Below are positions 1 to 64,000 of a stretch of 64,000 nt of DNA, one piece after another. The stretch's first letter is position 1. Each line of letters begins with the position of its first letter. The position numbers and the translations under genes are program-made. The DNA is from Methanomicrobiaceae archaeon (lineage in GTDB: Archaea > Halobacteriota > Methanomicrobia > Methanomicrobiales > Methanomicrobiaceae), in NCBI GenBank assembly GCA_016926855.1, contig JAFGNT010000012.1:1-64000 (forward strand). Direction: 5' to 3'. The notes beneath the pieces were generated by a model, which had not been told where the DNA came from, searched no databases, and worked only from the letters and a program-made list of their open reading frames with translations.

Positions 1-171
1 CTTCTCGACTCCGTCATGGGCCACTCCGGCCTGGACGTAGTCGACGCAGCCGAACGGGTTGTCGTCCAGCACGGACTGGACCACGGTATTGAACGTGGCG
101 ATGTCCGCGATCGGAACGGTGAGTTCCCGCACGGCGGTCTTGGTGTTGTTGGTCTCGACAAAGTCTGCCAT
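1..171 (-). CDS. Hypothetical protein, 3' part beyond window (MADFVETNNTKTAVRELTVPIADIATFNTVVQSVLDDNPFGC...)
   Basis: Open minus-strand frame from ATG at 169-171 to window edge; the + ORF 16..210 is its antisense shadow. Confidence 0.6.
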   Translation of the reverse strand, partial: MADFVETNNTKTAVRELTVPIADIATFNTVVQSVLDDNPFGCVDYVQAGVAHDGVEK

Positions 172-223
172 TGTTTTCTCTCCTGCCTGGCGTTTCCCCG
201 GGTACTCTGACAGACGCTTCTAA

Positions 224-244
224 AATATTACCATAAGTAATATT
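224..244. promoter_or_regulatory. Inverted repeat AATATTAC-cataa-GTAATATT in divergent intergenic region
   Basis: Perfect 8-bp arms with 5-nt spacer between two divergent element genes. Confidence 0.4.
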
Positions 245-296
245 AATCTGCCTTAACCGCGGAGTGTTTCACGAAAGAATGGGGGAGAAATGAGAA

Positions 297-542
297 ATGG
301 GAGACGAGAAATCGGCCCGCGAGATGATCTATGAGACGAACCGGGACGTCAAGTGGATCTGCAAAACGCTGCAGCGGATGGATGAGCAGGATACCGACTT
401 CGAGGCCCGGCTCCGGGCCCTTGAGGACTGGCATAACACGAAGATCGGTGAGGAGCAGCGGACGCAGCGGATCGGTGCGAGTGCGGGCGGCCTGATGGGT
501 GGCGTGGTGGCGGTGGTTGTGCGGTTTTTGTGGGGAGGGTGA
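297..542 (+). CDS. Small protein with coiled N-terminus and C-terminal hydrophobic segment, provirus-like
   Basis: ORF 81 aa, charged helix then GGLMGGVVAVVVRFLW membrane segment. Confidence 0.5.
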   Translation: MGDEKSAREMIYETNRDVKWICKTLQRMDEQDTDFEARLRALEDWHNTKIGEEQRTQRIGASAGGLMGGVVAVVVRFLWGG

Positions 543-580
543 AGGGTCTGCGGATGACTCTTTCAAGATGGGCCCCGCAA

Positions 581-829
581 TCACACGGCTCCTGACTCAT
601 GTCGTGCTTCTCGTCGCCACTTCATCATCATTTTGAGCATATGGGCCATATGCACCACAAACCCCCCCAGCGCCAGGTACGCGAGCGTGTAGTACACGAA
701 ATAGAACCACGACCCGCCAAAGGGGTAGTGCGCATGCACGTACAATGCGAGCACACCCACGATGAAGAGCACGACTATCACCTTTGTAGGGCCGAGGTTC
801 CGGGTGATGTCGCGGTACTTTTCATCCAT
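581..829 (-). CDS. Small membrane protein
   Basis: MDEKYRDITRNLGPTKVIVVLFIVGVLALYV...; hydrophobic segments; internal Met chosen to avoid overlap with the 864..1379 gene. Confidence 0.5.
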   Translation of the reverse strand: MDEKYRDITRNLGPTKVIVVLFIVGVLALYVHAHYPFGGSWFYFVYYTLAYLALGGFVVHMAHMLKMMMKWRREARHESGAV

Positions 830-863
830 GCAGGCTGTCTCCGGGGTATTCGTTAGCAGAATA

Positions 864-1379
864 TCACATTCGGTTCCCAAGAGTCTTTTGCCGGTCATCC
901 CAGGCGGCCATCTTTTCCCGCCGTTTGCTCGCCGGAGGGGCGATCTGGATAGAGAGAAACATCCGGTCCGCCTCCTCGGAAAACCGCAGCAGTGCCTCGT
1001 CCGGCTCGAAAGCGATCACCCGGACGGCCGCACCCCGCTCGTGGGCCTGCATCCGGCAGGCCTCGGTGAACCGCCAGCAGCTCTCCTCCTCCGCCTCGAG
1101 CATTCCGGGGAAGTACTCGATGAGGATCATCCGGGCCTCCGTCTCCTCGAGGATCTCGCAGACCTCCGAAAGCGTCCGGATCTCCCGGTGCTTTACAAGG
1201 AAGTAGAACGGGCCGAGAGCAGGCAGGACGTCGGGTGCGTTCCTGCAGAGGTAGAGCGGCGGCTCTTTCTGCTTTGAAACGGCCCGCTCGAGCCCGGACG
1301 TGAGGACATGCTCCGGAGCGATAAGGACGGTGAAACTCGACTGGTCGTGGGTGAAGGCGTAAGGGATCCAGAAGGTCAT
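864..1379 (-). CDS. Hypothetical protein, possibly RecA/KaiC-fold without Walker A
   Basis: ORF 171 aa with an ARMILIEYFP hydrophobic-beta/acidic motif; divergent from orc1. Confidence 0.5.
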   Translation of the reverse strand: MTFWIPYAFTHDQSSFTVLIAPEHVLTSGLERAVSKQKEPPLYLCRNAPDVLPALGPFYFLVKHREIRTLSEVCEILEETEARMILIEYFPGMLEAEEESCWRFTEACRMQAHERGAAVRVIAFEPDEALLRFSEEADRMFLSIQIAPPASKRREKMAAWDDRQKTLGNRM

Positions 1380-1429
1380 AGCACCGTGACGATCGGCCGG
1401 GCGCAGGGATGAAGGTGCGATGTGCGGGG

Positions 1430-1490
1430 AGTGAAACTATACGGACGGTGCTTTTCACTTTCACCAACCACGGGGTTTTCCCCTATATAG
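1430..1490. promoter_or_regulatory. orc1 upstream region: tandem TTTCACTTTCAC, inverted GTGAAA, GGGGTTTTCCCC, TATA box
   Basis: GTGAAA 1431-1436; TTTCAC 1453-1458 and 1459-1464; palindrome 1472-1483; CTATATAG 1483-1490 about 25 nt before ATG (leaderless-like). Confidence 0.4.
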
Positions 1491-1511
1491 CCCGCCGTCC
1501 CTCGCTTCAGT

Positions 1512-2639
1512 ATGAAAGGACAATACCTACGCTGGGACCAGACGCTTTTCCGTGACGCAGAAGTCTTCGAATTCGACCATCTCCCCGATGCGTTCCGGCA
1601 CCGGGAGCGGCAGATGAAGGAGCTCGCCTTCCTCGTCGCACCGGGCCTTCGGGGCGGCCGGCCCCTGAGCGCGATCTGCTTCGGCCTGCCGGGGACCGGA
1701 AAAACGACCTGCATGCGCAAGCTCTTCGCCGAGGTCGAGGAGACGACCCGCTCGCTTGTCCCGGTGTACATCAACTGCCAGGTGGACCACACGAAGCTGA
1801 TGGTGTTCTCCAAGATCTACCAGAAGCTCACCGGCCACCTGCCGCAGACGAGCGGGGTCCCGGTCCGGAAGGTGCTCGACGCGATCGCGAGGCACATGAT
1901 CAAGGAGGGCCGGGTGCTGGTGGTCTGCCTGGACGATGCGAACTTCATGCAGGGCGACCGGACCCTGAGCGACACGCTCTACACCCTGCTCCGGACCCAC
2001 GAGGAGTATCCGGGCACCCGGATCGGGGTGATCGCGACGGTCTCCGACGTGCACCATGATCTTGCAGGCGGGCTGGACCCGTGCGTGGTCTCGGTCTTCC
2101 GGCCCTCACGGGTCTACTTCGATCCCTACACGGAGGAGGAGACGCGGGAGATCCTCGCCGAGCGGGTCCGGCAGGGGCTTTACCCCGGCGTGGTCCCGGA
2201 GGCGATGCTCGGTCTGATTGTTGCGCAGACGATGACGTGCGGGGATCTCCGGGTGGGCCTCGATATGCTGAAGCGTTCGGTGCTTGCGGCGGAGCATGAC
2301 GGCCGGACGGAAGTTGCCGAAACGGACATCATGGCGGCCTACGAGATGGCGAAGCATGTCCATCTTGTCGCATCGGTCCGGGCCCTGAGCCCTCCGGAGA
2401 AGCGGCTGCTGCTCCACATCGCGAAGCGGGCCCTCGATGAGGAGGGGGAGATGACATCGGGGGCGGTCTTCCGCTCGGCGAAGGAGTCGATGCGGATGAG
2501 CTACACGGCCTTTTTCGAGCGGCTGAAGAAGTTTGAGGAGATGCGCCTCGCCGAGCTCCGGGCAGTGACCGGCCGGGGCCGGACGCGGGAGATTGTGCTG
2601 CGGTATGATGCGGAGAAGGTGGTGGAGGTGTGCGGGTGA
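1512..2639 (+). CDS. Orc1/Cdc6-family replication initiator
   Basis: Walker A GLPGTGKTT, Walker B VVCLDDAN, C-terminal winged-helix-like region. Confidence 0.9.
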   Translation: MKGQYLRWDQTLFRDAEVFEFDHLPDAFRHRERQMKELAFLVAPGLRGGRPLSAICFGLPGTGKTTCMRKLFAEVEETTRSLVPVYINCQVDHTKLMVFSKIYQKLTGHLPQTSGVPVRKVLDAIARHMIKEGRVLVVCLDDANFMQGDRTLSDTLYTLLRTHEEYPGTRIGVIATVSDVHHDLAGGLDPCVVSVFRPSRVYFDPYTEEETREILAERVRQGLYPGVVPEAMLGLIVAQTMTCGDLRVGLDMLKRSVLAAEHDGRTEVAETDIMAAYEMAKHVHLVASVRALSPPEKRLLLHIAKRALDEEGEMTSGAVFRSAKESMRMSYTAFFERLKKFEEMRLAELRAVTGRGRTREIVLRYDAEKVVEVCG

Positions 2640-2660
2640 TCTGCTGGTATCTGGGGTTGG

Positions 2661-3206
2661 CTAGTGTATTCCGGAGATCATTTCTTCCAATTGTTTGAAA
2701 CCTTCCTGGGCGGCATCAATGCTTTTTGCCCCGGTAACGATCACACTTCCGGTCGAGAAAAGAAGAAAACTCAAACCCCAATCCTTATAGATCAGCGCCG
2801 GTAACTGCTCCGGTTCGTACTCCGCTTTCTGTGGGTCAAGAGACGCAATGATGGTCTCAAGAGGCGCGTTGAGCTCGATTTTATCTTTGGCGACAACATT
2901 GTTGATAACTACCCTAGCAATGTCTGCATCGATTCCTGTCGACCTGATGAGAGTAAGTATACGCTGAACGATGCTGTCCAGATATTCGATAACGCCTTTA
3001 CCGGTGATTAAATACTTTCCGGACCGGTAAAAAGCGATGTATCGGTTCTCAGGCTGAAGGCGGTACTTCAGCCAGTGGCCGGTTGATTTCTGGAGCATGG
3101 ATCCCTTCAGGTGCGCCTGGAGATATTCGAGATCGAGTGGAACGGTTAGGGTAGCCGTTGCAACAACGTTCGTGATTTCCATATCAATCGTCCGGGTGGT
3201 ACTCAT
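2661..3206 (-). CDS. Divergent TATA-box binding protein (element-encoded)
   Basis: Two-fold TBP repeat (YRSGKYLITG ... YEPEQLPALIY...LLFSTGSVIVTG) aligns with canonical TBP at 45808..46362. Confidence 0.88.
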   Translation of the reverse strand: MSTTRTIDMEITNVVATATLTVPLDLEYLQAHLKGSMLQKSTGHWLKYRLQPENRYIAFYRSGKYLITGKGVIEYLDSIVQRILTLIRSTGIDADIARVVINNVVAKDKIELNAPLETIIASLDPQKAEYEPEQLPALIYKDWGLSFLLFSTGSVIVTGAKSIDAAQEGFKQLEEMISGIH

Positions 3207-3280
3207 TGCAGGTTATGGATGATGAAGGTTACAATCAATAAAACAATATTTAATAGGCTTTCTCATCATCGGATAGGTAT

Positions 3281-5323
3281 ATGGATAATTTCCAGCACAT
3301 CACCAATTTTATATGGAATGTTGCGGATGATGTCCTCCGGGATGATTTTAAGCGCTCAAAATACCCGGACGTTATCCTGCCGTTCACGGTGCTGCGCCGT
3401 ATCGACTGCGTGCTTGCACCGACCAAGGAGAATGTGCTACAGAAATACAACGAACTGAAAGACGAGATCGAAAACCTCGATGGCATTCTCAAACACGAAT
3501 CGGGCTACGCGTTCTATAATGTTTCAAAATACGATTTCAAACGCCTCCTCGATGATCCGGGGAATATCCAGAAGAACCTGATCGACTATATCAACGGCTT
3601 TTCTGAGAATGTCAGGGATATTCTTGACCGGTTCAAGATCCGAAATTCCATCCAGACATTGCACGAGAAGGGATCACTCCACTTCCTCATTCAGAAGTTC
3701 GCCTCCGACACGGTGAACCTCCACCCCGACCGCGTGAGCAGTCACCAGATGGGCTACATTTTTGAGGAGCTCATCCGGAAGTTCAACGAACAGAATAACG
3801 AGAACCCCGGTGAGCACTTCACGCCACGCGAAGTGGTCAAACTGATGGCGAACCTGATGCTCAGCGGCGATGAGGATATGCTCGCCCACAATCATATCAT
3901 CAAGACCGTCTTTGACCCGGCCTGCGGAACCGGAGGCATGCTCTCCGTTACAAAGGAGCATATCCTCGCCGATATCAACCCGAACGCGGATATACGGCTC
4001 TTCGGGCAGGAGACGAACGACGAGACGTATGCGGTCTGCAAGAGCGATATGCTGATCAAGGGCGATGACCGCGATGCGGACAACATCAAACCTGATACCT
4101 CGTTCTCAAGAGACGGCCACGCGGACACGAAGTTCGACTATATGATCTGCAATCCGCCTTACGGGAAGTCGTGGAAGAAAGAGGAGGATTTCATTAAAGC
4201 CGAGTATAATCGCGGGTCGGCCGGGCGTTTCGAGGCGGGTCTTCCCCGTATCAGCGACGGGCAGCTCCTGTTCCTGCAGCATATGATCGCCAAGCGCAAG
4301 GCGCCGGAGGACGGCGGGAGCAGGATCGCGATCGTCATGAACGGCTCGCCGCTCTTCACCGGGGATGCCGGGTCGGGGGAGAGCGAGATCCGGCGCTGGA
4401 TCCTCGAAAACGACTGGCTGGAGGCGATCGTGGCACTTCCGGGCCAGCTCTTCTACAATACGGGGATCAACACCTACATCTGGGTAATGACGAACCGCAA
4501 GGACAAGGCCCGACGGGGAAAGGTGCAGCTCATCGACGCGACCGCATGCTATAAAAAGATGCGAAAGAGCCTCGGGGACAAGCGCCACGAGATCTCCGAT
4601 GAGCAGATCAGGGAGATCACGGGGCTCTTCCACGCCTTTGAGGAGTCGGAGACGGTGAAGATCTTTGCCACTACCGATTTCGGGTACCGGAAGATCACCG
4701 TCGAGCGCCCCCTCCGCCTTAACTTCTGCATGTCTCCTGAGCGGATCGAACGGCTGCAGTCCGAAGGCGCGTTCCAGAGGCTCGCGACGAGCAAGAAGAA
4801 GGGCGATGCCGGGGCTTCTGAGATCGCAGAGGGGAGGCAGAAACAGGAGATGATCCTCTCGGTGCTCCGGGAAATGGCGGGCGACGAGGTCTATCTCGAC
4901 CAGCAACAGTTTGAGAAGATGCTCGCTGCCGGGTTCAAGCAACGCGGGGTGAAACTCGATGCCCCGGTGAAGAAAGCGGTTCTTTCGGCGCTCTCGGAGC
5001 GTGACGAGACCGCTCCTGTCTGCTACAATGCCAGAGGTGAGCCGGAGGCTGATCCAAATCTCCGCGATACCGAGAATGTTCCCCTGAGCGAATCCATATC
5101 CGCGTATTTCGAGCGCGAGGTGCGGCCCCACGTTCCCGACGCCTGGATCAACGATTTGGTCACGGATCCGAAGGACGGACGAATAGGCAAGGTCGGCTAC
5201 GAGATCAACTTCAACCGCTACTTCTACACTTACACGCCGCCCCGGCAGCTGGAGGAGATCGAGGCGGATATCAAGACGCTCGAAGCGGAGATTCTCGTGA
5301 TGGTGAAGGAGATGATGGGATGA
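3281..5323 (+). CDS. hsdM: Type I restriction-modification methyltransferase subunit
   Basis: 680 aa; FDPACGTGGML SAM motif and NPPYG motif; followed by HsdS and HsdR. Confidence 0.95.
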   Translation: MDNFQHITNFIWNVADDVLRDDFKRSKYPDVILPFTVLRRIDCVLAPTKENVLQKYNELKDEIENLDGILKHESGYAFYNVSKYDFKRLLDDPGNIQKNLIDYINGFSENVRDILDRFKIRNSIQTLHEKGSLHFLIQKFASDTVNLHPDRVSSHQMGYIFEELIRKFNEQNNENPGEHFTPREVVKLMANLMLSGDEDMLAHNHIIKTVFDPACGTGGMLSVTKEHILADINPNADIRLFGQETNDETYAVCKSDMLIKGDDRDADNIKPDTSFSRDGHADTKFDYMICNPPYGKSWKKEEDFIKAEYNRGSAGRFEAGLPRISDGQLLFLQHMIAKRKAPEDGGSRIAIVMNGSPLFTGDAGSGESEIRRWILENDWLEAIVALPGQLFYNTGINTYIWVMTNRKDKARRGKVQLIDATACYKKMRKSLGDKRHEISDEQIREITGLFHAFEESETVKIFATTDFGYRKITVERPLRLNFCMSPERIERLQSEGAFQRLATSKKKGDAGASEIAEGRQKQEMILSVLREMAGDEVYLDQQQFEKMLAAGFKQRGVKLDAPVKKAVLSALSERDETAPVCYNARGEPEADPNLRDTENVPLSESISAYFEREVRPHVPDAWINDLVTDPKDGRIGKVGYEINFNRYFYTYTPPRQLEEIEADIKTLEAEILVMVKEMMG

Positions 5324-5387
5324 CGGTGACACCCTGCGTGCCTGAGCCCCTGCCTCTGAACACTATCTACTGGGGGAACAACATCCC

Positions 5388-6755
5388 GTGGAAAGCGACG
5401 GTGGCGGCATGAGCACGGGAGCGGACGAGGCCTTCACCATCGACCCGGCGACCGTGCGGGAGTGGAAGCGGTATCCTGAGTATAAGGATTCTGGGGTGGA
5501 ATGGCTCGGGGAGGTACCGGTGGGGTGGAGTAAGCAGAAATTAGGGTGGGTTGCTGACTTGATTGTACCTCAAAGAGATAAACCTCCTATTTTTGGCGGA
5601 AATATTCCTTGGATCCGCATTGAAGATTTCAAAGGAAAATATATTTCAGATTCAAAGTCCGGTCAGCGTGTGAGTCCTGAAACCATCAAAAACATGAATT
5701 TAAAGGTACATCCGGCCGGTACGGTTCTCTGTTCATGTAGTTGTAATATGGGCATAACAGCCATAGTTGAAAGGCCCCTAATTTCAAATCAAACGTTTAT
5801 CGGCATTTTTCCAAGGAAGAACATCAGCTCTGAATTTTTGTATTACCTTATGGGTGGCATAAGTGATCAGTTACAGGCGTTGGGTTCGGGTGCGATCCAA
5901 CAATATTTGTCTCGAGAAAATTTCTACAACCTAAAACTGGCAATTCCACCTCTCCCCGAACAACACACCATCGCCGCCTTCCTCGACCGCGAGACCGCCC
6001 GTATCGACGCCCTCATCGAAAAGAAGCGCCGCTTCATCGAGCTTTTAGAGGAGAAGCGCCAGGCCCTCATCAGCCACGCCGTGACTAAAGGGCTCGACCC
6101 GGATGCGGAGATGAAGGACTCGGGAGTGGAGTGGATCGGAGAGGTGCCGGTGGGATGGGAGATCAAAAAGATTCATCGAATCGTTAAAAGAGTGATAAAT
6201 AAAAATGATGATGGTTCAGAAAGACCGATGCTTTCTTTATCTTCAACTAAAGGAATTGTATATAAAATTTATGAAGATGAATCTTTAATTCGTCCACACG
6301 ATGAATGTCTAACATATCAGATTGTAAAACCAAATCAATTGGTTGTTAATCCGATGTGGATAATCAACTCATCCATAGGAGTTTCTAAGTTGACGGGAAT
6401 AGTAAGTCCCGCATACAGAGTATATGATATTAACAAATCATTGTTGCCTGAATATTTGCATCTTCTCGTAAAATCCCCATTATATATTAGCCAATATTGG
6501 AGATATATTCGTGGACTAAAAACGTATGATCGCTCAGTGAGGGAAATCGATTTCTATCAAATAGAGTGTCTCATACCGCTATATGATGAACAGAAAATGA
6601 TTGTTGAATACATTCAAAGTAATACTTCTCAGTACGACTCTCTAGTTATAAAAACCAATCAGCAAATCGAAAAACTCCAGGAATTCCGCACCGCCCTCAT
6701 CTCCGCTGCCGTGACCGGGAAGATCGACGTCCGGGGCGAGGAGGAGGCCGCATGA
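5388..6755 (+). CDS. hsdS: Type I restriction specificity subunit
   Basis: Two TRDs with repeated conserved segments (KDSGVEWLGEVPVGW / KDSGVEWIGEVPVGW); PLPEQ..IAAFLD; start may be ATG at 5409. Confidence 0.93.
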   Translation: MESDGGGMSTGADEAFTIDPATVREWKRYPEYKDSGVEWLGEVPVGWSKQKLGWVADLIVPQRDKPPIFGGNIPWIRIEDFKGKYISDSKSGQRVSPETIKNMNLKVHPAGTVLCSCSCNMGITAIVERPLISNQTFIGIFPRKNISSEFLYYLMGGISDQLQALGSGAIQQYLSRENFYNLKLAIPPLPEQHTIAAFLDRETARIDALIEKKRRFIELLEEKRQALISHAVTKGLDPDAEMKDSGVEWIGEVPVGWEIKKIHRIVKRVINKNDDGSERPMLSLSSTKGIVYKIYEDESLIRPHDECLTYQIVKPNQLVVNPMWIINSSIGVSKLTGIVSPAYRVYDINKSLLPEYLHLLVKSPLYISQYWRYIRGLKTYDRSVREIDFYQIECLIPLYDEQKMIVEYIQSNTSQYDSLVIKTNQQIEKLQEFRTALISAAVTGKIDVRGEEEAA

Positions 6756-7117
6756 AGCGGGATATGGATCTAGTGCGGCAGATCCTCCTTGAGGTTGAGA
6801 AGAATTCGGATGCATATGCACCAGTTGAGCTCAGCATAGAGGGCTACTCTGAGAATGACATTGCACATCACATTGCCCTTCTCGTGGAAGCAGGACTACT
6901 CGTCAATTTTTTCAACGATGGCAAAATCTTTCCTGTCGCTATGGCCACCCAGATGACTTGGGCAGGCCACGACTTCCTCGACGCCTGCCGTGACGAGGGT
7001 CGGTGGCAGAAAGCGAAGAGTATTATCGGAGAGCAGGTGAAGAGCGCCCCGTTTGATGTCCTCAAAGTGGTTCTCGTGAAGTTGATCGAACTCCAGGTAT
7101 ACCAAGCAATCACGTAG
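6752..7117 (+). CDS. DUF2513-like protein
   Basis: MKRDMDLVRQILLEVE...H..LL.EAGL...TWAGHDFLD pattern; overlaps hsdS stop by 4 nt. Confidence 0.75.
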   Translation: MKRDMDLVRQILLEVEKNSDAYAPVELSIEGYSENDIAHHIALLVEAGLLVNFFNDGKIFPVAMATQMTWAGHDFLDACRDEGRWQKAKSIIGEQVKSAPFDVLKVVLVKLIELQVYQAIT

Positions 7118-7310
7118 GTGCAGATCCACCACCGGTATTACCATCCAAAAAATGTCGCTTTCCCGGCCAAAGTACCATCCTTTTATGCAATTCAGACCCC
7201 ATGGGAAGACCGGATCAATAGATTGATGTCATTCCCCCGCCCAATCACCGTTATCCAGCCAAACGACCGGCATCCGCGTCCCGGAAGGTCGGCAGGAGGC
7301 TATAGGGCAC

Positions 7311-10300
7311 ATGACCGTCACAGTATCGGAAGCGGATTTTGAAGAGACGATTGCTAGGACACTCACCGGCGACCTTCCCCCCACGCTCGATGAGGAGAAC
7401 CCGTTCGTCAATCCGTCATTCCACTACCACCAGCGGAGCAGCGCCGACTACGACCGCGACCTCTGCTTCATCCCGGACGACCTCTGTGCCTTCATCTACG
7501 CCACGCAGGCCGGAGAGTGGGAGAAACTCAAACGGCAGCGGGGGGCTGACACCCGCCGGGCCTTCCTCCGCCGGGTGCAGTCCGAGATCGAGAAACGGGG
7601 CACGATAGACGTCCTCAGGAAGGGAATACGCGACCTCGGGTGCACCTTCCACCTCGCCTACTTCAAACCGAACTCCACCTTAAACGTGACGCACCGGAAC
7701 CTCTACCTGCAGAACGTCTTCTCGGTTGTCCGCCAGCTCCACTTCTCGAGCAGGAGCGAGCAGTCCCTCGACCTCGCCGTCTTCGTCAACGGCATCCCAA
7801 TCTTCACCGCCGAACTTAAGGACCCGCTCACCGGGCAGACGGTCGAGCACGCAATACGGCAGTACCGGAGAGATCGCGACCCGAAGGAACCGCTCTTCGC
7901 CTACGGACGGTGCCTTGCACACTTTGCCGTCGACCCGAACCTCGCCTACATGACCACCCACCTGAAAGGCGGAAAGACAACCTTTCTCCCCTTCAACCGC
8001 GGCGACCCGTACGACAGCGTCCACCCGGAACAAAATCCGAACAATCCTCACGGCTACGACACCGCCTACCTCTGGGAGGAGGTCTGGAACACCGAGAGCG
8101 TGCTTGATATCCTTGAGCACTTCGTTCACGAAGTCGAGGAGCGGGACGAGAACGGAAAGAAGACCGGCAGGAAACTCCTCTTCCCCCGCTACCACCAGCT
8201 CAACGCCGTCCGCCGCCTCATCCTCCACGCCCGGTCGAACCCCACCGGTGAGAGCTACCTCGTCCAGCACAGCGCCGGCAGCGGAAAGAGCAATACCATC
8301 GCATGGCTCGCCTACTACCTGACCTCCCTCTACGACAATACAGACCAGCGGCTCTTCGACTCGATTATCGTCATCACCGATCGCCGGGTCCTCGACCAGC
8401 AGCTCCAGGACACCATCCGCCAGTTCGAGCAGGTCAAAGGGGTGATCTCCACCATCTCCGGCCGGAAGGCGAAGGGGCTCTCTGAAGCGCTCAGCGAGAA
8501 CAAGGACATCATCGTCGTCACTGTCCAGACCTTTCCTCACGCCATAGCCGAGATCGTCAGGCGGCCCGGGAACCGGTTCGCCGTCATCATCGACGAGGCG
8601 CACTCATCCCAGAGCGGGAGGAGTGCACGTAGCGTTCGCGAAGTCCTCTCCCCGAAGACTCTTGAGGAGGCAGTGTTCCTCGAAGAACCGGAGATGGACG
8701 ACGAAGACCTGATAAACAGCCAGATCGAGTCGTATCTCAAGCGGACACAGCGCCCGCCCAACGTCTCGTTCTTCGCCTTTACCGCGACCCCGAAGCAGAA
8801 AACCCTCGAACTCTTCGGGCGCAGAAACCGCATGGGGAATTTCGAGCCGTTCCACCTCTACAGCATGCACCAGGCGATCGCCGAAGGATTCATCCTCGAC
8901 GTCCTTAAGAACTATACCACCTTCAAAGTCTACTTCAACCTGCTCAAAAAGATAGCAGACGACCCGCAGTATCCCAAACGGAAGGCGACCGCCCTCCTCC
9001 GGTCGTACGTGGATCTCCACGAACACGCGATCAACAAAAAGTGCGAGATCATCCTCGACCACTTCTCACACGAGGTCATGCACCGGATCGGCGGGCAGGC
9101 CAAGGCGATGATCGTCACCCGCTCCCGGCTCCACGCTGTCCGGTACAAGCGAACGATCGACCGGCTCATCCGGGAGAACAAGCTCCCATTTAAAGCCCTC
9201 GTCGCCTTCTCCGGCGAGGTCCCGGACCCGGATATCCACGAGACATTCACCGAGGGCGGGATGAACGGATTTCCTGACCGCCAGACCGCAGCAGAGTTTA
9301 AAAAGTCGGAGAACCGGCTCCTTATTGTCGCAAACAAGTACCAGACAGGATTCGACCAGCCGCTACTCCACACCATGTACGTGGACAAAAAGCTCTCCGG
9401 TGTTGCCGCCGTCCAGACACTCTCCCGGCTGAACCGGATCCACCCGCGAAAAAGCGAAACACTGGTGCTCGACTTCGCAAACGACGCTTCCGAGATCGAG
9501 AAGTCCTTTGCACCCTACTATGAAACGACCCTCCTCGATAAACCGACAGATCCGAACCGATTGTACGATCTGCAGTACCAGCTCGATCAGGCCTCACTAT
9601 ACACCTCAGATGAGGTGGAGGCATTCGGCAATGAGTACTTCGCCCCGAAGGGCAGACAGGAAATGCTTCATACCATTATCCGGCCGGTCGCCGAGAACTA
9701 CACACATCTGGCAAAGGAAGATCGCGAGACGTTCAAAAAGACGCTGCGGCAGTTCGTCAATCTCTATGCGTTCCTCTCGCAGATCATCACCTTTCAGGAC
9801 ATCCCGCTCGAGAAGTACTACCAGTTCGCCCGCTACCTCCAGAAAGCCCTTCCAAAAGAACATGAGCGGCTCCCGGTCGATGTGCTCGAAAATATCGATA
9901 TGGACTCGTACCGGATTCAGGAGACCAGCAGCGGGAAGATCCTGATCAATGCGGACGGAACACTCAAGCAGCCGGATGAAGGTCTTCTGCACCCGTTGCC
10001 GGAAGAAAAGGCCCCCCTCTCGGAGATCATCCAGTACATCAATGAAAACTACGGCACTGATTTCACCAACAAGGATAAACTCGCCTACTTCGCCGATGAC
10101 ATGGAGAAGAGATTGATAGCGAATACCACGTTACGGCAGACGTTCAACCCGGAGATTAACTCAAAGGAGAATGTTCGCATCGCCTTCAACAACTTCTTTG
10201 AGGATACGCTTATCGAGATGCTCTCTACGAACAAGGAGATCTTCAAGAAGATCAACGACGATGAGGCCTTTGCCAGGCTCTTCAAGGGTTATATGTTCAG

Positions 10301-10337
10301 TCGCATCTACGAGCAGGTAGTGTCGGGAACCGGCTAA
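7311..10337 (+). CDS. hsdR: Type I restriction endonuclease subunit R
   Basis: 1008 aa; N-terminal nuclease region (SLDLAVFVNGIPIFTAELK), HSAGSGKSNT Walker A, IIDEAHSSQSG. Confidence 0.95.
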   Translation: MTVTVSEADFEETIARTLTGDLPPTLDEENPFVNPSFHYHQRSSADYDRDLCFIPDDLCAFIYATQAGEWEKLKRQRGADTRRAFLRRVQSEIEKRGTIDVLRKGIRDLGCTFHLAYFKPNSTLNVTHRNLYLQNVFSVVRQLHFSSRSEQSLDLAVFVNGIPIFTAELKDPLTGQTVEHAIRQYRRDRDPKEPLFAYGRCLAHFAVDPNLAYMTTHLKGGKTTFLPFNRGDPYDSVHPEQNPNNPHGYDTAYLWEEVWNTESVLDILEHFVHEVEERDENGKKTGRKLLFPRYHQLNAVRRLILHARSNPTGESYLVQHSAGSGKSNTIAWLAYYLTSLYDNTDQRLFDSIIVITDRRVLDQQLQDTIRQFEQVKGVISTISGRKAKGLSEALSENKDIIVVTVQTFPHAIAEIVRRPGNRFAVIIDEAHSSQSGRSARSVREVLSPKTLEEAVFLEEPEMDDEDLINSQIESYLKRTQRPPNVSFFAFTATPKQKTLELFGRRNRMGNFEPFHLYSMHQAIAEGFILDVLKNYTTFKVYFNLLKKIADDPQYPKRKATALLRSYVDLHEHAINKKCEIILDHFSHEVMHRIGGQAKAMIVTRSRLHAVRYKRTIDRLIRENKLPFKALVAFSGEVPDPDIHETFTEGGMNGFPDRQTAAEFKKSENRLLIVANKYQTGFDQPLLHTMYVDKKLSGVAAVQTLSRLNRIHPRKSETLVLDFANDASEIEKSFAPYYETTLLDKPTDPNRLYDLQYQLDQASLYTSDEVEAFGNEYFAPKGRQEMLHTIIRPVAENYTHLAKEDRETFKKTLRQFVNLYAFLSQIITFQDIPLEKYYQFARYLQKALPKEHERLPVDVLENIDMDSYRIQETSSGKILINADGTLKQPDEGLLHPLPEEKAPLSEIIQYINENYGTDFTNKDKLAYFADDMEKRLIANTTLRQTFNPEINSKENVRIAFNNFFEDTLIEMLSTNKEIFKKINDDEAFARLFKGYMFSRIYEQVVSGTG

Positions 10338-10395
10338 CTCCCGGTGAGAAGATTATGAGTATATCATGAAAGCGGCGGAGACATCGAGAGATTGA

Positions 10396-10656
10396 TCAAA
10401 TGTTGGGAGAATCTGGAGTCAGCATACTATTTTTTAATCCTATAATCGCCGTTATCAAGTAGAAGCTAAACATCAGCATCAGATATCGATTTTCATCTGC
10501 ATACGAAAAAGCAAGCCATATCAAATTCCCCACTATCCAGCAGCCAAACCCCGCCCGCCGGATGCCCCGGGCCTTTGCCGTCACCAGCACGGCCCCCGCC
10601 ATACCGAGCACAACCGCGGGCCCCTGCAATAAATCAAAAAAGAGAGGGGGCACCAT
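10396..10656 (-). CDS. Small membrane protein
   Basis: MVPPLFFDLLQGPAVVLGMAGAVLV...; ATG directly after the upstream primase stop (10658). Confidence 0.55.
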   Translation of the reverse strand: MVPPLFFDLLQGPAVVLGMAGAVLVTAKARGIRRAGFGCWIVGNLIWLAFSYADENRYLMLMFSFYLITAIIGLKNSMLTPDSPNI

Positions 10657-10657
10657 C

Positions 10658-13603
10658 CTACCGCACCCCCTGTCCTTTATTCCACTCCCGCACCAGCCTC
10701 CCGTAACACTCCTCGCAGATCGCGCTGTGATCACCGGCCGAATGGAACACCGCTTTTCCTTCGCCGCAGATCCGGCACGTGCCGAGCTCGACGCCCGTTC
10801 GCACAAACGCCCGGTGGTCGAGCACGCCGGGGAGCGGCCGGGCCCGGGCCGTCGTCTTCCCGCCTTTCGCCCGCGTCAGGCAGGTGTAGCAGAGGTACTC
10901 CGGCGGGTCGCCCGAGCCCTTCCGGAGTGAGGAGACCGGACCGCCGCCGCAGACGTGGCATGGCTCGTCCTTCATCACCGGGAGCGGGAGGTAGTCGGCC
11001 GGGTTGAGGGCTCCCCGCTTTGCAGCAGGCGGTCTGCTGCCGCCATCTTTGCGGATCGTGCCGGAAGCCGATCCGGCGACGTTCAGGCCACCGCGAGGGG
11101 AGTGCGGCCCTTTCTGCGGAGATGGTTTTTGGTTTACAGCATCCGGCAGAACACAGACACCCACCCACGCACCGCCGGGCTCACCACCCGGCTTCCGTGT
11201 GCTCTCTAACTGCTGTATAGTACTATCATGTACTGTACGTCTCTCCAGTACAGGGGAAGGGAGAGAAGAATCCGGGCCGTCCTGCCGCTCGCCGTCTTTG
11301 CGGTCCGTGCTGCAATCCTGCGCCAAACCCGCTGCAGTGTTGCAATCGTTCGCGAGCCAGATCCCCGGCCCGGCGATCCATTCCCGGTACACCTCCGTAT
11401 CGAACGAGAAGTGGTGCTCCCGCCGCCGGACCGTGTAGCCGATGCAGTCCTCCGCGACCGTCGCATCCACGAAGGAGACCGCCGGGCACTTCGAGAGCAG
11501 CCCCGCGTACTCCGCCCCCCGGCTCGCATACCCGTGGAGGATGCGGTAGGTCTGGTAGTAGGTGAGCCCCGTCGCCTGCTGGAGCTGCTTGATGGTGAAG
11601 ACCTCCGCCCCCATCGCCGAGACCGTTTCGAGGGCCGCCGCCTCGTTCTTGGTAAGCTTCGTCTCCTGCCCACCGGTCGCCCCGTTCAGCGAGGCGTAGA
11701 GCTCGACCGCGACATCGAAGTCCTCCCGTGTCGCCAGGATGCAGAGCTCGCCCGACGCCGACGGCACCCGCTCGCGCTGCAGGCACCGGAGCAGGGCGTG
11801 GCACTTGATGAGGTCGAAGAGGATGCCGGGGTTCCGGCGGTTCGCGGCGTTCGAGAACTGGATGCGGGTCGCGAACGGGATAGTGACGTGGATGAGCCGC
11901 TCCTTGAGGACGGCCCATATCGCCCGGCAGACGTGCACCTCCCGGGAGACCGTCCCCGCTTCCGGGCCCTGCTCCTCGCTCGTCTTGAGGTGGGTGAGCA
12001 CGGCCGCGTCCTGCTCCTTCGAGTCGTCGATCCAGACTGTGAGCATCCGGTTCATCACCTGATCGTCGCCGACGTTCTCGACCTTCGCGAGCCACCAGAC
12101 ACAGCGCGGAGGAATTGTGCAGACCCGGAGCTGCCGGTCGGTGGTGAGCGTCCGGTGCTCGATGGGCTCTTTGAAGTTCGCGGTCGAGGACTTGAGGAGT
12201 TCCTGCAGGTCCTCGGAGAGGGTCACGTCGTCGAAGAGCAGCACGGTGCCGGGCCGGAGGGCGTCGTGGTAGAAGAGGGCCTTGTTCGAGACCGTGCCGG
12301 TGAGCCGGTACTCCTCGGGGAGGAGGGAGAGCATCGTCTTGCAGGCGTGGGTCTTGCCCTTGCCGGAGTTGCCCGAGATGGCGACGTGGAGGCCGCGGGT
12401 GTTCGCGACCTGCTGCGAGGCGACCGACATGATGAGGCACGTCGCCACCGCCGTATCGCCGACGTGATCACGGTGGAAGGCCTCGAGCATGAAGGCAAGC
12501 GGGTCGCCCTCCCGGAGAATCGCAAGGACCCGTTCCCGGCAGCGGTCGGTGGCCGCCGGGTCCGGGGCGGGGGGAGGCGTAAGTGTCTCCTCCTTCTTCT
12601 TCTGCGTCCGCTTCTCCCGCGGCTCGTAGCGGCCCCGGAGCTCGGGCCACCGCTGGCTGCCGCCGCCGCAGGAGGCGTGGTGGCACCCGGCAAAGACGGC
12701 GCCGTTTCCGAACTGGATGGCGAACGCTCCGTCCCGGTGGGCCGATGAGAAGGGGCAGTCCTCGAGGACGAAGAGGGTGCCCCCCTGCCAGGGCTTCTCG
12801 TCGGCGACGCCGAGGCCGTGGTCCCGGAGCCAGGTGCGGAGGTCGATGCCGGCGCCGGATTGTTTCGGGGGTGCGGGCTCCCTCGGGAGGAGGTCGGCGA
12901 GCCGCCGGAGCTGCTCGTCGGAGACCACGGCCGCCTCCTCCGGCACCCGGATCAGCCGGGCCGTCCGGTGGGGCCGCTCGGGGGTGTGGTCGCCCTTCTT
13001 CGAGGTCGTGCCGTAGAGCTTCCAGATCCGGGCGGCGTTGTAATTCGCGGTATCGACTGTGACGCCTGCGCCGGAGAAGAGGGCGTCGAGGGTCGTGAGG
13101 CAGGCCTTCACGAGTGCCGTCGCCGCCTCGTCGTTGTCCAGATCGATCCGGTAGAGCAGGTGGGCCCCGTTCCCGGAATCGGCGAGGACCGGGGCGGGGA
13201 AACCCTGCTCCGAGAGCCACCCCGCGATCCGGTCGGCCCGGGCGAGTGCTGCAGCGTGCTCCTCCTCCGAGGACGAAACCCCGCTCGGCCGGACCGGGTC
13301 GAGGTCCACCGGGAGCCACCGGCGCCGGATGATGTCGGCGTCGGCAGTGGTCGAGTCCTTCCTCCCGAGCTTCATCTTGATCCGGTTTGCCCGGCGGGAG
13401 AGGAGGGCCGGGTTCACCGCGTTGAGGGTGACGTAGACGCCCTGCACTTCGTTGAGCCGGTCGAGGAAGCGGGCCTTCTCTGCGAGTGCAGCGTGGTCGT
13501 CGAAGTAGCCGGAGTGGGTCGCGTAGTCGGCGAGCGCCCGGACCTCGACGACCCCGCCCTCAGGGAAGAGGACCGCGAGGGCCCGCGTGATCTCGTCGGT
13601 CAC
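10658..13603 (-). CDS. Primase-helicase (AEP PrimPol + P-loop helicase + zinc motifs)
   Basis: AEP motifs LPVDLDP, SGNGAHLLY, VDTANYNAARIWKLYGT; Walker A SGNSGKGKTH; VLLFDD; C-terminal CxxC clusters. Confidence 0.85.
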   Translation of the reverse strand: MTDEITRALAVLFPEGGVVEVRALADYATHSGYFDDHAALAEKARFLDRLNEVQGVYVTLNAVNPALLSRRANRIKMKLGRKDSTTADADIIRRRWLPVDLDPVRPSGVSSSEEEHAAALARADRIAGWLSEQGFPAPVLADSGNGAHLLYRIDLDNDEAATALVKACLTTLDALFSGAGVTVDTANYNAARIWKLYGTTSKKGDHTPERPHRTARLIRVPEEAAVVSDEQLRRLADLLPREPAPPKQSGAGIDLRTWLRDHGLGVADEKPWQGGTLFVLEDCPFSSAHRDGAFAIQFGNGAVFAGCHHASCGGGSQRWPELRGRYEPREKRTQKKKEETLTPPPAPDPAATDRCRERVLAILREGDPLAFMLEAFHRDHVGDTAVATCLIMSVASQQVANTRGLHVAISGNSGKGKTHACKTMLSLLPEEYRLTGTVSNKALFYHDALRPGTVLLFDDVTLSEDLQELLKSSTANFKEPIEHRTLTTDRQLRVCTIPPRCVWWLAKVENVGDDQVMNRMLTVWIDDSKEQDAAVLTHLKTSEEQGPEAGTVSREVHVCRAIWAVLKERLIHVTIPFATRIQFSNAANRRNPGILFDLIKCHALLRCLQRERVPSASGELCILATREDFDVAVELYASLNGATGGQETKLTKNEAAALETVSAMGAEVFTIKQLQQATGLTYYQTYRILHGYASRGAEYAGLLSKCPAVSFVDATVAEDCIGYTVRRREHHFSFDTEVYREWIAGPGIWLANDCNTAAGLAQDCSTDRKDGERQDGPDSSLPSPVLERRTVHDSTIQQLESTRKPGGEPGGAWVGVCVLPDAVNQKPSPQKGPHSPRGGLNVAGSASGTIRKDGGSRPPAAKRGALNPADYLPLPVMKDEPCHVCGGGPVSSLRKGSGDPPEYLCYTCLTRAKGGKTTARARPLPGVLDHRAFVRTGVELGTCRICGEGKAVFHSAGDHSAICEECYGRLVREWNKGQGVR

Positions 13604-13950
13604 GGGGGTGCCTCCCAGTCGGGGACGAGGGGAAAGAGGGGGGCCGAGACCGCCTCTCCCCGGGCAACCCGCTGCAGCGAGACGAGCGGGATGATGAAGT
13701 GGCCGGCGGTGGTGTGGAAGAGAACGGCCCGGCCTGCCCGGTTGATCGCGGCGTGGCCGACGATGGCGACCTCCACCGCCTCGCTGCCGTCATCTCTCCG
13801 CACCCGCCGTGCATCGGTGACGGGAGTCACCCGGCCGGTGAAGAGGAGATTGCGCACCTCGTCGCTCGCGAGCACGAAGCGTTCGCCCCCGATGCCGAGG
13901 AAGAGGTCGCCCTGCTCCCCGTGGGTGATGGTGCCGGGCTCCTCACTCAT
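13600..13950 (-). CDS. Hypothetical protein of element replication operon
   Basis: MSEEPGTITHGEQGDLFLGIGGERFVL...; overlaps start of primase gene by 4 nt. Confidence 0.6.
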   Translation of the reverse strand: MSEEPGTITHGEQGDLFLGIGGERFVLASDEVRNLLFTGRVTPVTDARRVRRDDGSEAVEVAIVGHAAINRAGRAVLFHTTAGHFIIPLVSLQRVARGEAVSAPLFPLVPDWEAPP

Positions 13951-14128
13951 CGCGGCCCGCCTCCTGTGCGTGTGTCCGTATCCGGATCGCGTAGCCGTGG
14001 CCGCCGGTCCGGGTGACGGTGATCTCCGCGATGGTCCCGCCGAGCCGGTGGATCTCCGTCGAGAGGGCCTGCGGGATGAGGTAGAGCGGGACCGGGCCCG
14101 CTGCATGCTCCTGGCTCATCGGCCGCAC
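13943..14128 (-). CDS. Small hypothetical protein
   Basis: 61 aa ORF overlapping the downstream gene by 8 nt. Confidence 0.5.
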   Translation of the reverse strand: MRPMSQEHAAGPVPLYLIPQALSTEIHRLGGTIAEITVTRTGGHGYAIRIRTHAQEAGRDE

Positions 14129-14373
14129 CTCCCGGCCGAAGACATTTTTATGTGGTCATACTGCCGAGTACTTGTGGCGGCCTGGTGCAGGGTGCTGTGA
14201 ACATTACTGTTTGCCGGGCTGCCGCCGCAATGTGCTCTTCTCTCGTCTGTTTCGTCTGCAAGAATCCAGATACCCTTCGTGATCATCAGTCTCCCGATTC
14301 CCGTGTAGAGCGGGTACTGCTTCTCGAAGGCGTCGATGTCTGCTTGCGTTACTTTTCGTGGTTTTCGGTACAT
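14116..14373 (-). CDS. Small hypothetical protein
   Basis: 85 aa ORF in tight operon arrangement. Confidence 0.45.
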   Translation of the reverse strand: MYRKPRKVTQADIDAFEKQYPLYTGIGRLMITKGIWILADETDERRAHCGGSPANSNVHSTLHQAATSTRQYDHIKMSSAGRCGR

Positions 14374-14589
14374 AGGGATACCTCGTAGTGTGGTTTCTCG
14401 TGGTCTGTTCAGTTCGCGCTGGCCCGGACAGCGGAAGGCCCCTCACTTATCTGAGAAGAACGGCGGCCCTGTGAAGCGAAATGCAGGCCGTCGGAGGGGC
14501 CGGTGTGCCGGTCAACGCTTGATGAAAGATGAGAAAAGGGGAGATATAAAGGTGGAGGGGGGTTTTTGAAAGTGGTTCTCTCTCTCTCT

Positions 14590-15756
14590 CTATCTTATTA
14601 ATCTTTCATTCATAAGTATGTCAAAAAAATCAAAAATGCATGTATATACATAAGAAAGGTAATAATCTTGAAATTTTTCCGATTTTTTTTCGATAGAGGT
14701 TGATTTGAAATTCAAATTAATATAGCTTGCAAAGCTTTCATCAAAGAAAATGATATTTGAAAAGATAATTTTTCTGGCTTCATCCAAATCAAGACTGTGA
14801 ATATTACTTAAATATTGTTGGTGTTTCCAACTAAAATATAATTTAATTTCTTTTCGCAATGAAGTCAGTATATCTGGATGATCCTTTTCAATTATATTTT
14901 CAAGGGATACAAATACCATTAGAGGATCCCTTGTTGCGGGGGATTCGAGATTGAAAATGTTTACTGTATTAAAAGTTCCTCGACCTTTAATTAAAAATCC
15001 AGAAGATGCATGTATCAATTTTGGAAGATTTGTAGTTCCTATAACGTCTGACACTATTTTATTTAATTCTGGGGAATTGTTTGTCGTTTCGAGAAAATTC
15101 TGAAATTCCCACGGATTAATGCTTTGAATGTTTTGAACGATGAAGGTGTTTAATGATTTTTGAATTTTTTCTGTTATATTCTTCTGATAACTGGGGATAT
15201 ATAGTTGAAAAAATCCCGACATTAGACTAATCATTGAAATCACTCCAAGAAATAGCAAAAAATCGAATTCTTGAGGCAATACAACTAATTCCACCGATTG
15301 ATATATTATATAAGCAATCCCGAAAAATGCTGTCCAAAATAAGGTTGCAATGAATAAATCATTCAGTACATTAAAAAAAAGATATCGTGAAAACAAAAGA
15401 AATACGTTCCAAAATCCAATTAAATATTCAATTTTTTTCTTTTTCTCATTATTATCAATCGTTTGATCTTGATTTTGTACTTTGGTTGAATTTGAGCCAA
15501 ATTTTAACAATAAATTTGTTTTAATCACTGAAAAAGAGAGAAACATCCCTATAATATAGATTGATAAAGCCACAATGCCAAAGGCTCTAATATTGAAAAA
15601 ATATTCGAAAATTAAAATATTGAGAAAATTCGCGAGAATAAAACTTAATTTTGGTAATATTTGAGCCAATTCTTTGAAGGTTTGATTTCTTATTAAATTT
15701 TGTATATGAAAGTCTTCAGGTCCAAAATCTCGTATCCTCTTGAAATATGCGGACAT
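14590..15756 (-). CDS. AT-rich multi-spanning membrane protein, cargo gene
   Basis: 388 aa, several hydrophobic helices, strong composition shift from flanking genes. Confidence 0.75.
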   Translation of the reverse strand: MSAYFKRIRDFGPEDFHIQNLIRNQTFKELAQILPKLSFILANFLNILIFEYFFNIRAFGIVALSIYIIGMFLSFSVIKTNLLLKFGSNSTKVQNQDQTIDNNEKKKKIEYLIGFWNVFLLFSRYLFFNVLNDLFIATLFWTAFFGIAYIIYQSVELVVLPQEFDFLLFLGVISMISLMSGFFQLYIPSYQKNITEKIQKSLNTFIVQNIQSINPWEFQNFLETTNNSPELNKIVSDVIGTTNLPKLIHASSGFLIKGRGTFNTVNIFNLESPATRDPLMVFVSLENIIEKDHPDILTSLRKEIKLYFSWKHQQYLSNIHSLDLDEARKIIFSNIIFFDESFASYINLNFKSTSIEKKSEKFQDYYLSYVYTCIFDFFDILMNERLIR

Positions 15757-15852
15757 TATATTTATATTTACATATTACTGAAAAAAATTTGCGATCATAT
15801 AAAATTATGATCAATTTTAGTATTTCTACTTGATTCGGTTGAAATATCTTGT

Positions 15853-17082
15853 TTAAATCTCCCCCTTCCGCATTTTCTCCTCAATCAACTCGTTCAACAA
15901 CTTCTTCACCAGCTCCGGGTTCGCGAGCACATCCTTCGCCATCTCTTCCTGCGTCACCGCACCGTCCTCTGAGAGCGACCGGCCGCAGGTCATGCAGTAG
16001 ATGCCCTTCGGTGGGTTGATGGTCCGGCAGTGCGGGCACTGCACCGGCTCAAGCAGGCCGTCATCCTGCGTCTCCTTCGGCACGATGCCATACTGGCCGA
16101 GCACTTCCTGGTCGATGTCATTCCCTGAGAGGTGGGCGTAGGTCGCGAACATGTTGGTGTTGATATTGCCCCACATCATCAGCTTGATCACCGACTCCTT
16201 CATGCCCTGGTTGATGAGGTGGGTGATCCGGGAGTGGCGGAAGATGTGCGGGGTGACCTTCTTCGTGATCCCGGCCCGCTTTGCGAGCTTGTAAAGGTGC
16301 TGGTAGATCGTGCCGTGGGCCAGCGGCTTGTGCTGGTGGGTGATGAAGACGAGGTGCTTGCCCGTCGGTTCGTGGGGGTAGTCCTGCCGCCATGCAGCGA
16401 GGTAGGGCTGTGCGAGCACCAGCCGGACATAGCGCTGCTGGTGGCATTTGGTGTCGTCGATGGTGAGCACGAGGCCGTACTCGTCGAAACGGATCCGGTC
16501 CCATGTCAGCCGGGCCAGCTCCCCGATCCGGCACCCGGACTCGTAGAGCAGCGCCACGAGGGCCCGGTCCCGGGAGGAGAGGGAGGCCCTGATCAGTGCC
16601 TCGATCTCTTCCTTTGTGAGCAGCTGCTCGGGGAGCTTGGTGTTCCGGTCCACCCGCGGGGGCCGGATCTTCTGGACCTTCTCCCTCGGCACGTCGGCGT
16701 AGCCGTTGTCGATCATCCAGAGGTAGAACCTCTTGAGAAAAAGGATGTAGTCGTGCAGGGTGTTCTGCTTAAACGGCCTGCCTTTGATGTTCGTCCCGGC
16801 CTTGATGGTCGCGATGGCCCGGTAAATCTCCCCGATGGTGTTGGAGCGGTAGGGCCCGATGAACCGTCGCCAGTTGACAAGGTGCGAGGTGATCTTGTTC
16901 ACCCGGACCTGGCCGATGCCCTGGGAGGCCTGCAGCTCGGCGATGAATTCGTGGATGAGATTTACATCGTCCTGGGTGAGCAGCTTGTTAGCGATCCCGT
17001 TTGCGATCGACCTGCTTGCATATTCTGACTTGATGAGATGAAACTCTCGATCTGACTGGGTGGGTGCTGTGAATGTTCCCAT
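15853..17082 (-). CDS. Tyrosine recombinase/integrase with C-terminal zinc ribbon
   Basis: ALLYESGCRIGELARLTWDRI...TPHIFRHSRITHLINQG...YAHLS; CPHC...CMTCG; adjacent to tRNA 3' end. Confidence 0.93.
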   Translation of the reverse strand: MGTFTAPTQSDREFHLIKSEYASRSIANGIANKLLTQDDVNLIHEFIAELQASQGIGQVRVNKITSHLVNWRRFIGPYRSNTIGEIYRAIATIKAGTNIKGRPFKQNTLHDYILFLKRFYLWMIDNGYADVPREKVQKIRPPRVDRNTKLPEQLLTKEEIEALIRASLSSRDRALVALLYESGCRIGELARLTWDRIRFDEYGLVLTIDDTKCHQQRYVRLVLAQPYLAAWRQDYPHEPTGKHLVFITHQHKPLAHGTIYQHLYKLAKRAGITKKVTPHIFRHSRITHLINQGMKESVIKLMMWGNINTNMFATYAHLSGNDIDQEVLGQYGIVPKETQDDGLLEPVQCPHCRTINPPKGIYCMTCGRSLSEDGAVTQEEMAKDVLANPELVKKLLNELIEEKMRKGEI

Positions 17083-17145
17083 GAAAGGAAGGTCAGAAGA
17101 TGAGTATATAAGGATTTAGGAGCAGAATTGAACCTGAATAAGGAA

Positions 17146-17218
17146 TGCTGCTATGGGGATTTGAACCCCAGTCGTCGGCGTGAAAGGCCGACATGATTGG
17201 CCCCTACACTATAGCAGC
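17146..17218 (-). tRNA. tRNA-Glu (UUC)
   Basis: 73 nt cloverleaf: GCTGCTA/TAGCAGC acceptor, TCGGC-CTTTCAC-GCCGA anticodon arm, GGGGTTCAAATCCCC T arm. Confidence 0.95.
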
Positions 17219-17342
17219 CCGAAATGAGTTAGGTGCCTTACAGTATACGCCGGATTCTGATAAATAGGTTATGGAACGGGTGCCGAAATCCCCCTCCGGC
17301 GGGCCGGGATTCTGGAAAATAGGAAGGGAATAGGGGGCCGAT

Positions 17343-18212
17343 TCAGGGATAAATTTCCGTTCCCTCGTTGTCGGCGATGGTCCGGAAGGAGGCCATCAGC
17401 TGCTTCGTGATGGGGCCGGGTTTACCATTCCCGATCGATCTCCCGTCAATGAGCGTGATGGGGGCGACCTCGGCGGCGGTGCCGGTGACAATGACCTCGT
17501 CGGCGGTGTAGAGGTCATAGTAACCGAGGTTCTGCTCCTTCACGATCAGGCCGAGGGTCTCTGCGATCTCGAGCACGACCTGCCGGGTAATCCCCCGGAG
17601 GTTGTTGAGGGTCGGCGGAGTGATCATGACGCCGTTTTTCACGACGAAAATATTGTCGCCCGAGCCTTCCGAGACGTACCCGTTCGTGTCGAACATGATT
17701 GCCTCGTCGCCTCCCTTGTAGTTCGCCTCGATCTTTGCGAGGATGTTGTTGAGGTAGTTGAGGCTCTTCACGTTCGGAGGCAGCGATTCGGCGGGGTTTC
17801 TCCGTATCGAGACGCCGACCGCCGTCAGCCCTTTCTCGTAGAGATCGCCGTACATGGCTCCCCATTCGATCGCGATGCAGATAACCGTCGGTTTCGGACA
17901 CTTGGTCGGGTCGAGACCCATGGTGCCGACACCGCGGGTGACGATGGGACGGATGTACGCGTCTTTCAAGTCGTTTCTGCGCAGTGTCTCGAGAATGGCC
18001 TCGGAAAACTCCTCCTTGGAGATCGGGATCTTCAGGTCGATTGTCTTTGCCGAATCGTACAGGCGGTCAAGGTGCTCCTGAAGGCGGAACACGCGGCCAT
18101 TGTAGGCGCGGACTCCTTCAAAAACCCCGTCGCCGTAGAGAAGGCCGTGATCGAAAACCGACACCTTGGCTTCGCCCTCGGGGACGAACGCTCCGTCAAG
18201 GTATATGAGCAT
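17343..18212 (-). CDS. ilvE: Branched-chain amino acid aminotransferase
   Basis: [37 protein letters not shown]... class IV aminotransferase. Confidence 0.93.
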
Positions 18213-18299
18213 ACATAATCTGTAATCTTCATGATAGGTATTGTTTGCGTTCTGCAACGCCTGAGGTGGTGCCGTACCGGAGATCCTGTGGTGCCCCGC

Positions 18300-19673
18300 T
18301 CAGTTCCCCATCCGGCAGTTGTCCGTGAACCGGGCGAGCATCCCCCTGCTCGCGACCGGGTGGAGGTGCGTGTAGCTTGCCTGTGTACGACGGATCACGG
18401 CGCCGTCGAAGGTGTCTGTGATGCCTTTCCCCCGGGTGAGGCGGTAGGCATAGTGCGTGTCCGGTGCAAGGCGCACGTCGGTGTGGTGGAACTCGTGGCC
18501 GGCGAACCGGGCGGCGCCGAGGGGGCTGGTTTCGTCCGAGATACCTTCGACATACCCGATCACACGCCGGGAGGGCATCCGCGTCTCACCCGCAAAAACA
18601 CCGCACATCGCATACGCCTCGTCGCGGTCACGCCCCTCGAAGCCCTTTCTCAGGACGATACGGCCGGTGAGGTACAGGAGGCCGCCGCATTCCGCGTAAA
18701 TCGGTACCCCTGCCTGTGATGCCCCGAGAATCGCCTCCCGCATGGAATCGTTCGCTTCGAGCTGCTTCGTGAAGAGTTCGGGATAGCCGCCGCCGAGAAT
18801 ATACCCGTCCGCATCGGGCAGCCGGTCGTGGATCGGGCTGAACGGCACCGGTTCGGCGCCGAGGGAGGTGAGCATGTCGAAGAGGTCCGCGTAATAGAAG
18901 TTGAACGCCTCGTCGACCGCGATCCCGATGCGCACGTCGGCGGGTGCGGCCTCGTAGATCGGCGGTGTGCCGGGGGGGATGGAGATGTCGCCCGCGAGTG
19001 CGAGGAGAGCGTCGATGTCGACATGGCTGCCGATGATGTCCACGACCGATCCGACGCGCTCAAGGAAGGTGTCGCTGCCCTTTCCCTCGAGGTAGGGGAC
19101 GAGGCCGAGGTGGCGCATCGTGAGCCTCATCTCTTCGCTCCTCGGGATGGCACCGATGACGGGAATGCCGCAGTAGTGCTCAATGGCGCGGACCGCCTTT
19201 TCCCGGTGCGTGTCGCTCCCGATGTTGTTGAGGATGACGCCGCGGATCTTCACGCCCGGGTCGAAGGCGGCGAACCCCTTCACGATTGCAGCGGCGCTCC
19301 GTGTTATGCTGGCGGCGTTTACGACAAGGATGACGTTCAGGTCGAGTTTTTTTGCGATATCAGCGGTCGTCCCCCGGTCGTTGAGTGCTTCCGCGCCCTC
19401 GAAGAGGCCCCGCACGCCCTCGACCAGAACGAAGTCGGCGCCGGCACAGCCGTACGAAAAGATATCCCGGATCTGCCCGCTGTCGAGGACGAAGCTGTCA
19501 AGGTTCCGGCACGGCCGTCCCGTCACCCCGGTGAGGTACGAGGGGTCGATATAGTCCATGCCCACCTTGAAGGTCTGCACCGCCATCGTCCGGGCGAGGA
19601 GTGCCGAGAGGGCGAGCGTGATGCTTGTCTTTCCGCTCCCGGAGCGGTCCCCGGTGATCAGGAGCCCCTTCAT
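18300..19673 (-). CDS. cfbB: Ni-sirohydrochlorin a,c-diamide synthase (CbiA-like)
   Basis: ITGDRSGSGKTSITLAL..., glutamine amidotransferase YAECGGLLYL; context with cfbD/E/A. Confidence 0.88.
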   Translation of the reverse strand: MKGLLITGDRSGSGKTSITLALSALLARTMAVQTFKVGMDYIDPSYLTGVTGRPCRNLDSFVLDSGQIRDIFSYGCAGADFVLVEGVRGLFEGAEALNDRGTTADIAKKLDLNVILVVNAASITRSAAAIVKGFAAFDPGVKIRGVILNNIGSDTHREKAVRAIEHYCGIPVIGAIPRSEEMRLTMRHLGLVPYLEGKGSDTFLERVGSVVDIIGSHVDIDALLALAGDISIPPGTPPIYEAAPADVRIGIAVDEAFNFYYADLFDMLTSLGAEPVPFSPIHDRLPDADGYILGGGYPELFTKQLEANDSMREAILGASQAGVPIYAECGGLLYLTGRIVLRKGFEGRDRDEAYAMCGVFAGETRMPSRRVIGYVEGISDETSPLGAARFAGHEFHHTDVRLAPDTHYAYRLTRGKGITDTFDGAVIRRTQASYTHLHPVASRGMLARFTDNCRMGN

Positions 19674-20734
19674 CGCATGCTCCTCACGACGGCTCCGAAC
19701 TCGCTCTCCACGATATGGCGGACCCCGAGCGTCTTCGGGTGGAGGTCGATCTCGACGACGACATGGGCATGCCCGATATCCCGCAGCGGTTCGACCTGCC
19801 GCGGCCCGTTCGTCACCGAGAATACCTCTATGCCTTCGGTGTACTCCGGCGGAACGGCATGGGGAACGCCGACAAGGAGCGCAAAATCAGGCCGAATCTC
19901 ACGTATACGATCTCCGACTGCGTCGCCGTTCGCACCGTACTCGTCAAGCGCCCCGAGAAGCTTCGGAACAAGCCCGTGCTCCTCCAGACTCTCGCGGATG
20001 ATGCGGGCATCCCTGCGGTTTTTCGGGAGCCCCCGGTCTTCGAGGTTGGCGATATAGGTAATCTCCGCGTCCGGGCAGACCTCGTGAAGCGCGATGAGGG
20101 CGTCGACAAACATGTAGGCGGTCTCCTTTTTTGCATTCATCACTGCCACGCCGCGTTTTCCCTCACGGGCAAGGGCAAGGAGCCGTCCGGCGACAGTATG
20201 CTTGAGATCCCCGCGCGAGGGTTCGATGTAGGGCTTGCACGCCGCACCGCGGAGGCGCTCCACTTCGTTTGCCTTGGCGAGCAGAAACTGCTGCCGGGAA
20301 AGCTCCTCAGGGGAAATCCACCCGGCATCGGCGGCCTCTCTGAGCGTCGCTATGACGCCATCGATGTTTTCCCGGAATCCTGCATGGATGTCCACCGCGA
20401 TTGTCGGGGTAGTGATGCCGGAGTCGGCGACTGCGGCGTGCATGTCCTCGCCGATGATCATCGACACGCAGGTGCCGACGACGGCCATGCGCGACGGGTG
20501 AAACGTCTCCTCGGCGTACCGGAGCACTTTTTCAAGCGTCTCCTGTCCTCCGAAGATGAATTCGTTGTCTGCAAGGGATGTGGTGAGCACCCGCATTCCG
20601 TCCTCTTCGAGCAGGCGTGCGTGCTTGAACGAGCATCCTGACGGCCCGTGCAGCACGGCGACGTCGACCCCGAGATCGCGTGCCGTGTAGAGTGCCGCAA
20701 CGATGGAACTTGGGCGTGGCTGAATATACTGCAT
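19670..20734 (-). CDS. cfbD: Nitrogenase-like F430 biosynthesis component
   Basis: MQYIQPRPSSIVAALYTARDLGVDVAVLHGPSGCSFKHARLL...; cluster context; start chosen at internal Met. Confidence 0.88.
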   Translation of the reverse strand: MQYIQPRPSSIVAALYTARDLGVDVAVLHGPSGCSFKHARLLEEDGMRVLTTSLADNEFIFGGQETLEKVLRYAEETFHPSRMAVVGTCVSMIIGEDMHAAVADSGITTPTIAVDIHAGFRENIDGVIATLREAADAGWISPEELSRQQFLLAKANEVERLRGAACKPYIEPSRGDLKHTVAGRLLALAREGKRGVAVMNAKKETAYMFVDALIALHEVCPDAEITYIANLEDRGLPKNRRDARIIRESLEEHGLVPKLLGALDEYGANGDAVGDRIREIRPDFALLVGVPHAVPPEYTEGIEVFSVTNGPRQVEPLRDIGHAHVVVEIDLHPKTLGVRHIVESEFGAVVRSMR

Positions 20735-20739
20735 CTCTC

Positions 20740-21930
20740 TTACCTCCATGTTTTCACTGCAAGGACAATACTTCCTTCCCCTGTTCCCGACTGCGCCAAG
20801 GGCCGGCCGGTCGCAAGGTCCGCGGCCTGCACCGCGCCCGGAATGTCCGGCAGTGTTGCCGGATCTCCGACAAGCACCACTCGTGCCGGTCGGATGGTGC
20901 GGATGGCGCGTTCGATCTGATCGGGGGGGAATCCCTCGCATATTGTCTGCGCTTCGGCCCCGATCACGAGTGTGACCGCTTCTTTTCCCGAGATTTTCCG
21001 GGCGAGATGCGCCGCTTCGATCGCCCCGTCGGCATTTGTCCCGCTGTTTGCATTGTCGATCACCAGCACGCCGCCGTCCCACGATGTCGCCATCCGCCCG
21101 GGAAGGGCCGTGAATGTGGTAAGCGGGGCGGGATCGATGCCGAGTACGCATGCCACCGCGGCGGCGGTTGCAAGTGCCGCCCGGTACCCGGGCACGGCGC
21201 AGACCGGATTTTCAAACCTGCCGGAGATGCCGTTCCATGCATACGAAGCGGTAGTGCCCGACCATGACACCACATCCTCCGCATAGACGGCATTCTCCAT
21301 TCCGCGGGGCACTCCCGGTCCCGCGACAACCGTCCTGCAGCGGGCAAGGGACCGGATCTTCTCGACGCGGGCGCTCCGTTTCCCGGCGGCGATGGAGTAG
21401 TCCCCTCCCGATGTCAGCACGCCTACCTCCCCCGCACCGCTTACGCCAAGGGATTCTTCGGCAACCAGCCATCCGCCGATCTCGCGGGCGCGGATGGCAG
21501 CATCAATAACAGAGGCGGGTGTGATGCTGTGTTTTCCGAGCAGGGTTTGCTCCGGCATCTCCCATGTTCCCCGGGACGTATGGACGATACCCTTACCCGG
21601 CATCAGCGTTGCAAGGGCGCATGCGGTCGTCGTCTTTCCCTGCATCCCGGTGATCTCGATCATGGGGGACGGCGGATCCGTTCCGAGGATGCGGCGCACG
21701 GCATCGTGGTGGGTGATTACCGGTGTCTCCGGTGCACGAAGCAGAAAATATCCGGGATCAAGGTGAACCGGAGCGATAATCAGGTCATAAGTCCTCGATG
21801 CGGCGACGGTGGCGGGTATGCCGGCATTTCCCCGGTATACATCCACCGTATCGACATCATGGCCCGTGGCGCGGAGGTGCACGGCAATCGTATCACCCCC
21901 GTGGATGGTGTCAAGCACCAGGATTTTCAT
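20740..21930 (-). CDS. cfbE: Mur ligase-like coenzyme F430 synthetase
   Basis: GMQGKTTTACALATLM P-loop, Mur ligase layout, between cfbA and cfbD. Confidence 0.87.
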   Translation of the reverse strand: MKILVLDTIHGGDTIAVHLRATGHDVDTVDVYRGNAGIPATVAASRTYDLIIAPVHLDPGYFLLRAPETPVITHHDAVRRILGTDPPSPMIEITGMQGKTTTACALATLMPGKGIVHTSRGTWEMPEQTLLGKHSITPASVIDAAIRAREIGGWLVAEESLGVSGAGEVGVLTSGGDYSIAAGKRSARVEKIRSLARCRTVVAGPGVPRGMENAVYAEDVVSWSGTTASYAWNGISGRFENPVCAVPGYRAALATAAAVACVLGIDPAPLTTFTALPGRMATSWDGGVLVIDNANSGTNADGAIEAAHLARKISGKEAVTLVIGAEAQTICEGFPPDQIERAIRTIRPARVVLVGDPATLPDIPGAVQAADLATGRPLAQSGTGEGSIVLAVKTWR

Positions 21931-21939
21931 GCGTGAGTT

Positions 21940-22341
21940 TCAGATCAGGTCAAGCGCATTTTGGGCATTCTTAAGCATAAGTTCCGCCAGCAACGGGTCG
22001 CTTCCGATTGGCTGAGCGTACACGAGCGGGATCTCACCCGTTTTCAGGGCAAATGTCCCGCGATACGTCCCTTCTTCGAGGCCAAGGATTGCAGGGATGT
22101 CTTTTAGGATGTGGACACCCTTTGCAAGAAAGAGGGGGACGACAACCAGCGCATCGATATCCTCGTTCCGGAATTCCTCGAGTTTTTCCGTGACGGACGG
22201 GGTGTTGATGCTCATGAATCCCGCTTTCACGATATACCCGGACTCCTTCTCGGCGATGATTCGAGCGGTGTCTTCGATGAGTAATTTGTTGAACGGCAGT
22301 TTGCTGCCGTGGCCGACGAGTAGCAATCCTTTCCTTGACAT
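21940..22341 (-). CDS. cfbA: Sirohydrochlorin nickelochelatase (CbiX small type)
   Basis: MSRKGLLLVGHGSKLPFNK...VVVPLFLAKGVHILKDIP. Confidence 0.92.
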   Translation of the reverse strand: MSRKGLLLVGHGSKLPFNKLLIEDTARIIAEKESGYIVKAGFMSINTPSVTEKLEEFRNEDIDALVVVPLFLAKGVHILKDIPAILGLEEGTYRGTFALKTGEIPLVYAQPIGSDPLLAELMLKNAQNALDLI

Positions 22342-22420
22342 ATATTACAATGTACTACGATTCGATAATAAAATAATTATCAAATGATTTTTGGTTTGTG
22401 GCGTTCGATTAAATAGTGTC

Positions 22421-22918
22421 ATGAGTGATTTCGAACGGGATGTGGCGCACTGCATCAACGCCTTTCTCGACGCGCACCAGATCCGGGGTTTCGCCTATCG
22501 CCTGAAGCAGTCCAAGTTCAATACCCAGTATGTGGACCTTCTGGTGGACTCCCTGGATCCACGGTACTATCTTGCGATTGAATGCAAGTCCATCCGCGGG
22601 AAAAAGCTCTATTTTTCACAGCATTTTCACGAGGACCGCAATAATATCCATCAGGTTGATGCCATCACAGAATTTCTTGAAAAAACGGGACGGAGGGGAA
22701 TCCTTGCCGTGGAATTCAGGTCGGGGCCGGGACGGCCGAAGGAGGCCTACTTCCTGCCGTGGGATAAGGTGAGGCAGAAGTATGGCCGACAACCCGGAAT
22801 CTCAATCGAGGAGTTCCGGGATGGGGTTCTCCTGTCCCGGTGCTCCGACCGGTACGTGCTGGATCGACTGTACCCAAAGGACTTTGACGCCGCATCGCCA
22901 ACATCAGGGGAATTATGA
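22421..22918 (+). CDS. PD-(D/E)XK / Hjc-like nuclease
   Basis: YVDLLVDSLDPRYYLAIECKS catalytic-type motif; start chosen at internal ATG. Confidence 0.65.
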   Translation: MSDFERDVAHCINAFLDAHQIRGFAYRLKQSKFNTQYVDLLVDSLDPRYYLAIECKSIRGKKLYFSQHFHEDRNNIHQVDAITEFLEKTGRRGILAVEFRSGPGRPKEAYFLPWDKVRQKYGRQPGISIEEFRDGVLLSRCSDRYVLDRLYPKDFDAASPTSGEL

Positions 22919-24051
22919 TGGATCCCTACGATCGGTTCGAGCTCCTGCTTAACGACAGGGTTGTGAAAACCCCGATTGCGCTGGCTTCGATGGCAGGAAT
23001 GGTGGACGCGGGATATGTGCTTGAGCGTTCCGAGCATGTCGGTGCGGCATTCATCGGAGGGTATTCAATCGATGAACCAACGATTGCGGCAAGCCGTGTT
23101 ATGGCCGAAGACGGGAGGAAGGAGTTCCTCTCCGACGATCCGATCGAGGAGATCGGCCGGCAGCTTTTGCTTCTGAACGATTCCGATGTCGTGGCCGGCG
23201 TCAATCTCCGGGGGAGTTCTCCCGATTCGTTCAGGGCGGTGTCGGAGAGATTCGGCGATCGCGTCATCTACGAGATCGATGCCCACTGCCGCCAGCCCTC
23301 CATGATCGGGGCCGGATGCGGAGAGTCTCTGCTGCAGCATCCGGAGGCGCTCGCAGCGGTGATCGAAGGCCTGAAAAGTGACGGTGTCACGGTTTCGGTG
23401 AAGATACGGGCCGGTGTTGCGAAAAACGACCAGGATCTTGCCCGGACAATCTGGAAGGCGGAAGCGGATATCATCCATGTCGACCTGATGGATTTCGGAC
23501 ACGCAAAGCTCCGGCAGATCCGGAACAGCTGTCCCCTGACAATTATTGCAAACAACGGCATCACGACGTTCGCCCGGGTGAAGGAGATGTTTTCCCACGG
23601 GGCGGATCTGGTCTCGCTCGCCCGCCATGCGGACCCTGCGACGCTTGCCCGGCTCGATACCGCGATCGCTGAACTTGCCGACGATGTCGGGTGGTACAAC
23701 GCCCCCAAGCAGCTCTGCCGCGGCGGCGATATCCGGGCGTTCTGCTTCTGCTGCATGCCGGTCAAGGACTGCCCCCTTCTCCCCGCGCTCCGGCGGATCG
23801 GGATGGAGCGGAGTGAGTTTATCGTGATGAAACAGGAAGGGGTGATGAATACTCCGCTCGTACACGGGGAACACACCTGTTTCGGGAGCCTTGCCTGGTG
23901 CTGCAAGAGTTCGACTCCCTGCATGTTCCGGGATATGACGCTCGGGAAACTGGGGCTTACCAAGCAGGACTATATGCGCTATAAGCACCGGCTTTCCGAC
24001 ACGATCATGGCGAGGGTATTTTGTGATGAAAATCGCGATGACGCGAGCTGA
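22915..24051 (+). CDS. Methanogenesis marker protein 9 (DUS-like TIM barrel with C-terminal Cys-rich region)
   Basis: 378 aa; IALASMAGMVDAGYV..., CFCCMPVKDC, CFGSLAWCCKSSTPC. Confidence 0.85.
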   Translation: MMDPYDRFELLLNDRVVKTPIALASMAGMVDAGYVLERSEHVGAAFIGGYSIDEPTIAASRVMAEDGRKEFLSDDPIEEIGRQLLLLNDSDVVAGVNLRGSSPDSFRAVSERFGDRVIYEIDAHCRQPSMIGAGCGESLLQHPEALAAVIEGLKSDGVTVSVKIRAGVAKNDQDLARTIWKAEADIIHVDLMDFGHAKLRQIRNSCPLTIIANNGITTFARVKEMFSHGADLVSLARHADPATLARLDTAIAELADDVGWYNAPKQLCRGGDIRAFCFCCMPVKDCPLLPALRRIGMERSEFIVMKQEGVMNTPLVHGEHTCFGSLAWCCKSSTPCMFRDMTLGKLGLTKQDYMRYKHRLSDTIMARVFCDENRDDAS

Positions 24052-24844
24052 ACGGGCACAGCTCGCCATGATGCTTGAGGTATGTGCCTATCCGAAACCC
24101 GGTAATGTCGACCGGTGCCATGATTATGACGATACGCGTCTCGAGCATTTTCTTGCCTCGGCTCTTCTCGTCCGCCCTGCATTCAACCATGCCGAAGAGG
24201 GCGGGCATGGGCTCGGCGCACTGATCCGGGAGGCTACCTCCCTGACAAGCACCCATGGCGGGGGCAACACCCATTTCGGTGCATATATCCTGCTCATCCC
24301 CCTGATAGCCGGGGGTGGGATCGACGGCGCAACGGCCGCCGTGAAGGAGACGACGGTCGATGACGCGCTTGATTTTTACGCGGCGTTTTCGATGACGCAG
24401 GTGCGGATGCACCGCACCGACGAACTCGACGTTAACGACCCTGCGACACTGCACGTCATCCGGGACCGCGGCATGACGCTCTCCGACATCATGGCGCACT
24501 CGGCACCGGGGGATATGGTGGCCCGGGAGTGGACGAACGGGTTCGCTCTTTCGCGCCGGGCTGCCGATCTCCTGCATGAGGCCGGATGCGGCAGGCACGC
24601 GATCGTGGAGGCATTCGTCCGGCTGCTCGCGTCGGAGACTGACACGTTTATCATAAAGAAGCACGGGACAGAGGTCGCGGAGCGTGTCCGGGAGCAGGCG
24701 GCGGAGGTGCTCGCAGGCACCCGCAATCTCGAATCGTTTGACAGTGATTGCATCGCGGCGGGGATTAATCCGGGCTCTATTGCAGACATGATCATCGCCG
24801 GAATCTATGTTGCGCTTGGGGAGGGCTGGGAATGGGACTGCTGA
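24023..24844 (+). CDS. Triphosphoribosyl-dephospho-CoA synthase-like (CitG family) protein
   Basis: CAYPKPGNVDR..., GGGNTHFGAYILLIPL. Confidence 0.82.
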   Translation: MMKIAMTRAERAQLAMMLEVCAYPKPGNVDRCHDYDDTRLEHFLASALLVRPAFNHAEEGGHGLGALIREATSLTSTHGGGNTHFGAYILLIPLIAGGGIDGATAAVKETTVDDALDFYAAFSMTQVRMHRTDELDVNDPATLHVIRDRGMTLSDIMAHSAPGDMVAREWTNGFALSRRAADLLHEAGCGRHAIVEAFVRLLASETDTFIIKKHGTEVAERVREQAAEVLAGTRNLESFDSDCIAAGINPGSIADMIIAGIYVALGEGWEWDC

Positions 24845-25404
24845 CCGAAGGTATCAACGAGATGATTGCAACAACGCACTGCAACGCGGCCCCCATCGGT
24901 TTCATCTGCCGCGATGGCAGGGTGTCGCTCGTGCTCTTCCACGGGAGCCATACGGAGGAAAATGTCCGGCGAGACGGATGGGTCGTCGCAAATTTTGTGT
25001 ACGATCCGGTGCTCTGGGTGAGGACGGCGTTTGGCGATCTCCCCGGCGATGCGTTTGTGACTGAGGATGCCGCCGGGACACCTGTCGAACGGCTTCGCGA
25101 GGCGGAAGCGTGGGCGGCGTTCCGGGTCGAATCGTCGCATGACTCCAAAGAGGCCCTCGTCGTGCACCTCGTTCCAATCCGCGAGGAGATCCTGAACCTC
25201 AGTCTCCACCCGGTGAACCGCGGTTTTTCCGGAATAATCGAGGCGACGGTGCACGCCACACGGTACGTGCGGACGCAGGATCCCGGCCTCAGGGCCCTCA
25301 TCGATCACCACGCGGCCCTCGTGCGTAAATGCGGCGGTGACCGCGAGCGCGAAGCGCTCGCTCTTCTTGAAGATTATATTAAAACAGAAACGGGCGGCCG
25401 GTAA
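24832..25404 (+). CDS. DUF447-family protein
   Basis: EGINEMIATTHCNAAPIGFICRDGRVSLVLFHGSHTEENV. Confidence 0.8.
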   Translation: MGLLTEGINEMIATTHCNAAPIGFICRDGRVSLVLFHGSHTEENVRRDGWVVANFVYDPVLWVRTAFGDLPGDAFVTEDAAGTPVERLREAEAWAAFRVESSHDSKEALVVHLVPIREEILNLSLHPVNRGFSGIIEATVHATRYVRTQDPGLRALIDHHAALVRKCGGDREREALALLEDYIKTETGGR

Positions 25405-25527
25405 GCGATTTTAGGAATACTATCTGCACGACCGTGATTACGGCAATGCCATGGCAAAACCGGATGAGTAAAATCAGCCCCGGTGCCTGATTCCGGCGAC
25501 ACGGGAGAAAACAGCGAAAGAATAGGG

Positions 25528-25959
25528 TTAGAGATAGGTGTCGAGAATGACCGACTCGTCGTCGTCCCAGTACCGGGCGACGATGACCACATGCTCAAGC
25601 GCCGACGAAAGCGGTGTGGCGCCGCTCGAGAGCGAATACGCCTGCCCCTGTATGGGGTCTGTGATCGTGAGCGTACCGAGCTGTGTTCCGTCGGGTGCAT
25701 AGAGCGTGGCGGTGATGGCCGCGATCTCGTCTGCCCGTGGCGGGCCGATGTACGTGATTTTAACGGTGTTTTCGTCCAGCTGCCCGGCGGTAATGCCGAT
25801 CGGCGTGTCCGAATGCAGGTTCTGCGGCATGGCCATGGTGTAGCCGATGGTGACGACGGCGAGAATGACGGTGATGGCGACCATGAGGATCACGCCGATA
25901 ACCGGCGAAACCGCTTCGTCGTTTTGTTCTGGTGTGTGGTTCGTGTGCATGAGATCCAC
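25528..25959 (-). CDS. Archaeal type IV pilin-like protein
   Basis: EAVSPVIGVILMVAITVILAVV class III signal. Confidence 0.88.
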   Translation of the reverse strand: MDLMHTNHTPEQNDEAVSPVIGVILMVAITVILAVVTIGYTMAMPQNLHSDTPIGITAGQLDENTVKITYIGPPRADEIAAITATLYAPDGTQLGTLTITDPIQGQAYSLSSGATPLSSALEHVVIVARYWDDDESVILDTYL

Positions 25960-25995
25960 CCCGTCAGGGCCGTGTCAAAAAAATGTGAGTTGGGA

Positions 25996-26454
25996 TTAGA
26001 GTTGGTTATCGTAGATAACCTGAGATGTTCCGTCAGTGAATGCTGCCGTGACAACAACGCGCTCCTGACCTGAGCCGGCACCGGCTTGGACTGATGCGAC
26101 GGCTCCCACGGCGGGGGGTGTGGCTGCGAAGGTTGCAACTTCATTAGCATCAACGGTTACACTAGTTCCGATAGCTGTAAGGTCTGCCACTGTGCCATCA
26201 GGTTTATAGATCGTAAATTCGATGGAGTTAACACTGTTGTGATCAGGTCCGCCCTGGTAGGTAACGGTAACGTTCGCTCCAATCTGCTTTGCTGTAACGG
26301 TGACGACTTTGGTCGACTGTACTCCGCCTGCCATACCGAACACGAACACAGCGATGACCGCTGCGAGAATGACGGTGATGGCTACCATGAGGATAACGCC
26401 GATGACCGGCGAGACTGCCTCTTCGTTTTCATGATAGTTCATAATTTTATTCAC
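25996..26454 (-). CDS. Archaeal type IV pilin-like protein
   Basis: EEAVSPVIGVILMVAITVILAAVIAVFVFG. Confidence 0.9.
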   Translation of the reverse strand: MNKIMNYHENEEAVSPVIGVILMVAITVILAAVIAVFVFGMAGGVQSTKVVTVTAKQIGANVTVTYQGGPDHNSVNSIEFTIYKPDGTVADLTAIGTSVTVDANEVATFAATPPAVGAVASVQAGAGSGQERVVVTAAFTDGTSQVIYDNQL

Positions 26455-26727
26455 CTCGTTCAGGTGCCCCCTGTGGGCATCTTTGCAATTATCTGCTTGT
26501 TGGGATTGAGTATATAAAGATTGTGCAGAATTCAGAAGTGGAAATAAAATCTCTTCATTTTGGGCAATTTTTGGAAATTAATTTTCCATAATTTTACAAA
26601 TATGAAATTTTATTCGATTTGATTGAACGTATTGATTATCAATTATGATTTACTTTATTGATTTACCACGTCCGAAAATGCGTATGAAATCCTTGTTTGT
26701 GTCATCTGGATCGCCTGAATAATAAAA

Positions 26728-26750
26728 CTGGGTTGAATTCACCCGTTTTT
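26728..26750 (-). terminator. Hairpin GGGT..ACCC flanked by T-rich tracts
   Basis: GGGTTGAATTCACCC stem-loop just downstream of the 26774 gene stop. Confidence 0.35.
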
Positions 26751-26773
26751 CCCCGGTGCGGCGGGATGCGGCA

Positions 26774-27220
26774 TCAGGCAGGGGCCAGATCCACAACGAG
26801 CACGTCGTCCCGGTCGCTGATATGGGCCGACCGGGAAACCGCGTGCACAAAGCCGGAGATGAACGCGGCGGCGACCGAAGCGTCGCATACCCCTTCTTCG
26901 CCGAAGAGGCTTCCGCATTCCTTTTTTATGTAGAGGTGCAGCTGCTGCTCCTCCGTCTCAAGTTCGCAGGAGATGCCGGTAAGCAGGAAAAAACTCTCGA
27001 GCACCGAGACAGCGTCAATCGCCCCCGGCATCCGTGAGAGAAACTCTTTCCCGTCCTCGAAACCGAGCGTGTAGGCTATTTTGTTCACCGCCTCCACGAC
27101 ATCGGGCGGGCCGTCGGTCGTGAGCCGGGAGAGGATCTTTCCGGCGACATCATGCGGGTGCCAGGATCGCGACAGCTTGATGAGATGCCAGTCCCGTGCA
27201 AAGGAGCCCCGCTTGACCAT
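26774..27220 (-). CDS. Hypothetical protein
   Basis: 148 aa ORF co-oriented with neighbours. Confidence 0.65.
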   Translation of the reverse strand: MVKRGSFARDWHLIKLSRSWHPHDVAGKILSRLTTDGPPDVVEAVNKIAYTLGFEDGKEFLSRMPGAIDAVSVLESFFLLTGISCELETEEQQLHLYIKKECGSLFGEEGVCDASVAAAFISGFVHAVSRSAHISDRDDVLVVDLAPA

Positions 27221-27222
27221 GG

Positions 27223-27510
27223 TTATCCCCTCAGTACCGCATAGATCATGACGCCGATGCCGACGATCTCACCGATGCGTGAGATCACTGCCGCCCAGAA
27301 CACCCCTGCGGGTTCCGGTGCGACAAATCCCGCCAGATCGGGAAAAACAATGGCGAGCACCAGCACGAACAGCCCCACGGTAAAGATAAGGAGCGTGGGC
27401 TGCCGGACGACACGATACGCGTCGTAGATAAAAATGATCAGCGCCCCGCCCAGAATCAGGGTGATAAAGGACAGGATCAGCTGGATAAGTTCTGCATACA
27501 CTTCAATCAT
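27223..27510 (-). CDS. Small three-helix membrane protein
   Basis: 95 aa, hydrophobic; overlaps lrp stop. Confidence 0.65.
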   Translation of the reverse strand: MIEVYAELIQLILSFITLILGGALIIFIYDAYRVVRQPTLLIFTVGLFVLVLAIVFPDLAGFVAPEPAGVFWAAVISRIGEIVGIGVMIYAVLRG

Positions 27511-27964
27511 AGCGCCTCAGACTTCCGAAATGTTCTTTGACTCTCCTGACAGCGAGGATGGGCCGGATCTCCTTCATACCGTCGAACTTGCTTAAAGGTA
27601 TGAGGACCTCCTTTTTGAGCTGCGTGATCGTGGCCACGCGCACTTTCGCGATAAAATCCGCAGGTTCAAGCGTTTCATACACTTCAAGAACGCACTCCTG
27701 CTCAATCAGAAACTGTGTAATCGCCTCTTTTTCATCGGGATCGACCTTGATGGTCAGAAACGCAATAAGGTTCTCCTCGAGGTAATCAGCGTTGATGGCA
27801 ATCGTGAACCCTTCGATAACCCCGCTCTTCTTCAGCTTTTCGATGCGTTTAAAGACTGTAGAGGGCGCAATATTGAGTTTTTTGCCCAGTTCAGCCATGG
27901 AAATACGGGCATCGTGCTGCAGTTCGCGTAAAATGATCGAGTCAACGTTGTCCATCAGGTACAC
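27503..27964 (-). CDS. Lrp/AsnC family transcriptional regulator
   Basis: DSIILRELQHDARISMAELGKKLNIAPSTVFKRIEKLKKSGVIEGF. Confidence 0.93.
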   Translation of the reverse strand: MYLMDNVDSIILRELQHDARISMAELGKKLNIAPSTVFKRIEKLKKSGVIEGFTIAINADYLEENLIAFLTIKVDPDEKEAITQFLIEQECVLEVYETLEPADFIAKVRVATITQLKKEVLIPLSKFDGMKEIRPILAVRRVKEHFGSLRRYD

Positions 27965-27991
27965 CGGTCGCTGTTAACGAATCTATTTGCC

Positions 27992-28010
27992 GCAGATCAT
28001 ATAAATCTGC
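27992..28010 (-). promoter_or_regulatory. Inverted repeat GCAGAT-n7-ATCTGC overlapping the lrp TATA-like box
   Basis: Perfect 6-bp arms around catataa upstream of the Lrp gene. Confidence 0.45.
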
Positions 28011-28040
28011 CAGAATACACCAGGCGGCGGGGAGAGTCCC

Positions 28041-28841
28041 TCAGAGCCCCTGCCGGGCGGGGCGGGGATGTACGATGCGCCTGCCTCCGGAGGAGACGAC
28101 CGCCTCTCTGATGGCACCGGCGACAAAGGATCTGGCATCCCCGCATGCCTCCGCGATAGTACGGTCCCGTGCCAGCGACGCCGTGATCGCGGCGGACAGG
28201 CAGCACCCCGTACCGTGCACCTGTCCGGGGTACCGCTCACCCGAAAACCTCGTCACCCGGCCTCCCTCCACTAAAACGTCGACGGACTCCTCCCCGGTGA
28301 GGTGTCCGCCCGTGACGAGCACCGCAGACGCTCCCCGTGCGCAGATACGCCGTCCCGCCGTGATCATCTCGTCCACCGATCCGATCGCATCCATCCCGGC
28401 AAGTACCTGCGCTTCAGGGATGTTCGGTGTCACCAGCGCTGCCCGCGGCAGCAGGCAGGCAACAAGCGCATCCACGGCATCCTCCGCAAGCAGGCGGGCG
28501 CCCGAGGTTGCGATCATCACCGGGTCGATGACGAGTGCACCCTCCGGGGGCAACGCTCCCGCGACAGCCCGGATGATCCCTTCGTGTGCCAGCATCCCGG
28601 TCTTAAAGGCACGGATGGGAAAATCGGAAACAACCGCCTCGATCTGGCAGGTGACCGCTTCGGGCGGCAGCACCCACGAACCGCGGACTTCCCGGGTGTT
28701 CTGTGCGGTTACCGCGGTGATCACACTGCACCCCCACACTCCCATCGCCGCGAAGGTCTTCAGGTCCGCCTGGATGCCCGCCCCGCCCCCGGAATCGGAG
28801 CCGGCAATCGTACAGGCGAACGAAAGGATGTTTCCGTTCAT
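28041..28841 (-). CDS. thiD: HMP kinase / HMP-phosphate kinase
   Basis: IAGSDSGGGAGIQADLKTFAAMGVWGCSVITAVTAQNT. Confidence 0.92.
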   Translation of the reverse strand: MNGNILSFACTIAGSDSGGGAGIQADLKTFAAMGVWGCSVITAVTAQNTREVRGSWVLPPEAVTCQIEAVVSDFPIRAFKTGMLAHEGIIRAVAGALPPEGALVIDPVMIATSGARLLAEDAVDALVACLLPRAALVTPNIPEAQVLAGMDAIGSVDEMITAGRRICARGASAVLVTGGHLTGEESVDVLVEGGRVTRFSGERYPGQVHGTGCCLSAAITASLARDRTIAEACGDARSFVAGAIREAVVSSGGRRIVHPRPARQGL

Positions 28842-28928
28842 CAGGATGGTGTGTGTAGTATGAAAGCACTTCTATCTTTCTTCTTTTCCCGCCCCTCGCC
28901 GGGGCGGTAAAGCCGCGTTCTTTTTGGG

Positions 28929-30272
28929 GTGTCAGCACCAACCCGGTATACAATGGACGTGGAGGAATTCGCACGGCGAACGCTTGCCGGAGGAATGTCG
29001 GAGGCGGGGGCGGCCGGGCTGCTGCGGGACCGCATCCTCGAGATCAAGGATGTGTCTACTGACTATGCCCTCGCTTTTGCCGAAGCGGTCATCGAAGAGG
29101 TGCGGAATACAACCGGTCTGTCCGGCGACCTCTTCCGGTTTGAACCCGCGGGGGTTACCATGGGTGAATTCGGCGTCGGATCACGCGGAGAAGGGGATTT
29201 CTTCGCTCACCGGCAGCTCATTCCGATCATCGGGAAAACCGGCGCGGATGTCGGCGTTGACGAGATGGACGACGCGGGAGCGGTCCGGGATCACGGGAAG
29301 TACATCATCTGCACCGTCGACGGCATGCACTCGCGCCTCTCGGATTTTCCGTTCCTTGCGGGATTTCACGTGACCCGGGCGACCCTCCGCGACGTTTATG
29401 TCATGGGCGCCCGTCCGGTCTCCCTTCTCTCCGATATCCATGTTGCGGACGACGGGGACGTCGCAAAGATCTTTGACTATACTGCGGGAGTTACCGCGGT
29501 CGCCGACGTCATGGGCGTGCCACTCGTGACCGGGTCCACGCTCCGCATCGGCGGTGACATGGTGCTCGGCACCCGGATGACCGGCTGTGTGGGTGCCGTC
29601 GGTGTCGCCGAGCACCTGACGGCGCGGCGGACGACGGTACCCGGCGACGTGCTGCTCATGACCGAAGGGGCGGGCGGCGGCACGATCGCGACTGCCGCCC
29701 TCTACTCCGGGTTTCCGGAGGTGGTGGAGCATACGATCAATCTCCACTTCCTCAAGGCGTGCGAGGCGCTGCTCGCAAGCGATGTGCTGACGCGGATCCA
29801 CACGATGACGGATGTCACGAACGGCGGCCTCCGGGGGGATGTCTACGAGATGGCGGATACGGCGGGGTGCCGGATTGTCATCGACGAGGCACACCTGCGG
29901 GGCCTTGTGCAGCCCGACGTGCTCGCGATGCTCGACGCCCTCTCGATCGACTACCTGGGTGTCTCTCTCGACGCGCTGCTGATTGTCGCGCCGCCGGACG
30001 CGGAGGACGCGATATGCCGTGTCATCCGGTCCGCAGGTATCAGGATCGAGCGCATCGGCCACGTCGAGGCGGGCGCCCCCGAATCGGTTCTGATGGTGGA
30101 CGGAGAAGAGCATGATTTCCTTCCCCGGTTCCGCGAATCGGCATATACTCCTGTCAAAAAGGTCGTGGATACGGAGCCCGGGAATCTTGAAGAGATGAAG
30201 CAGCGGGTGGCCCGTGCGGCCATGGCGGCACGGGAGAAGAAGGACCGGATCGTACACCGGCTTACCGGCTGA
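28929..30272 (+). CDS. AIR synthase / HypE-related protein
   Basis: 447 aa; PurM-like GTDVGVDEMDDAG..., DVTNGGLRGDVYEMA. Confidence 0.8.
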   Translation: MSAPTRYTMDVEEFARRTLAGGMSEAGAAGLLRDRILEIKDVSTDYALAFAEAVIEEVRNTTGLSGDLFRFEPAGVTMGEFGVGSRGEGDFFAHRQLIPIIGKTGADVGVDEMDDAGAVRDHGKYIICTVDGMHSRLSDFPFLAGFHVTRATLRDVYVMGARPVSLLSDIHVADDGDVAKIFDYTAGVTAVADVMGVPLVTGSTLRIGGDMVLGTRMTGCVGAVGVAEHLTARRTTVPGDVLLMTEGAGGGTIATAALYSGFPEVVEHTINLHFLKACEALLASDVLTRIHTMTDVTNGGLRGDVYEMADTAGCRIVIDEAHLRGLVQPDVLAMLDALSIDYLGVSLDALLIVAPPDAEDAICRVIRSAGIRIERIGHVEAGAPESVLMVDGEEHDFLPRFRESAYTPVKKVVDTEPGNLEEMKQRVARAAMAAREKKDRIVHRLTG

Positions 30273-30273
30273 T

Positions 30274-30960
30274 CTACCGCTCCGGCTTTTTTCCGCTCAC
30301 GCAGATATTATAGGCGAGTTTCGGAAGCCTGTGCTCGACGATAGGCTCCACTTTTTTTGTCAGGTCAAATACAAGATCGCCCGTATTCACATGCGCGACC
30401 GACCTGCGCTGTACCTGCACATCGACATATCCGATCCGGTGGAAGAGTTCGCTGATCTCCTCTTCGTCATAGTAATGCTCCCCGAAATAGGCCATACCGA
30501 CCCGGCGGATTTTCAGCACTTCGCCGACGCGGTAGATCACGGGGACAAGGGCGGTCATCACGTTTTTACCGAGGGTGATGATGGCGATAGTGCCGCCGGG
30601 CCTGAGCACCCGGAACGACTCGCGGAGCATCGACTCGGGGTCCCGGAGGTAACTGAACGCGAGAACGCTCGTTATCGCATCAAATGTTTCGTCTCTGAAA
30701 GGCAGCTTTTCCGCGTCCCCCACCGTGACCATGCTCCCCGGGCAGCGTGACTGTGCGCGGATGATCATGCCGCGGCTGATGTCGAGGCCCGAGGCGGTGC
30801 CGCCGGTGCCGAGGTACCGCCGCATGAAAAGGCCCGTCCCGCAGCCGAGATCCAGCAGGTCGCCGCCCGGCGGCACGGCGCCGAGAATATAATCGCAGAG
30901 GTGGGAATAATACGCCCTGCCGCGTCCGTCGTCGTACTGCCGGTCGTATATATCCGCCAT
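30274..30960 (-). CDS. Class I SAM-dependent methyltransferase
   Basis: LLDLGCGTGLFMRRYL; FDAITSVLAF. Confidence 0.85.
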   Translation of the reverse strand: MADIYDRQYDDGRGRAYYSHLCDYILGAVPPGGDLLDLGCGTGLFMRRYLGTGGTASGLDISRGMIIRAQSRCPGSMVTVGDAEKLPFRDETFDAITSVLAFSYLRDPESMLRESFRVLRPGGTIAIITLGKNVMTALVPVIYRVGEVLKIRRVGMAYFGEHYYDEEEISELFHRIGYVDVQVQRRSVAHVNTGDLVFDLTKKVEPIVEHRLPKLAYNICVSGKKPER

Positions 30961-30986
30961 TTTATCGTAGTGATGCTGTATTTTGT

Positions 30987-31982
30987 TCAGAGAAAAACCT
31001 CCGCAATAATGCGTGCGAGCAGGGCGTCGAGCTGGAGATACTCGTTCCCTGCATGGCCGAGCACGTAGTCCGTATCGGCGAGTGCCAGGGTGATCCGCTC
31101 GTCGTTGTATTCCCTTCGTGCAACGGTGCGCAGTTCGGCAACGATCTCGCGGCCGGAAAGACCGTATTCCAGCATGAGCACCCCGACGAGCCGCTGCGCT
31201 TTTTCGAGATCCCGTGCCTGAAGCGCCGTAAATGCTGATGATGCAATTGCCGTCGTCTCCGGCTGCGAGACCTCGGCAAGACTTGTCTCCCCCGTCTCGG
31301 CGAATAGCTGGAGATACACTACTGCTTTCCGGAGATCTCCCCGGGATGCCTGGATGATGAGATCACAATCGTCGGAAGGCACCTCGCGCCGGGGCCCGTG
31401 CTCCCGCGAGATGATGGAGGCAAGATGCGCACGGATGTCGTCCGCTGAGATGGGGGCGAAGAAGAGAGGCAGGCAGCGAGAACTGATCGCAGGAATGATA
31501 CTGCTCTGCTGCGTGGTGGTGTAGAGAAACCTGCAGGTTGCCGAATACCGCTCCATGATCCGCCGCAGCGCCTGCTGTGCCTCGAAGGGGAGCGACGATG
31601 CGTCGTCAAAGACCATGAGCTTGAATTCGGCGTCAAGGGGGCGGAGTGATGCGTATTCCTTCACGATGTGTTTGAAATTCGTAATCAGCCCCGCGTCCTT
31701 CCGGTAGAGATGCGAGAAACGCTCGTCCGCCTCAAGGTACTGCTTCCCCTGAAGAAAGAGATCTCCCGTGCAGAATATGCTCGTGTTCTGCTCCCATGCG
31801 TCACCGTACAGCCCGCGTGCAAGGCACTCGACAGCGGCGCTCTTCCCCGTGCCGTGCTGGCCTACGAGCAGGAGGTGAGGAACAGTTCCTTCGGCGGCAA
31901 AACGCCGCAGGTGCCGCACCACTTCGGGCTGGCCGCATATCTCATCAAAGGTGCGGGGCCGGTACTTTTCAATCCAGAGCAT
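30987..31982 (-). CDS. Replication factor C small subunit 2-like (divergent)
   Basis: [15 protein letters not shown]..., GQHGTGKSA, VFDDASSL, SSRC. Confidence 0.88.
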   Translation of the reverse strand: MLWIEKYRPRTFDEICGQPEVVRHLRRFAAEGTVPHLLLVGQHGTGKSAAVECLARGLYGDAWEQNTSIFCTGDLFLQGKQYLEADERFSHLYRKDAGLITNFKHIVKEYASLRPLDAEFKLMVFDDASSLPFEAQQALRRIMERYSATCRFLYTTTQQSSIIPAISSRCLPLFFAPISADDIRAHLASIISREHGPRREVPSDDCDLIIQASRGDLRKAVVYLQLFAETGETSLAEVSQPETTAIASSAFTALQARDLEKAQRLVGVLMLEYGLSGREIVAELRTVARREYNDERITLALADTDYVLGHAGNEYLQLDALLARIIAEVFL

Positions 31983-32700
31983 GGCAAAGCCTCCGTGTCA
32001 TCTCGTCGAGAGCCTCCCGCAGAAACACCGTGTTGTCACAGCCGAAAACCAGCCGCTCACGCTCGCCGGGAGTCAGCGTTTCGCACGCCCCGGTGATGCG
32101 AGGCAGCGCACGCGTCAGTTCGTCCACGATCGTGAGAGAGGCGGTGCGTGCCGTCCGGGAGAGGGGGTTGAGGTCGATTGCAATAACGGTCTTTCCCATG
32201 TCGCGGAGGGCGGCGCACCGGTCACCGTCCTCCAGCGGGACGAGGACGACGTCGGCCGCGTAGATGCCGTTTCTGAGGCACAGGGCACGGTCGTGGGAGA
32301 GAGGGAGAAGCCGCTCCGCCTCACCGTCCAGCACCCGGGCACCCGCTTTCCCGAGGATTGCAGAAATCTTTTCGATCCTGCTTTCGGTCCGGTGAAACAG
32401 GTTGACCTCCACGGCGGCGCCGCATGCCCGCTGGAGCGCCGCAACACCGTCTGCGGCAAGGGCGGCGGTATTGCCGTTGACGGAGATTACCGGGTGTGCG
32501 GCGGCGAGGAGAAGCGCCGCCGCCGTCTGTTCCGCCCGTGCGGCGCTTTCGGTCGTCGTTTCTCCGATCAGGTAATCGAAGGCCTCGCCGCGCCCGTGGG
32601 CGGCAACCCCCTCAAGCGCCACCACCCCGTGCCGGGCGCATGCGGCAATCCGTTCCCGTGCCACCAGTGAACGGTACCGGGGATGGTCCTCGGGGATCAT
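31969..32700 (-). CDS. 4-phosphopantoate--beta-alanine ligase
   Basis: SLVARERIAACARHGVVALEG...VISVNGNTAALA...NLFHRTESRIEKI. Confidence 0.88.
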   Translation of the reverse strand: MIPEDHPRYRSLVARERIAACARHGVVALEGVAAHGRGEAFDYLIGETTTESAARAEQTAAALLLAAAHPVISVNGNTAALAADGVAALQRACGAAVEVNLFHRTESRIEKISAILGKAGARVLDGEAERLLPLSHDRALCLRNGIYAADVVLVPLEDGDRCAALRDMGKTVIAIDLNPLSRTARTASLTIVDELTRALPRITGACETLTPGERERLVFGCDNTVFLREALDEMTRRLCHALD

Positions 32701-33560
32701 GATGTGACCTCCAGCATCCGAACCCCGCTCCGCGCAACCGTCATGACCGCAACATTCCCGTACGGCGAAAGCACCGCGGCTGCAGTGTCACCGTACGCGA
32801 AAACGCCGTTTCCGAGCATGGTCATGCTTGCCGGGACCCCTGCGCTGTCGCACGCATGGAGGATGCCACGCACTCCCGGCGCGATAAGCCCGCTGTGCTC
32901 CGCGAACTGCCGGGAAAGCCGGAAAAAATCAAAAATATCGGTGGGACACCGGCCCGGATATGCATCCGCCACCCGTGCCATGGCACCGGGCGATCCGATC
33001 ACGGACGAGGTTTCCAGCGTCCCGAGCGTGACGGTGGCAATCACACCCGGTACGTCGAGGAAACGGGTGATGTCGGCATGGATGCCTGCAAAAGGGCGGC
33101 ATTCGAGTCCCCCTCCCTGGCATGCGGCAACGTCTCCGAGCCCTGACCTGTGCCTGATCTCGGTCTCGTGGGCGAGCCTGATGATTTCACGGCTCCCGAG
33201 ACCAAGGCCGTGCAGTGCGTCGAGGGCAGTAATTCCGGCGAGCAGAGCTGCGGCGGAGAGCCCGAAACCTGCTTCGAGGGGAAGGCGGCACTCGGTGGTG
33301 ACCGCCGCACAGACGCCGAGCCGTGCCATGACGGATTCAAGTATCTTCGATCCGCTGATACGGGCTATTTCATGGTTGTGCGCATTGGTGCGCCGGATCT
33401 CGACGGACGGCTCATCCGCCTTCATTACTGTGGCGCGGACGCCCTCGGAGATGACGATTCCCGCCCCGGTGCTCCCGGTCGTCTCAACAGAATCGCCCTC
33501 GACACGCGTGAAATACCCTGAGATATGCCCCGGGCAGAACGCTACAGCACTGCTGACCAT
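32697..33560 (-). CDS. Pantoate kinase (GHMP family)
   Basis: PLEAGFGLSAAALLAG GHMP motif; neighbours PPS and CoaBC. Confidence 0.87.
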   Translation of the reverse strand: MVSSAVAFCPGHISGYFTRVEGDSVETTGSTGAGIVISEGVRATVMKADEPSVEIRRTNAHNHEIARISGSKILESVMARLGVCAAVTTECRLPLEAGFGLSAAALLAGITALDALHGLGLGSREIIRLAHETEIRHRSGLGDVAACQGGGLECRPFAGIHADITRFLDVPGVIATVTLGTLETSSVIGSPGAMARVADAYPGRCPTDIFDFFRLSRQFAEHSGLIAPGVRGILHACDSAGVPASMTMLGNGVFAYGDTAAAVLSPYGNVAVMTVARSGVRMLEVTS

Positions 33561-34723
33561 ACGGCCCCGGCCACCTCCTCCTTGCTCCCGGTGATGTCGG
33601 TTGTTCCGGCGGCGGTCCGGACGGAAAACGTGCCCTCGTCGCGCCCGAGCACATCGGGGGTGTTTACGACAACCGCCCTGACCCCCGCTGCCAGCAGTTC
33701 CGCCGCCCTGTCACCTTCCTGCCATCCCAGTTTAAACGCGACGGTGACAGGCGACCATTGTTCCAGTACCTCGCGGAGAAGTTTCGGCTGAGGTACAAGC
33801 CGGATGGTAACGGCGCTCCCGCTCGGGATCTTTCCGTCCGTTCGTTCAGGCGCAAAATCGGAGAGAGCGGCAGCGCTCACGTAATAGTCGACGTTTCGCT
33901 TCGCGCAGATGTCATGAACGGCGTTTCGCATATCGGCGGCACTCACCGCATGCACATTTCTGACACAGGGAAACCGGTCCCGGTGCACCACCCACACGTC
34001 CGCTCCCAGCCGGAATGCCTGCAGGGCAATCTCCCGGCCCATGCGTCCGCTCGACCGCGTGGTCATGACCCGGACGTCGTCCACCGCTTCCTCGCACCGC
34101 CCGCTTGTAACAAGCACCGTCTTCCCCGTGAGCGGCCCCTGCATCACGGCACGTTCCGTATGAAGGACAATCTCTTCAACCGGGGCGATTTTTGCCTTAT
34201 GTTCTTCGATATGGGGATCAACGACCATGATGCCCCACGAGGTCAGCCGTGCGATACCCTCTAAAACGGCGGGGTGGCGGTACATGCTTTCGTGCATCGC
34301 GGGCACGACGACAACGGGCATCCCGCACCCGATTGCCGTTGTTGCAAACGTCGTGACGGGCGTATCGTCAATGCCCGCCGCAATTTTGCAGAGCGTATTT
34401 GCCGTGCAGGGTGCAATGAGCAGCACGTCCGCGCTTCCTCCCACACCGCAGTATGTCACGTGCTCGACCAGCCCCCCGCACCGTGTCAGCGTGGGTCGTC
34501 CGGTGGCGTAGGTCACCGCATCGGGATGGATGATCCCGCGGGCGGCCTCTGTCATCACTCCCTGCACGGATGCCCCGCGCCGCCGGAGCGCATGCGCCAG
34601 TTTCACGACGTCCACCGCCGCTACGCTGCCGGTAATCCCAAGCACAATCTCGCGGTTCTGCAACGTCTGTCCCGTCCGGATCGCGTCTGTCATGTGAGCA
34701 CCACATCCCACACCCTGTGCCAC
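33542..34723 (-). CDS. coaBC: Phosphopantothenoylcysteine decarboxylase / phosphopantothenate-cysteine ligase
   Basis: GITGSVAAVDVVKLAHALRRRGASVQ; VLVTSGRCEEAVDDVRVMTTRSSGRMG. Confidence 0.93.
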   Translation of the reverse strand: MAQGVGCGAHMTDAIRTGQTLQNREIVLGITGSVAAVDVVKLAHALRRRGASVQGVMTEAARGIIHPDAVTYATGRPTLTRCGGLVEHVTYCGVGGSADVLLIAPCTANTLCKIAAGIDDTPVTTFATTAIGCGMPVVVVPAMHESMYRHPAVLEGIARLTSWGIMVVDPHIEEHKAKIAPVEEIVLHTERAVMQGPLTGKTVLVTSGRCEEAVDDVRVMTTRSSGRMGREIALQAFRLGADVWVVHRDRFPCVRNVHAVSAADMRNAVHDICAKRNVDYYVSAAALSDFAPERTDGKIPSGSAVTIRLVPQPKLLREVLEQWSPVTVAFKLGWQEGDRAAELLAAGVRAVVVNTPDVLGRDEGTFSVRTAAGTTDITGSKEEVAGAVWSAVL

Positions 34724-35559
34724 CGTCCCGGTGCATATTTTTTTACCCGCCTCTCCGTGATGGTCGCGGAAAAACCTGCATCCCGTACGGCACGCCGGAT
34801 GGAGGATTCAGCGGGGCACGTGCCGTGGACGTGGAGAGTGCTCCCCGGACCCGCATGGGCAAGCGCATCCGCCATCATCGACGGGGCATCGAAATGGCCC
34901 ATGATCATCCGTGTATATGTTCCCCGCAGAAGATCGCGGCAGTCGCCGCATTCCGCCCGAACCCGCGCCTGCACGTCATTTTCGATGATATTCTGCCGCA
35001 GAAAGAAAAAAGCCTCCGGATTGAGTTCCATGGCATGGACGCGTGCCCCGGCCTGCGCACAGGGAAGCGTGAAATACCCGATGCCGGCAAACATATCCGC
35101 GATCCGCTCGGATTTCCCGGAGACGGAAGCCATGTGCGCCTTCTCTTCCCGGTTTCCCTGTGCGAACATCACGCGTTCCGGGTCGAGGACGAACGTGCAT
35201 CCGTTCTCGCGGTGCCTGACAATACCTCCCGTGCCCCAGACACGCGTACACACGGGGATGCGCATCGGCCCGGTGTAGCCACCGACATGGATCACACCGC
35301 GGGGGCGTGCCCAGTCAACCAGTGCGACGATGTCGGAGGATGTCGGGGGATCGCCGTGGACCAGGGCGATATCCCCCACCATCTGGTAGCCCCGTCCCCG
35401 GTACGGAATCCGCTCCGGGAGAACCATTTCGGCAAAAAATCCGTCTTTCACGGGAATGAAGGCGCGTTTTCCGTCGACGAAAGGGCGCCGTGACCGGTCC
35501 ACCCACGGCTCCCCGGAGACCCCTTTCAGCTTATCGATGGAAACGCACCGTGCCCGCAT
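34690..35559 (-). CDS. Trm5/Taw2-family tRNA modification enzyme
   Basis: IADMFAGIGYFTLPCAQAGARVHAMELNPEAFFFLRQNI. Confidence 0.85.
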   Translation of the reverse strand: MRARCVSIDKLKGVSGEPWVDRSRRPFVDGKRAFIPVKDGFFAEMVLPERIPYRGRGYQMVGDIALVHGDPPTSSDIVALVDWARPRGVIHVGGYTGPMRIPVCTRVWGTGGIVRHRENGCTFVLDPERVMFAQGNREEKAHMASVSGKSERIADMFAGIGYFTLPCAQAGARVHAMELNPEAFFFLRQNIIENDVQARVRAECGDCRDLLRGTYTRMIMGHFDAPSMMADALAHAGPGSTLHVHGTCPAESSIRRAVRDAGFSATITERRVKKYAPGRWHRVWDVVLT

Positions 35560-35565
35560 AGCCTT

Positions 35566-36609
35566 TCACCCGACGAAAATGAACCTCTCCGTTTCCGGGT
35601 CGCGAAGCAGGAGCACCTCAGTCCCTTCCGAAAAGGCCAGCCATGGCGGGGCGGGAAATTCCCGTGTTTCGAAGGTTTTCGGGTCAAGAATGCCCACAAT
35701 ATCCCCGTCAAGGAAGGCAACAAGGGCCTTTTCGGCCTGACGGATGTTGCCGAGGAGCCTCCCGCTGCAGTCTTCATGGATCACCCGTGAGCTGCCGTCG
35801 GTAAGGTCGAAGACTTTCATGGTGGAGGAGACCATCTCGCGGATCTCGTAGGGGCGCTTCCCGAGGACGACCACGTCCCCCTTCTGGTAGCACGGGAGGC
35901 GGATTGCATAGGTTACCCGGTAGACCGCCTTCCCGTCCTTTTCACCCATGAGTTTCGGGTGCGTCGTCACACGGCCGCCCAGTTCCTTCACGATCTCACG
36001 GGAAATCCGCTGCCCGATATGCTGGCTGGAGATGACGATGTCAAGGCCGTCACGTGTCTCGTCGGTGCGTGTGATAAAGGAGAGGCGGTCACCCGCCTCC
36101 TGCATAGCGTCCTCGATCGACCGGGCTATCGCCATCCCCCGCCCGATCTCGAAGGGATCGGGTTTTCGCCCCGTTGCCCGCAGCTGCAGGACACCTTCGT
36201 AGTATCCGCCCGCGAACATGCAGCAGCGATCGCATTGCTCCTTTTTCCATGCGATTTCGATCGTGCACGCACCCTTCACGGGCACGTCATAAAGCGTTCC
36301 CGCGACCGTTACCTGCGCCACCGTCCTGTTCGGGCTCATATCGCGTGTGGCAATACCGATATCCGGGTGCCGGACATCCTCGTGGAGGTGCACCGCGCCG
36401 AGGGCGAGTTCCTCCGCCGTTTCCTGTTGGTCACGGTCCGTATCCGTCCACTTGCTCTTATATTTGAGCGATCCGCAGGTCGGGCACCGGACCGACTCGA
36501 TGCGGGGGTCGCACACGAGCCACTCCGTCTGCTCGACCCTGCAGCGTCCGCACAGGCCACCCTCGGACGGCCCTCCGCATTTCGGACAGAATGATTCCTG
36601 AATTGACAT
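35566..36609 (-). CDS. NMD3-family ribosome-associated protein
   Basis: FCPKCGGPSEGGLCGRCR; 347 aa NMD3 layout. Confidence 0.85.
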   Translation of the reverse strand: MSIQESFCPKCGGPSEGGLCGRCRVEQTEWLVCDPRIESVRCPTCGSLKYKSKWTDTDRDQQETAEELALGAVHLHEDVRHPDIGIATRDMSPNRTVAQVTVAGTLYDVPVKGACTIEIAWKKEQCDRCCMFAGGYYEGVLQLRATGRKPDPFEIGRGMAIARSIEDAMQEAGDRLSFITRTDETRDGLDIVISSQHIGQRISREIVKELGGRVTTHPKLMGEKDGKAVYRVTYAIRLPCYQKGDVVVLGKRPYEIREMVSSTMKVFDLTDGSSRVIHEDCSGRLLGNIRQAEKALVAFLDGDIVGILDPKTFETREFPAPPWLAFSEGTEVLLLRDPETERFIFVG

Positions 36610-36614
36610 CGTAA

Positions 36615-36908
36615 TTATATCCTGACGACCAGTACGTGGGGAACCGTACCGATCATGATACCGGATCCGGATTCGATGAGGCCGAGATCAACTGCGATCG
36701 TCACGCACCGCTCACCCATGAGATTGATATTAGATGCATCGCTGAGTGCCCGGCGGACCTCCTCCTCGTCTGCCGGTGTGGAGCCGTAGAACTTATCACT
36801 CACACAGACTTCAATCTCTCCGTCTTTCAGGGTCCTGTTCAGGAGCTCCCTGTCGCAGACTGCAACGACATCCCCCGCTCCCGGAGCATGGTGGATTTTT
36901 AAAAACAT
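36615..36908 (-). CDS. DUF424-family protein
   Basis: VVAVCDRELLNRTLKDGEIEVCVSDKFYG. Confidence 0.82.
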   Translation of the reverse strand: MFLKIHHAPGAGDVVAVCDRELLNRTLKDGEIEVCVSDKFYGSTPADEEEVRRALSDASNINLMGERCVTIAVDLGLIESGSGIMIGTVPHVLVVRI

Positions 36909-36964
36909 TGTGGAATTATTTTGGATGCGGAGAATAAAAAAGGTGAGCGATGGCTGACGGGGAG

Positions 36965-37789
36965 TTATTCGATTTCGACACCGTAGATGCGTGACGGCGC
37001 CACCGCGTGGATCCGGAATGCATCCTCCTCCGTTATCGCGCCCTCCGAGAGCAGGCGCCGGGTAAACCGCGGCACTGATTTCGGGCCGATCACGGCACCG
37101 GGGCGGCTGTTTTCATCCATATAATCGCTTTCCATGGTAAAGAGACGGCCCGAGGCGGCCAGCGCCGGGATCGCCTCGTCCTTTGCGATTATAGACGGTG
37201 TGAGCGGAGTGTCGGGTGTGGCGAAGTGCTTTACCACCTTAAAGACGGGCATTCCGGCAGCGTCCGCCATTGCCACGACATCGGTGCACGGTCCGCTTTC
37301 GGCATGGATCTGGAGTGCACACCCGAGCGAGGCGCTTAACCGGAGCGCGTGGGACAGCACGATATTCGACGCCTCCATGACCTCCCCGTCGACCGGGTAG
37401 TGGGGCCGCCCGCTTTTCAATGCGACCGCCTTCCCGTCCGCCACGTAACGAGCGGCAAGATCGAGCCCTTCCATCATAATCGCGGGGGCACGCTCAGCCC
37501 CGACACGTCCGGCAAGGCGGGTGATCTCCGCCGGGTGGATCCCGAGAACAGGATAGGCGCACAGCCCGATTTCCCGGATTCTCCCCGCCATGGCGATCGT
37601 TGCGTCGAATGCCCGCCGGTAGTCTTCTCCCTCGTCAGGTTCGATGCCGTACGACCACGAGGGCTTGGTGACAAGAAAGAGATGCGTTCCGCCCGCACGC
37701 ATGAAATCCTTTGCCGCCTCGATCCCGCGGCCGTTGACCGGATCGATGTGGATGTGATCGTCGGTGATGGGTATATCAGGGTTCTTCAT
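36965..37789 (-). CDS. TatD-family metal-dependent hydrolase
   Basis: ITDDHIHIDP..., YPVLGIHPAE..., LQIHAESG. Confidence 0.83.
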   Translation of the reverse strand: MKNPDIPITDDHIHIDPVNGRGIEAAKDFMRAGGTHLFLVTKPSWSYGIEPDEGEDYRRAFDATIAMAGRIREIGLCAYPVLGIHPAEITRLAGRVGAERAPAIMMEGLDLAARYVADGKAVALKSGRPHYPVDGEVMEASNIVLSHALRLSASLGCALQIHAESGPCTDVVAMADAAGMPVFKVVKHFATPDTPLTPSIIAKDEAIPALAASGRLFTMESDYMDENSRPGAVIGPKSVPRFTRRLLSEGAITEEDAFRIHAVAPSRIYGVEIE

Positions 37790-38111
37790 GGCACTCGACG
37801 ATCTTCATCAGCGGGTAATCCCCGTCAAGCCTCAGCTGCGCCCGGCAGACTGCGCTTCTCACCCGGGTGACAATCTCCACGTCAAACATCTTCCCTGCGA
37901 GTTCGCTGTACCCGAAGGCATTCGGCACCATCAGGGACGTGTCGATGCGCACCCGTACGGATTCCACGCACGGCTGCAGTGCGACTGCCTGCTCGATAGC
38001 AGTCGCGACGGAGGGTGCTGTTGCGGGAGAGACCGGGGTTCCCACGAACTGGTGGTAGAGCGCACCGAGTTTGATGCCCGCTTCAAAAGCGGCTTCTGTC
38101 GCGTCCGACAT
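37776..38111 (-). CDS. mptD: Archaeal dihydroneopterin aldolase-like protein (MptD)
   Basis: FEAGIKLGALYHQFVGTPVS...ESVRVRID..., 111 aa. Confidence 0.78.
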   Translation of the reverse strand: MSDATEAAFEAGIKLGALYHQFVGTPVSPATAPSVATAIEQAVALQPCVESVRVRIDTSLMVPNAFGYSELAGKMFDVEIVTRVRSAVCRAQLRLDGDYPLMKIVECHEEP

Positions 38112-38168
38112 GGGAATATATTGGAAGGGAGGAGAAATGAAAGCAGCGGTATTTTCATCCCGGCAATT

Positions 38169-40292
38169 TTAGAGCAGGCGCAGAACTCCCTTTCGTGGCT
38201 CGAGTGCCTCTCCGCCCCTTTTCAGATCCTCGATTCGCCGTTCGATATCGTCCTGGTTATACCCCTGCGCGAGAAGCGTCTCCTTGACCTGATCGCGCTG
38301 GGCAATCCCCGTCTCGTCGGCCGTGCTGCGGATGACCTCTTTGATGGACCGAAGGAGATCCTTTCTCTGTTTCGGAATTCCCGTCACCAGTTTATCGATA
38401 TCGAAGGTTCCCGTCTGCGCATCGTAGGCGACCTGTCTCAGGCAGGTGTCGACGATACGGATCACCCGCTCGGAATCCGAGACATCGATCTCGGGGGAGA
38501 GACGGACGCGGGCGCTTGCCTCGGCGAGCCGGATCAGAGCCTCGAGCTGCCGCGCCGTGACGGGAACCGGTTTGTTCGCATCCGCGAGGCTGCGGAGGTT
38601 CAGGTAGTATTCGATCAGTTTCTCCTTCGCTTCGGGTTTTAAGAGGGGGAAGCAGTTCCGTTTTGAGTAGGCGATATATTTCCTAAACGTCGCGGGATCG
38701 ATATCGGGCGTCACCGGTTCGAGCTCTTTTTTGATGTATTCATCGTCCACGCCCTCGATGGGTGTCTTCCGGTGATGCTCGATGAGTTCGCCCACGCCAT
38801 GCGACTTGAGGATGTGGTCGGCAATCGCCCGGTCAAGCTGCGGGTTCGGTTTGTCGGTGAGGATGAATATCAGGTCAAACCGGGACAGGAGCGACGGTGG
38901 CATGTTGATCTGGTCGGCAATCGGCGCAAACTCGTCAAACCGTCCCATCTTCGGGTTTGCCGCCCCGAGCAGTGCGCACCGGGAGCGGAGCGTGGCCGTG
39001 ATCCCCGCCTTCGCTACGGAAATGGTCTGCTGTTCCATCGCCTCATGCAGTGCGCTCCGGTCTTCTTTCGCCATCTTGTCCATTTCATCGATCGCGGCGA
39101 TTCCCATGTCCGCGAGTACGAGGGCACCGGCCTCGAGTGTCCACCGGCCGTCCCCGAATTCGTCCTTGACGGCGGTCGCCGTCAGCCCGGCGGAGGTGGA
39201 AGACTTTCCGCTCGTGTAGATCCCGCGCGGCGAGAGTTTGACCACATACCTGAGCATCTGGCTCTTTGCAATCCCGGGATCACCCACGAGCAGCATGTGG
39301 ATGTCCCCCCGGAGGTGGCTGCCGTCGGGCATCTCCTTTGCTATCCCCCCGAACAGGATGAGCGATATCGCTTCCTTGACCTCTTCGTTGCCGAATATCG
39401 TGGGGGCGATCGAGTGTGATATTTTGTAGTACAGGTCGGGATCGCGGGCGAGTTCGAGAATTACTTCCTCGTCGGCCTCGTCGATCTCCACCTCCTCGAA
39501 CTCCTTCTCCGAGACTTCGATGGAATTGCACTCGAGGTAGATGTCAAACAGCGTCGATTTCGTGCCCTGTGACACCCGCTGGATGGACCGGAGGATGCCG
39601 TTTAAAATGACCCGGTCACCCGGTGCGACCATGCCGGTGAGGTCGTCGGTCACGTCCACATCGAGCGTCTGCGGCTGTTCCCCGCCGCGAAGTCCTTCGG
39701 GCGTCTCCTGAATCCGTATCTTTTCAGAATCGACAAATGTGGAGAGGTTCGGGACCAGCTCCATCTTGGTCTGCCGCTCGCACTGCGTGCAGGGCCGGTA
39801 GGGGTCCTGGAAGCGCCCGTAGTACTGCTTATAGGGCGCCGTCGTCTTGCCGCACTGGAGGCACCGGAAGACGGCGCTTGTCAGGCGCGGGCGGACTTCG
39901 GTGGTCTTCCTGATGATTCCCTCCGCCGAGATGAAGGTGTTCATGTGGTGTGACCTGATATCCCGCACGGCAACTTTTTTGGGAAGATTGATGAACCGGA
40001 TGTTCACCCTTTCGGCCTTCTCCTCGTCGTCCTTGGTGAAGATCAGGTTGTACTGCTTGATTGCGTCCTTGACATCGCCGATGACCTTCCCGGGCGTCTT
40101 GAGCAGTTCGTCGGCAAGTTCGAGGCCTTTTTTGCCCCACTTCTCCAGTGTCCGGTAATCGATGGTCAGGGATCGTTTATGAGGATACTCGCGGGTGATT
40201 TCACCGAATTCCTTCCGGTAATGCTTTTTCAGGAATTTTTGCCAGTCGGCCGCCCGATCTGTTATCTGTGCCCCTCCGGTATCGTCATCCAC
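38169..40292 (-). CDS. mcm: MCM replicative helicase
   Basis: LLVGDPGIAKSQMLRYV, CLQCGK...CTQCE zinc motif, AIDEMDKM. Confidence 0.97.
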   Translation of the reverse strand: MDDDTGGAQITDRAADWQKFLKKHYRKEFGEITREYPHKRSLTIDYRTLEKWGKKGLELADELLKTPGKVIGDVKDAIKQYNLIFTKDDEEKAERVNIRFINLPKKVAVRDIRSHHMNTFISAEGIIRKTTEVRPRLTSAVFRCLQCGKTTAPYKQYYGRFQDPYRPCTQCERQTKMELVPNLSTFVDSEKIRIQETPEGLRGGEQPQTLDVDVTDDLTGMVAPGDRVILNGILRSIQRVSQGTKSTLFDIYLECNSIEVSEKEFEEVEIDEADEEVILELARDPDLYYKISHSIAPTIFGNEEVKEAISLILFGGIAKEMPDGSHLRGDIHMLLVGDPGIAKSQMLRYVVKLSPRGIYTSGKSSTSAGLTATAVKDEFGDGRWTLEAGALVLADMGIAAIDEMDKMAKEDRSALHEAMEQQTISVAKAGITATLRSRCALLGAANPKMGRFDEFAPIADQINMPPSLLSRFDLIFILTDKPNPQLDRAIADHILKSHGVGELIEHHRKTPIEGVDDEYIKKELEPVTPDIDPATFRKYIAYSKRNCFPLLKPEAKEKLIEYYLNLRSLADANKPVPVTARQLEALIRLAEASARVRLSPEIDVSDSERVIRIVDTCLRQVAYDAQTGTFDIDKLVTGIPKQRKDLLRSIKEVIRSTADETGIAQRDQVKETLLAQGYNQDDIERRIEDLKRGGEALEPRKGVLRLL

Positions 40293-40298
40293 GCCTGT

Positions 40299-41285
40299 TT
40301 ACCCCCCGGGCGGTAGTGCCCCGTGCATTCGTGCAGAGAGTACGCACCGTGCGAGCAGTGCCTCCATCTGGATATCGCTCGTCGCCCCTTCGGACAGCCG
40401 GAAGTCGGCCTCCCCGAGGTGGCTGATCAGCTCGACTTTCAGCAACCGGTCGATGGGGGCGGCCACCAGTGCGCGGTAGCACTGGGTGAGCAGCTCGTTG
40501 GGTGCGATGCCGCGACCGGTGAGCAGTTCGTGGAGCACTCCCTCCGCCCGTTCGAAGTCCCCTGCGAGGACAACGTCAATCAGCGCCGCGATCTCGTCGG
40601 GGCGTGCGTTGGAGGTGATCGCGTAGACCATCTCCCCGGAGATGTCGTCGGAGAGGAGCGCCGCACCCTGAAGGGCGTTGATAGCTTTCCGCATATCACC
40701 CTGGGCGATGTAGACCATCGCGTCGATCGCATCGGGACTGACGGAGATCTTCTCCGCAGACGCGATGCGGCGGATCTCCTCGGCGATTGCCTCGGGATCG
40801 AGTGGTCTGAACCGGTAGATGGCGCAGCGGCTCTGGATGGGATCGATGATCTTCGACGAATAGTTACAGGAGAGGATGAACCGGCAGTTCTGGGCATAAT
40901 TCTCCATCGTCCGCCGGAGTGCTGCCTGGGCGTCCGGTGTCAGGGCGTCTGCCTCGTCGAGGAACAGGATTTTAAACGAAGCGCCGCCGAGCGCGGTGGT
41001 CCGGGCAAACTGCTTGATCTGGTTCCTGACCACATCGATGCCCCGTTCGTCCGATGCGTTGAGTTCGCGGAAATTCATCTGCCATGTGTCCCCGTAAAAT
41101 TCCCGCGCGAGTGCGACTGCCGCCGTTGTTTTCCCGATACCCGCCGATCCGGTGAAGAGAAGGTGCGGAAGGGTCTTGGTCTGCAGGTACGACTGCAGCC
41201 GCGAGACGATATCCTTCTGACCCACCATGTCCGAAAGTGTCCGGGGCCGGTATTTTTCTATCCAGATGGTAGTGCTCTCCTCCAT
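40299..41285 (-). CDS. rfcS: Replication factor C small subunit (canonical)
   Basis: [38 protein letters not shown]; internal Met start. Confidence 0.96.
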
Positions 41286-41315
41286 ACGTTCCACCAGAAG
41301 GTTATTTCCGGGCGG

Positions 41316-41337
41316 GGCATGACACCGGTGTCGCCCC
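41316..41337. promoter_or_regulatory. Near-palindrome GGGGC-AT-GACACCGGTGTC-GCCCC
   Basis: Perfect 12-bp core 41321-41332 with extended arms, upstream of rfcS. Confidence 0.4.
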
Positions 41338-41621
41338 CGCTCTCCTGCAGCGCAGGGCTGCCGCCGGAACCTGTTATGCATATATGACCCCGCGTATAGA
41401 TACAAGTTTCAGTAAGGCTCCCCGGCATACATTCAGGGTATAGTGAAGTGCTACCGAATCTTCCGGAGCGCCGTGCACTTCCTCCGGGATGTCCGTTTCG
41501 CGTTCGGGGCGCGATCCTGGAGTGAATCGGGGCATAGTCCATGTATCCTGTTCCGGCAGACCGCTTTACCGGTTCAATTATTTTTTAGGGGGAAGAACGC
41601 CAACCTGTCCGTATATCGGGA

Positions 41622-42332
41622 TTGACGGGTGAGGGGATGGAAGGAGCAGCACGGATCTTTGCAGGGGAACTGAACCGATCGGCAGGTGTGGCGCGGCACG
41701 ACGGGGCGGTAGTGCACACGCCCTCCGGGGCATCATGTTTACGCATCTATTTCGTCGGGGTGCTCACGGAAGTGGGTCCGGCGGGCTACGGATTCCTGCG
41801 GGCCCGCGTGGCCGATCCCACCGGCACGATCGATATTGCCGCCGGGCGGGACATGCCCCGGGTAATGGAGTCACTTGCCTCGCTCACCCCGCCCGCCTTC
41901 ATCGCTCTCACCGGCACCTTCCGGATCGATACGCGGATTCCCGAACCGCACATTGTGGTCCGGCCCGAGGTTGTCCGTGTCGCGGACCGGGGCGAACGGG
42001 ACCAATGGCTGCTCGTAACTGCTGACCACACTTTGCGGCGGCTGGAGGCGCAGCACCCCGCCGACCGGGATGACGGGGTTGCACGTGTTGTGGAGCGGGC
42101 GCTCGCGGTCATCCCGGAGGCGCCGGAGAACGAACCACCGGGCGGTGTCAGGGAGGCGGTGATGGATATCCTCGACCGGCATTCAGGGCCGCGGGGCATG
42201 GAAATCGCGGATGTTCTCGGGTACGTTCAGGAGCGCGGGTACCCCGAGCCGCATATCCGTGATGCGATCCGCGCTCTGCTGGACGACGACGAATGTTATA
42301 CACCGGCATCAGGATGGATCAAGCGCCTCTGA
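41622..42332 (+). CDS. RPA-associated OB-fold protein (Rpap-like)
   Basis: FVGVLTEVG..GFLRARVADPTGTIDIAAG OB-fold; followed by phosphoesterase. Confidence 0.75.
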   Translation: MTGEGMEGAARIFAGELNRSAGVARHDGAVVHTPSGASCLRIYFVGVLTEVGPAGYGFLRARVADPTGTIDIAAGRDMPRVMESLASLTPPAFIALTGTFRIDTRIPEPHIVVRPEVVRVADRGERDQWLLVTADHTLRRLEAQHPADRDDGVARVVERALAVIPEAPENEPPGGVREAVMDILDRHSGPRGMEIADVLGYVQERGYPEPHIRDAIRALLDDDECYTPASGWIKRL

Positions 42333-43108
42333 CACCCATGAATCCCCGTTTCATCGTGCCGGGCCCGGCACTCCTGATCGAACGCTCGATAAAGGTCCTT
42401 GTTGTTGCCGACGCGCACTTCGGGGCCGAGTCGGGGCTTGCACGCCGCGGCGTGCACATCGAAAGCTACAGCAGCGCCCGGTTCGAACGGCTGTGCGCGT
42501 GCATCGAGGCGACGGAGCCGGACCTGCTCGTGCTGCTCGGCGATGTGAAGCACAGCATTCCGGTGACGACGCGGCAGGAGTATACGGAGCTGCCCGGTAT
42601 CCTGGATGCCCTCCGGGAACGGGTGCCGCTTCATATTCTCCCCGGCAACCATGATGCGGGAATCGAACGGTTCTGCGAGCCCGGCGAACTGCTCAGGAAG
42701 GAGGGCGCGATTATCGACGGCACGGGATACCTCCACGGCCACACCTTCCCCGCGCCCGATCTCCTCGGCCACCTGCTCGTTGCCGGCCACCACCACCCGG
42801 TCGTGCACCTCTACGATGAGGTAGGGTGTGCGCTTCGTGCCCACCCGGCGTATCTCCTTGCCGAACTCGACGAGCCGTGCCTGAAGATGAAGGTGCCCGC
42901 ACCCTTTCCGGGCGCGACCCGGGTGCTGCTCGTACCGGCATTCTTCGAACTTGCGGGGGGGCTTGATGTGCGGGAGATCCCTGCGAGCGGTTTAAGCCCC
43001 CTCTCGCGCTGTATCAGGACAGACGATGCGGAAGTATTCCTCCAGGACGGGACGTACATTGACACGCTCGGAGCACTCACGGCACAGGACGATTCTGAAA
43101 AGGTTTGA
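42293..43108 (+). CDS. RPA-operon-type metallophosphoesterase (Rpe-like)
   Basis: VVADAHFGAE..., LLGDVKH, ILPGNHD, GHHHP. Confidence 0.85.
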   Translation: MLYTGIRMDQAPLTPMNPRFIVPGPALLIERSIKVLVVADAHFGAESGLARRGVHIESYSSARFERLCACIEATEPDLLVLLGDVKHSIPVTTRQEYTELPGILDALRERVPLHILPGNHDAGIERFCEPGELLRKEGAIIDGTGYLHGHTFPAPDLLGHLLVAGHHHPVVHLYDEVGCALRAHPAYLLAELDEPCLKMKVPAPFPGATRVLLVPAFFELAGGLDVREIPASGLSPLSRCIRTDDAEVFLQDGTYIDTLGALTAQDDSEKV

Positions 43109-45776
43109 TCCCCGTGTGCGGGATGCCATCCTGAGCCGTGGCTTTGCAACGCTTTCCGAGGCGCAGGAGAAGGCGATCCCGCCGATCGCGGACGGGAAGC
43201 ACGTCCTCCTGATCGCCCCGACCGGGACGGGGAAGACCGAGAGTGCCATGCTCCCGGTATTCGACGCACTGCTCAGGGAGACCGGCCCCGGTTTCAAGGC
43301 ACTCTATATCACCCCGCTTCGGTCGTTGAACCGCGACATTCTCTCGCGGCTGGAATGGTGGGGAAAAGAGCTCGGCATTTCCGTCGGTGTCCGGCACGGC
43401 GATACATCTCCCTCCGTCCGACGCAAACAGTCCCTCTCGCCCCCTGATCTTCTCATCACCACACCGGAAACACTGCAGGCGCTCTTTATGGGCAAACGGC
43501 TCAGGGAACATCTCCGGCAGGTAAGGCACGTCATTATCGACGAGATCCACGAACTCGCGGGCAGCAAGCGGGGGGCGCAGCTCGCGGTCGCACTGGAGCG
43601 CATCGTGCCGTACGCAGGCGAATTCCAGCGCATCGGGCTCTCCGCTACGGTGGGAAATCCGGGAGAAGTGTGCCGGTTCCTCACCGGTACTCGGCCCTCC
43701 GAGCTCGTGCACATCCCGGTCGCACCCCACCTCGATCTCGCGGTCCGTTTTGCCGGTGAGGAGTTCGAGGACCAGGCCCGGTACGTCGAGCGATGCCTCG
43801 GCACCCACCCCTCAAACCTCCTCTTTGTCAACACCCGCGTCACTGCCGAGGCGCTCGGGCACCGGCTGTACGGAAGGGGAGACGTTGAAGTCCACCACGG
43901 CTCCCTCTCAAAAGACGTGCGCATCGATGCCGAGGAGCGCTTCAAGAGCGGCGGGATCCACACGCTCATCTGCACCTCCTCCATGGAGCTCGGCATCGAT
44001 ATCGGCCACGTGGAGCATGTCTTCCAGTTCGGGTCCCCCCGTGAAGTCTCCCGTCTCGTCCAGCGTGTCGGGCGGGCCGGGCACCGGCTCGATACGGTCT
44101 CCCGCGGCACGATTCTTGCCGTCGGGTTCGACGATCTCATCGAATCGCTGGTAATTACACGGCGTGCAGCCGCGAACGAATGCGAGGAGATTACAATAGC
44201 GGTCAACGCCGCCGACGTGATGGCGAATCAGGTGGCGGCACTCGCGGTTGAATACGGCGAAATCACCGTCCCCCAAATTCGTGAGATTTTCGAGCGCTCG
44301 GCACCCTTCTCCGACTGCGGCACGCTTCTTTCCGAGGTATGCGCCCAGCTGGCGTCGCACCGCCTGATAGGTTTTGACGGCACCATCATCACCCGGTGGG
44401 GCAGGAGCCGCGTATACCTCACCTCCCACCTCTCGATGATCCACGACGAAAAGAAGGTCGCGGTTTTCAACATCGTCTCCCGGCGGACTGTCGGCACGCT
44501 CGACGAGTCGTTCGTGGCCGGGTGGGTGCATACCGGGGCGGTGTTCATTACCAAGGGGCAGCTCTGGCGGGTGCTGGATATCGAGGAGGGAAAGATATTC
44601 GTGGAGCCGACCAAGAAAGCACGCGGGGAACTTCCGTCATGGGAAGGAGAGCAGATCCCCGTTCCGTTCGCCGTCGCCCGCGAAGCCGGCCACATCAGGA
44701 GGACCCGTGACCTGACACCGTATCCCGTCGATTCGGCCTCCCGCACCTTTCTCGGGGGTTTCTTCGCCCGCATGGATGCCGAAGGGGCGCCCGTGCCCTC
44801 CGACGACCTCATCACGATCGAGCAGGCGGAGGACGGCGTGGTGCTCAATATTTGTGCGGGTCACAAGACGAACGAGGCGATTGCCCGGGTACTGTCCATC
44901 CTGCTCTCCGCCCGGTACGGGTCGAGCGTGGGTATGGAGATCGGCGCGTACCGCATCTATCTCCGTCTCCCGTCCGCTGTGGGTGCCCTCGATGTGCTTG
45001 AGCTCTTCCGGTCACTCGATCCTGACCATATCGAAGGGATCCTGACGCTCGCACTCAAGCATACGGCCATCTACAAGTGGAAGCTGGTGCAGATAGCGAA
45101 AAAATTCGGTGCGATCGATACCGACGCCGAATACCAGACGTTCAGCATGCACCGTCTCTCCGATCTCTTCGACGGCACGGTCGTTGCACGGGAGGCTTAC
45201 CGCGAACTCTTTTCGGATTATATGGACGTAGCCGGAGCCTCCCGCGTGCTCGCTCTCGTGCAGGAGGGTAAAATCGCGCTTTCAACGGGACGGCTGAGCA
45301 GCATCGGCAGGGAAGGGCTGTTCTCCTCACGCGATCAGGTCCCGCCTTCCTCGGTCGATCAGGCGGTGATTGCGACCCTGAAACGCCGGCTTGAGCATGA
45401 TAAAGTCATCCTTTTCTGCATGCACTGCAGGGACTGGAAGCTCACCTGCGAAGTCGGGAGGGTGCCGGACAAACCGCAGTGCCCGAAATGCGGTGCACGC
45501 CTCATCGCCGCCCTCAAGCCCTACGAGGGTGACCTGATCCGGGTGCTGAAGAAGAAGAAGAAAAACGAGGAGGAGCGGGCGCTTGAAGTACGGATGCTCA
45601 GGAATGCCAACATCGTGCTTTCGAGCGGAAAGACAGCCGTCACGGCGCTTGCAGCGAGAGGAGTCGGGCCCGATACCGCATCACGCATTATCGGTGCGAT
45701 GCGGGAGGGGGATGCATTTTACCGCGAAATTCTCAAGGCGGAGAGGAATTACATCCGCACCCACAAGTTCTGGTAG
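43026..45776 (+). CDS. Lhr-family DEAD/H helicase
   Basis: APTGTGKTESAM, DEIHELAGSKRG, QRVGRAGH; start uncertain (43026 ATG or 43059 TTG). Confidence 0.92.
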   Translation: MRKYSSRTGRTLTRSEHSRHRTILKRFDPRVRDAILSRGFATLSEAQEKAIPPIADGKHVLLIAPTGTGKTESAMLPVFDALLRETGPGFKALYITPLRSLNRDILSRLEWWGKELGISVGVRHGDTSPSVRRKQSLSPPDLLITTPETLQALFMGKRLREHLRQVRHVIIDEIHELAGSKRGAQLAVALERIVPYAGEFQRIGLSATVGNPGEVCRFLTGTRPSELVHIPVAPHLDLAVRFAGEEFEDQARYVERCLGTHPSNLLFVNTRVTAEALGHRLYGRGDVEVHHGSLSKDVRIDAEERFKSGGIHTLICTSSMELGIDIGHVEHVFQFGSPREVSRLVQRVGRAGHRLDTVSRGTILAVGFDDLIESLVITRRAAANECEEITIAVNAADVMANQVAALAVEYGEITVPQIREIFERSAPFSDCGTLLSEVCAQLASHRLIGFDGTIITRWGRSRVYLTSHLSMIHDEKKVAVFNIVSRRTVGTLDESFVAGWVHTGAVFITKGQLWRVLDIEEGKIFVEPTKKARGELPSWEGEQIPVPFAVAREAGHIRRTRDLTPYPVDSASRTFLGGFFARMDAEGAPVPSDDLITIEQAEDGVVLNICAGHKTNEAIARVLSILLSARYGSSVGMEIGAYRIYLRLPSAVGALDVLELFRSLDPDHIEGILTLALKHTAIYKWKLVQIAKKFGAIDTDAEYQTFSMHRLSDLFDGTVVAREAYRELFSDYMDVAGASRVLALVQEGKIALSTGRLSSIGREGLFSSRDQVPPSSVDQAVIATLKRRLEHDKVILFCMHCRDWKLTCEVGRVPDKPQCPKCGARLIAALKPYEGDLIRVLKKKKKNEEERALEVRMLRNANIVLSSGKTAVTALAARGVGPDTASRIIGAMREGDAFYREILKAERNYIRTHKFW

Positions 45777-45807
45777 AAAAAAATCCGGGACGTCTCCGTC
45801 GCCCGGT

Positions 45808-46362
45808 TTACATGATATTGGCGAGTTTTTGCTCGAGGAAATCAAGCCCGCGTTTGATGTCCTCCATATTCTTTCCGCCGGTGAGGATGATTTTTCCGGA
45901 TGAGAAGAGGAGTGCAACGATTTTCGGGTCTTTTATGCGGTATACGAGTCCGGGGAACTGCTCAGGTTCATATTCGATGTTTTCCAGATTGAGGGTGATC
46001 ACTACTTTGTTGAGATTGATGTAGTTCCCGAGGTCATACGAACAGACAATGTTTGTAATGGCGACCTGTGGTTCGTCGTGTGTGTCGACACCCGCTTCTT
46101 TTAAGGACTTTATGATAAGATTGAGGCCGGTGTGCAGATCCTCCCTGTTCCTGATGCCGGTAAGGACCACTTTTCCCGAGGAGAAGATCAGGGATGCGAT
46201 TTTGGGTGATTCGATGCGATATACCGCACCCGGAAACCGTTTGGTGTTCAGTTCGCAGTTCTCGATTTTTTTGGATACGTCTTCGAGGTCGATTGTATCG
46301 GCAATGACTCCTGAGGCGACAATATTTTCGATTTTTAGTGACTCATACCTCTTGTCATCCAT
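45808..46362 (-). CDS. tbp: TATA-box binding protein (canonical)
   Basis: RFPGAVYRI..LIFSSGKVVLTG; QFPGLVYRI..LLFSSGKIILTG. Confidence 0.96.
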   Translation of the reverse strand: MDDKRYESLKIENIVASGVIADTIDLEDVSKKIENCELNTKRFPGAVYRIESPKIASLIFSSGKVVLTGIRNREDLHTGLNLIIKSLKEAGVDTHDEPQVAITNIVCSYDLGNYINLNKVVITLNLENIEYEPEQFPGLVYRIKDPKIVALLFSSGKIILTGGKNMEDIKRGLDFLEQKLANIM

Positions 46363-46464
46363 TAATTATCCATTCTGTCTGTCACGCGATAATATTAACT
46401 GCTTTTTTAAAAAGCGTATAAAACCCTTTAAACATTTCAAAGCCCATTTTTATACGGGAATTGC

Positions 46465-48132
46465 ATGCCAAAACGCAAGCACAACATGGTGGACTACGAG
46501 AAAACCTGCAGGGAGTTCTCGATCGAGGTGCCCGAGCACTTTAATTTCGGGTTCGATGTCATCGATGCGTGGGCGGAAAAGGACCGCAACAAACTGGCGA
46601 TGATCTGGGTGAATCAGGACGGGAAGGAGAAGAAATATTCGTTCCGTGACCTGAAGAACCTCTCAAACCAGGCCGCGAATATTCTCCTCAAATACGGGAT
46701 CCAGAAGGGAGACCGCGTCATGCTGATGCTCCCCCGGATCCCCGAGTGGTGGATTTTTGTCATAGCCCTCATCAAGCTGGGAGCGGTGGTGTGCCCGGTG
46801 CCGACGATGCTCACCCCGAAGGATATCGAATACCGGGTCAATGCCGGTAAATTCAGGATGATTATCACCAATCTTGACAATGCCGACAAGGTCGAGGAAG
46901 TCTGCGATGCCTGCCCGTCACTGACCTCGAGGTTTCTTGCAGACGGCGAACTGCCCGGCTGGGCAAGCTTTCCCTTTGAACTCCTCTATCCGGCTCCTGT
47001 TTCGCGCCGGTCCGTGAGCATGCCCGTCGGCAGGACGACCCGGTCGACCGACCCGATGCTGATCTACTTCACCTCCGGCACCACCGGGCAGGCAAAGATG
47101 GTGCTCCACAACAACAGCTATCCTCTCGGTCATACCGTCACGGCTGAACTCTGGCAGGATGTCACGGAAAACGACCTGCACTTTACCTTCTCGGACACGG
47201 GGTGGGCCAAATGCGCGTGGGGCAAGATCTTCGGCCAGTGGATTGCCGGTGCCTGCCTCCTTGTGTACGATATCTGGGGGAAGTTCAAGGCAACCGAGAT
47301 CCTGCCTTTGATCGAGAAATACGAGGTCAGCACGTTCTGCTGCCCTCCGACGGTGTACCGGATGCTGATCCTTGCGGATCTGGATAAGTTCGACCTTCGT
47401 GACCTCCGGCACTGCTGCAGTGCGGGGGAGCCCTTAAACCCCGAGGTGATCCGTGTCTGGCAGGAAGGTACCGGGCTGTGCATCTACGAGGGGTACGGCC
47501 AGACGGAGACCGCCTGCTGCATCGCGACGTTCCCGTGCATGAAGGACAAGCCCGGTTCGATGGGCAAACCCTCGCCGGGCTGGCATATTGAACTGCACGA
47601 TGACGACGGCAGGCCCGTGGGTGTCCGTGAGGAGGGCCGCATCGCGGTGAGCCTCAACCCCCGCCCGGTCGGTCTGTTTGTCGAGTACCTTGACAACCCG
47701 GAGGCGAACGCCGAGGCGTTCCGGAACGGTTTCTACTATACCGGTGACAAGGCGTACAGGGACGAGGACGGGTATTACTGGTTCGTCGGCCGTGATGATG
47801 ACGTGATCAAGAGCTCGGGGTACAGGATCGGACCGTTCGAGGTGGAGAGTGCGCTCCTCGAGCACCCGTCGGTGCAGGAATCCGCGGTCGTCGGGTCGCC
47901 CGACCTGATCCGCGGCATGATCGTCAAGGCGTTTGTGGTTCTCAATCCGGGATTCGAACCCTCCGAGAAGCTTGTGAAAGAGCTCCAGAACTATGTGCGC
48001 CACACCACCGCCCCCTACAAGTACCCGCGGGCGATCGAGTTCGTCCCGGAACTGCCAAAGACCCTTTCCGGCAAGATTATGCGGAATGTGCTCCGTGAGC
48101 GCGAAATCTCCCGCCGTGCCGGCAAAGAATAA
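46465..48132 (+). CDS. AMP-forming acyl-CoA synthetase
   Basis: YFTSGTTGQAKMV, GYGQTE, LPKTLSGKIMR. Confidence 0.94.
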   Translation: MPKRKHNMVDYEKTCREFSIEVPEHFNFGFDVIDAWAEKDRNKLAMIWVNQDGKEKKYSFRDLKNLSNQAANILLKYGIQKGDRVMLMLPRIPEWWIFVIALIKLGAVVCPVPTMLTPKDIEYRVNAGKFRMIITNLDNADKVEEVCDACPSLTSRFLADGELPGWASFPFELLYPAPVSRRSVSMPVGRTTRSTDPMLIYFTSGTTGQAKMVLHNNSYPLGHTVTAELWQDVTENDLHFTFSDTGWAKCAWGKIFGQWIAGACLLVYDIWGKFKATEILPLIEKYEVSTFCCPPTVYRMLILADLDKFDLRDLRHCCSAGEPLNPEVIRVWQEGTGLCIYEGYGQTETACCIATFPCMKDKPGSMGKPSPGWHIELHDDDGRPVGVREEGRIAVSLNPRPVGLFVEYLDNPEANAEAFRNGFYYTGDKAYRDEDGYYWFVGRDDDVIKSSGYRIGPFEVESALLEHPSVQESAVVGSPDLIRGMIVKAFVVLNPGFEPSEKLVKELQNYVRHTTAPYKYPRAIEFVPELPKTLSGKIMRNVLREREISRRAGKE

Positions 48133-48217
48133 CCCCTTCTTTTCCACTGCACCAAGTAACGCCTGAACAGGGGTTCGGTGCCATCAGTGTGGTGCTCTTC
48201 CAATCCGCAACATTGAT

Positions 48218-48229
48218 ATGGTGCACCAT
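48218..48229. promoter_or_regulatory. Perfect palindrome ATGGTGCACCAT, candidate RHH operator; half-site repeats at the start codon (48244 ATGGTGCG)
   Basis: Read directly from sequence. Confidence 0.55.
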
Positions 48230-48243
48230 TTAATCTGTTTTAT

Positions 48244-50142
48244 ATGGTGCGCTACTCCGTCACAATGAATGACGAACTGACAGAAAGAATTGACAGGGAA
48301 GCTAAAAATCGTAAAGTATCCCGTTCTGACTTCATAACTGAGGCATGCACCGCCCGGCTCGGTGGCGGCGATGACACCCCCGGCGTTTCACGCCACGGCA
48401 TCCTCCCCTTCGTCTCTCCCCACCGGGAGCCGGGGGGCAATATCGGCGATTACGAGACCACATACCGGGATTTTACAATCGATGTGCCAGAGTTCTTCAA
48501 TTTCGGGTTCGATGTGATCGATGCGTGGGCGAAAAAAGACAGGAACAAGCTTGCCATGATCTGGACGAACCAGCAGGGCGGGGAGAAGAAGTACACGTTC
48601 CGCGAACTCTCCCGGCTTTCGAACCAGATTGTCAATATGCTCATCAAATACCGGATCACGAAGGGGGACCGCGTGCTGATCATGCTGCCCCGCGTGCCGG
48701 AGTGGTGGACGTGCACGATCGCACTGATCAAGATGGGCGCCGTCTACTGCCCGGCACCGACGATGCTCACCCCGAAGGATCTCAAGTACCGCATCAACGC
48801 CGCGGAGATCAAAATGGTGATAACAGACCAGGAAAACGCCCCCAAGGTGGACGAGATCTTCGATGAGTGCCCCTCGCTTGAGAGCAGGATGATCGTGGAC
48901 GGCGAGAGGAAAGGGTGGATCAATTATGTCACGGAACTCTCATGGCCCGCCCCGGTCTCCAGCAAGATCATCAACCTGCAGGGCATGAAGAAGACCCGCT
49001 CCACCGATCCGCTCGTGATCTTCTTCACCTCCGGCACGACCGGCGAAGCAAAGATGGTCCTCCACGACCACAGCTACCCGCTCGGGCATATCGTGACCGC
49101 ACGGTTCTGGCACGACGTGCGGGACAACGACCTGCACTTCACGCTCTCCGACACCGGGTGGGCAAAGAGTGCGTGGGGCAAGTTCTACGGCCAGTGGATC
49201 GAGGGTGCGTGTGTTTTTGTCTACGATATCAGGCGCAAGTTCAACGCGACCGAGATCCTGCCGATGATGGAGAAGTACGGGGTCACCACGTTCTGCTGCC
49301 CGCCCACCATCTACCGGATGCTGATCCTCGCCGATCTCGACAAATTCGACTTCACCGAACTCCGCCACTCCGTGAGTGCGGGCGAACCGATCAACCCGGA
49401 GGTAATACGGGCGTGGAAAGATGCGACGGGCCTCACGATCTACGAGGGATACGGCCAGACCGAGACGGTGCTCTGCGTGGGCACCTTCCCCGGCATGGAG
49501 CCGAAGTACGGGTCGATGGGGAAACCCACGCCCGGGTGGGACATCAGGCTGCTCGACGAGCACGGCAATCCCGTGGCCGACAAAGAGGAGGGGCTCATCG
49601 CAATCAATACCAATCCCCGGCCCGTCGGCCTCTTCCGGGAATATTTCAACAACGAGGAGGAGAACCGCCACGTCTTTTCCGGCGACTGGTACTACACCGG
49701 CGACAAGGCGTACCGCGACGAGGACGGGTACCTCTGGTTCATCGGCCGTGACGACGACGTGATCAAGGCGTCCGGATACCGCATCGGGCCCTTCGAGGTG
49801 GAGAGCGCCCTCATCGAGCACGAGGCGGTGCAGGAGGCGGCGGTCGTCGGGTCGCCGGACGTCATCCGCGGCCTGATCGTGAAGGCGTTCGTGGTGCTCG
49901 CACCGGGCCATTCGCCCTCCGAATCGCTTGTAAAAGAGCTCCAGAAGCACGTCAAGCAGGTCACGGCCCCGTACAAGTACCCGCGGGCCATCGAGTTCGT
50001 CGAATCTCTCCCGAAGACCATCTCCGGCAAAATCCGGCGGAACGAACTCCGGGAGCTCGAAATGAAGCGGAGCACGAACGGTGTGTGCGAAACGGAAACG
50101 CCGGCCCACCACCCCCCGATGGAAAAAACCGGCCGCAGATAG
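48244..50142 (+). CDS. Acyl-CoA synthetase with N-terminal ribbon-helix-helix (CopG-like) domain
   Basis: MVRYSVTMNDELTERIDREAKNRKVSRSDFITEACTARL then ACS domain (FFTSGTTGEAKMV, GYGQTE, LPKTISGKIRR). Confidence 0.9.
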   Translation: MVRYSVTMNDELTERIDREAKNRKVSRSDFITEACTARLGGGDDTPGVSRHGILPFVSPHREPGGNIGDYETTYRDFTIDVPEFFNFGFDVIDAWAKKDRNKLAMIWTNQQGGEKKYTFRELSRLSNQIVNMLIKYRITKGDRVLIMLPRVPEWWTCTIALIKMGAVYCPAPTMLTPKDLKYRINAAEIKMVITDQENAPKVDEIFDECPSLESRMIVDGERKGWINYVTELSWPAPVSSKIINLQGMKKTRSTDPLVIFFTSGTTGEAKMVLHDHSYPLGHIVTARFWHDVRDNDLHFTLSDTGWAKSAWGKFYGQWIEGACVFVYDIRRKFNATEILPMMEKYGVTTFCCPPTIYRMLILADLDKFDFTELRHSVSAGEPINPEVIRAWKDATGLTIYEGYGQTETVLCVGTFPGMEPKYGSMGKPTPGWDIRLLDEHGNPVADKEEGLIAINTNPRPVGLFREYFNNEEENRHVFSGDWYYTGDKAYRDEDGYLWFIGRDDDVIKASGYRIGPFEVESALIEHEAVQEAAVVGSPDVIRGLIVKAFVVLAPGHSPSESLVKELQKHVKQVTAPYKYPRAIEFVESLPKTISGKIRRNELRELEMKRSTNGVCETETPAHHPPMEKTGRR

Positions 50143-50201
50143 GCGGGCCCCGGCCCCCGAACAACTATCTTTATTTTGTTTGAGCGAATATACTAGAAAG
50201 C

Positions 50202-50286
50202 GCGAGGGTTGCCGAGCCAGGTCAAAGGCGATAGGTTCAGGGCCTATTCTCGTAGGAGTTCGCCGGTTCGAATCCGGTCCCTCGCA
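50202..50286 (+). tRNA. tRNA-Leu (CAG)
   Basis: GCGAGGG/CCCTCGC acceptor, ATAGG-TTCAGGG-CCTAT anticodon arm, variable arm, GCCGGTTCGAATCCGGT. Confidence 0.95.
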
Positions 50287-50379
50287 TCCGGTTTTGGGGT
50301 TATAGTTATCTTGTAAAATGGAAACCCGCAGATGTGATATCAGAATCTAATTAAAACACTACATTAAGGGAAAATTAAG

Positions 50380-51282
50380 CTATATTGCCATATCGGTTAA
50401 CATCATACGAATATTTCTATCCGTAATTCGAGCCATTTGTTCAGCTTTCTTTATTGATTGTTTTTCAATTTTATGCTGATAGATTATCGTGTTCAGCATA
50501 TTGGTAGTTCTAAAGGTCACAATTTCACAAGAATCATTTGGGATATACCCATATGATTGCTCACCTACATTAGGTTCATGAGTTAATCTAGATTTATACG
50601 GTTTACCATAACGATTTTTGTTCTTCCAAAAATCGAATATTGCGTCTTTTCGTGTAGGATAATAATAAAGTTTAGACCAAAATTCTTCCTCAGTAATGAT
50701 ATTTTTAAAATGAACCTGATAATCCCAAAATTCCTGTGGTGAGGATTTTTTGTTTAGGACTTCCCATCCATCTTCTTGAAGATTAGCTAATAATATTTGA
50801 ACTTCTTTAAAATGGTCCTTTTTAATTTGTCTTTGAATTACCCGTGTTTTTCTAGGGCTCAGTTTCATTTTAATAATTATTTCATCAATAACTTGGGATA
50901 AATCATCTTCTGAAGTCATTTGTGAAGCTTGTAGGTCTTCAAAATATTTTGGTAATTGACCTTTAGATATTTTCTTCTGTATATAATTTTTATCAATACC
51001 ATACCAGATAGGGAGGATGTTCTTTATATTTTTATTAAGAAAATATTCTAATTCAACTTCTTTAAGTGAATCCTTATATTTATTAAAAAAATTTTTACTT
51101 AGTAGAATTATTCCGAATTTTGAATATTTTAAGCCGAACTTTATTGTTTCTTTGAAATCATTACCAGAAAGTATATTCCATGAATCATACCAAACATGAT
51201 ATTCTTTTAATAACGCTTCAGCAATATGATTAGCTATATTCTTATCATTACTAGAATGTGAAATGAATATATCCCAATACAT
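50380..51282 (-). CDS. TIR-domain protein with uncharacterised C-terminus
   Basis: MYWDIFISHSSNDKNIANHIAEAL...VWYDSWNILSGNDF...GIILLSKNFFNKYKDSLKEVELEYF. Confidence 0.88.
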   Translation of the reverse strand: MYWDIFISHSSNDKNIANHIAEALLKEYHVWYDSWNILSGNDFKETIKFGLKYSKFGIILLSKNFFNKYKDSLKEVELEYFLNKNIKNILPIWYGIDKNYIQKKISKGQLPKYFEDLQASQMTSEDDLSQVIDEIIIKMKLSPRKTRVIQRQIKKDHFKEVQILLANLQEDGWEVLNKKSSPQEFWDYQVHFKNIITEEEFWSKLYYYPTRKDAIFDFWKNKNRYGKPYKSRLTHEPNVGEQSYGYIPNDSCEIVTFRTTNMLNTIIYQHKIEKQSIKKAEQMARITDRNIRMMLTDMAI

Positions 51283-51329
51283 TTATATCTAATATTTTTG
51301 TTATCAATTAAATAGTCATTGATATAATT

Positions 51330-51648
51330 TTATTGAGATTCTTGATAAATTTCCCTCTGTTCTTTTAAAATATTCTTTTTCTCCCGTATCTTCTTCTTCC
51401 ACTTCGACAACGTTCCCCGGCTCATCCCCATCGCTTCGACCTCCGAAGAAGTCATTTTAAGAATCCTCTCCCGTTCAGCTTGTGGATCAACAAACACCTG
51501 CGGCCGCTTTACATCAGCCGCCTGCTCATTGATATTGTTCGCTTCCTTCCCGATGTAAACCACACCGTCAACGATGACGTCAACACGCTGTAAAAATCCC
51601 TTTTCTTCCTCAAATTTGTAATATGGACATAGTTTTATGCAATAGTAG
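51330..51648 (-). pseudogene. 5'-truncated fragment, candidate Cas1 C-terminus
   Basis: Frame open upstream of the called start to about 51648 without ATG; VVYIGKE...RERILKMTSSEVEAMGMSRGTLSKWKK resembles Cas1 C-terminal pattern from memory. Confidence 0.35.
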
Positions 51649-51740
51649 TCATTTCAATAAGAACGAAAAGATTGTAACTGTCAAAAAATTTTCAAAATAC
51701 TCCATAAATTATATTATGATGTAAATTTTATGATTCTCTC

Positions 51741-53012
51741 ATGGCTCTTAATTCAGATCAAATATTTTATTTTCGACAAAATTTATTTAGAGAACTCCGG
51801 AACGAACTTGGACATCTTAAAACGTGCCAAACAGCTCTTGTTGTGCTCAGTATCACTGGTTCCGGTGTATATTTAGGCTTGATAAGTACAATTGGACTTT
51901 CTTATTTACTCCCTTATTTACTACTTATTCCCCTATTGATTCTCCTCCCATTATGGATTATATTTTACGATAAGGCGAGGACGATTGCTCGAATTATTGG
52001 CTTCCTCCGTGTTCAAGAAACACTTGCAAAGGAAAATAGTGAAATAGGATTAATTGGATGGGAATCGGCAATGAAAGAATATTGGACAGTACGGGATAAA
52101 TATGATGAATTACATTATGATGACGTTTTTGAAAGTGCAAAAAAACTTCAGAAAGATAATGATCAACAAAGCAAGATTCGAGAGAGTATAATAAACTCTA
52201 CATATTGGAGCACCGTTTATGCCCTGTTTTTTTTCTTTAGCATTATTTGTTTAGGAATGAGTTTTTACCTCCTAAAACTTGATGAAACAATTAAATTAAT
52301 ATTATTTTTTTGGTTTCTTTTTACCTGGATTATTAATTTTATTGGAGTAAAATGTAAACCAATTCATAAATATTTCAATAAGAGGATTTATTATTTTAAG
52401 AATGGGACAAATGATTATCCTCACTATATCCATCAGCATAGAAGATTTTACACAATTCTTTGGAACGTTTGGATACTTACTATAATTTGTGATTGTGTCG
52501 CAATTCTTTATATCATTAATTCTAATCAAAATTTAATAAACCAAATACCAAATGTATACCACATAGTTTTTAGGAATCCCGATCTTGTGGTCCCTTTTTC
52601 ATCCGATATCATCTCTATTGTAATTTTTATGATATTTGGATCTGTATTTATTTCAACCTCGATGATTGTATTTTGGATGTTATCTGGTCTAATTAAGGGT
52701 TTTGATGGAAGATATTCCTATAACTCTTTTCAACTAAGATGGGAGATTGCATTGCTAGGAAAACCTTTTGTTTATTCAAAATATGTTAAAAAACCGAGCC
52801 TTTTACTGGCTAAAAGTGATATTTTGGGTGGTTATAAAAATACTGTCCTTTATAAAACCGTGAGAAATACCTATTTTAAATCGTGTTTCGCTGGCTGGAT
52901 GCCTGGAAATGAGAAAATTAAAATTTTAGAAAAAGATGAGGCGATCCTATTATATAATTGCATGGAAGAAAAATTGGTTGAGTATAAGGAGGCGTTTCCA
53001 GATGATTTGTAA
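51741..53012 (+). CDS. AT-rich multi-spanning membrane protein
   Basis: 423 aa; two N-terminal TM helices, further hydrophobic pairs. Confidence 0.75.
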   Translation: MALNSDQIFYFRQNLFRELRNELGHLKTCQTALVVLSITGSGVYLGLISTIGLSYLLPYLLLIPLLILLPLWIIFYDKARTIARIIGFLRVQETLAKENSEIGLIGWESAMKEYWTVRDKYDELHYDDVFESAKKLQKDNDQQSKIRESIINSTYWSTVYALFFFFSIICLGMSFYLLKLDETIKLILFFWFLFTWIINFIGVKCKPIHKYFNKRIYYFKNGTNDYPHYIHQHRRFYTILWNVWILTIICDCVAILYIINSNQNLINQIPNVYHIVFRNPDLVVPFSSDIISIVIFMIFGSVFISTSMIVFWMLSGLIKGFDGRYSYNSFQLRWEIALLGKPFVYSKYVKKPSLLLAKSDILGGYKNTVLYKTVRNTYFKSCFAGWMPGNEKIKILEKDEAILLYNCMEEKLVEYKEAFPDDL

Positions 53013-53231
53013 ATACATTTCAGTCCTGAGAAAACCCATCCGAAGCCAAGATTACAAATCGACCGCAAGTTCTAAGGTACGAGAACTCGTAGATGATTTC
53101 ACGGTTGCATTTTTTTCGAGATAACTAAACCTCATATGAATTTCGTTATTAATTTTCTCTCCCTTATTTTTCGCCGCTATGCGCATGATGATGCGAAAAA
53201 ATTAGATAATTACACGGAAATAGGAGAAACT

Positions 53232-53924
53232 ATGCCAAAGCATGTCGGAATCGTTGCCTGCAGTGCCGAAGGCGCGGCACTGTGTTACCGCACGCTGTGC
53301 GGTGAAGTCCCGGCCCTGATGGGAGAGTATATGCATCCCGAAGTGTCCCTGCACACCCACCCTTTGGGTGACTATATGGAGCCTATTCTCTCCGGCAACC
53401 GCGAGGCCGTCGCCGGACTTATGCTTTCGTCGGCCCTCAAACTCGCATCAATCGGGGCCCACATCCTCATCTGTCCCGACAACACGATTCATGACGCGTT
53501 CGACATTGTCGCGTCACAGTCGCCCGCTCCGTGGATCCATATCGCACGGGCCGTCGGCGAGGAGGCGAAAAGCCGCGGATATAAAAAACTGGGGATTACG
53601 GGAACGAAGTACCTGATGACCGGCCCGGTGTATCCGGGGATACTGGAGAAGCTCGGGATTTCCTCTGAGATACCGGATGCTGGGGACCGGGAAAGGATCA
53701 ACACCATCATCTTTGAGGAGCTGGTGAACGGGATTTTCCGGGAAGAATCGCGGGTGTACCTGAACACGGTGATCCAAAAGCTGAAAGACCGGGGCTGCGA
53801 TGCGGTCGTCCTCGGCTGCACCGAGATTCCCCTCCTGGTCGACCCTGATGACTGTCCGCTTCCGGTGCTTGACTCAACCCGGCTGCTCGCACGGGCCGCG
53901 TTGAAGGAAGCTCTGAAGGAATAG
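53232..53924 (+). CDS. Aspartate/glutamate racemase family protein
   Basis: GIVACSAEGAALCYRTL..., VVLGCTEIPLLV; start at internal Met. Confidence 0.9.
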   Translation: MPKHVGIVACSAEGAALCYRTLCGEVPALMGEYMHPEVSLHTHPLGDYMEPILSGNREAVAGLMLSSALKLASIGAHILICPDNTIHDAFDIVASQSPAPWIHIARAVGEEAKSRGYKKLGITGTKYLMTGPVYPGILEKLGISSEIPDAGDRERINTIIFEELVNGIFREESRVYLNTVIQKLKDRGCDAVVLGCTEIPLLVDPDDCPLPVLDSTRLLARAALKEALKE

Positions 53925-54027
53925 GAGACCTGTTTGGATTTCTATTCCCTTATCTTAACACAATGCAACGGCTGGTCCGGGTCTGGGTTGATATGTGAAC
54001 CGACTGTTGCACTCGCGTAAGGTGAGA

Positions 54028-54041
54028 GGGGGCTAGCCCCC
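54028..54041. terminator. Palindrome GGGGGCTAGCCCCC between convergent genes
   Basis: Perfect 14-bp palindrome, no clear T-run. Confidence 0.3.
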
Positions 54042-54045
54042 CGGC

Positions 54046-54630
54046 CTACGATGACGGGCACTCGAATGGAGACGGGGCGCCGTCCTTGGAAAATTCCAGT
54101 ATCTCAAGCGGGTTGGTTTTTATTAAACAGTTATATTCGCCATAGCTTGTCCGGCAGGGGGATTCCCCCGGAAGGCCGCACCCGAGGTTGGAAAAGCATC
54201 GGTACACGCTGACTCCGCCCGGAGCCAGATCATTACCCGACGAACTGTATCCATCGGGAATTTTTATGCAGTAATCACTGAATTTTGTTTTCTGTGCGAT
54301 ATTCTGGTAGCAGGTTGCCGAGTCGTAGGCCCCTGGCTTCCCGTACCACGGCATTTGTTCCATCACTCCGCAGTAATACGAATTCTTCTCCGCAAGGAAA
54401 ATGTAGCATTTGCTTGCCGGCCCGGCCTGTTCAATTTCGTCGCAGTATTTGATATTATTGGACTCTACGGCAAGTTTCTGGTAGCAGTGATCCCGGTCAC
54501 CTGCGGGCAAATTCGCACATACCACATCTCCTGCCGATTCGACCGAATCGAGACATCCTGCAGTCCAGAAAGTACTTATCAGAACAATGGCGAAGCAAAA
54601 ATAAAGGGCTCGTTCTCTGTATTTCATCAC
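54046..54630 (-). CDS. Cys-rich secreted/lipoprotein-like protein
   Basis: Signal-like N-terminus FCFAIVLISTFWTAGC; repeated C spacing. Confidence 0.7.
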   Translation of the reverse strand: MMKYRERALYFCFAIVLISTFWTAGCLDSVESAGDVVCANLPAGDRDHCYQKLAVESNNIKYCDEIEQAGPASKCYIFLAEKNSYYCGVMEQMPWYGKPGAYDSATCYQNIAQKTKFSDYCIKIPDGYSSSGNDLAPGGVSVYRCFSNLGCGLPGESPCRTSYGEYNCLIKTNPLEILEFSKDGAPSPFECPSS

Positions 54631-54811
54631 CGATCAATGAAATGAGATGTCTCAGATCATATGAATATATCGAAGATTTGTGTATCCTGGGTTATGTCGG
54701 AGACAGCAGCGCTGTTCCGGGCTTTGCAGGCCTTGTCATCGGGGCGATGGTCGACGGATTGATCACGACCCCCGGCACGTCGCAGGGCATCGGTGAATAC
54801 CCTCCGCTTTC

Positions 54812-56227
54812 TCACGCCATTCTCTGAAGCGTGCTGTGAGCCCGGCCGTACGCTGCGTAGAGCACGAGCCCGAGCACAAGCCAGACGACGAACCGCAGGT
54901 GGGTGATTGTGGGCAGGGCCGAGATAAGATACGCACAGGAGAGCATGCAGAGGACCGGCAGGAACGGCACGAACGGCACCCGGAACGGGCGGGTGATGCC
55001 GGGCTGGGTGCGCCTGAGGACGATGATGCCCGCGGAGACGATGATGAACGCCGCAAGTGTGCCGATAGTGACGAGTTCGGCAACTGCTTCGAGGGGAAGG
55101 AGGCCCGCAATGACGGCGGTGACGGCGCCCACAAGCAGGGTCGCTGTTGCCGGTGTCCTGAACACCGGGTGGAGGGTTGAGAAAAAGCCGGGCAGGAGAC
55201 CGTCGCGGGCCATCGCAAAGAAGATGCGTGTCTGGCCGAAGAGGAGCACGAGAAGCACCGAGGTGATGCCGCAGATCGCCCCCGCGGCAACGACGGCCGA
55301 TCCCCACGTGTAGCCGATCGACTCGAGGGCAAATGCGACGGGGGCGTCGGTGTTTTTAAACGCGAGCAAGGAGACGACACCGGTCAGCACGGCGGAGACC
55401 GCTATATACAGCACCGTACTCACGGCGAGCGATCCCACAATGCCGACGGGGAGGTCCGACTGCGGGCGGCGCACCTCCTCCGCGGCGGTCGACACTGCGT
55501 CGAACCCGATGTAGGCGAAAAATACGATTGCCGCTCCCGTGAGGACCCCGTGCCAGCCGTACGGCATAAAGGGATGCCAGTTTGCGGGATTGATATGGGT
55601 AATCCCGAGAATGAGGAAGAGGACGATCACGGCGAGTTTGATGGTCACGATGACCATGTTGAACCGGACGCTCTCCTTAACCCCGCGGATAAGGAGCGCA
55701 GTAATCCCGGCAATAATCAGGACCGCAGGCAGGGTGATCATCCCGCCCGGCACACCCGGCGGGTGGATGAAGGCGGCAGGCAGAATGATGCCCGCCTCGT
55801 GGATGATGTCCACGACGTACCCCGACCAGCCGATGGCGACGGCGGCGATTGCGACCGAATATTCGAGGATCAGGTCCCACCCGATAATCCATGCCCATAT
55901 CTCCCCGAGCGCCGCGTACCCGTACCTAGAGGCGCTCCCCGCAACCGGCACCATGGCGGCGAACTCGGCGTAGCAGAGTGCGGCAACGGTGCAGACGGCG
56001 CCTGCAATGACGAACGAAATCAGCAGTGCAGGCCCCGAGTAGTATGCCGCCGCCACTCCGGTGATGACAAAGATGCCCGTGCCGACAATCGCCCCGATCC
56101 CGAGCAGGATGAGATCGACGGGGCCCAGCACTTTTGAAAGCCCGCCTTCATGGGAGACGGAATCGAGCAGTTCTTTGACAGGCTTTTTTCTGAAAATCGG
56201 GGATTTCCAGATGGCTGCGAGGCGCAT
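54812..56227 (-). CDS. APC-superfamily amino acid permease
   Basis: GIGAIVGTGIFVITGVAAAYYSGPA..., 12-TM layout. Confidence 0.92.
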   Translation of the reverse strand: MRLAAIWKSPIFRKKPVKELLDSVSHEGGLSKVLGPVDLILLGIGAIVGTGIFVITGVAAAYYSGPALLISFVIAGAVCTVAALCYAEFAAMVPVAGSASRYGYAALGEIWAWIIGWDLILEYSVAIAAVAIGWSGYVVDIIHEAGIILPAAFIHPPGVPGGMITLPAVLIIAGITALLIRGVKESVRFNMVIVTIKLAVIVLFLILGITHINPANWHPFMPYGWHGVLTGAAIVFFAYIGFDAVSTAAEEVRRPQSDLPVGIVGSLAVSTVLYIAVSAVLTGVVSLLAFKNTDAPVAFALESIGYTWGSAVVAAGAICGITSVLLVLLFGQTRIFFAMARDGLLPGFFSTLHPVFRTPATATLLVGAVTAVIAGLLPLEAVAELVTIGTLAAFIIVSAGIIVLRRTQPGITRPFRVPFVPFLPVLCMLSCAYLISALPTITHLRFVVWLVLGLVLYAAYGRAHSTLQRMA

Positions 56228-56408
56228 ACCCGTTCATCTGCGGTATGGTTGTATAGATTTCGGATCCGCCGCCCCTTCGCGGCGCGGTTCCCCGGAAATC
56301 TCAGGGGGAACTGATGCGGGCAAAAGGCGGGGCCACGCCAATCCCCCTCTTCACATGTTGGGAAAATACTATATCCCCCGGCGCACAAGCGGGAGATCGT
56401 GAGGGCCA

Positions 56409-57062
56409 ATGGAGAAAAATAAGATAATCCTGATCGGAGGGGCCTTTGTTGTCATTATCGCCATCGCCGCTGTTCTCGCCGGTGTGGGGGATTTTTCGCG
56501 GAACACCGGCTCCGGATCGGTACAGAACGGCGGGCAGGAACCGGGCGGTGTGCTACCCGGAGGACTGAACGGAGGCCCCGGAGCAGGGGCAATGCCTGCG
56601 CTCCTGCCCCGGGAGGATCCCTCCCCGCTGAGTGAGCAGGAAATTGAGGACATCCTCTTCATACGGGAGGAAGAGCAGCTGGCGCACGATCTCTACACCC
56701 GCTGGGCCGGCAGGTATACGCTGCCCATCTTCGCAAATATCGCGGATTCGGAAACGATGCACATCTATGAAGTGCAGCTGCTCGTTGACCGGTACGGGCT
56801 GCCTTCGGACCGGATCGGGAACTCTGCGACCGGGTATACGAGTCCCGTGATCCAGTCGTTGTATGACGAATACGGGCCGCAGGGCGATTTATCGCTCTCC
56901 GATGCGCTCGAACTCGGGCTTGCCGTTGAGGAACGCGACATCGCCGATCTCGACATGGCGATTGCCAATACCACGCGGACCGATGTCCTGCAGGTCTGGT
57001 ACACCCTCCGGCAGGGATCCGAGGCCCACAAGAGTGCATTCCTGCGGGCGCTCGGCAGGTAA
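56409..57062 (+). CDS. DUF2202 (ferritin-like) membrane-anchored protein
   Basis: LSEQEIEDILFIREEEQLAHDLYTRWA...IFANIADSETMHI. Confidence 0.87.
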   Translation: MEKNKIILIGGAFVVIIAIAAVLAGVGDFSRNTGSGSVQNGGQEPGGVLPGGLNGGPGAGAMPALLPREDPSPLSEQEIEDILFIREEEQLAHDLYTRWAGRYTLPIFANIADSETMHIYEVQLLVDRYGLPSDRIGNSATGYTSPVIQSLYDEYGPQGDLSLSDALELGLAVEERDIADLDMAIANTTRTDVLQVWYTLRQGSEAHKSAFLRALGR

Positions 57063-57251
57063 ACCGCCCGTTCCCTTTTTCATCCCTCTTCCTCCTTCGG
57101 CAGCATTGCCGGTCAGAACGAGGTCCGTTAAGATGCTTACTCGTGCCGGACGGTTATCGGGATCGGGGGCATCGAAAGCAGCGCTATCCCGGCAGTGCGA
57201 ACCTTCCGGCACCGGAATGGTCCGGTATCCGGAAAAACAGGGAATAATTTT

Positions 57252-57446
57252 TCAGGCCTCGTAGGCGATCAGGATCGATCCGGTATCCTTTTCCAGGGAC
57301 TGGATCTTCGAGAGAGCCTGGGAGTCGAGTTTCTTGTACGGAGGAACCCTGTCGTAGGCGACAAGAATTACTCCCAGTTTCTCCTCAAGTTTCTTAATCT
57401 CCTCGAGCTGGCCCCCGGAGGGATGAGCAGGATGTGGACATTCCAT
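57252..57446 (-). CDS. Small protein with internal duplication
   Basis: IKKLEEKLGVILVAYD / IQSLEKDTGSILIAYE. Confidence 0.65.
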   Translation of the reverse strand: MECPHPAHPSGGQLEEIKKLEEKLGVILVAYDRVPPYKKLDSQALSKIQSLEKDTGSILIAYEA

Positions 57447-57614
57447 AACAAAACACCGGTACGGTATTCTATCTTTTAATATATATATTATAACACAAAT
57501 AAAACTTTCATAGATTAATTTTACTTGCATTTATCGGGGGGAAGGGGGTGACGGTCAGGAATGCGGGGAGAGAGAGGTCGAGCGCATGTGGCCGTGTAGG
57601 GCCGCACCCGCACC

Positions 57615-58076
57615 TCAGAACCGGTCACCCTCAATCCGGTATACATACCAGTCCTGCCGTGTCCCGCCGCACCGCTCGTAGAACCGGATGGCCGGCTCGT
57701 TCCACGTGAGCACCATCCAGTCGAGCCTGCCACACCCGCGGTCTGCAGCCTCCCGGCGGCAGAAATCGAACATCGCCCTCCCGATGCCCGTCTTCCGGTG
57801 GGCTTCGAGCACGAAGATATCCTCGAGAAAGAGTGTCGGGCGGGCGAGGAAGGTCGAGTAGGTGAGATAGAACGTGACATACCCGACCGCGATTCCGTCG
57901 AGGTACCCGAGGTACGCCTCGTAGCGTGGCCGGGCGGAAAGACCGTCGGCTCTCAGCCGCTTCTTTGCCTCGTCGTCGGGCGGGGCGAGGTGCTCGTATT
58001 CAGCCAGCTTATCGATGAGGTGCAGGAATTCGGGGAAGCTGGCAGGGTCCACTTTTTCGATGGTGATGAAAGGCAT
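57615..58076 (-). CDS. GNAT N-acetyltransferase
   Basis: LFLEDIFVLEAHRKTGIGRAMFDFC; internal Met start. Confidence 0.92.
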   Translation of the reverse strand: MPFITIEKVDPASFPEFLHLIDKLAEYEHLAPPDDEAKKRLRADGLSARPRYEAYLGYLDGIAVGYVTFYLTYSTFLARPTLFLEDIFVLEAHRKTGIGRAMFDFCRREAADRGCGRLDWMVLTWNEPAIRFYERCGGTRQDWYVYRIEGDRF

Positions 58077-58146
58077 GCGGCGATCCTTTACCGGTGGGGT
58101 GCGGAGCGTAAAAGGAGTGGTGGTCACTTCCCTGATACATAAAAAA

Positions 58147-60060
58147 TCAGCGGCGGGGAAATCCGATACTGCTGAGCATGGCGCGGATTTCGTCAAGCAC
58201 CGCCGGGTCCTCGATGGTCGCCGGGACAGAGAAAGACTCGCCGTCGGCAATCTTTTTTATTGTGCCCCTGAGGATTTTGCCGGACCGCGTTTTGGGAAGC
58301 CTTCGGACAATGCCCACAACCTTGAAGGACGCAATCGGCCCGATTGTATCCCGCACGCTCTGGATCAGCTCGGCCCGTATCTCCTCCGTGTCGCGCCCGG
58401 CGCCGGCTTTCAGGACGACGAGGCCGATCGGGATTTCTCCTTTGACCGGGTCCGCCACCCCTGCCACGGCGCATTCGGCCACATCGGGGTGGGAAGCGAT
58501 CACCTCCTCCATCGCCCCGGTCGAGAGGCGATGGCCTGCGGTATTGATGATATCGTCCGTCCGGCTCATGATCCACAGGTATCCGTCTTCATCGATATAC
58601 CCGGCATCGCCGGTATGGTAGTAGCCGGGGTATTCCGAGAGGTACGTCCGCGTATAGTCGCCGTGGTTGTTCCAGAGCGTAGTCAGGCATCCCGGGGGCA
58701 GCGGCAGCCTGATAGCGACGTTTCCGGAAGTCATCGGGGGTACCTGCCGACCGTGTTCGTCCAGCACGTGGACGACGTATCCCGGCACCGGCTTCGTGCA
58801 GGATCCCGGCTTTACCGGCAGCATTCCGAGGCCGACCGCATTCGCCCCGATCGCCCATCCCGTTTCGGTCTGCCACCAGTGGTCAATGACCGGGACGTGA
58901 AGGAGATCGGTCGCCCACCTGAGCGTGTCGGGATCACACCGCTCTCCCGCGAGAAAGAGCGTCCGGAATCCGGAGAGGTCATATTTCCTGAAGTAATCGC
59001 CTTTCGGATCTTCCCGCTTGATGGCCCTGAATGCGGTGGGTGCCGTAAAGAGAGCGGATACGCCGTGCTCTTCGATCACCCTCCAGAATGCGCCGGGATC
59101 GGGAGTTCCCACCGATTTTCCCTCGTATAGGACGGTCGTGCACCCTGATGCCAGCGGCGCGTAGACGATATACGAATGCCCGACCACCCACCCGACATCG
59201 GATGCAGCCCAGAAGACCTCTCCGGGATTGATATCGTAGATATTCTTCATGCTCCAATTCAGGGCGACAAGATGGCCCCCGTTGTCACGGAGGATGCCCT
59301 TCGGAATCCCGGTCGTTCCCGAGGTGTAGAGAATGTAGAGCGGGTCCGTTGCGGCTACCGGCACGCACGAAACCGGCCGGGCATGCCGGAACATCTCCCA
59401 GTCGAGGTCCCTCCCGTCGACCATGGATGCGGCTTGCTCGGGCCGCTGGAAAATCACGCAGTGTTCCGGCTTGTGCTCCGACATCGCGATCGCGGAATCG
59501 AGGAGCGGCTTGTATGATATGATCCTGTTGATCTCGATTCCGCAGGATGCCGAGAGCACGACTTTCGGCCGTGCATCGGTGATCCGCGCCGCGAGCTCCC
59601 GTGCGGCAAAGCCCCCGAACACGACCGAATGGATAGCCCCTATTCGTGCGCAGGCGAGCATCGCCACAACCGTTTCGGGAACCATCGGCATGTAAATGAC
59701 GACACGATCCCCGTACCCGACCCCGAGCTCTGTGAGCCCTCCGGCACATCGTGCAACACGGTCGAGCAGATCCCGGTAGGTGTACCGCCGGATTGTGTCG
59801 GTAACCGGGCTGTCGTAGATCAGGGCGGCCTGTTCGCCCCTGCCATTTTCGACGTGCAGATCGAGTGTATTGTAACAGGTGTTCAGGACTCCTCCGGGAA
59901 ACCACTTGTAGAATGGAGCACCCGAATCATCAAGGACCGTATCCCACTGCCGAAACCAGTGCACGTCCTTCGCTGCTTCTCCCCAGAATTCACCGGGATA
60001 CTCGATGGAATCCCGGTATGCCGTATCATATGCGGTCGCACGAACTCCCCCGCCTGCCAT
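58147..60060 (-). CDS. AMP-forming acetyl-/propionyl-CoA synthetase
   Basis: YTSGTTGIPKGI, WWQTETGW, LPKTRSGKILR; start at internal Met. Confidence 0.93.
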   Translation of the reverse strand: MAGGGVRATAYDTAYRDSIEYPGEFWGEAAKDVHWFRQWDTVLDDSGAPFYKWFPGGVLNTCYNTLDLHVENGRGEQAALIYDSPVTDTIRRYTYRDLLDRVARCAGGLTELGVGYGDRVVIYMPMVPETVVAMLACARIGAIHSVVFGGFAARELAARITDARPKVVLSASCGIEINRIISYKPLLDSAIAMSEHKPEHCVIFQRPEQAASMVDGRDLDWEMFRHARPVSCVPVAATDPLYILYTSGTTGIPKGILRDNGGHLVALNWSMKNIYDINPGEVFWAASDVGWVVGHSYIVYAPLASGCTTVLYEGKSVGTPDPGAFWRVIEEHGVSALFTAPTAFRAIKREDPKGDYFRKYDLSGFRTLFLAGERCDPDTLRWATDLLHVPVIDHWWQTETGWAIGANAVGLGMLPVKPGSCTKPVPGYVVHVLDEHGRQVPPMTSGNVAIRLPLPPGCLTTLWNNHGDYTRTYLSEYPGYYHTGDAGYIDEDGYLWIMSRTDDIINTAGHRLSTGAMEEVIASHPDVAECAVAGVADPVKGEIPIGLVVLKAGAGRDTEEIRAELIQSVRDTIGPIASFKVVGIVRRLPKTRSGKILRGTIKKIADGESFSVPATIEDPAVLDEIRAMLSSIGFPRR

Positions 60061-60330
60061 GTTATAGCATGTCAGACTGCCGGTAAATAATTTCCCTGCA
60101 CCACATTGCCGCATGTGCAGGGCAGGGACCGCATACTCCGGACTCAGGAAATCCGGCTCATCCGGTTTCCCGGTGTTTATCCTTCCTCCGGTTTCGTGCC
60201 ATCCCGGTTCGGAATGATGAAATCCGGTGCAGAGAGCCGGACAGTCCGTCTGCGGATTTCCGCCGGGGAGCTTTAGTGCGCCAGGCACAAATTTAAATAC
60301 TTTTTACAGCCATGTTACGATAAGGCGTGC

Positions 60331-60344
60331 CACGTTATAACGTG
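60331..60344. promoter_or_regulatory. Perfect palindrome CACGTTATAACGTG upstream of the Liv operon
   Basis: 14-bp palindrome, 34 nt before ATG, downstream of TATA-like tttaaata. Confidence 0.45.
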
Positions 60345-60378
60345 ACATGATTCAATCCGAATAGCAGGGGATGTAACT

Positions 60379-61701
60379 ATGAGCCGTAGATTTCCGATTA
60401 TAATTGCAATCATAGCGATTGTCATAGCGTGCGCCATTGCGTGTGCCGGATGCAGTGAACAACAGCCGACAACCGAGGAGATCCGGGTAGGTGTCGTGGC
60501 ATCGATGACCGGGCCCGCGAGTTCGACGGGGAAGGACATCTGGCAGTCGGCCGTCCTCGCGGCAGAGGAGATTAACGCGGATGGCGGTGTATATATCGCG
60601 GATCTGGATAAAAAAATTCCAATCAGGCTGATTCAGGGGGATGACGAATCCACTCGCGAGGGAGGGCAGAAAGCCGTCTCGAAACTCATTACCCTGGATA
60701 ATGTCGACATGCTCGTCGGCGGATTCTCAAGTGCGGTCGTCATGGCCCACCAGTCGATCGTTGCCGATTACAAGGTGCCCTATATCATATCGGGGGCGTC
60801 CAGCACCGCGGTATCTCACCGGGATGACATCGACACCTCGTACATGTTCTACCTCCGCCCCTCTGCCGACGACTCCTCGATCGTGACCACGCTGTTCGCC
60901 GGGAATGTCCTTCGCCCGGCAATAAATGAGAAATTCGGCTTCCCGGACGACCAGCCGCTCCGGCTGGCCATTATCTACCAGGACAGCCCGTACGGAAAAG
61001 GCCACCAGAGCGCCATTCATGCGACCATCGAAGAATACGCCCTGAAGATTACCGTGGTTTCGGAAGAGAGCTTTAAGATGGGAGAGTCCGATTTCAGGAC
61101 CATTCTCACCGCCGTCAAGGCGACGAAGCCGGATGCCGTCTATGCAGTCACGTTCTTAAACGAGCAGATCCCGCTTGTCCAGCAGGCGAGAAGGGATGTA
61201 GGGCTTGACACGATCTTTCTGACCATCGAGCCCAACGACGACCCCGACTACTACAGCGGAGTCGGCACATACGGTGAATTCTCGATGCTCGAAAGCCGGT
61301 TCAGCCCGTATGCGGTACCCAACGGGCCGACAGCGTCTGCAGTCACGAATTTTGTAACCACCTTCGATACACGCTGGAACGGTTTCCCCGGAATGATGGG
61401 TGCTGCGACGTACGAAGCGGTGTATGTCGGTGCGCAGGCTTTTGAAAATGCAGGAACCCTCGATAAGACGGCGGTGCGTGACGCTCTCGACACGATTGAA
61501 CTGCCCCAGATGATCGAGGCCATGAAGAACGGAGTCATAACATTTTCGGATGACTACCGGGAGAGTACCTTCGAGCTCTATATGTCGCAGCTGATACGGG
61601 ATGAAAGTGTCGGCGAGCCGCGGCCCGTAATTATCTGGCCCGACAGCCTGAAAGAAACGGATCTTGTCCTCCCCGACTGGTATGCACCGGGGAGTGAATA
61701 A
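60379..61701 (+). CDS. Branched-chain amino acid-type ABC transporter substrate-binding lipoprotein
   Basis: ACAGC lipobox; IRVGVVASMTGPASSTGKDIWQSAVLAAEEINADGG. Confidence 0.93.
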   Translation: MSRRFPIIIAIIAIVIACAIACAGCSEQQPTTEEIRVGVVASMTGPASSTGKDIWQSAVLAAEEINADGGVYIADLDKKIPIRLIQGDDESTREGGQKAVSKLITLDNVDMLVGGFSSAVVMAHQSIVADYKVPYIISGASSTAVSHRDDIDTSYMFYLRPSADDSSIVTTLFAGNVLRPAINEKFGFPDDQPLRLAIIYQDSPYGKGHQSAIHATIEEYALKITVVSEESFKMGESDFRTILTAVKATKPDAVYAVTFLNEQIPLVQQARRDVGLDTIFLTIEPNDDPDYYSGVGTYGEFSMLESRFSPYAVPNGPTASAVTNFVTTFDTRWNGFPGMMGAATYEAVYVGAQAFENAGTLDKTAVRDALDTIELPQMIEAMKNGVITFSDDYRESTFELYMSQLIRDESVGEPRPVIIWPDSLKETDLVLPDWYAPGSE

Positions 61702-61740
61702 CTCCTATTTTTCCGAAGATTTACCGGACGAGGATGATAC

Positions 61741-62616
61741 ATGGACATCGGCATTCTCATTCAGGTCGTATTCTGGGGGCTGTATGCCGGGTGCATCTAC
61801 ATCCTTCTTGCCACCGGCCTGAATCTCATCTTTGGCGTCATGAAGATCGTGAATTTCGCACACGGCGAATTTCTCATGCTCGGTGCGTACATCACTTTCA
61901 TCTTCGTCGCACTGACCGGGTTCAACCCCTACGTGCTGCTCTTCGCCACGATGCCGGTGCTCATCGTCACCGGCATCATTGTTGAACGGCTCTGTTTCCG
62001 CCCAATCTTAGGCACCGGAAAGCTGAATGAAATTTTCGTCAGCCTCGGGCTGATCTATATCTTCCAGAACGTCGTCGCCCTCATCTGGACAGATGAATGG
62101 AGAATTATCCCGAGTCCCTTTGTCGATGTCACCGTCTCCCTCGGATCGCTGGAAATGCCGCTCGACTACCTGATAATCATCTTCCTCACCATCGCCATTC
62201 TCTCCGGGCTCTATGTCTTTCTCCGGAAAACACATCTCGGCAAGGCTATCAGGGCGACCAGCCAGAACCGGAAGGGCGCCATGCTCATGGGCATCAATGT
62301 GGAACGGATGGACATGATCAGCTTCGGCATCGGGACCGGGCTCGCAGCCGGGGCGGGCACGCTCTGGGCGGTGAGCGGACAGGTATTTAATCCCTATATC
62401 GGCTCGATCCCGGCGATAAAAGCGTTTGCAATCGTTATTCTGGGTGGGCTCGGTAGCATTCCCGGCGCTATTATCGGGGGGCTCCTGTACGGAATCGTGG
62501 AAAATATGGCGACATTTACGCTCGGAGGAGCGTGGAAAGATGCAATATCGTTTGTCCTCCTCATCATCGTGCTCATCTTCCGGCCGACCGGGCTCTTCGG
62601 GGAGGAAGGTGAATGA
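61741..62616 (+). CDS. LivH-type permease
   Basis: LLATGLNLIFGVMKIVNFAHGEFLMLGAY. Confidence 0.94.
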   Translation: MDIGILIQVVFWGLYAGCIYILLATGLNLIFGVMKIVNFAHGEFLMLGAYITFIFVALTGFNPYVLLFATMPVLIVTGIIVERLCFRPILGTGKLNEIFVSLGLIYIFQNVVALIWTDEWRIIPSPFVDVTVSLGSLEMPLDYLIIIFLTIAILSGLYVFLRKTHLGKAIRATSQNRKGAMLMGINVERMDMISFGIGTGLAAGAGTLWAVSGQVFNPYIGSIPAIKAFAIVILGGLGSIPGAIIGGLLYGIVENMATFTLGGAWKDAISFVLLIIVLIFRPTGLFGEEGE

Positions 62617-63584
62617 CTGCGATGTTTTGGCGGAGTCCGAAAGCCTGCCTGATCGCCGGCGCTGGTGCCGCAGGCATTGTCCTCCCCCTGCTTCCCGTGG
62701 CGAACCTCTATGTCCTGACAGTCCTGATCCTGATGCTGATCTTCATCATCTATGCCTCCGCATGGAACCTGCTCACTTATTCGGGGCAGGGCTCTCTCGG
62801 CCATGCGGCGTTCTTCGGCCTCGGCGGATATGCATCGTCCCTGATCGCGATCCAGAGCGGCCTCTCCCCCTACATTACCATCTTCGCCGGTGCGGCATTC
62901 AGCGCCTTCATCGGGCTTCTCATCGGGCTCACGTGTGTGCGGCTCAGGGAATGGTTCCTCGCCATGGTCACCTTCGGATTTGCCATCATCATCCAGACGG
63001 TGATCGTGAGCATGCTGTCGCCGGTTACCGGGGGGTGGGACGGCTATGCGGTTCCCAAACTCATCGCGAGCGACATCCCCTACCATCTTCTCTGGGAATA
63101 CTACTCCATCTTTATCATCGCCATCCTCTCCCTCCTGGCCATTCATCTGATCCTGAAATCACATATCGGCCTTGCACTCGCGGCAATCCGGGAAAATGAA
63201 CTGGAAGCGCGGGCGGCAGGCATCGATCCCGTCAGGTTCAAATTGCTTGCGTTCACCGCCAGCGCCTATATCGCCGGCATTGCGGGTGCCCTCGAAATCC
63301 ACCATTTCGGCTATATTACGCCGGAGATCTTCGGCGTGGAACTCTCGTTCTGGCCGGTCATCTACTCTATCACCGGAGGCCTCGGAACACTTGCGGGGCC
63401 GGTCGTAGGTACCATTGTCGTGAGCCTTCTCTGGGACGGGCTCAATGCCGCTGGTCTTACGTACGAGCGGTATATCATCATCGGCGTACTCCTGATTCTG
63501 ATAATCATCTATCTCCCGCGGGGGCTCGTATCGCTCGCGGAGAGGTATGGAAAAACAGAGGGTGGCGGCCGGAACCCGCGGTGA
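62613..63584 (+). CDS. LivM-type permease
   Basis: NLLTYSGQGSLGHAAFFGLGGYASS. Confidence 0.94.
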   Translation: MTAMFWRSPKACLIAGAGAAGIVLPLLPVANLYVLTVLILMLIFIIYASAWNLLTYSGQGSLGHAAFFGLGGYASSLIAIQSGLSPYITIFAGAAFSAFIGLLIGLTCVRLREWFLAMVTFGFAIIIQTVIVSMLSPVTGGWDGYAVPKLIASDIPYHLLWEYYSIFIIAILSLLAIHLILKSHIGLALAAIRENELEARAAGIDPVRFKLLAFTASAYIAGIAGALEIHHFGYITPEIFGVELSFWPVIYSITGGLGTLAGPVVGTIVVSLLWDGLNAAGLTYERYIIIGVLLILIIIYLPRGLVSLAERYGKTEGGGRNPR

Positions 63585-63728
63585 TCTGCTCTGTGCCTAA
63601 GTAAGCGGCTTTCACGTGTTCGTCCCCGGGCAGCTCATCGGACGTGCCCGGCCAGATGGGAGATGATTGTATCACTTTTTTTATCCATTGTCGGGCCCGG
63701 AAAATAGAGGGTTCAAAAAGACCGGGAA

Positions 63729-64000
63729 TCACCGGCGCAGAAAAACCAGTGCGAGGCCGATGGCGCAGAGTACGCAGGGTACCGGCGGCCATGAGGCCTC
63801 TGTCGCTTTGGGGATGGGGAGCTCTTCCGGTGGAGCCGGTTCTGTCGGAGTCGCGGTCTCTTCCGGTGCTGGTGGTGCGGCAGACGACAGGGGAGAAGCA
63901 CGGAAGAACGCGATGGCATCCCGTCCGCCGGCGGCCAGGGTATCACCTCCACCCGAGAGTGCAACGGCGGCTGCCGGGGATTCGGACGGATCTTTCCAGA
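63729..64000 (-). CDS. C-terminal part of secreted protein with Pro/Thr-rich stalk and C-terminal TM anchor (partial)
   Basis: Open frame ...APPAPEETATPTEPAPPEELPIPKATEASWPPVPCVLCAIGLALVFLRR*; differs from the supplied ORF 63713..63964 frame. Confidence 0.6.
   Translation of the reverse strand, partial: WKDPSESPAAAVALSGGGDTLAAGGRDAIAFFRASPLSSAAPPAPEETATPTEPAPPEELPIPKATEASWPPVPCVLCAIGLALVFLRR

Follow-up and report, generated by a model that had tools for sequence, protein, structure and literature searches.

Of the two halves of the TATA box, the upstream one is bound by the C-terminal repeat of TBP, whose stirrup also contacts TFB (through its EPEQF motif in solved complexes), and the downstream one by the N-terminal repeat. 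TBP paralogues that lack some of the intercalating phenylalanines, such as eukaryotic TRF2/TBPL1 and trypanosome TRF4, serve special promoters. Why archaea keep several TBPs is an open question. Haloarchaeal TbpC has lost the N-terminal pair of phenylalanines; such losses recur, and in 2014 the proteins were judged to be nonfunctional or very specialised, with no tbpC transcript detected in PHH1 (PMC4230888, accessible text). Deletion of tbpC from NRC-1 produced no apparent phenotype (PMC2121645, tbpC passages). Restriction genes are not mentioned for TbpC in the accessible text of the former paper or in the tbpC passages of the latter. TBP proteins also occur in bacterial TOTE/TALON conflict systems (PMC12458937). 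A search of the open-access literature (subscription papers lay outside it) found no report of an archaeal TBP paralogue linked to RM or BREX operons; the Phe-pair loss in TbpC is already published, as far as the accessible text of PMC4230888 goes, and the link to defence described here is new within that literature.

The gene considered here belongs to a Methanomicrobiaceae archaeon and lies in a contig stretch of 64,000 nucleotides, the whole of which is called the window. The features of the locus are as follows.

1512 to 2639, plus strand: orc1/cdc6, convergent with tbp (NCBIfam NF001624, 457.9 bits)
2661 to 3206, minus strand: variant TBP gene, 181 amino acids (Pfam TBP, alignments, structure model and PDB search)
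3207 to 3280, no strand: divergent intergenic stretch between tbp and hsdM (from the sequence)
3281 to 5323, plus strand: HsdM, type I methyltransferase subunit (Pfam HsdM_N 92.2 bits, N6_Mtase 212.8 bits)
5388 to 6755, plus strand: HsdS specificity subunit (Pfam Methylase_S, 73.3 bits)
6752 to 7117, plus strand: DUF2513 protein in the RM operon, between hsdS and hsdR (Pfam DUF2513, 89.9 bits)
7311 to 10337, plus strand: HsdR restriction subunit (Pfam HSDR_N, SWI2_SNF2, ResIII)
10658 to 13603, minus strand: primase-like element protein (ORFs read by eye)
15853 to 17218, minus strand: tyrosine recombinase (15853-17082) abutting tRNA-Glu (17146-17218)

The type I RM set adjoining tbp is complete, with HsdM, HsdS and HsdR all present and all open by Pfam. 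A TATA-like AT-rich core, CAATATTTAATAG on the plus strand, lies within 3207-3280 and is common to the two divergent genes, making the stretch a candidate shared promoter/operator of tbp and hsdM. Comparison with relatives suggests that the actual start of tbp may be the ATG at 3182 (MEITN...) rather than 3206. The gene is carried by an integrated element, as originally proposed, with a tyrosine recombinase beside tRNA-Glu, orc1 and a primase-like gene; the recombinase and tRNA-Glu at 15853-17218 are likely the integration end of an element that reaches the left end of the contig. A homologue of the primase-like protein, sharing its N-terminal motif, is encoded at 10343-13429 of locus L063, near the variant TBP of G188, and the window and G188 elements therefore share a replication module. 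A recombinase of similar look lies near the variant TBP in G015. The presence of the window gene on an element with orc1 and a recombinase speaks for the idea, raised in the original prediction, of promoter choice across the element, in which the variant TBP would drive many element genes and its linkage to RM would reflect only what genes the element happens to contain; the evidence against this reading comes from the census below.

The window protein has the two repeats (Pfam PF00352, 98.8 bits) and the saddle fold of a TBP. Its AlphaFold2 model (pLDDT 89.7) returned 44 PDB matches at E<=0.001, every one a TBP or a TBP-containing chain, with TM scores of 0.8 and above to TBP crystal structures and a maximum of about 0.86. 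Repeat 1 reads KSTGHWLKYRL...YIAFYRSGK, with Gly in place of the first intercalating Phe (F1) and Tyr in place of the second (F2); repeat 2 reads EPEQLPALIYK...FLLFSTGS, with Leu at F3, Phe retained at F4 and the EPEQ stirrup motif present. HMMER alignments to solved TBPs run without gaps across the Phe stretch, and the F1-F2 spacing of 17 residues in canonical TBP is the same from G43 to Y60 in the window protein, where His44 and Trp45 follow position 43. The hand alignment behind the original prediction was thus correct, and its claim that three of the four intercalating phenylalanines are lost is literally true of this copy: Gly43, Tyr60 and Leu stayed in place at F1, F2 and F3, and no alignment to solved TBPs restored Phe. 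The Leu codon at F3 is TTA, one base from Phe (TTT/TTC), and this change, private to the window copy, might even be an artefact of assembly. Two further TBPs are encoded in the same genome, one at 45808-46362 in the window and one on contig C16, and both are canonical.

Related proteins were gathered into a methanogen subfamily of 16, made up of nine from 232 genomes of the order, five from a 397-genome sample of the phylum and two from a Methanomassiliicoccus-type class, which score 180-316 bits as against at most 110 bits for ordinary TBPs. In all 16 members F1 is absent, replaced by any residue, and F2 is Tyr; the repeat-2 Phe pair is retained in 15, the exception being the window copy. Loss of the repeat-1 pair is therefore what the family has in common, and loss of three out of four is not a family trait, since F3 is Leu in the window copy alone. 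The proposed rebuilding of the DNA-binding face stands in the sense that the face is both altered and conserved, but across the family it is confined to the N-terminal repeat, and the C-terminal pair is kept. A very divergent TBP from another family of the order (G034; L224 8934-9509), left outside the subfamily by score, has Tyr at F2 and adjoins BrxL- and PglZ-like genes.

The new form of the repeat-1 face is conserved in the subfamily (WLKYRL; YIAFYKSGKFL, with AFYKSGK at its core), and dN/dS is 0.08-0.3 across computable pairs, with values of 0.13-0.17 for the window TBP against two orthologues, indicating purifying selection. These data argue that repeat 1 is a remodelled half and not a decaying one. 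A decaying, non-functional TBP copy, as was once proposed for haloarchaeal TbpC, would account for the Phe losses, for the additional F3 change in the window copy and for a tbpC that is silent and dispensable in the laboratory (accessible parts of PMC4230888 and PMC2121645); it is hard to square with these dN/dS values, with the conserved WLKYRL and AFYKSGK motifs or with Tyr at F2 in 56 of 61 variants, and we consider it very improbable. EPEQF is likewise retained in 56 of 61 variants. With this stirrup and the C-terminal Phe pair kept, the variant TBP does not look gutted but seems able to work with host TFB. One protein (L204), which has Trp at F1 but keeps Phe at F2, was placed in neither the canonical nor the signature class. 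In a full-length tree, a single branch (99/95; recovered in 98% of bootstrap trees) separates the variants from the canonical TBPs; when the columns of the altered repeat-1 face are removed, or repeat 2 is used alone, the tree calls for two to three separate origins of the variants (2-3 changes). A single origin for all variants, those of the TbpC class included, is accordingly not claimed here.

We next consider the genes around the variants. In the window, tbp is divergent from hsdM-hsdS-DUF2513-hsdR, and in G655 it is divergent from an hsdR-S-M set. Other type I arrangements are hsdS-tbp-hsdM with overlapping gene ends (G170), hsdM-hsdS-hsdR-tbp (G251), hsdR-hsdS-hsdM-x-tbp (G479), tbp..hsdM-hsdS-hsdR (G273) and hsdS..Mrr-like..hsdR-like..tbp (G188). 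BREX genes take their place in G015, where the order is PglX..SLFN_AlbA_2..PglZ-BrxL-tbp with a convergent orc1, and in G424, where BrxA/B/C (BrxC, 1635 bits) lie opposite tbp; the SLFN_AlbA_2 gene of G015 is found again on the short contigs of G108 and G110. A type ISP RM enzyme follows tbp in L039, and DUF2290 and a UvrD-like helicase lie near it in G018. No RM or BREX neighbour was confirmed at G137 (contig edge), G214 or G447. A search for TBP paralogues beside orc1 and hsdM, as originally suggested, bore out its second half, in that RM genes, including hsdM sets, recur; orc1 was rejected as the key partner, being convergent in the window and G015 and visible by eye as an orc1-like remnant close to the gene in G018 but absent from most relatives, and it is RM or BREX genes that are common.

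A plasmid and phage search with the window protein returned haloarchaeal TBPs, and those with an altered repeat 1 adjoin RM or BREX genes. In four haloarchaea the order is IIG methyltransferase-helicase-tbp with overlapping ends; elsewhere brxC..MTase-tbp-pglZ-brxL, SprT-HsdR-HsdS-HsdM or DUF1156/DUF499/McrBC genes surround the variant. Overlap of tbp with hsdM/hsdS or methyltransferase-helicase genes inside operons, and a coupling that is strong to DNA-modifying systems and not to other element genes, would suit a role for the variant TBP within the defence enzyme itself, as a minor-groove binding or bending subunit of a methyltransferase/helicase complex rather than a transcription factor. 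However, the partners are diverse (type I, IIG with helicase, ISP, BREX, DUF1156/DUF499), which is hard for a single subunit and easy for a regulator; the TFB-contacting EPEQF motif is kept; and several copies, in the window and elsewhere, are divergent single genes. We regard such a subunit as unlikely. At seven haloarchaeal loci (L121, L167, L171, L177, L179, L180 and L183) two different variant TBP-like genes lie close together, and these may work as a pair.

Two haloviruses carry TBPs of their own. In HRTV-9 (L134) a type IIG RM gene lies directly upstream of a variant TBP, and in HJTV-2 (L135) an N4 methyltransferase and an Eco29kI-type gene lie near a TBP in which F2 is Ala, not Tyr. Such viral genes might point to a decoy, the other role put forward originally. 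In the form considered here, a variant of this kind would sequester TFB or TATA boxes of the host, damping transcription during infection, or would sense or oppose viruses bringing a TBP. A kept C-terminal TFB surface combined with lost N-terminal kink residues would also fit a competitor of this kind. Yet the RM enzymes beside the viral TBPs belong to the viruses themselves, a pattern that resembles the RM linkage seen elsewhere and not counter-defence, and expression of a protein that traps TFB in general would be toxic; a decoy is in our judgement a poor candidate, less probable than an enzyme subunit. Kinship to IMG/VR viral TBPs was considered and rejected, as Phe at F2 is retained in most of the examples recovered (L042-L047), which cluster with the canonical proteins. 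Two TBPs from these viral contigs have a loop insertion in repeat 1.

The linkage was quantified in a census of fresh loci from a search of the phylum, in which only earlier loci supplied the seed proteins, the cut-off was 100 bits and an RM or BREX gene had to lie within 5 kb. Such a gene was found at 13 of 20 fresh variant loci and, under an equal rule, at 0 of 42 canonical TBPs with all four Phe (Fisher p about 1e-8, some loci being related to one another and so not fully independent events). Six more loci were resolved by Pfam and PADLOC (methyltransferase/helicase/PglZ and BrxC), which brings the variants to 19 of 20, an extra effort spent on variant loci and not on controls. Pfam families were also counted without seeds, and in equal fashion, for the four genes closest to tbp at 20 loci of each kind (79 neighbours each), which gave N6_Mtase 12, Eco57I 11, ResIII 6, HSDR_N 5 and Methylase_S 3 among the variant neighbours; none of these is among the 25 commonest families listed for the canonical neighbours, below which single hits could be hidden, and PADLOC tallies agree. 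TBPs with an altered repeat 1 thus accompany restriction and BREX systems of archaea almost without exception. Such constancy suggests that these defence systems bring along a core transcription factor in a version of their own, probably for self-control.

The census also bears on promoter choice across the element. Canonical TBPs on haloarchaeal plasmids, which have all four Phe, had no RM or BREX neighbour at the loci examined (0 of about 12; Fisher p 0.0004 for the variants against these controls alone), and the variants sit inside RM operons themselves, not anywhere on the element. We accordingly rate that reading low, a shade beneath the decoy.

Our preferred reading, held tentatively at a little under an even chance, is that the variant is a TBP paralogue that serves one mobile DNA-defence operon (in the window, a type I RM system), which it would regulate together with host TFB. 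The sequences show the TBP fold, a C-terminal face that is canonical in the family, a conserved altered N-terminal face and the linkage to RM or BREX genes, whether within an operon or divergently arranged. The C-terminal repeat would bind the upstream half of the TATA box and, through EPEQF, host TFB, and the altered N-terminal repeat would read a different downstream half or bend DNA less. Given such a split of DNA reading and TFB binding, the protein might act mainly at the promoter of the defence operon that carries it, controlling it much as RM C proteins or BrxR do. Since the TFB surface is kept, an activator is slightly more likely than a repressor. A plausible use, and a further guess, would be to delay or gate restriction until the DNA of a new host is methylated.

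Several observations weigh against a dedicated controller. Loss of tbpC from NRC-1 was without apparent phenotype and its transcript was undetected in PHH1 (PMC2121645 and PMC4230888, in the parts noted above); operon or divergent placement fits a structural role too; and no clear common motif that could serve as an operator was seen when the DNA preceding the window gene was compared with that of the two relatives nearest to it. The variant TBP is also optional for type I RM, because most type I systems of the order have no TBP (HsdM_N occurs in 31 of 40 relatives, whereas 9 of the order's 232 genomes have a variant TBP). The broader proposition, that a basal-factor paralogue is a standard accessory of RM, BREX and similar defence systems in archaea, with a TBP of rebuilt N-terminal half working with host TFB at a dedicated promoter, is possible and held somewhat more loosely than the reading for this locus. 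If it is true, expression of a defence operon depends on a factor carried by the operon itself, anti-virus systems use a modified general transcription factor, the long-unexplained TbpC proteins are accounted for, and nature has provided an experiment on half a TATA-binding saddle.

TRF2/TBPL1 and TRF4, which resemble the variant TBP in lacking some of the intercalating Phe, are nuclear factors and are not known to be linked to defence genes. The TOTE/TALON systems (PMC12458937) resemble the window locus in being defence-type operons that encode TBP proteins, but they are bacterial and have TPR-CSD and other TOTE partners, whereas Pfam recognised no TPR-CSD or TOTE effector among the six genes around the window TBP, which are orc1 and type I RM genes only. 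RM C proteins and BrxR/CapW-type WYL regulators are small DNA-binding regulators encoded, as variant tbp is, beside many different RM and BREX systems and are candidate functional analogues, although theirs is an HTH or WYL fold and the variant, by Pfam and PDB search, has the TBP fold and neither of those. Close to the window family stands TbpC, described in the accessible text of PMC4230888 as largely accessory and often plasmid-borne; its members, too, are TBP paralogues in which the N-terminal Phe pair is gone and the C-terminal one remains. The window TBP shares the loss, and the retained pair, replaced in part by Leu at F3 in the window copy, is seen in its 15 relatives. Identity between the methanogen proteins and TbpC is only about 30%, and the former have a repeat-1 motif of their own, WLKYRL...AFYKSGK. 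The pNRC100 copy fits the published tbpC, by pattern and not by name, and the haloarchaeal copies examined here share with the methanogen subfamily both Tyr at F2 and RM or BREX neighbours. It is this near-constant place in restriction and BREX operons that offers TbpC-type proteins a testable job.
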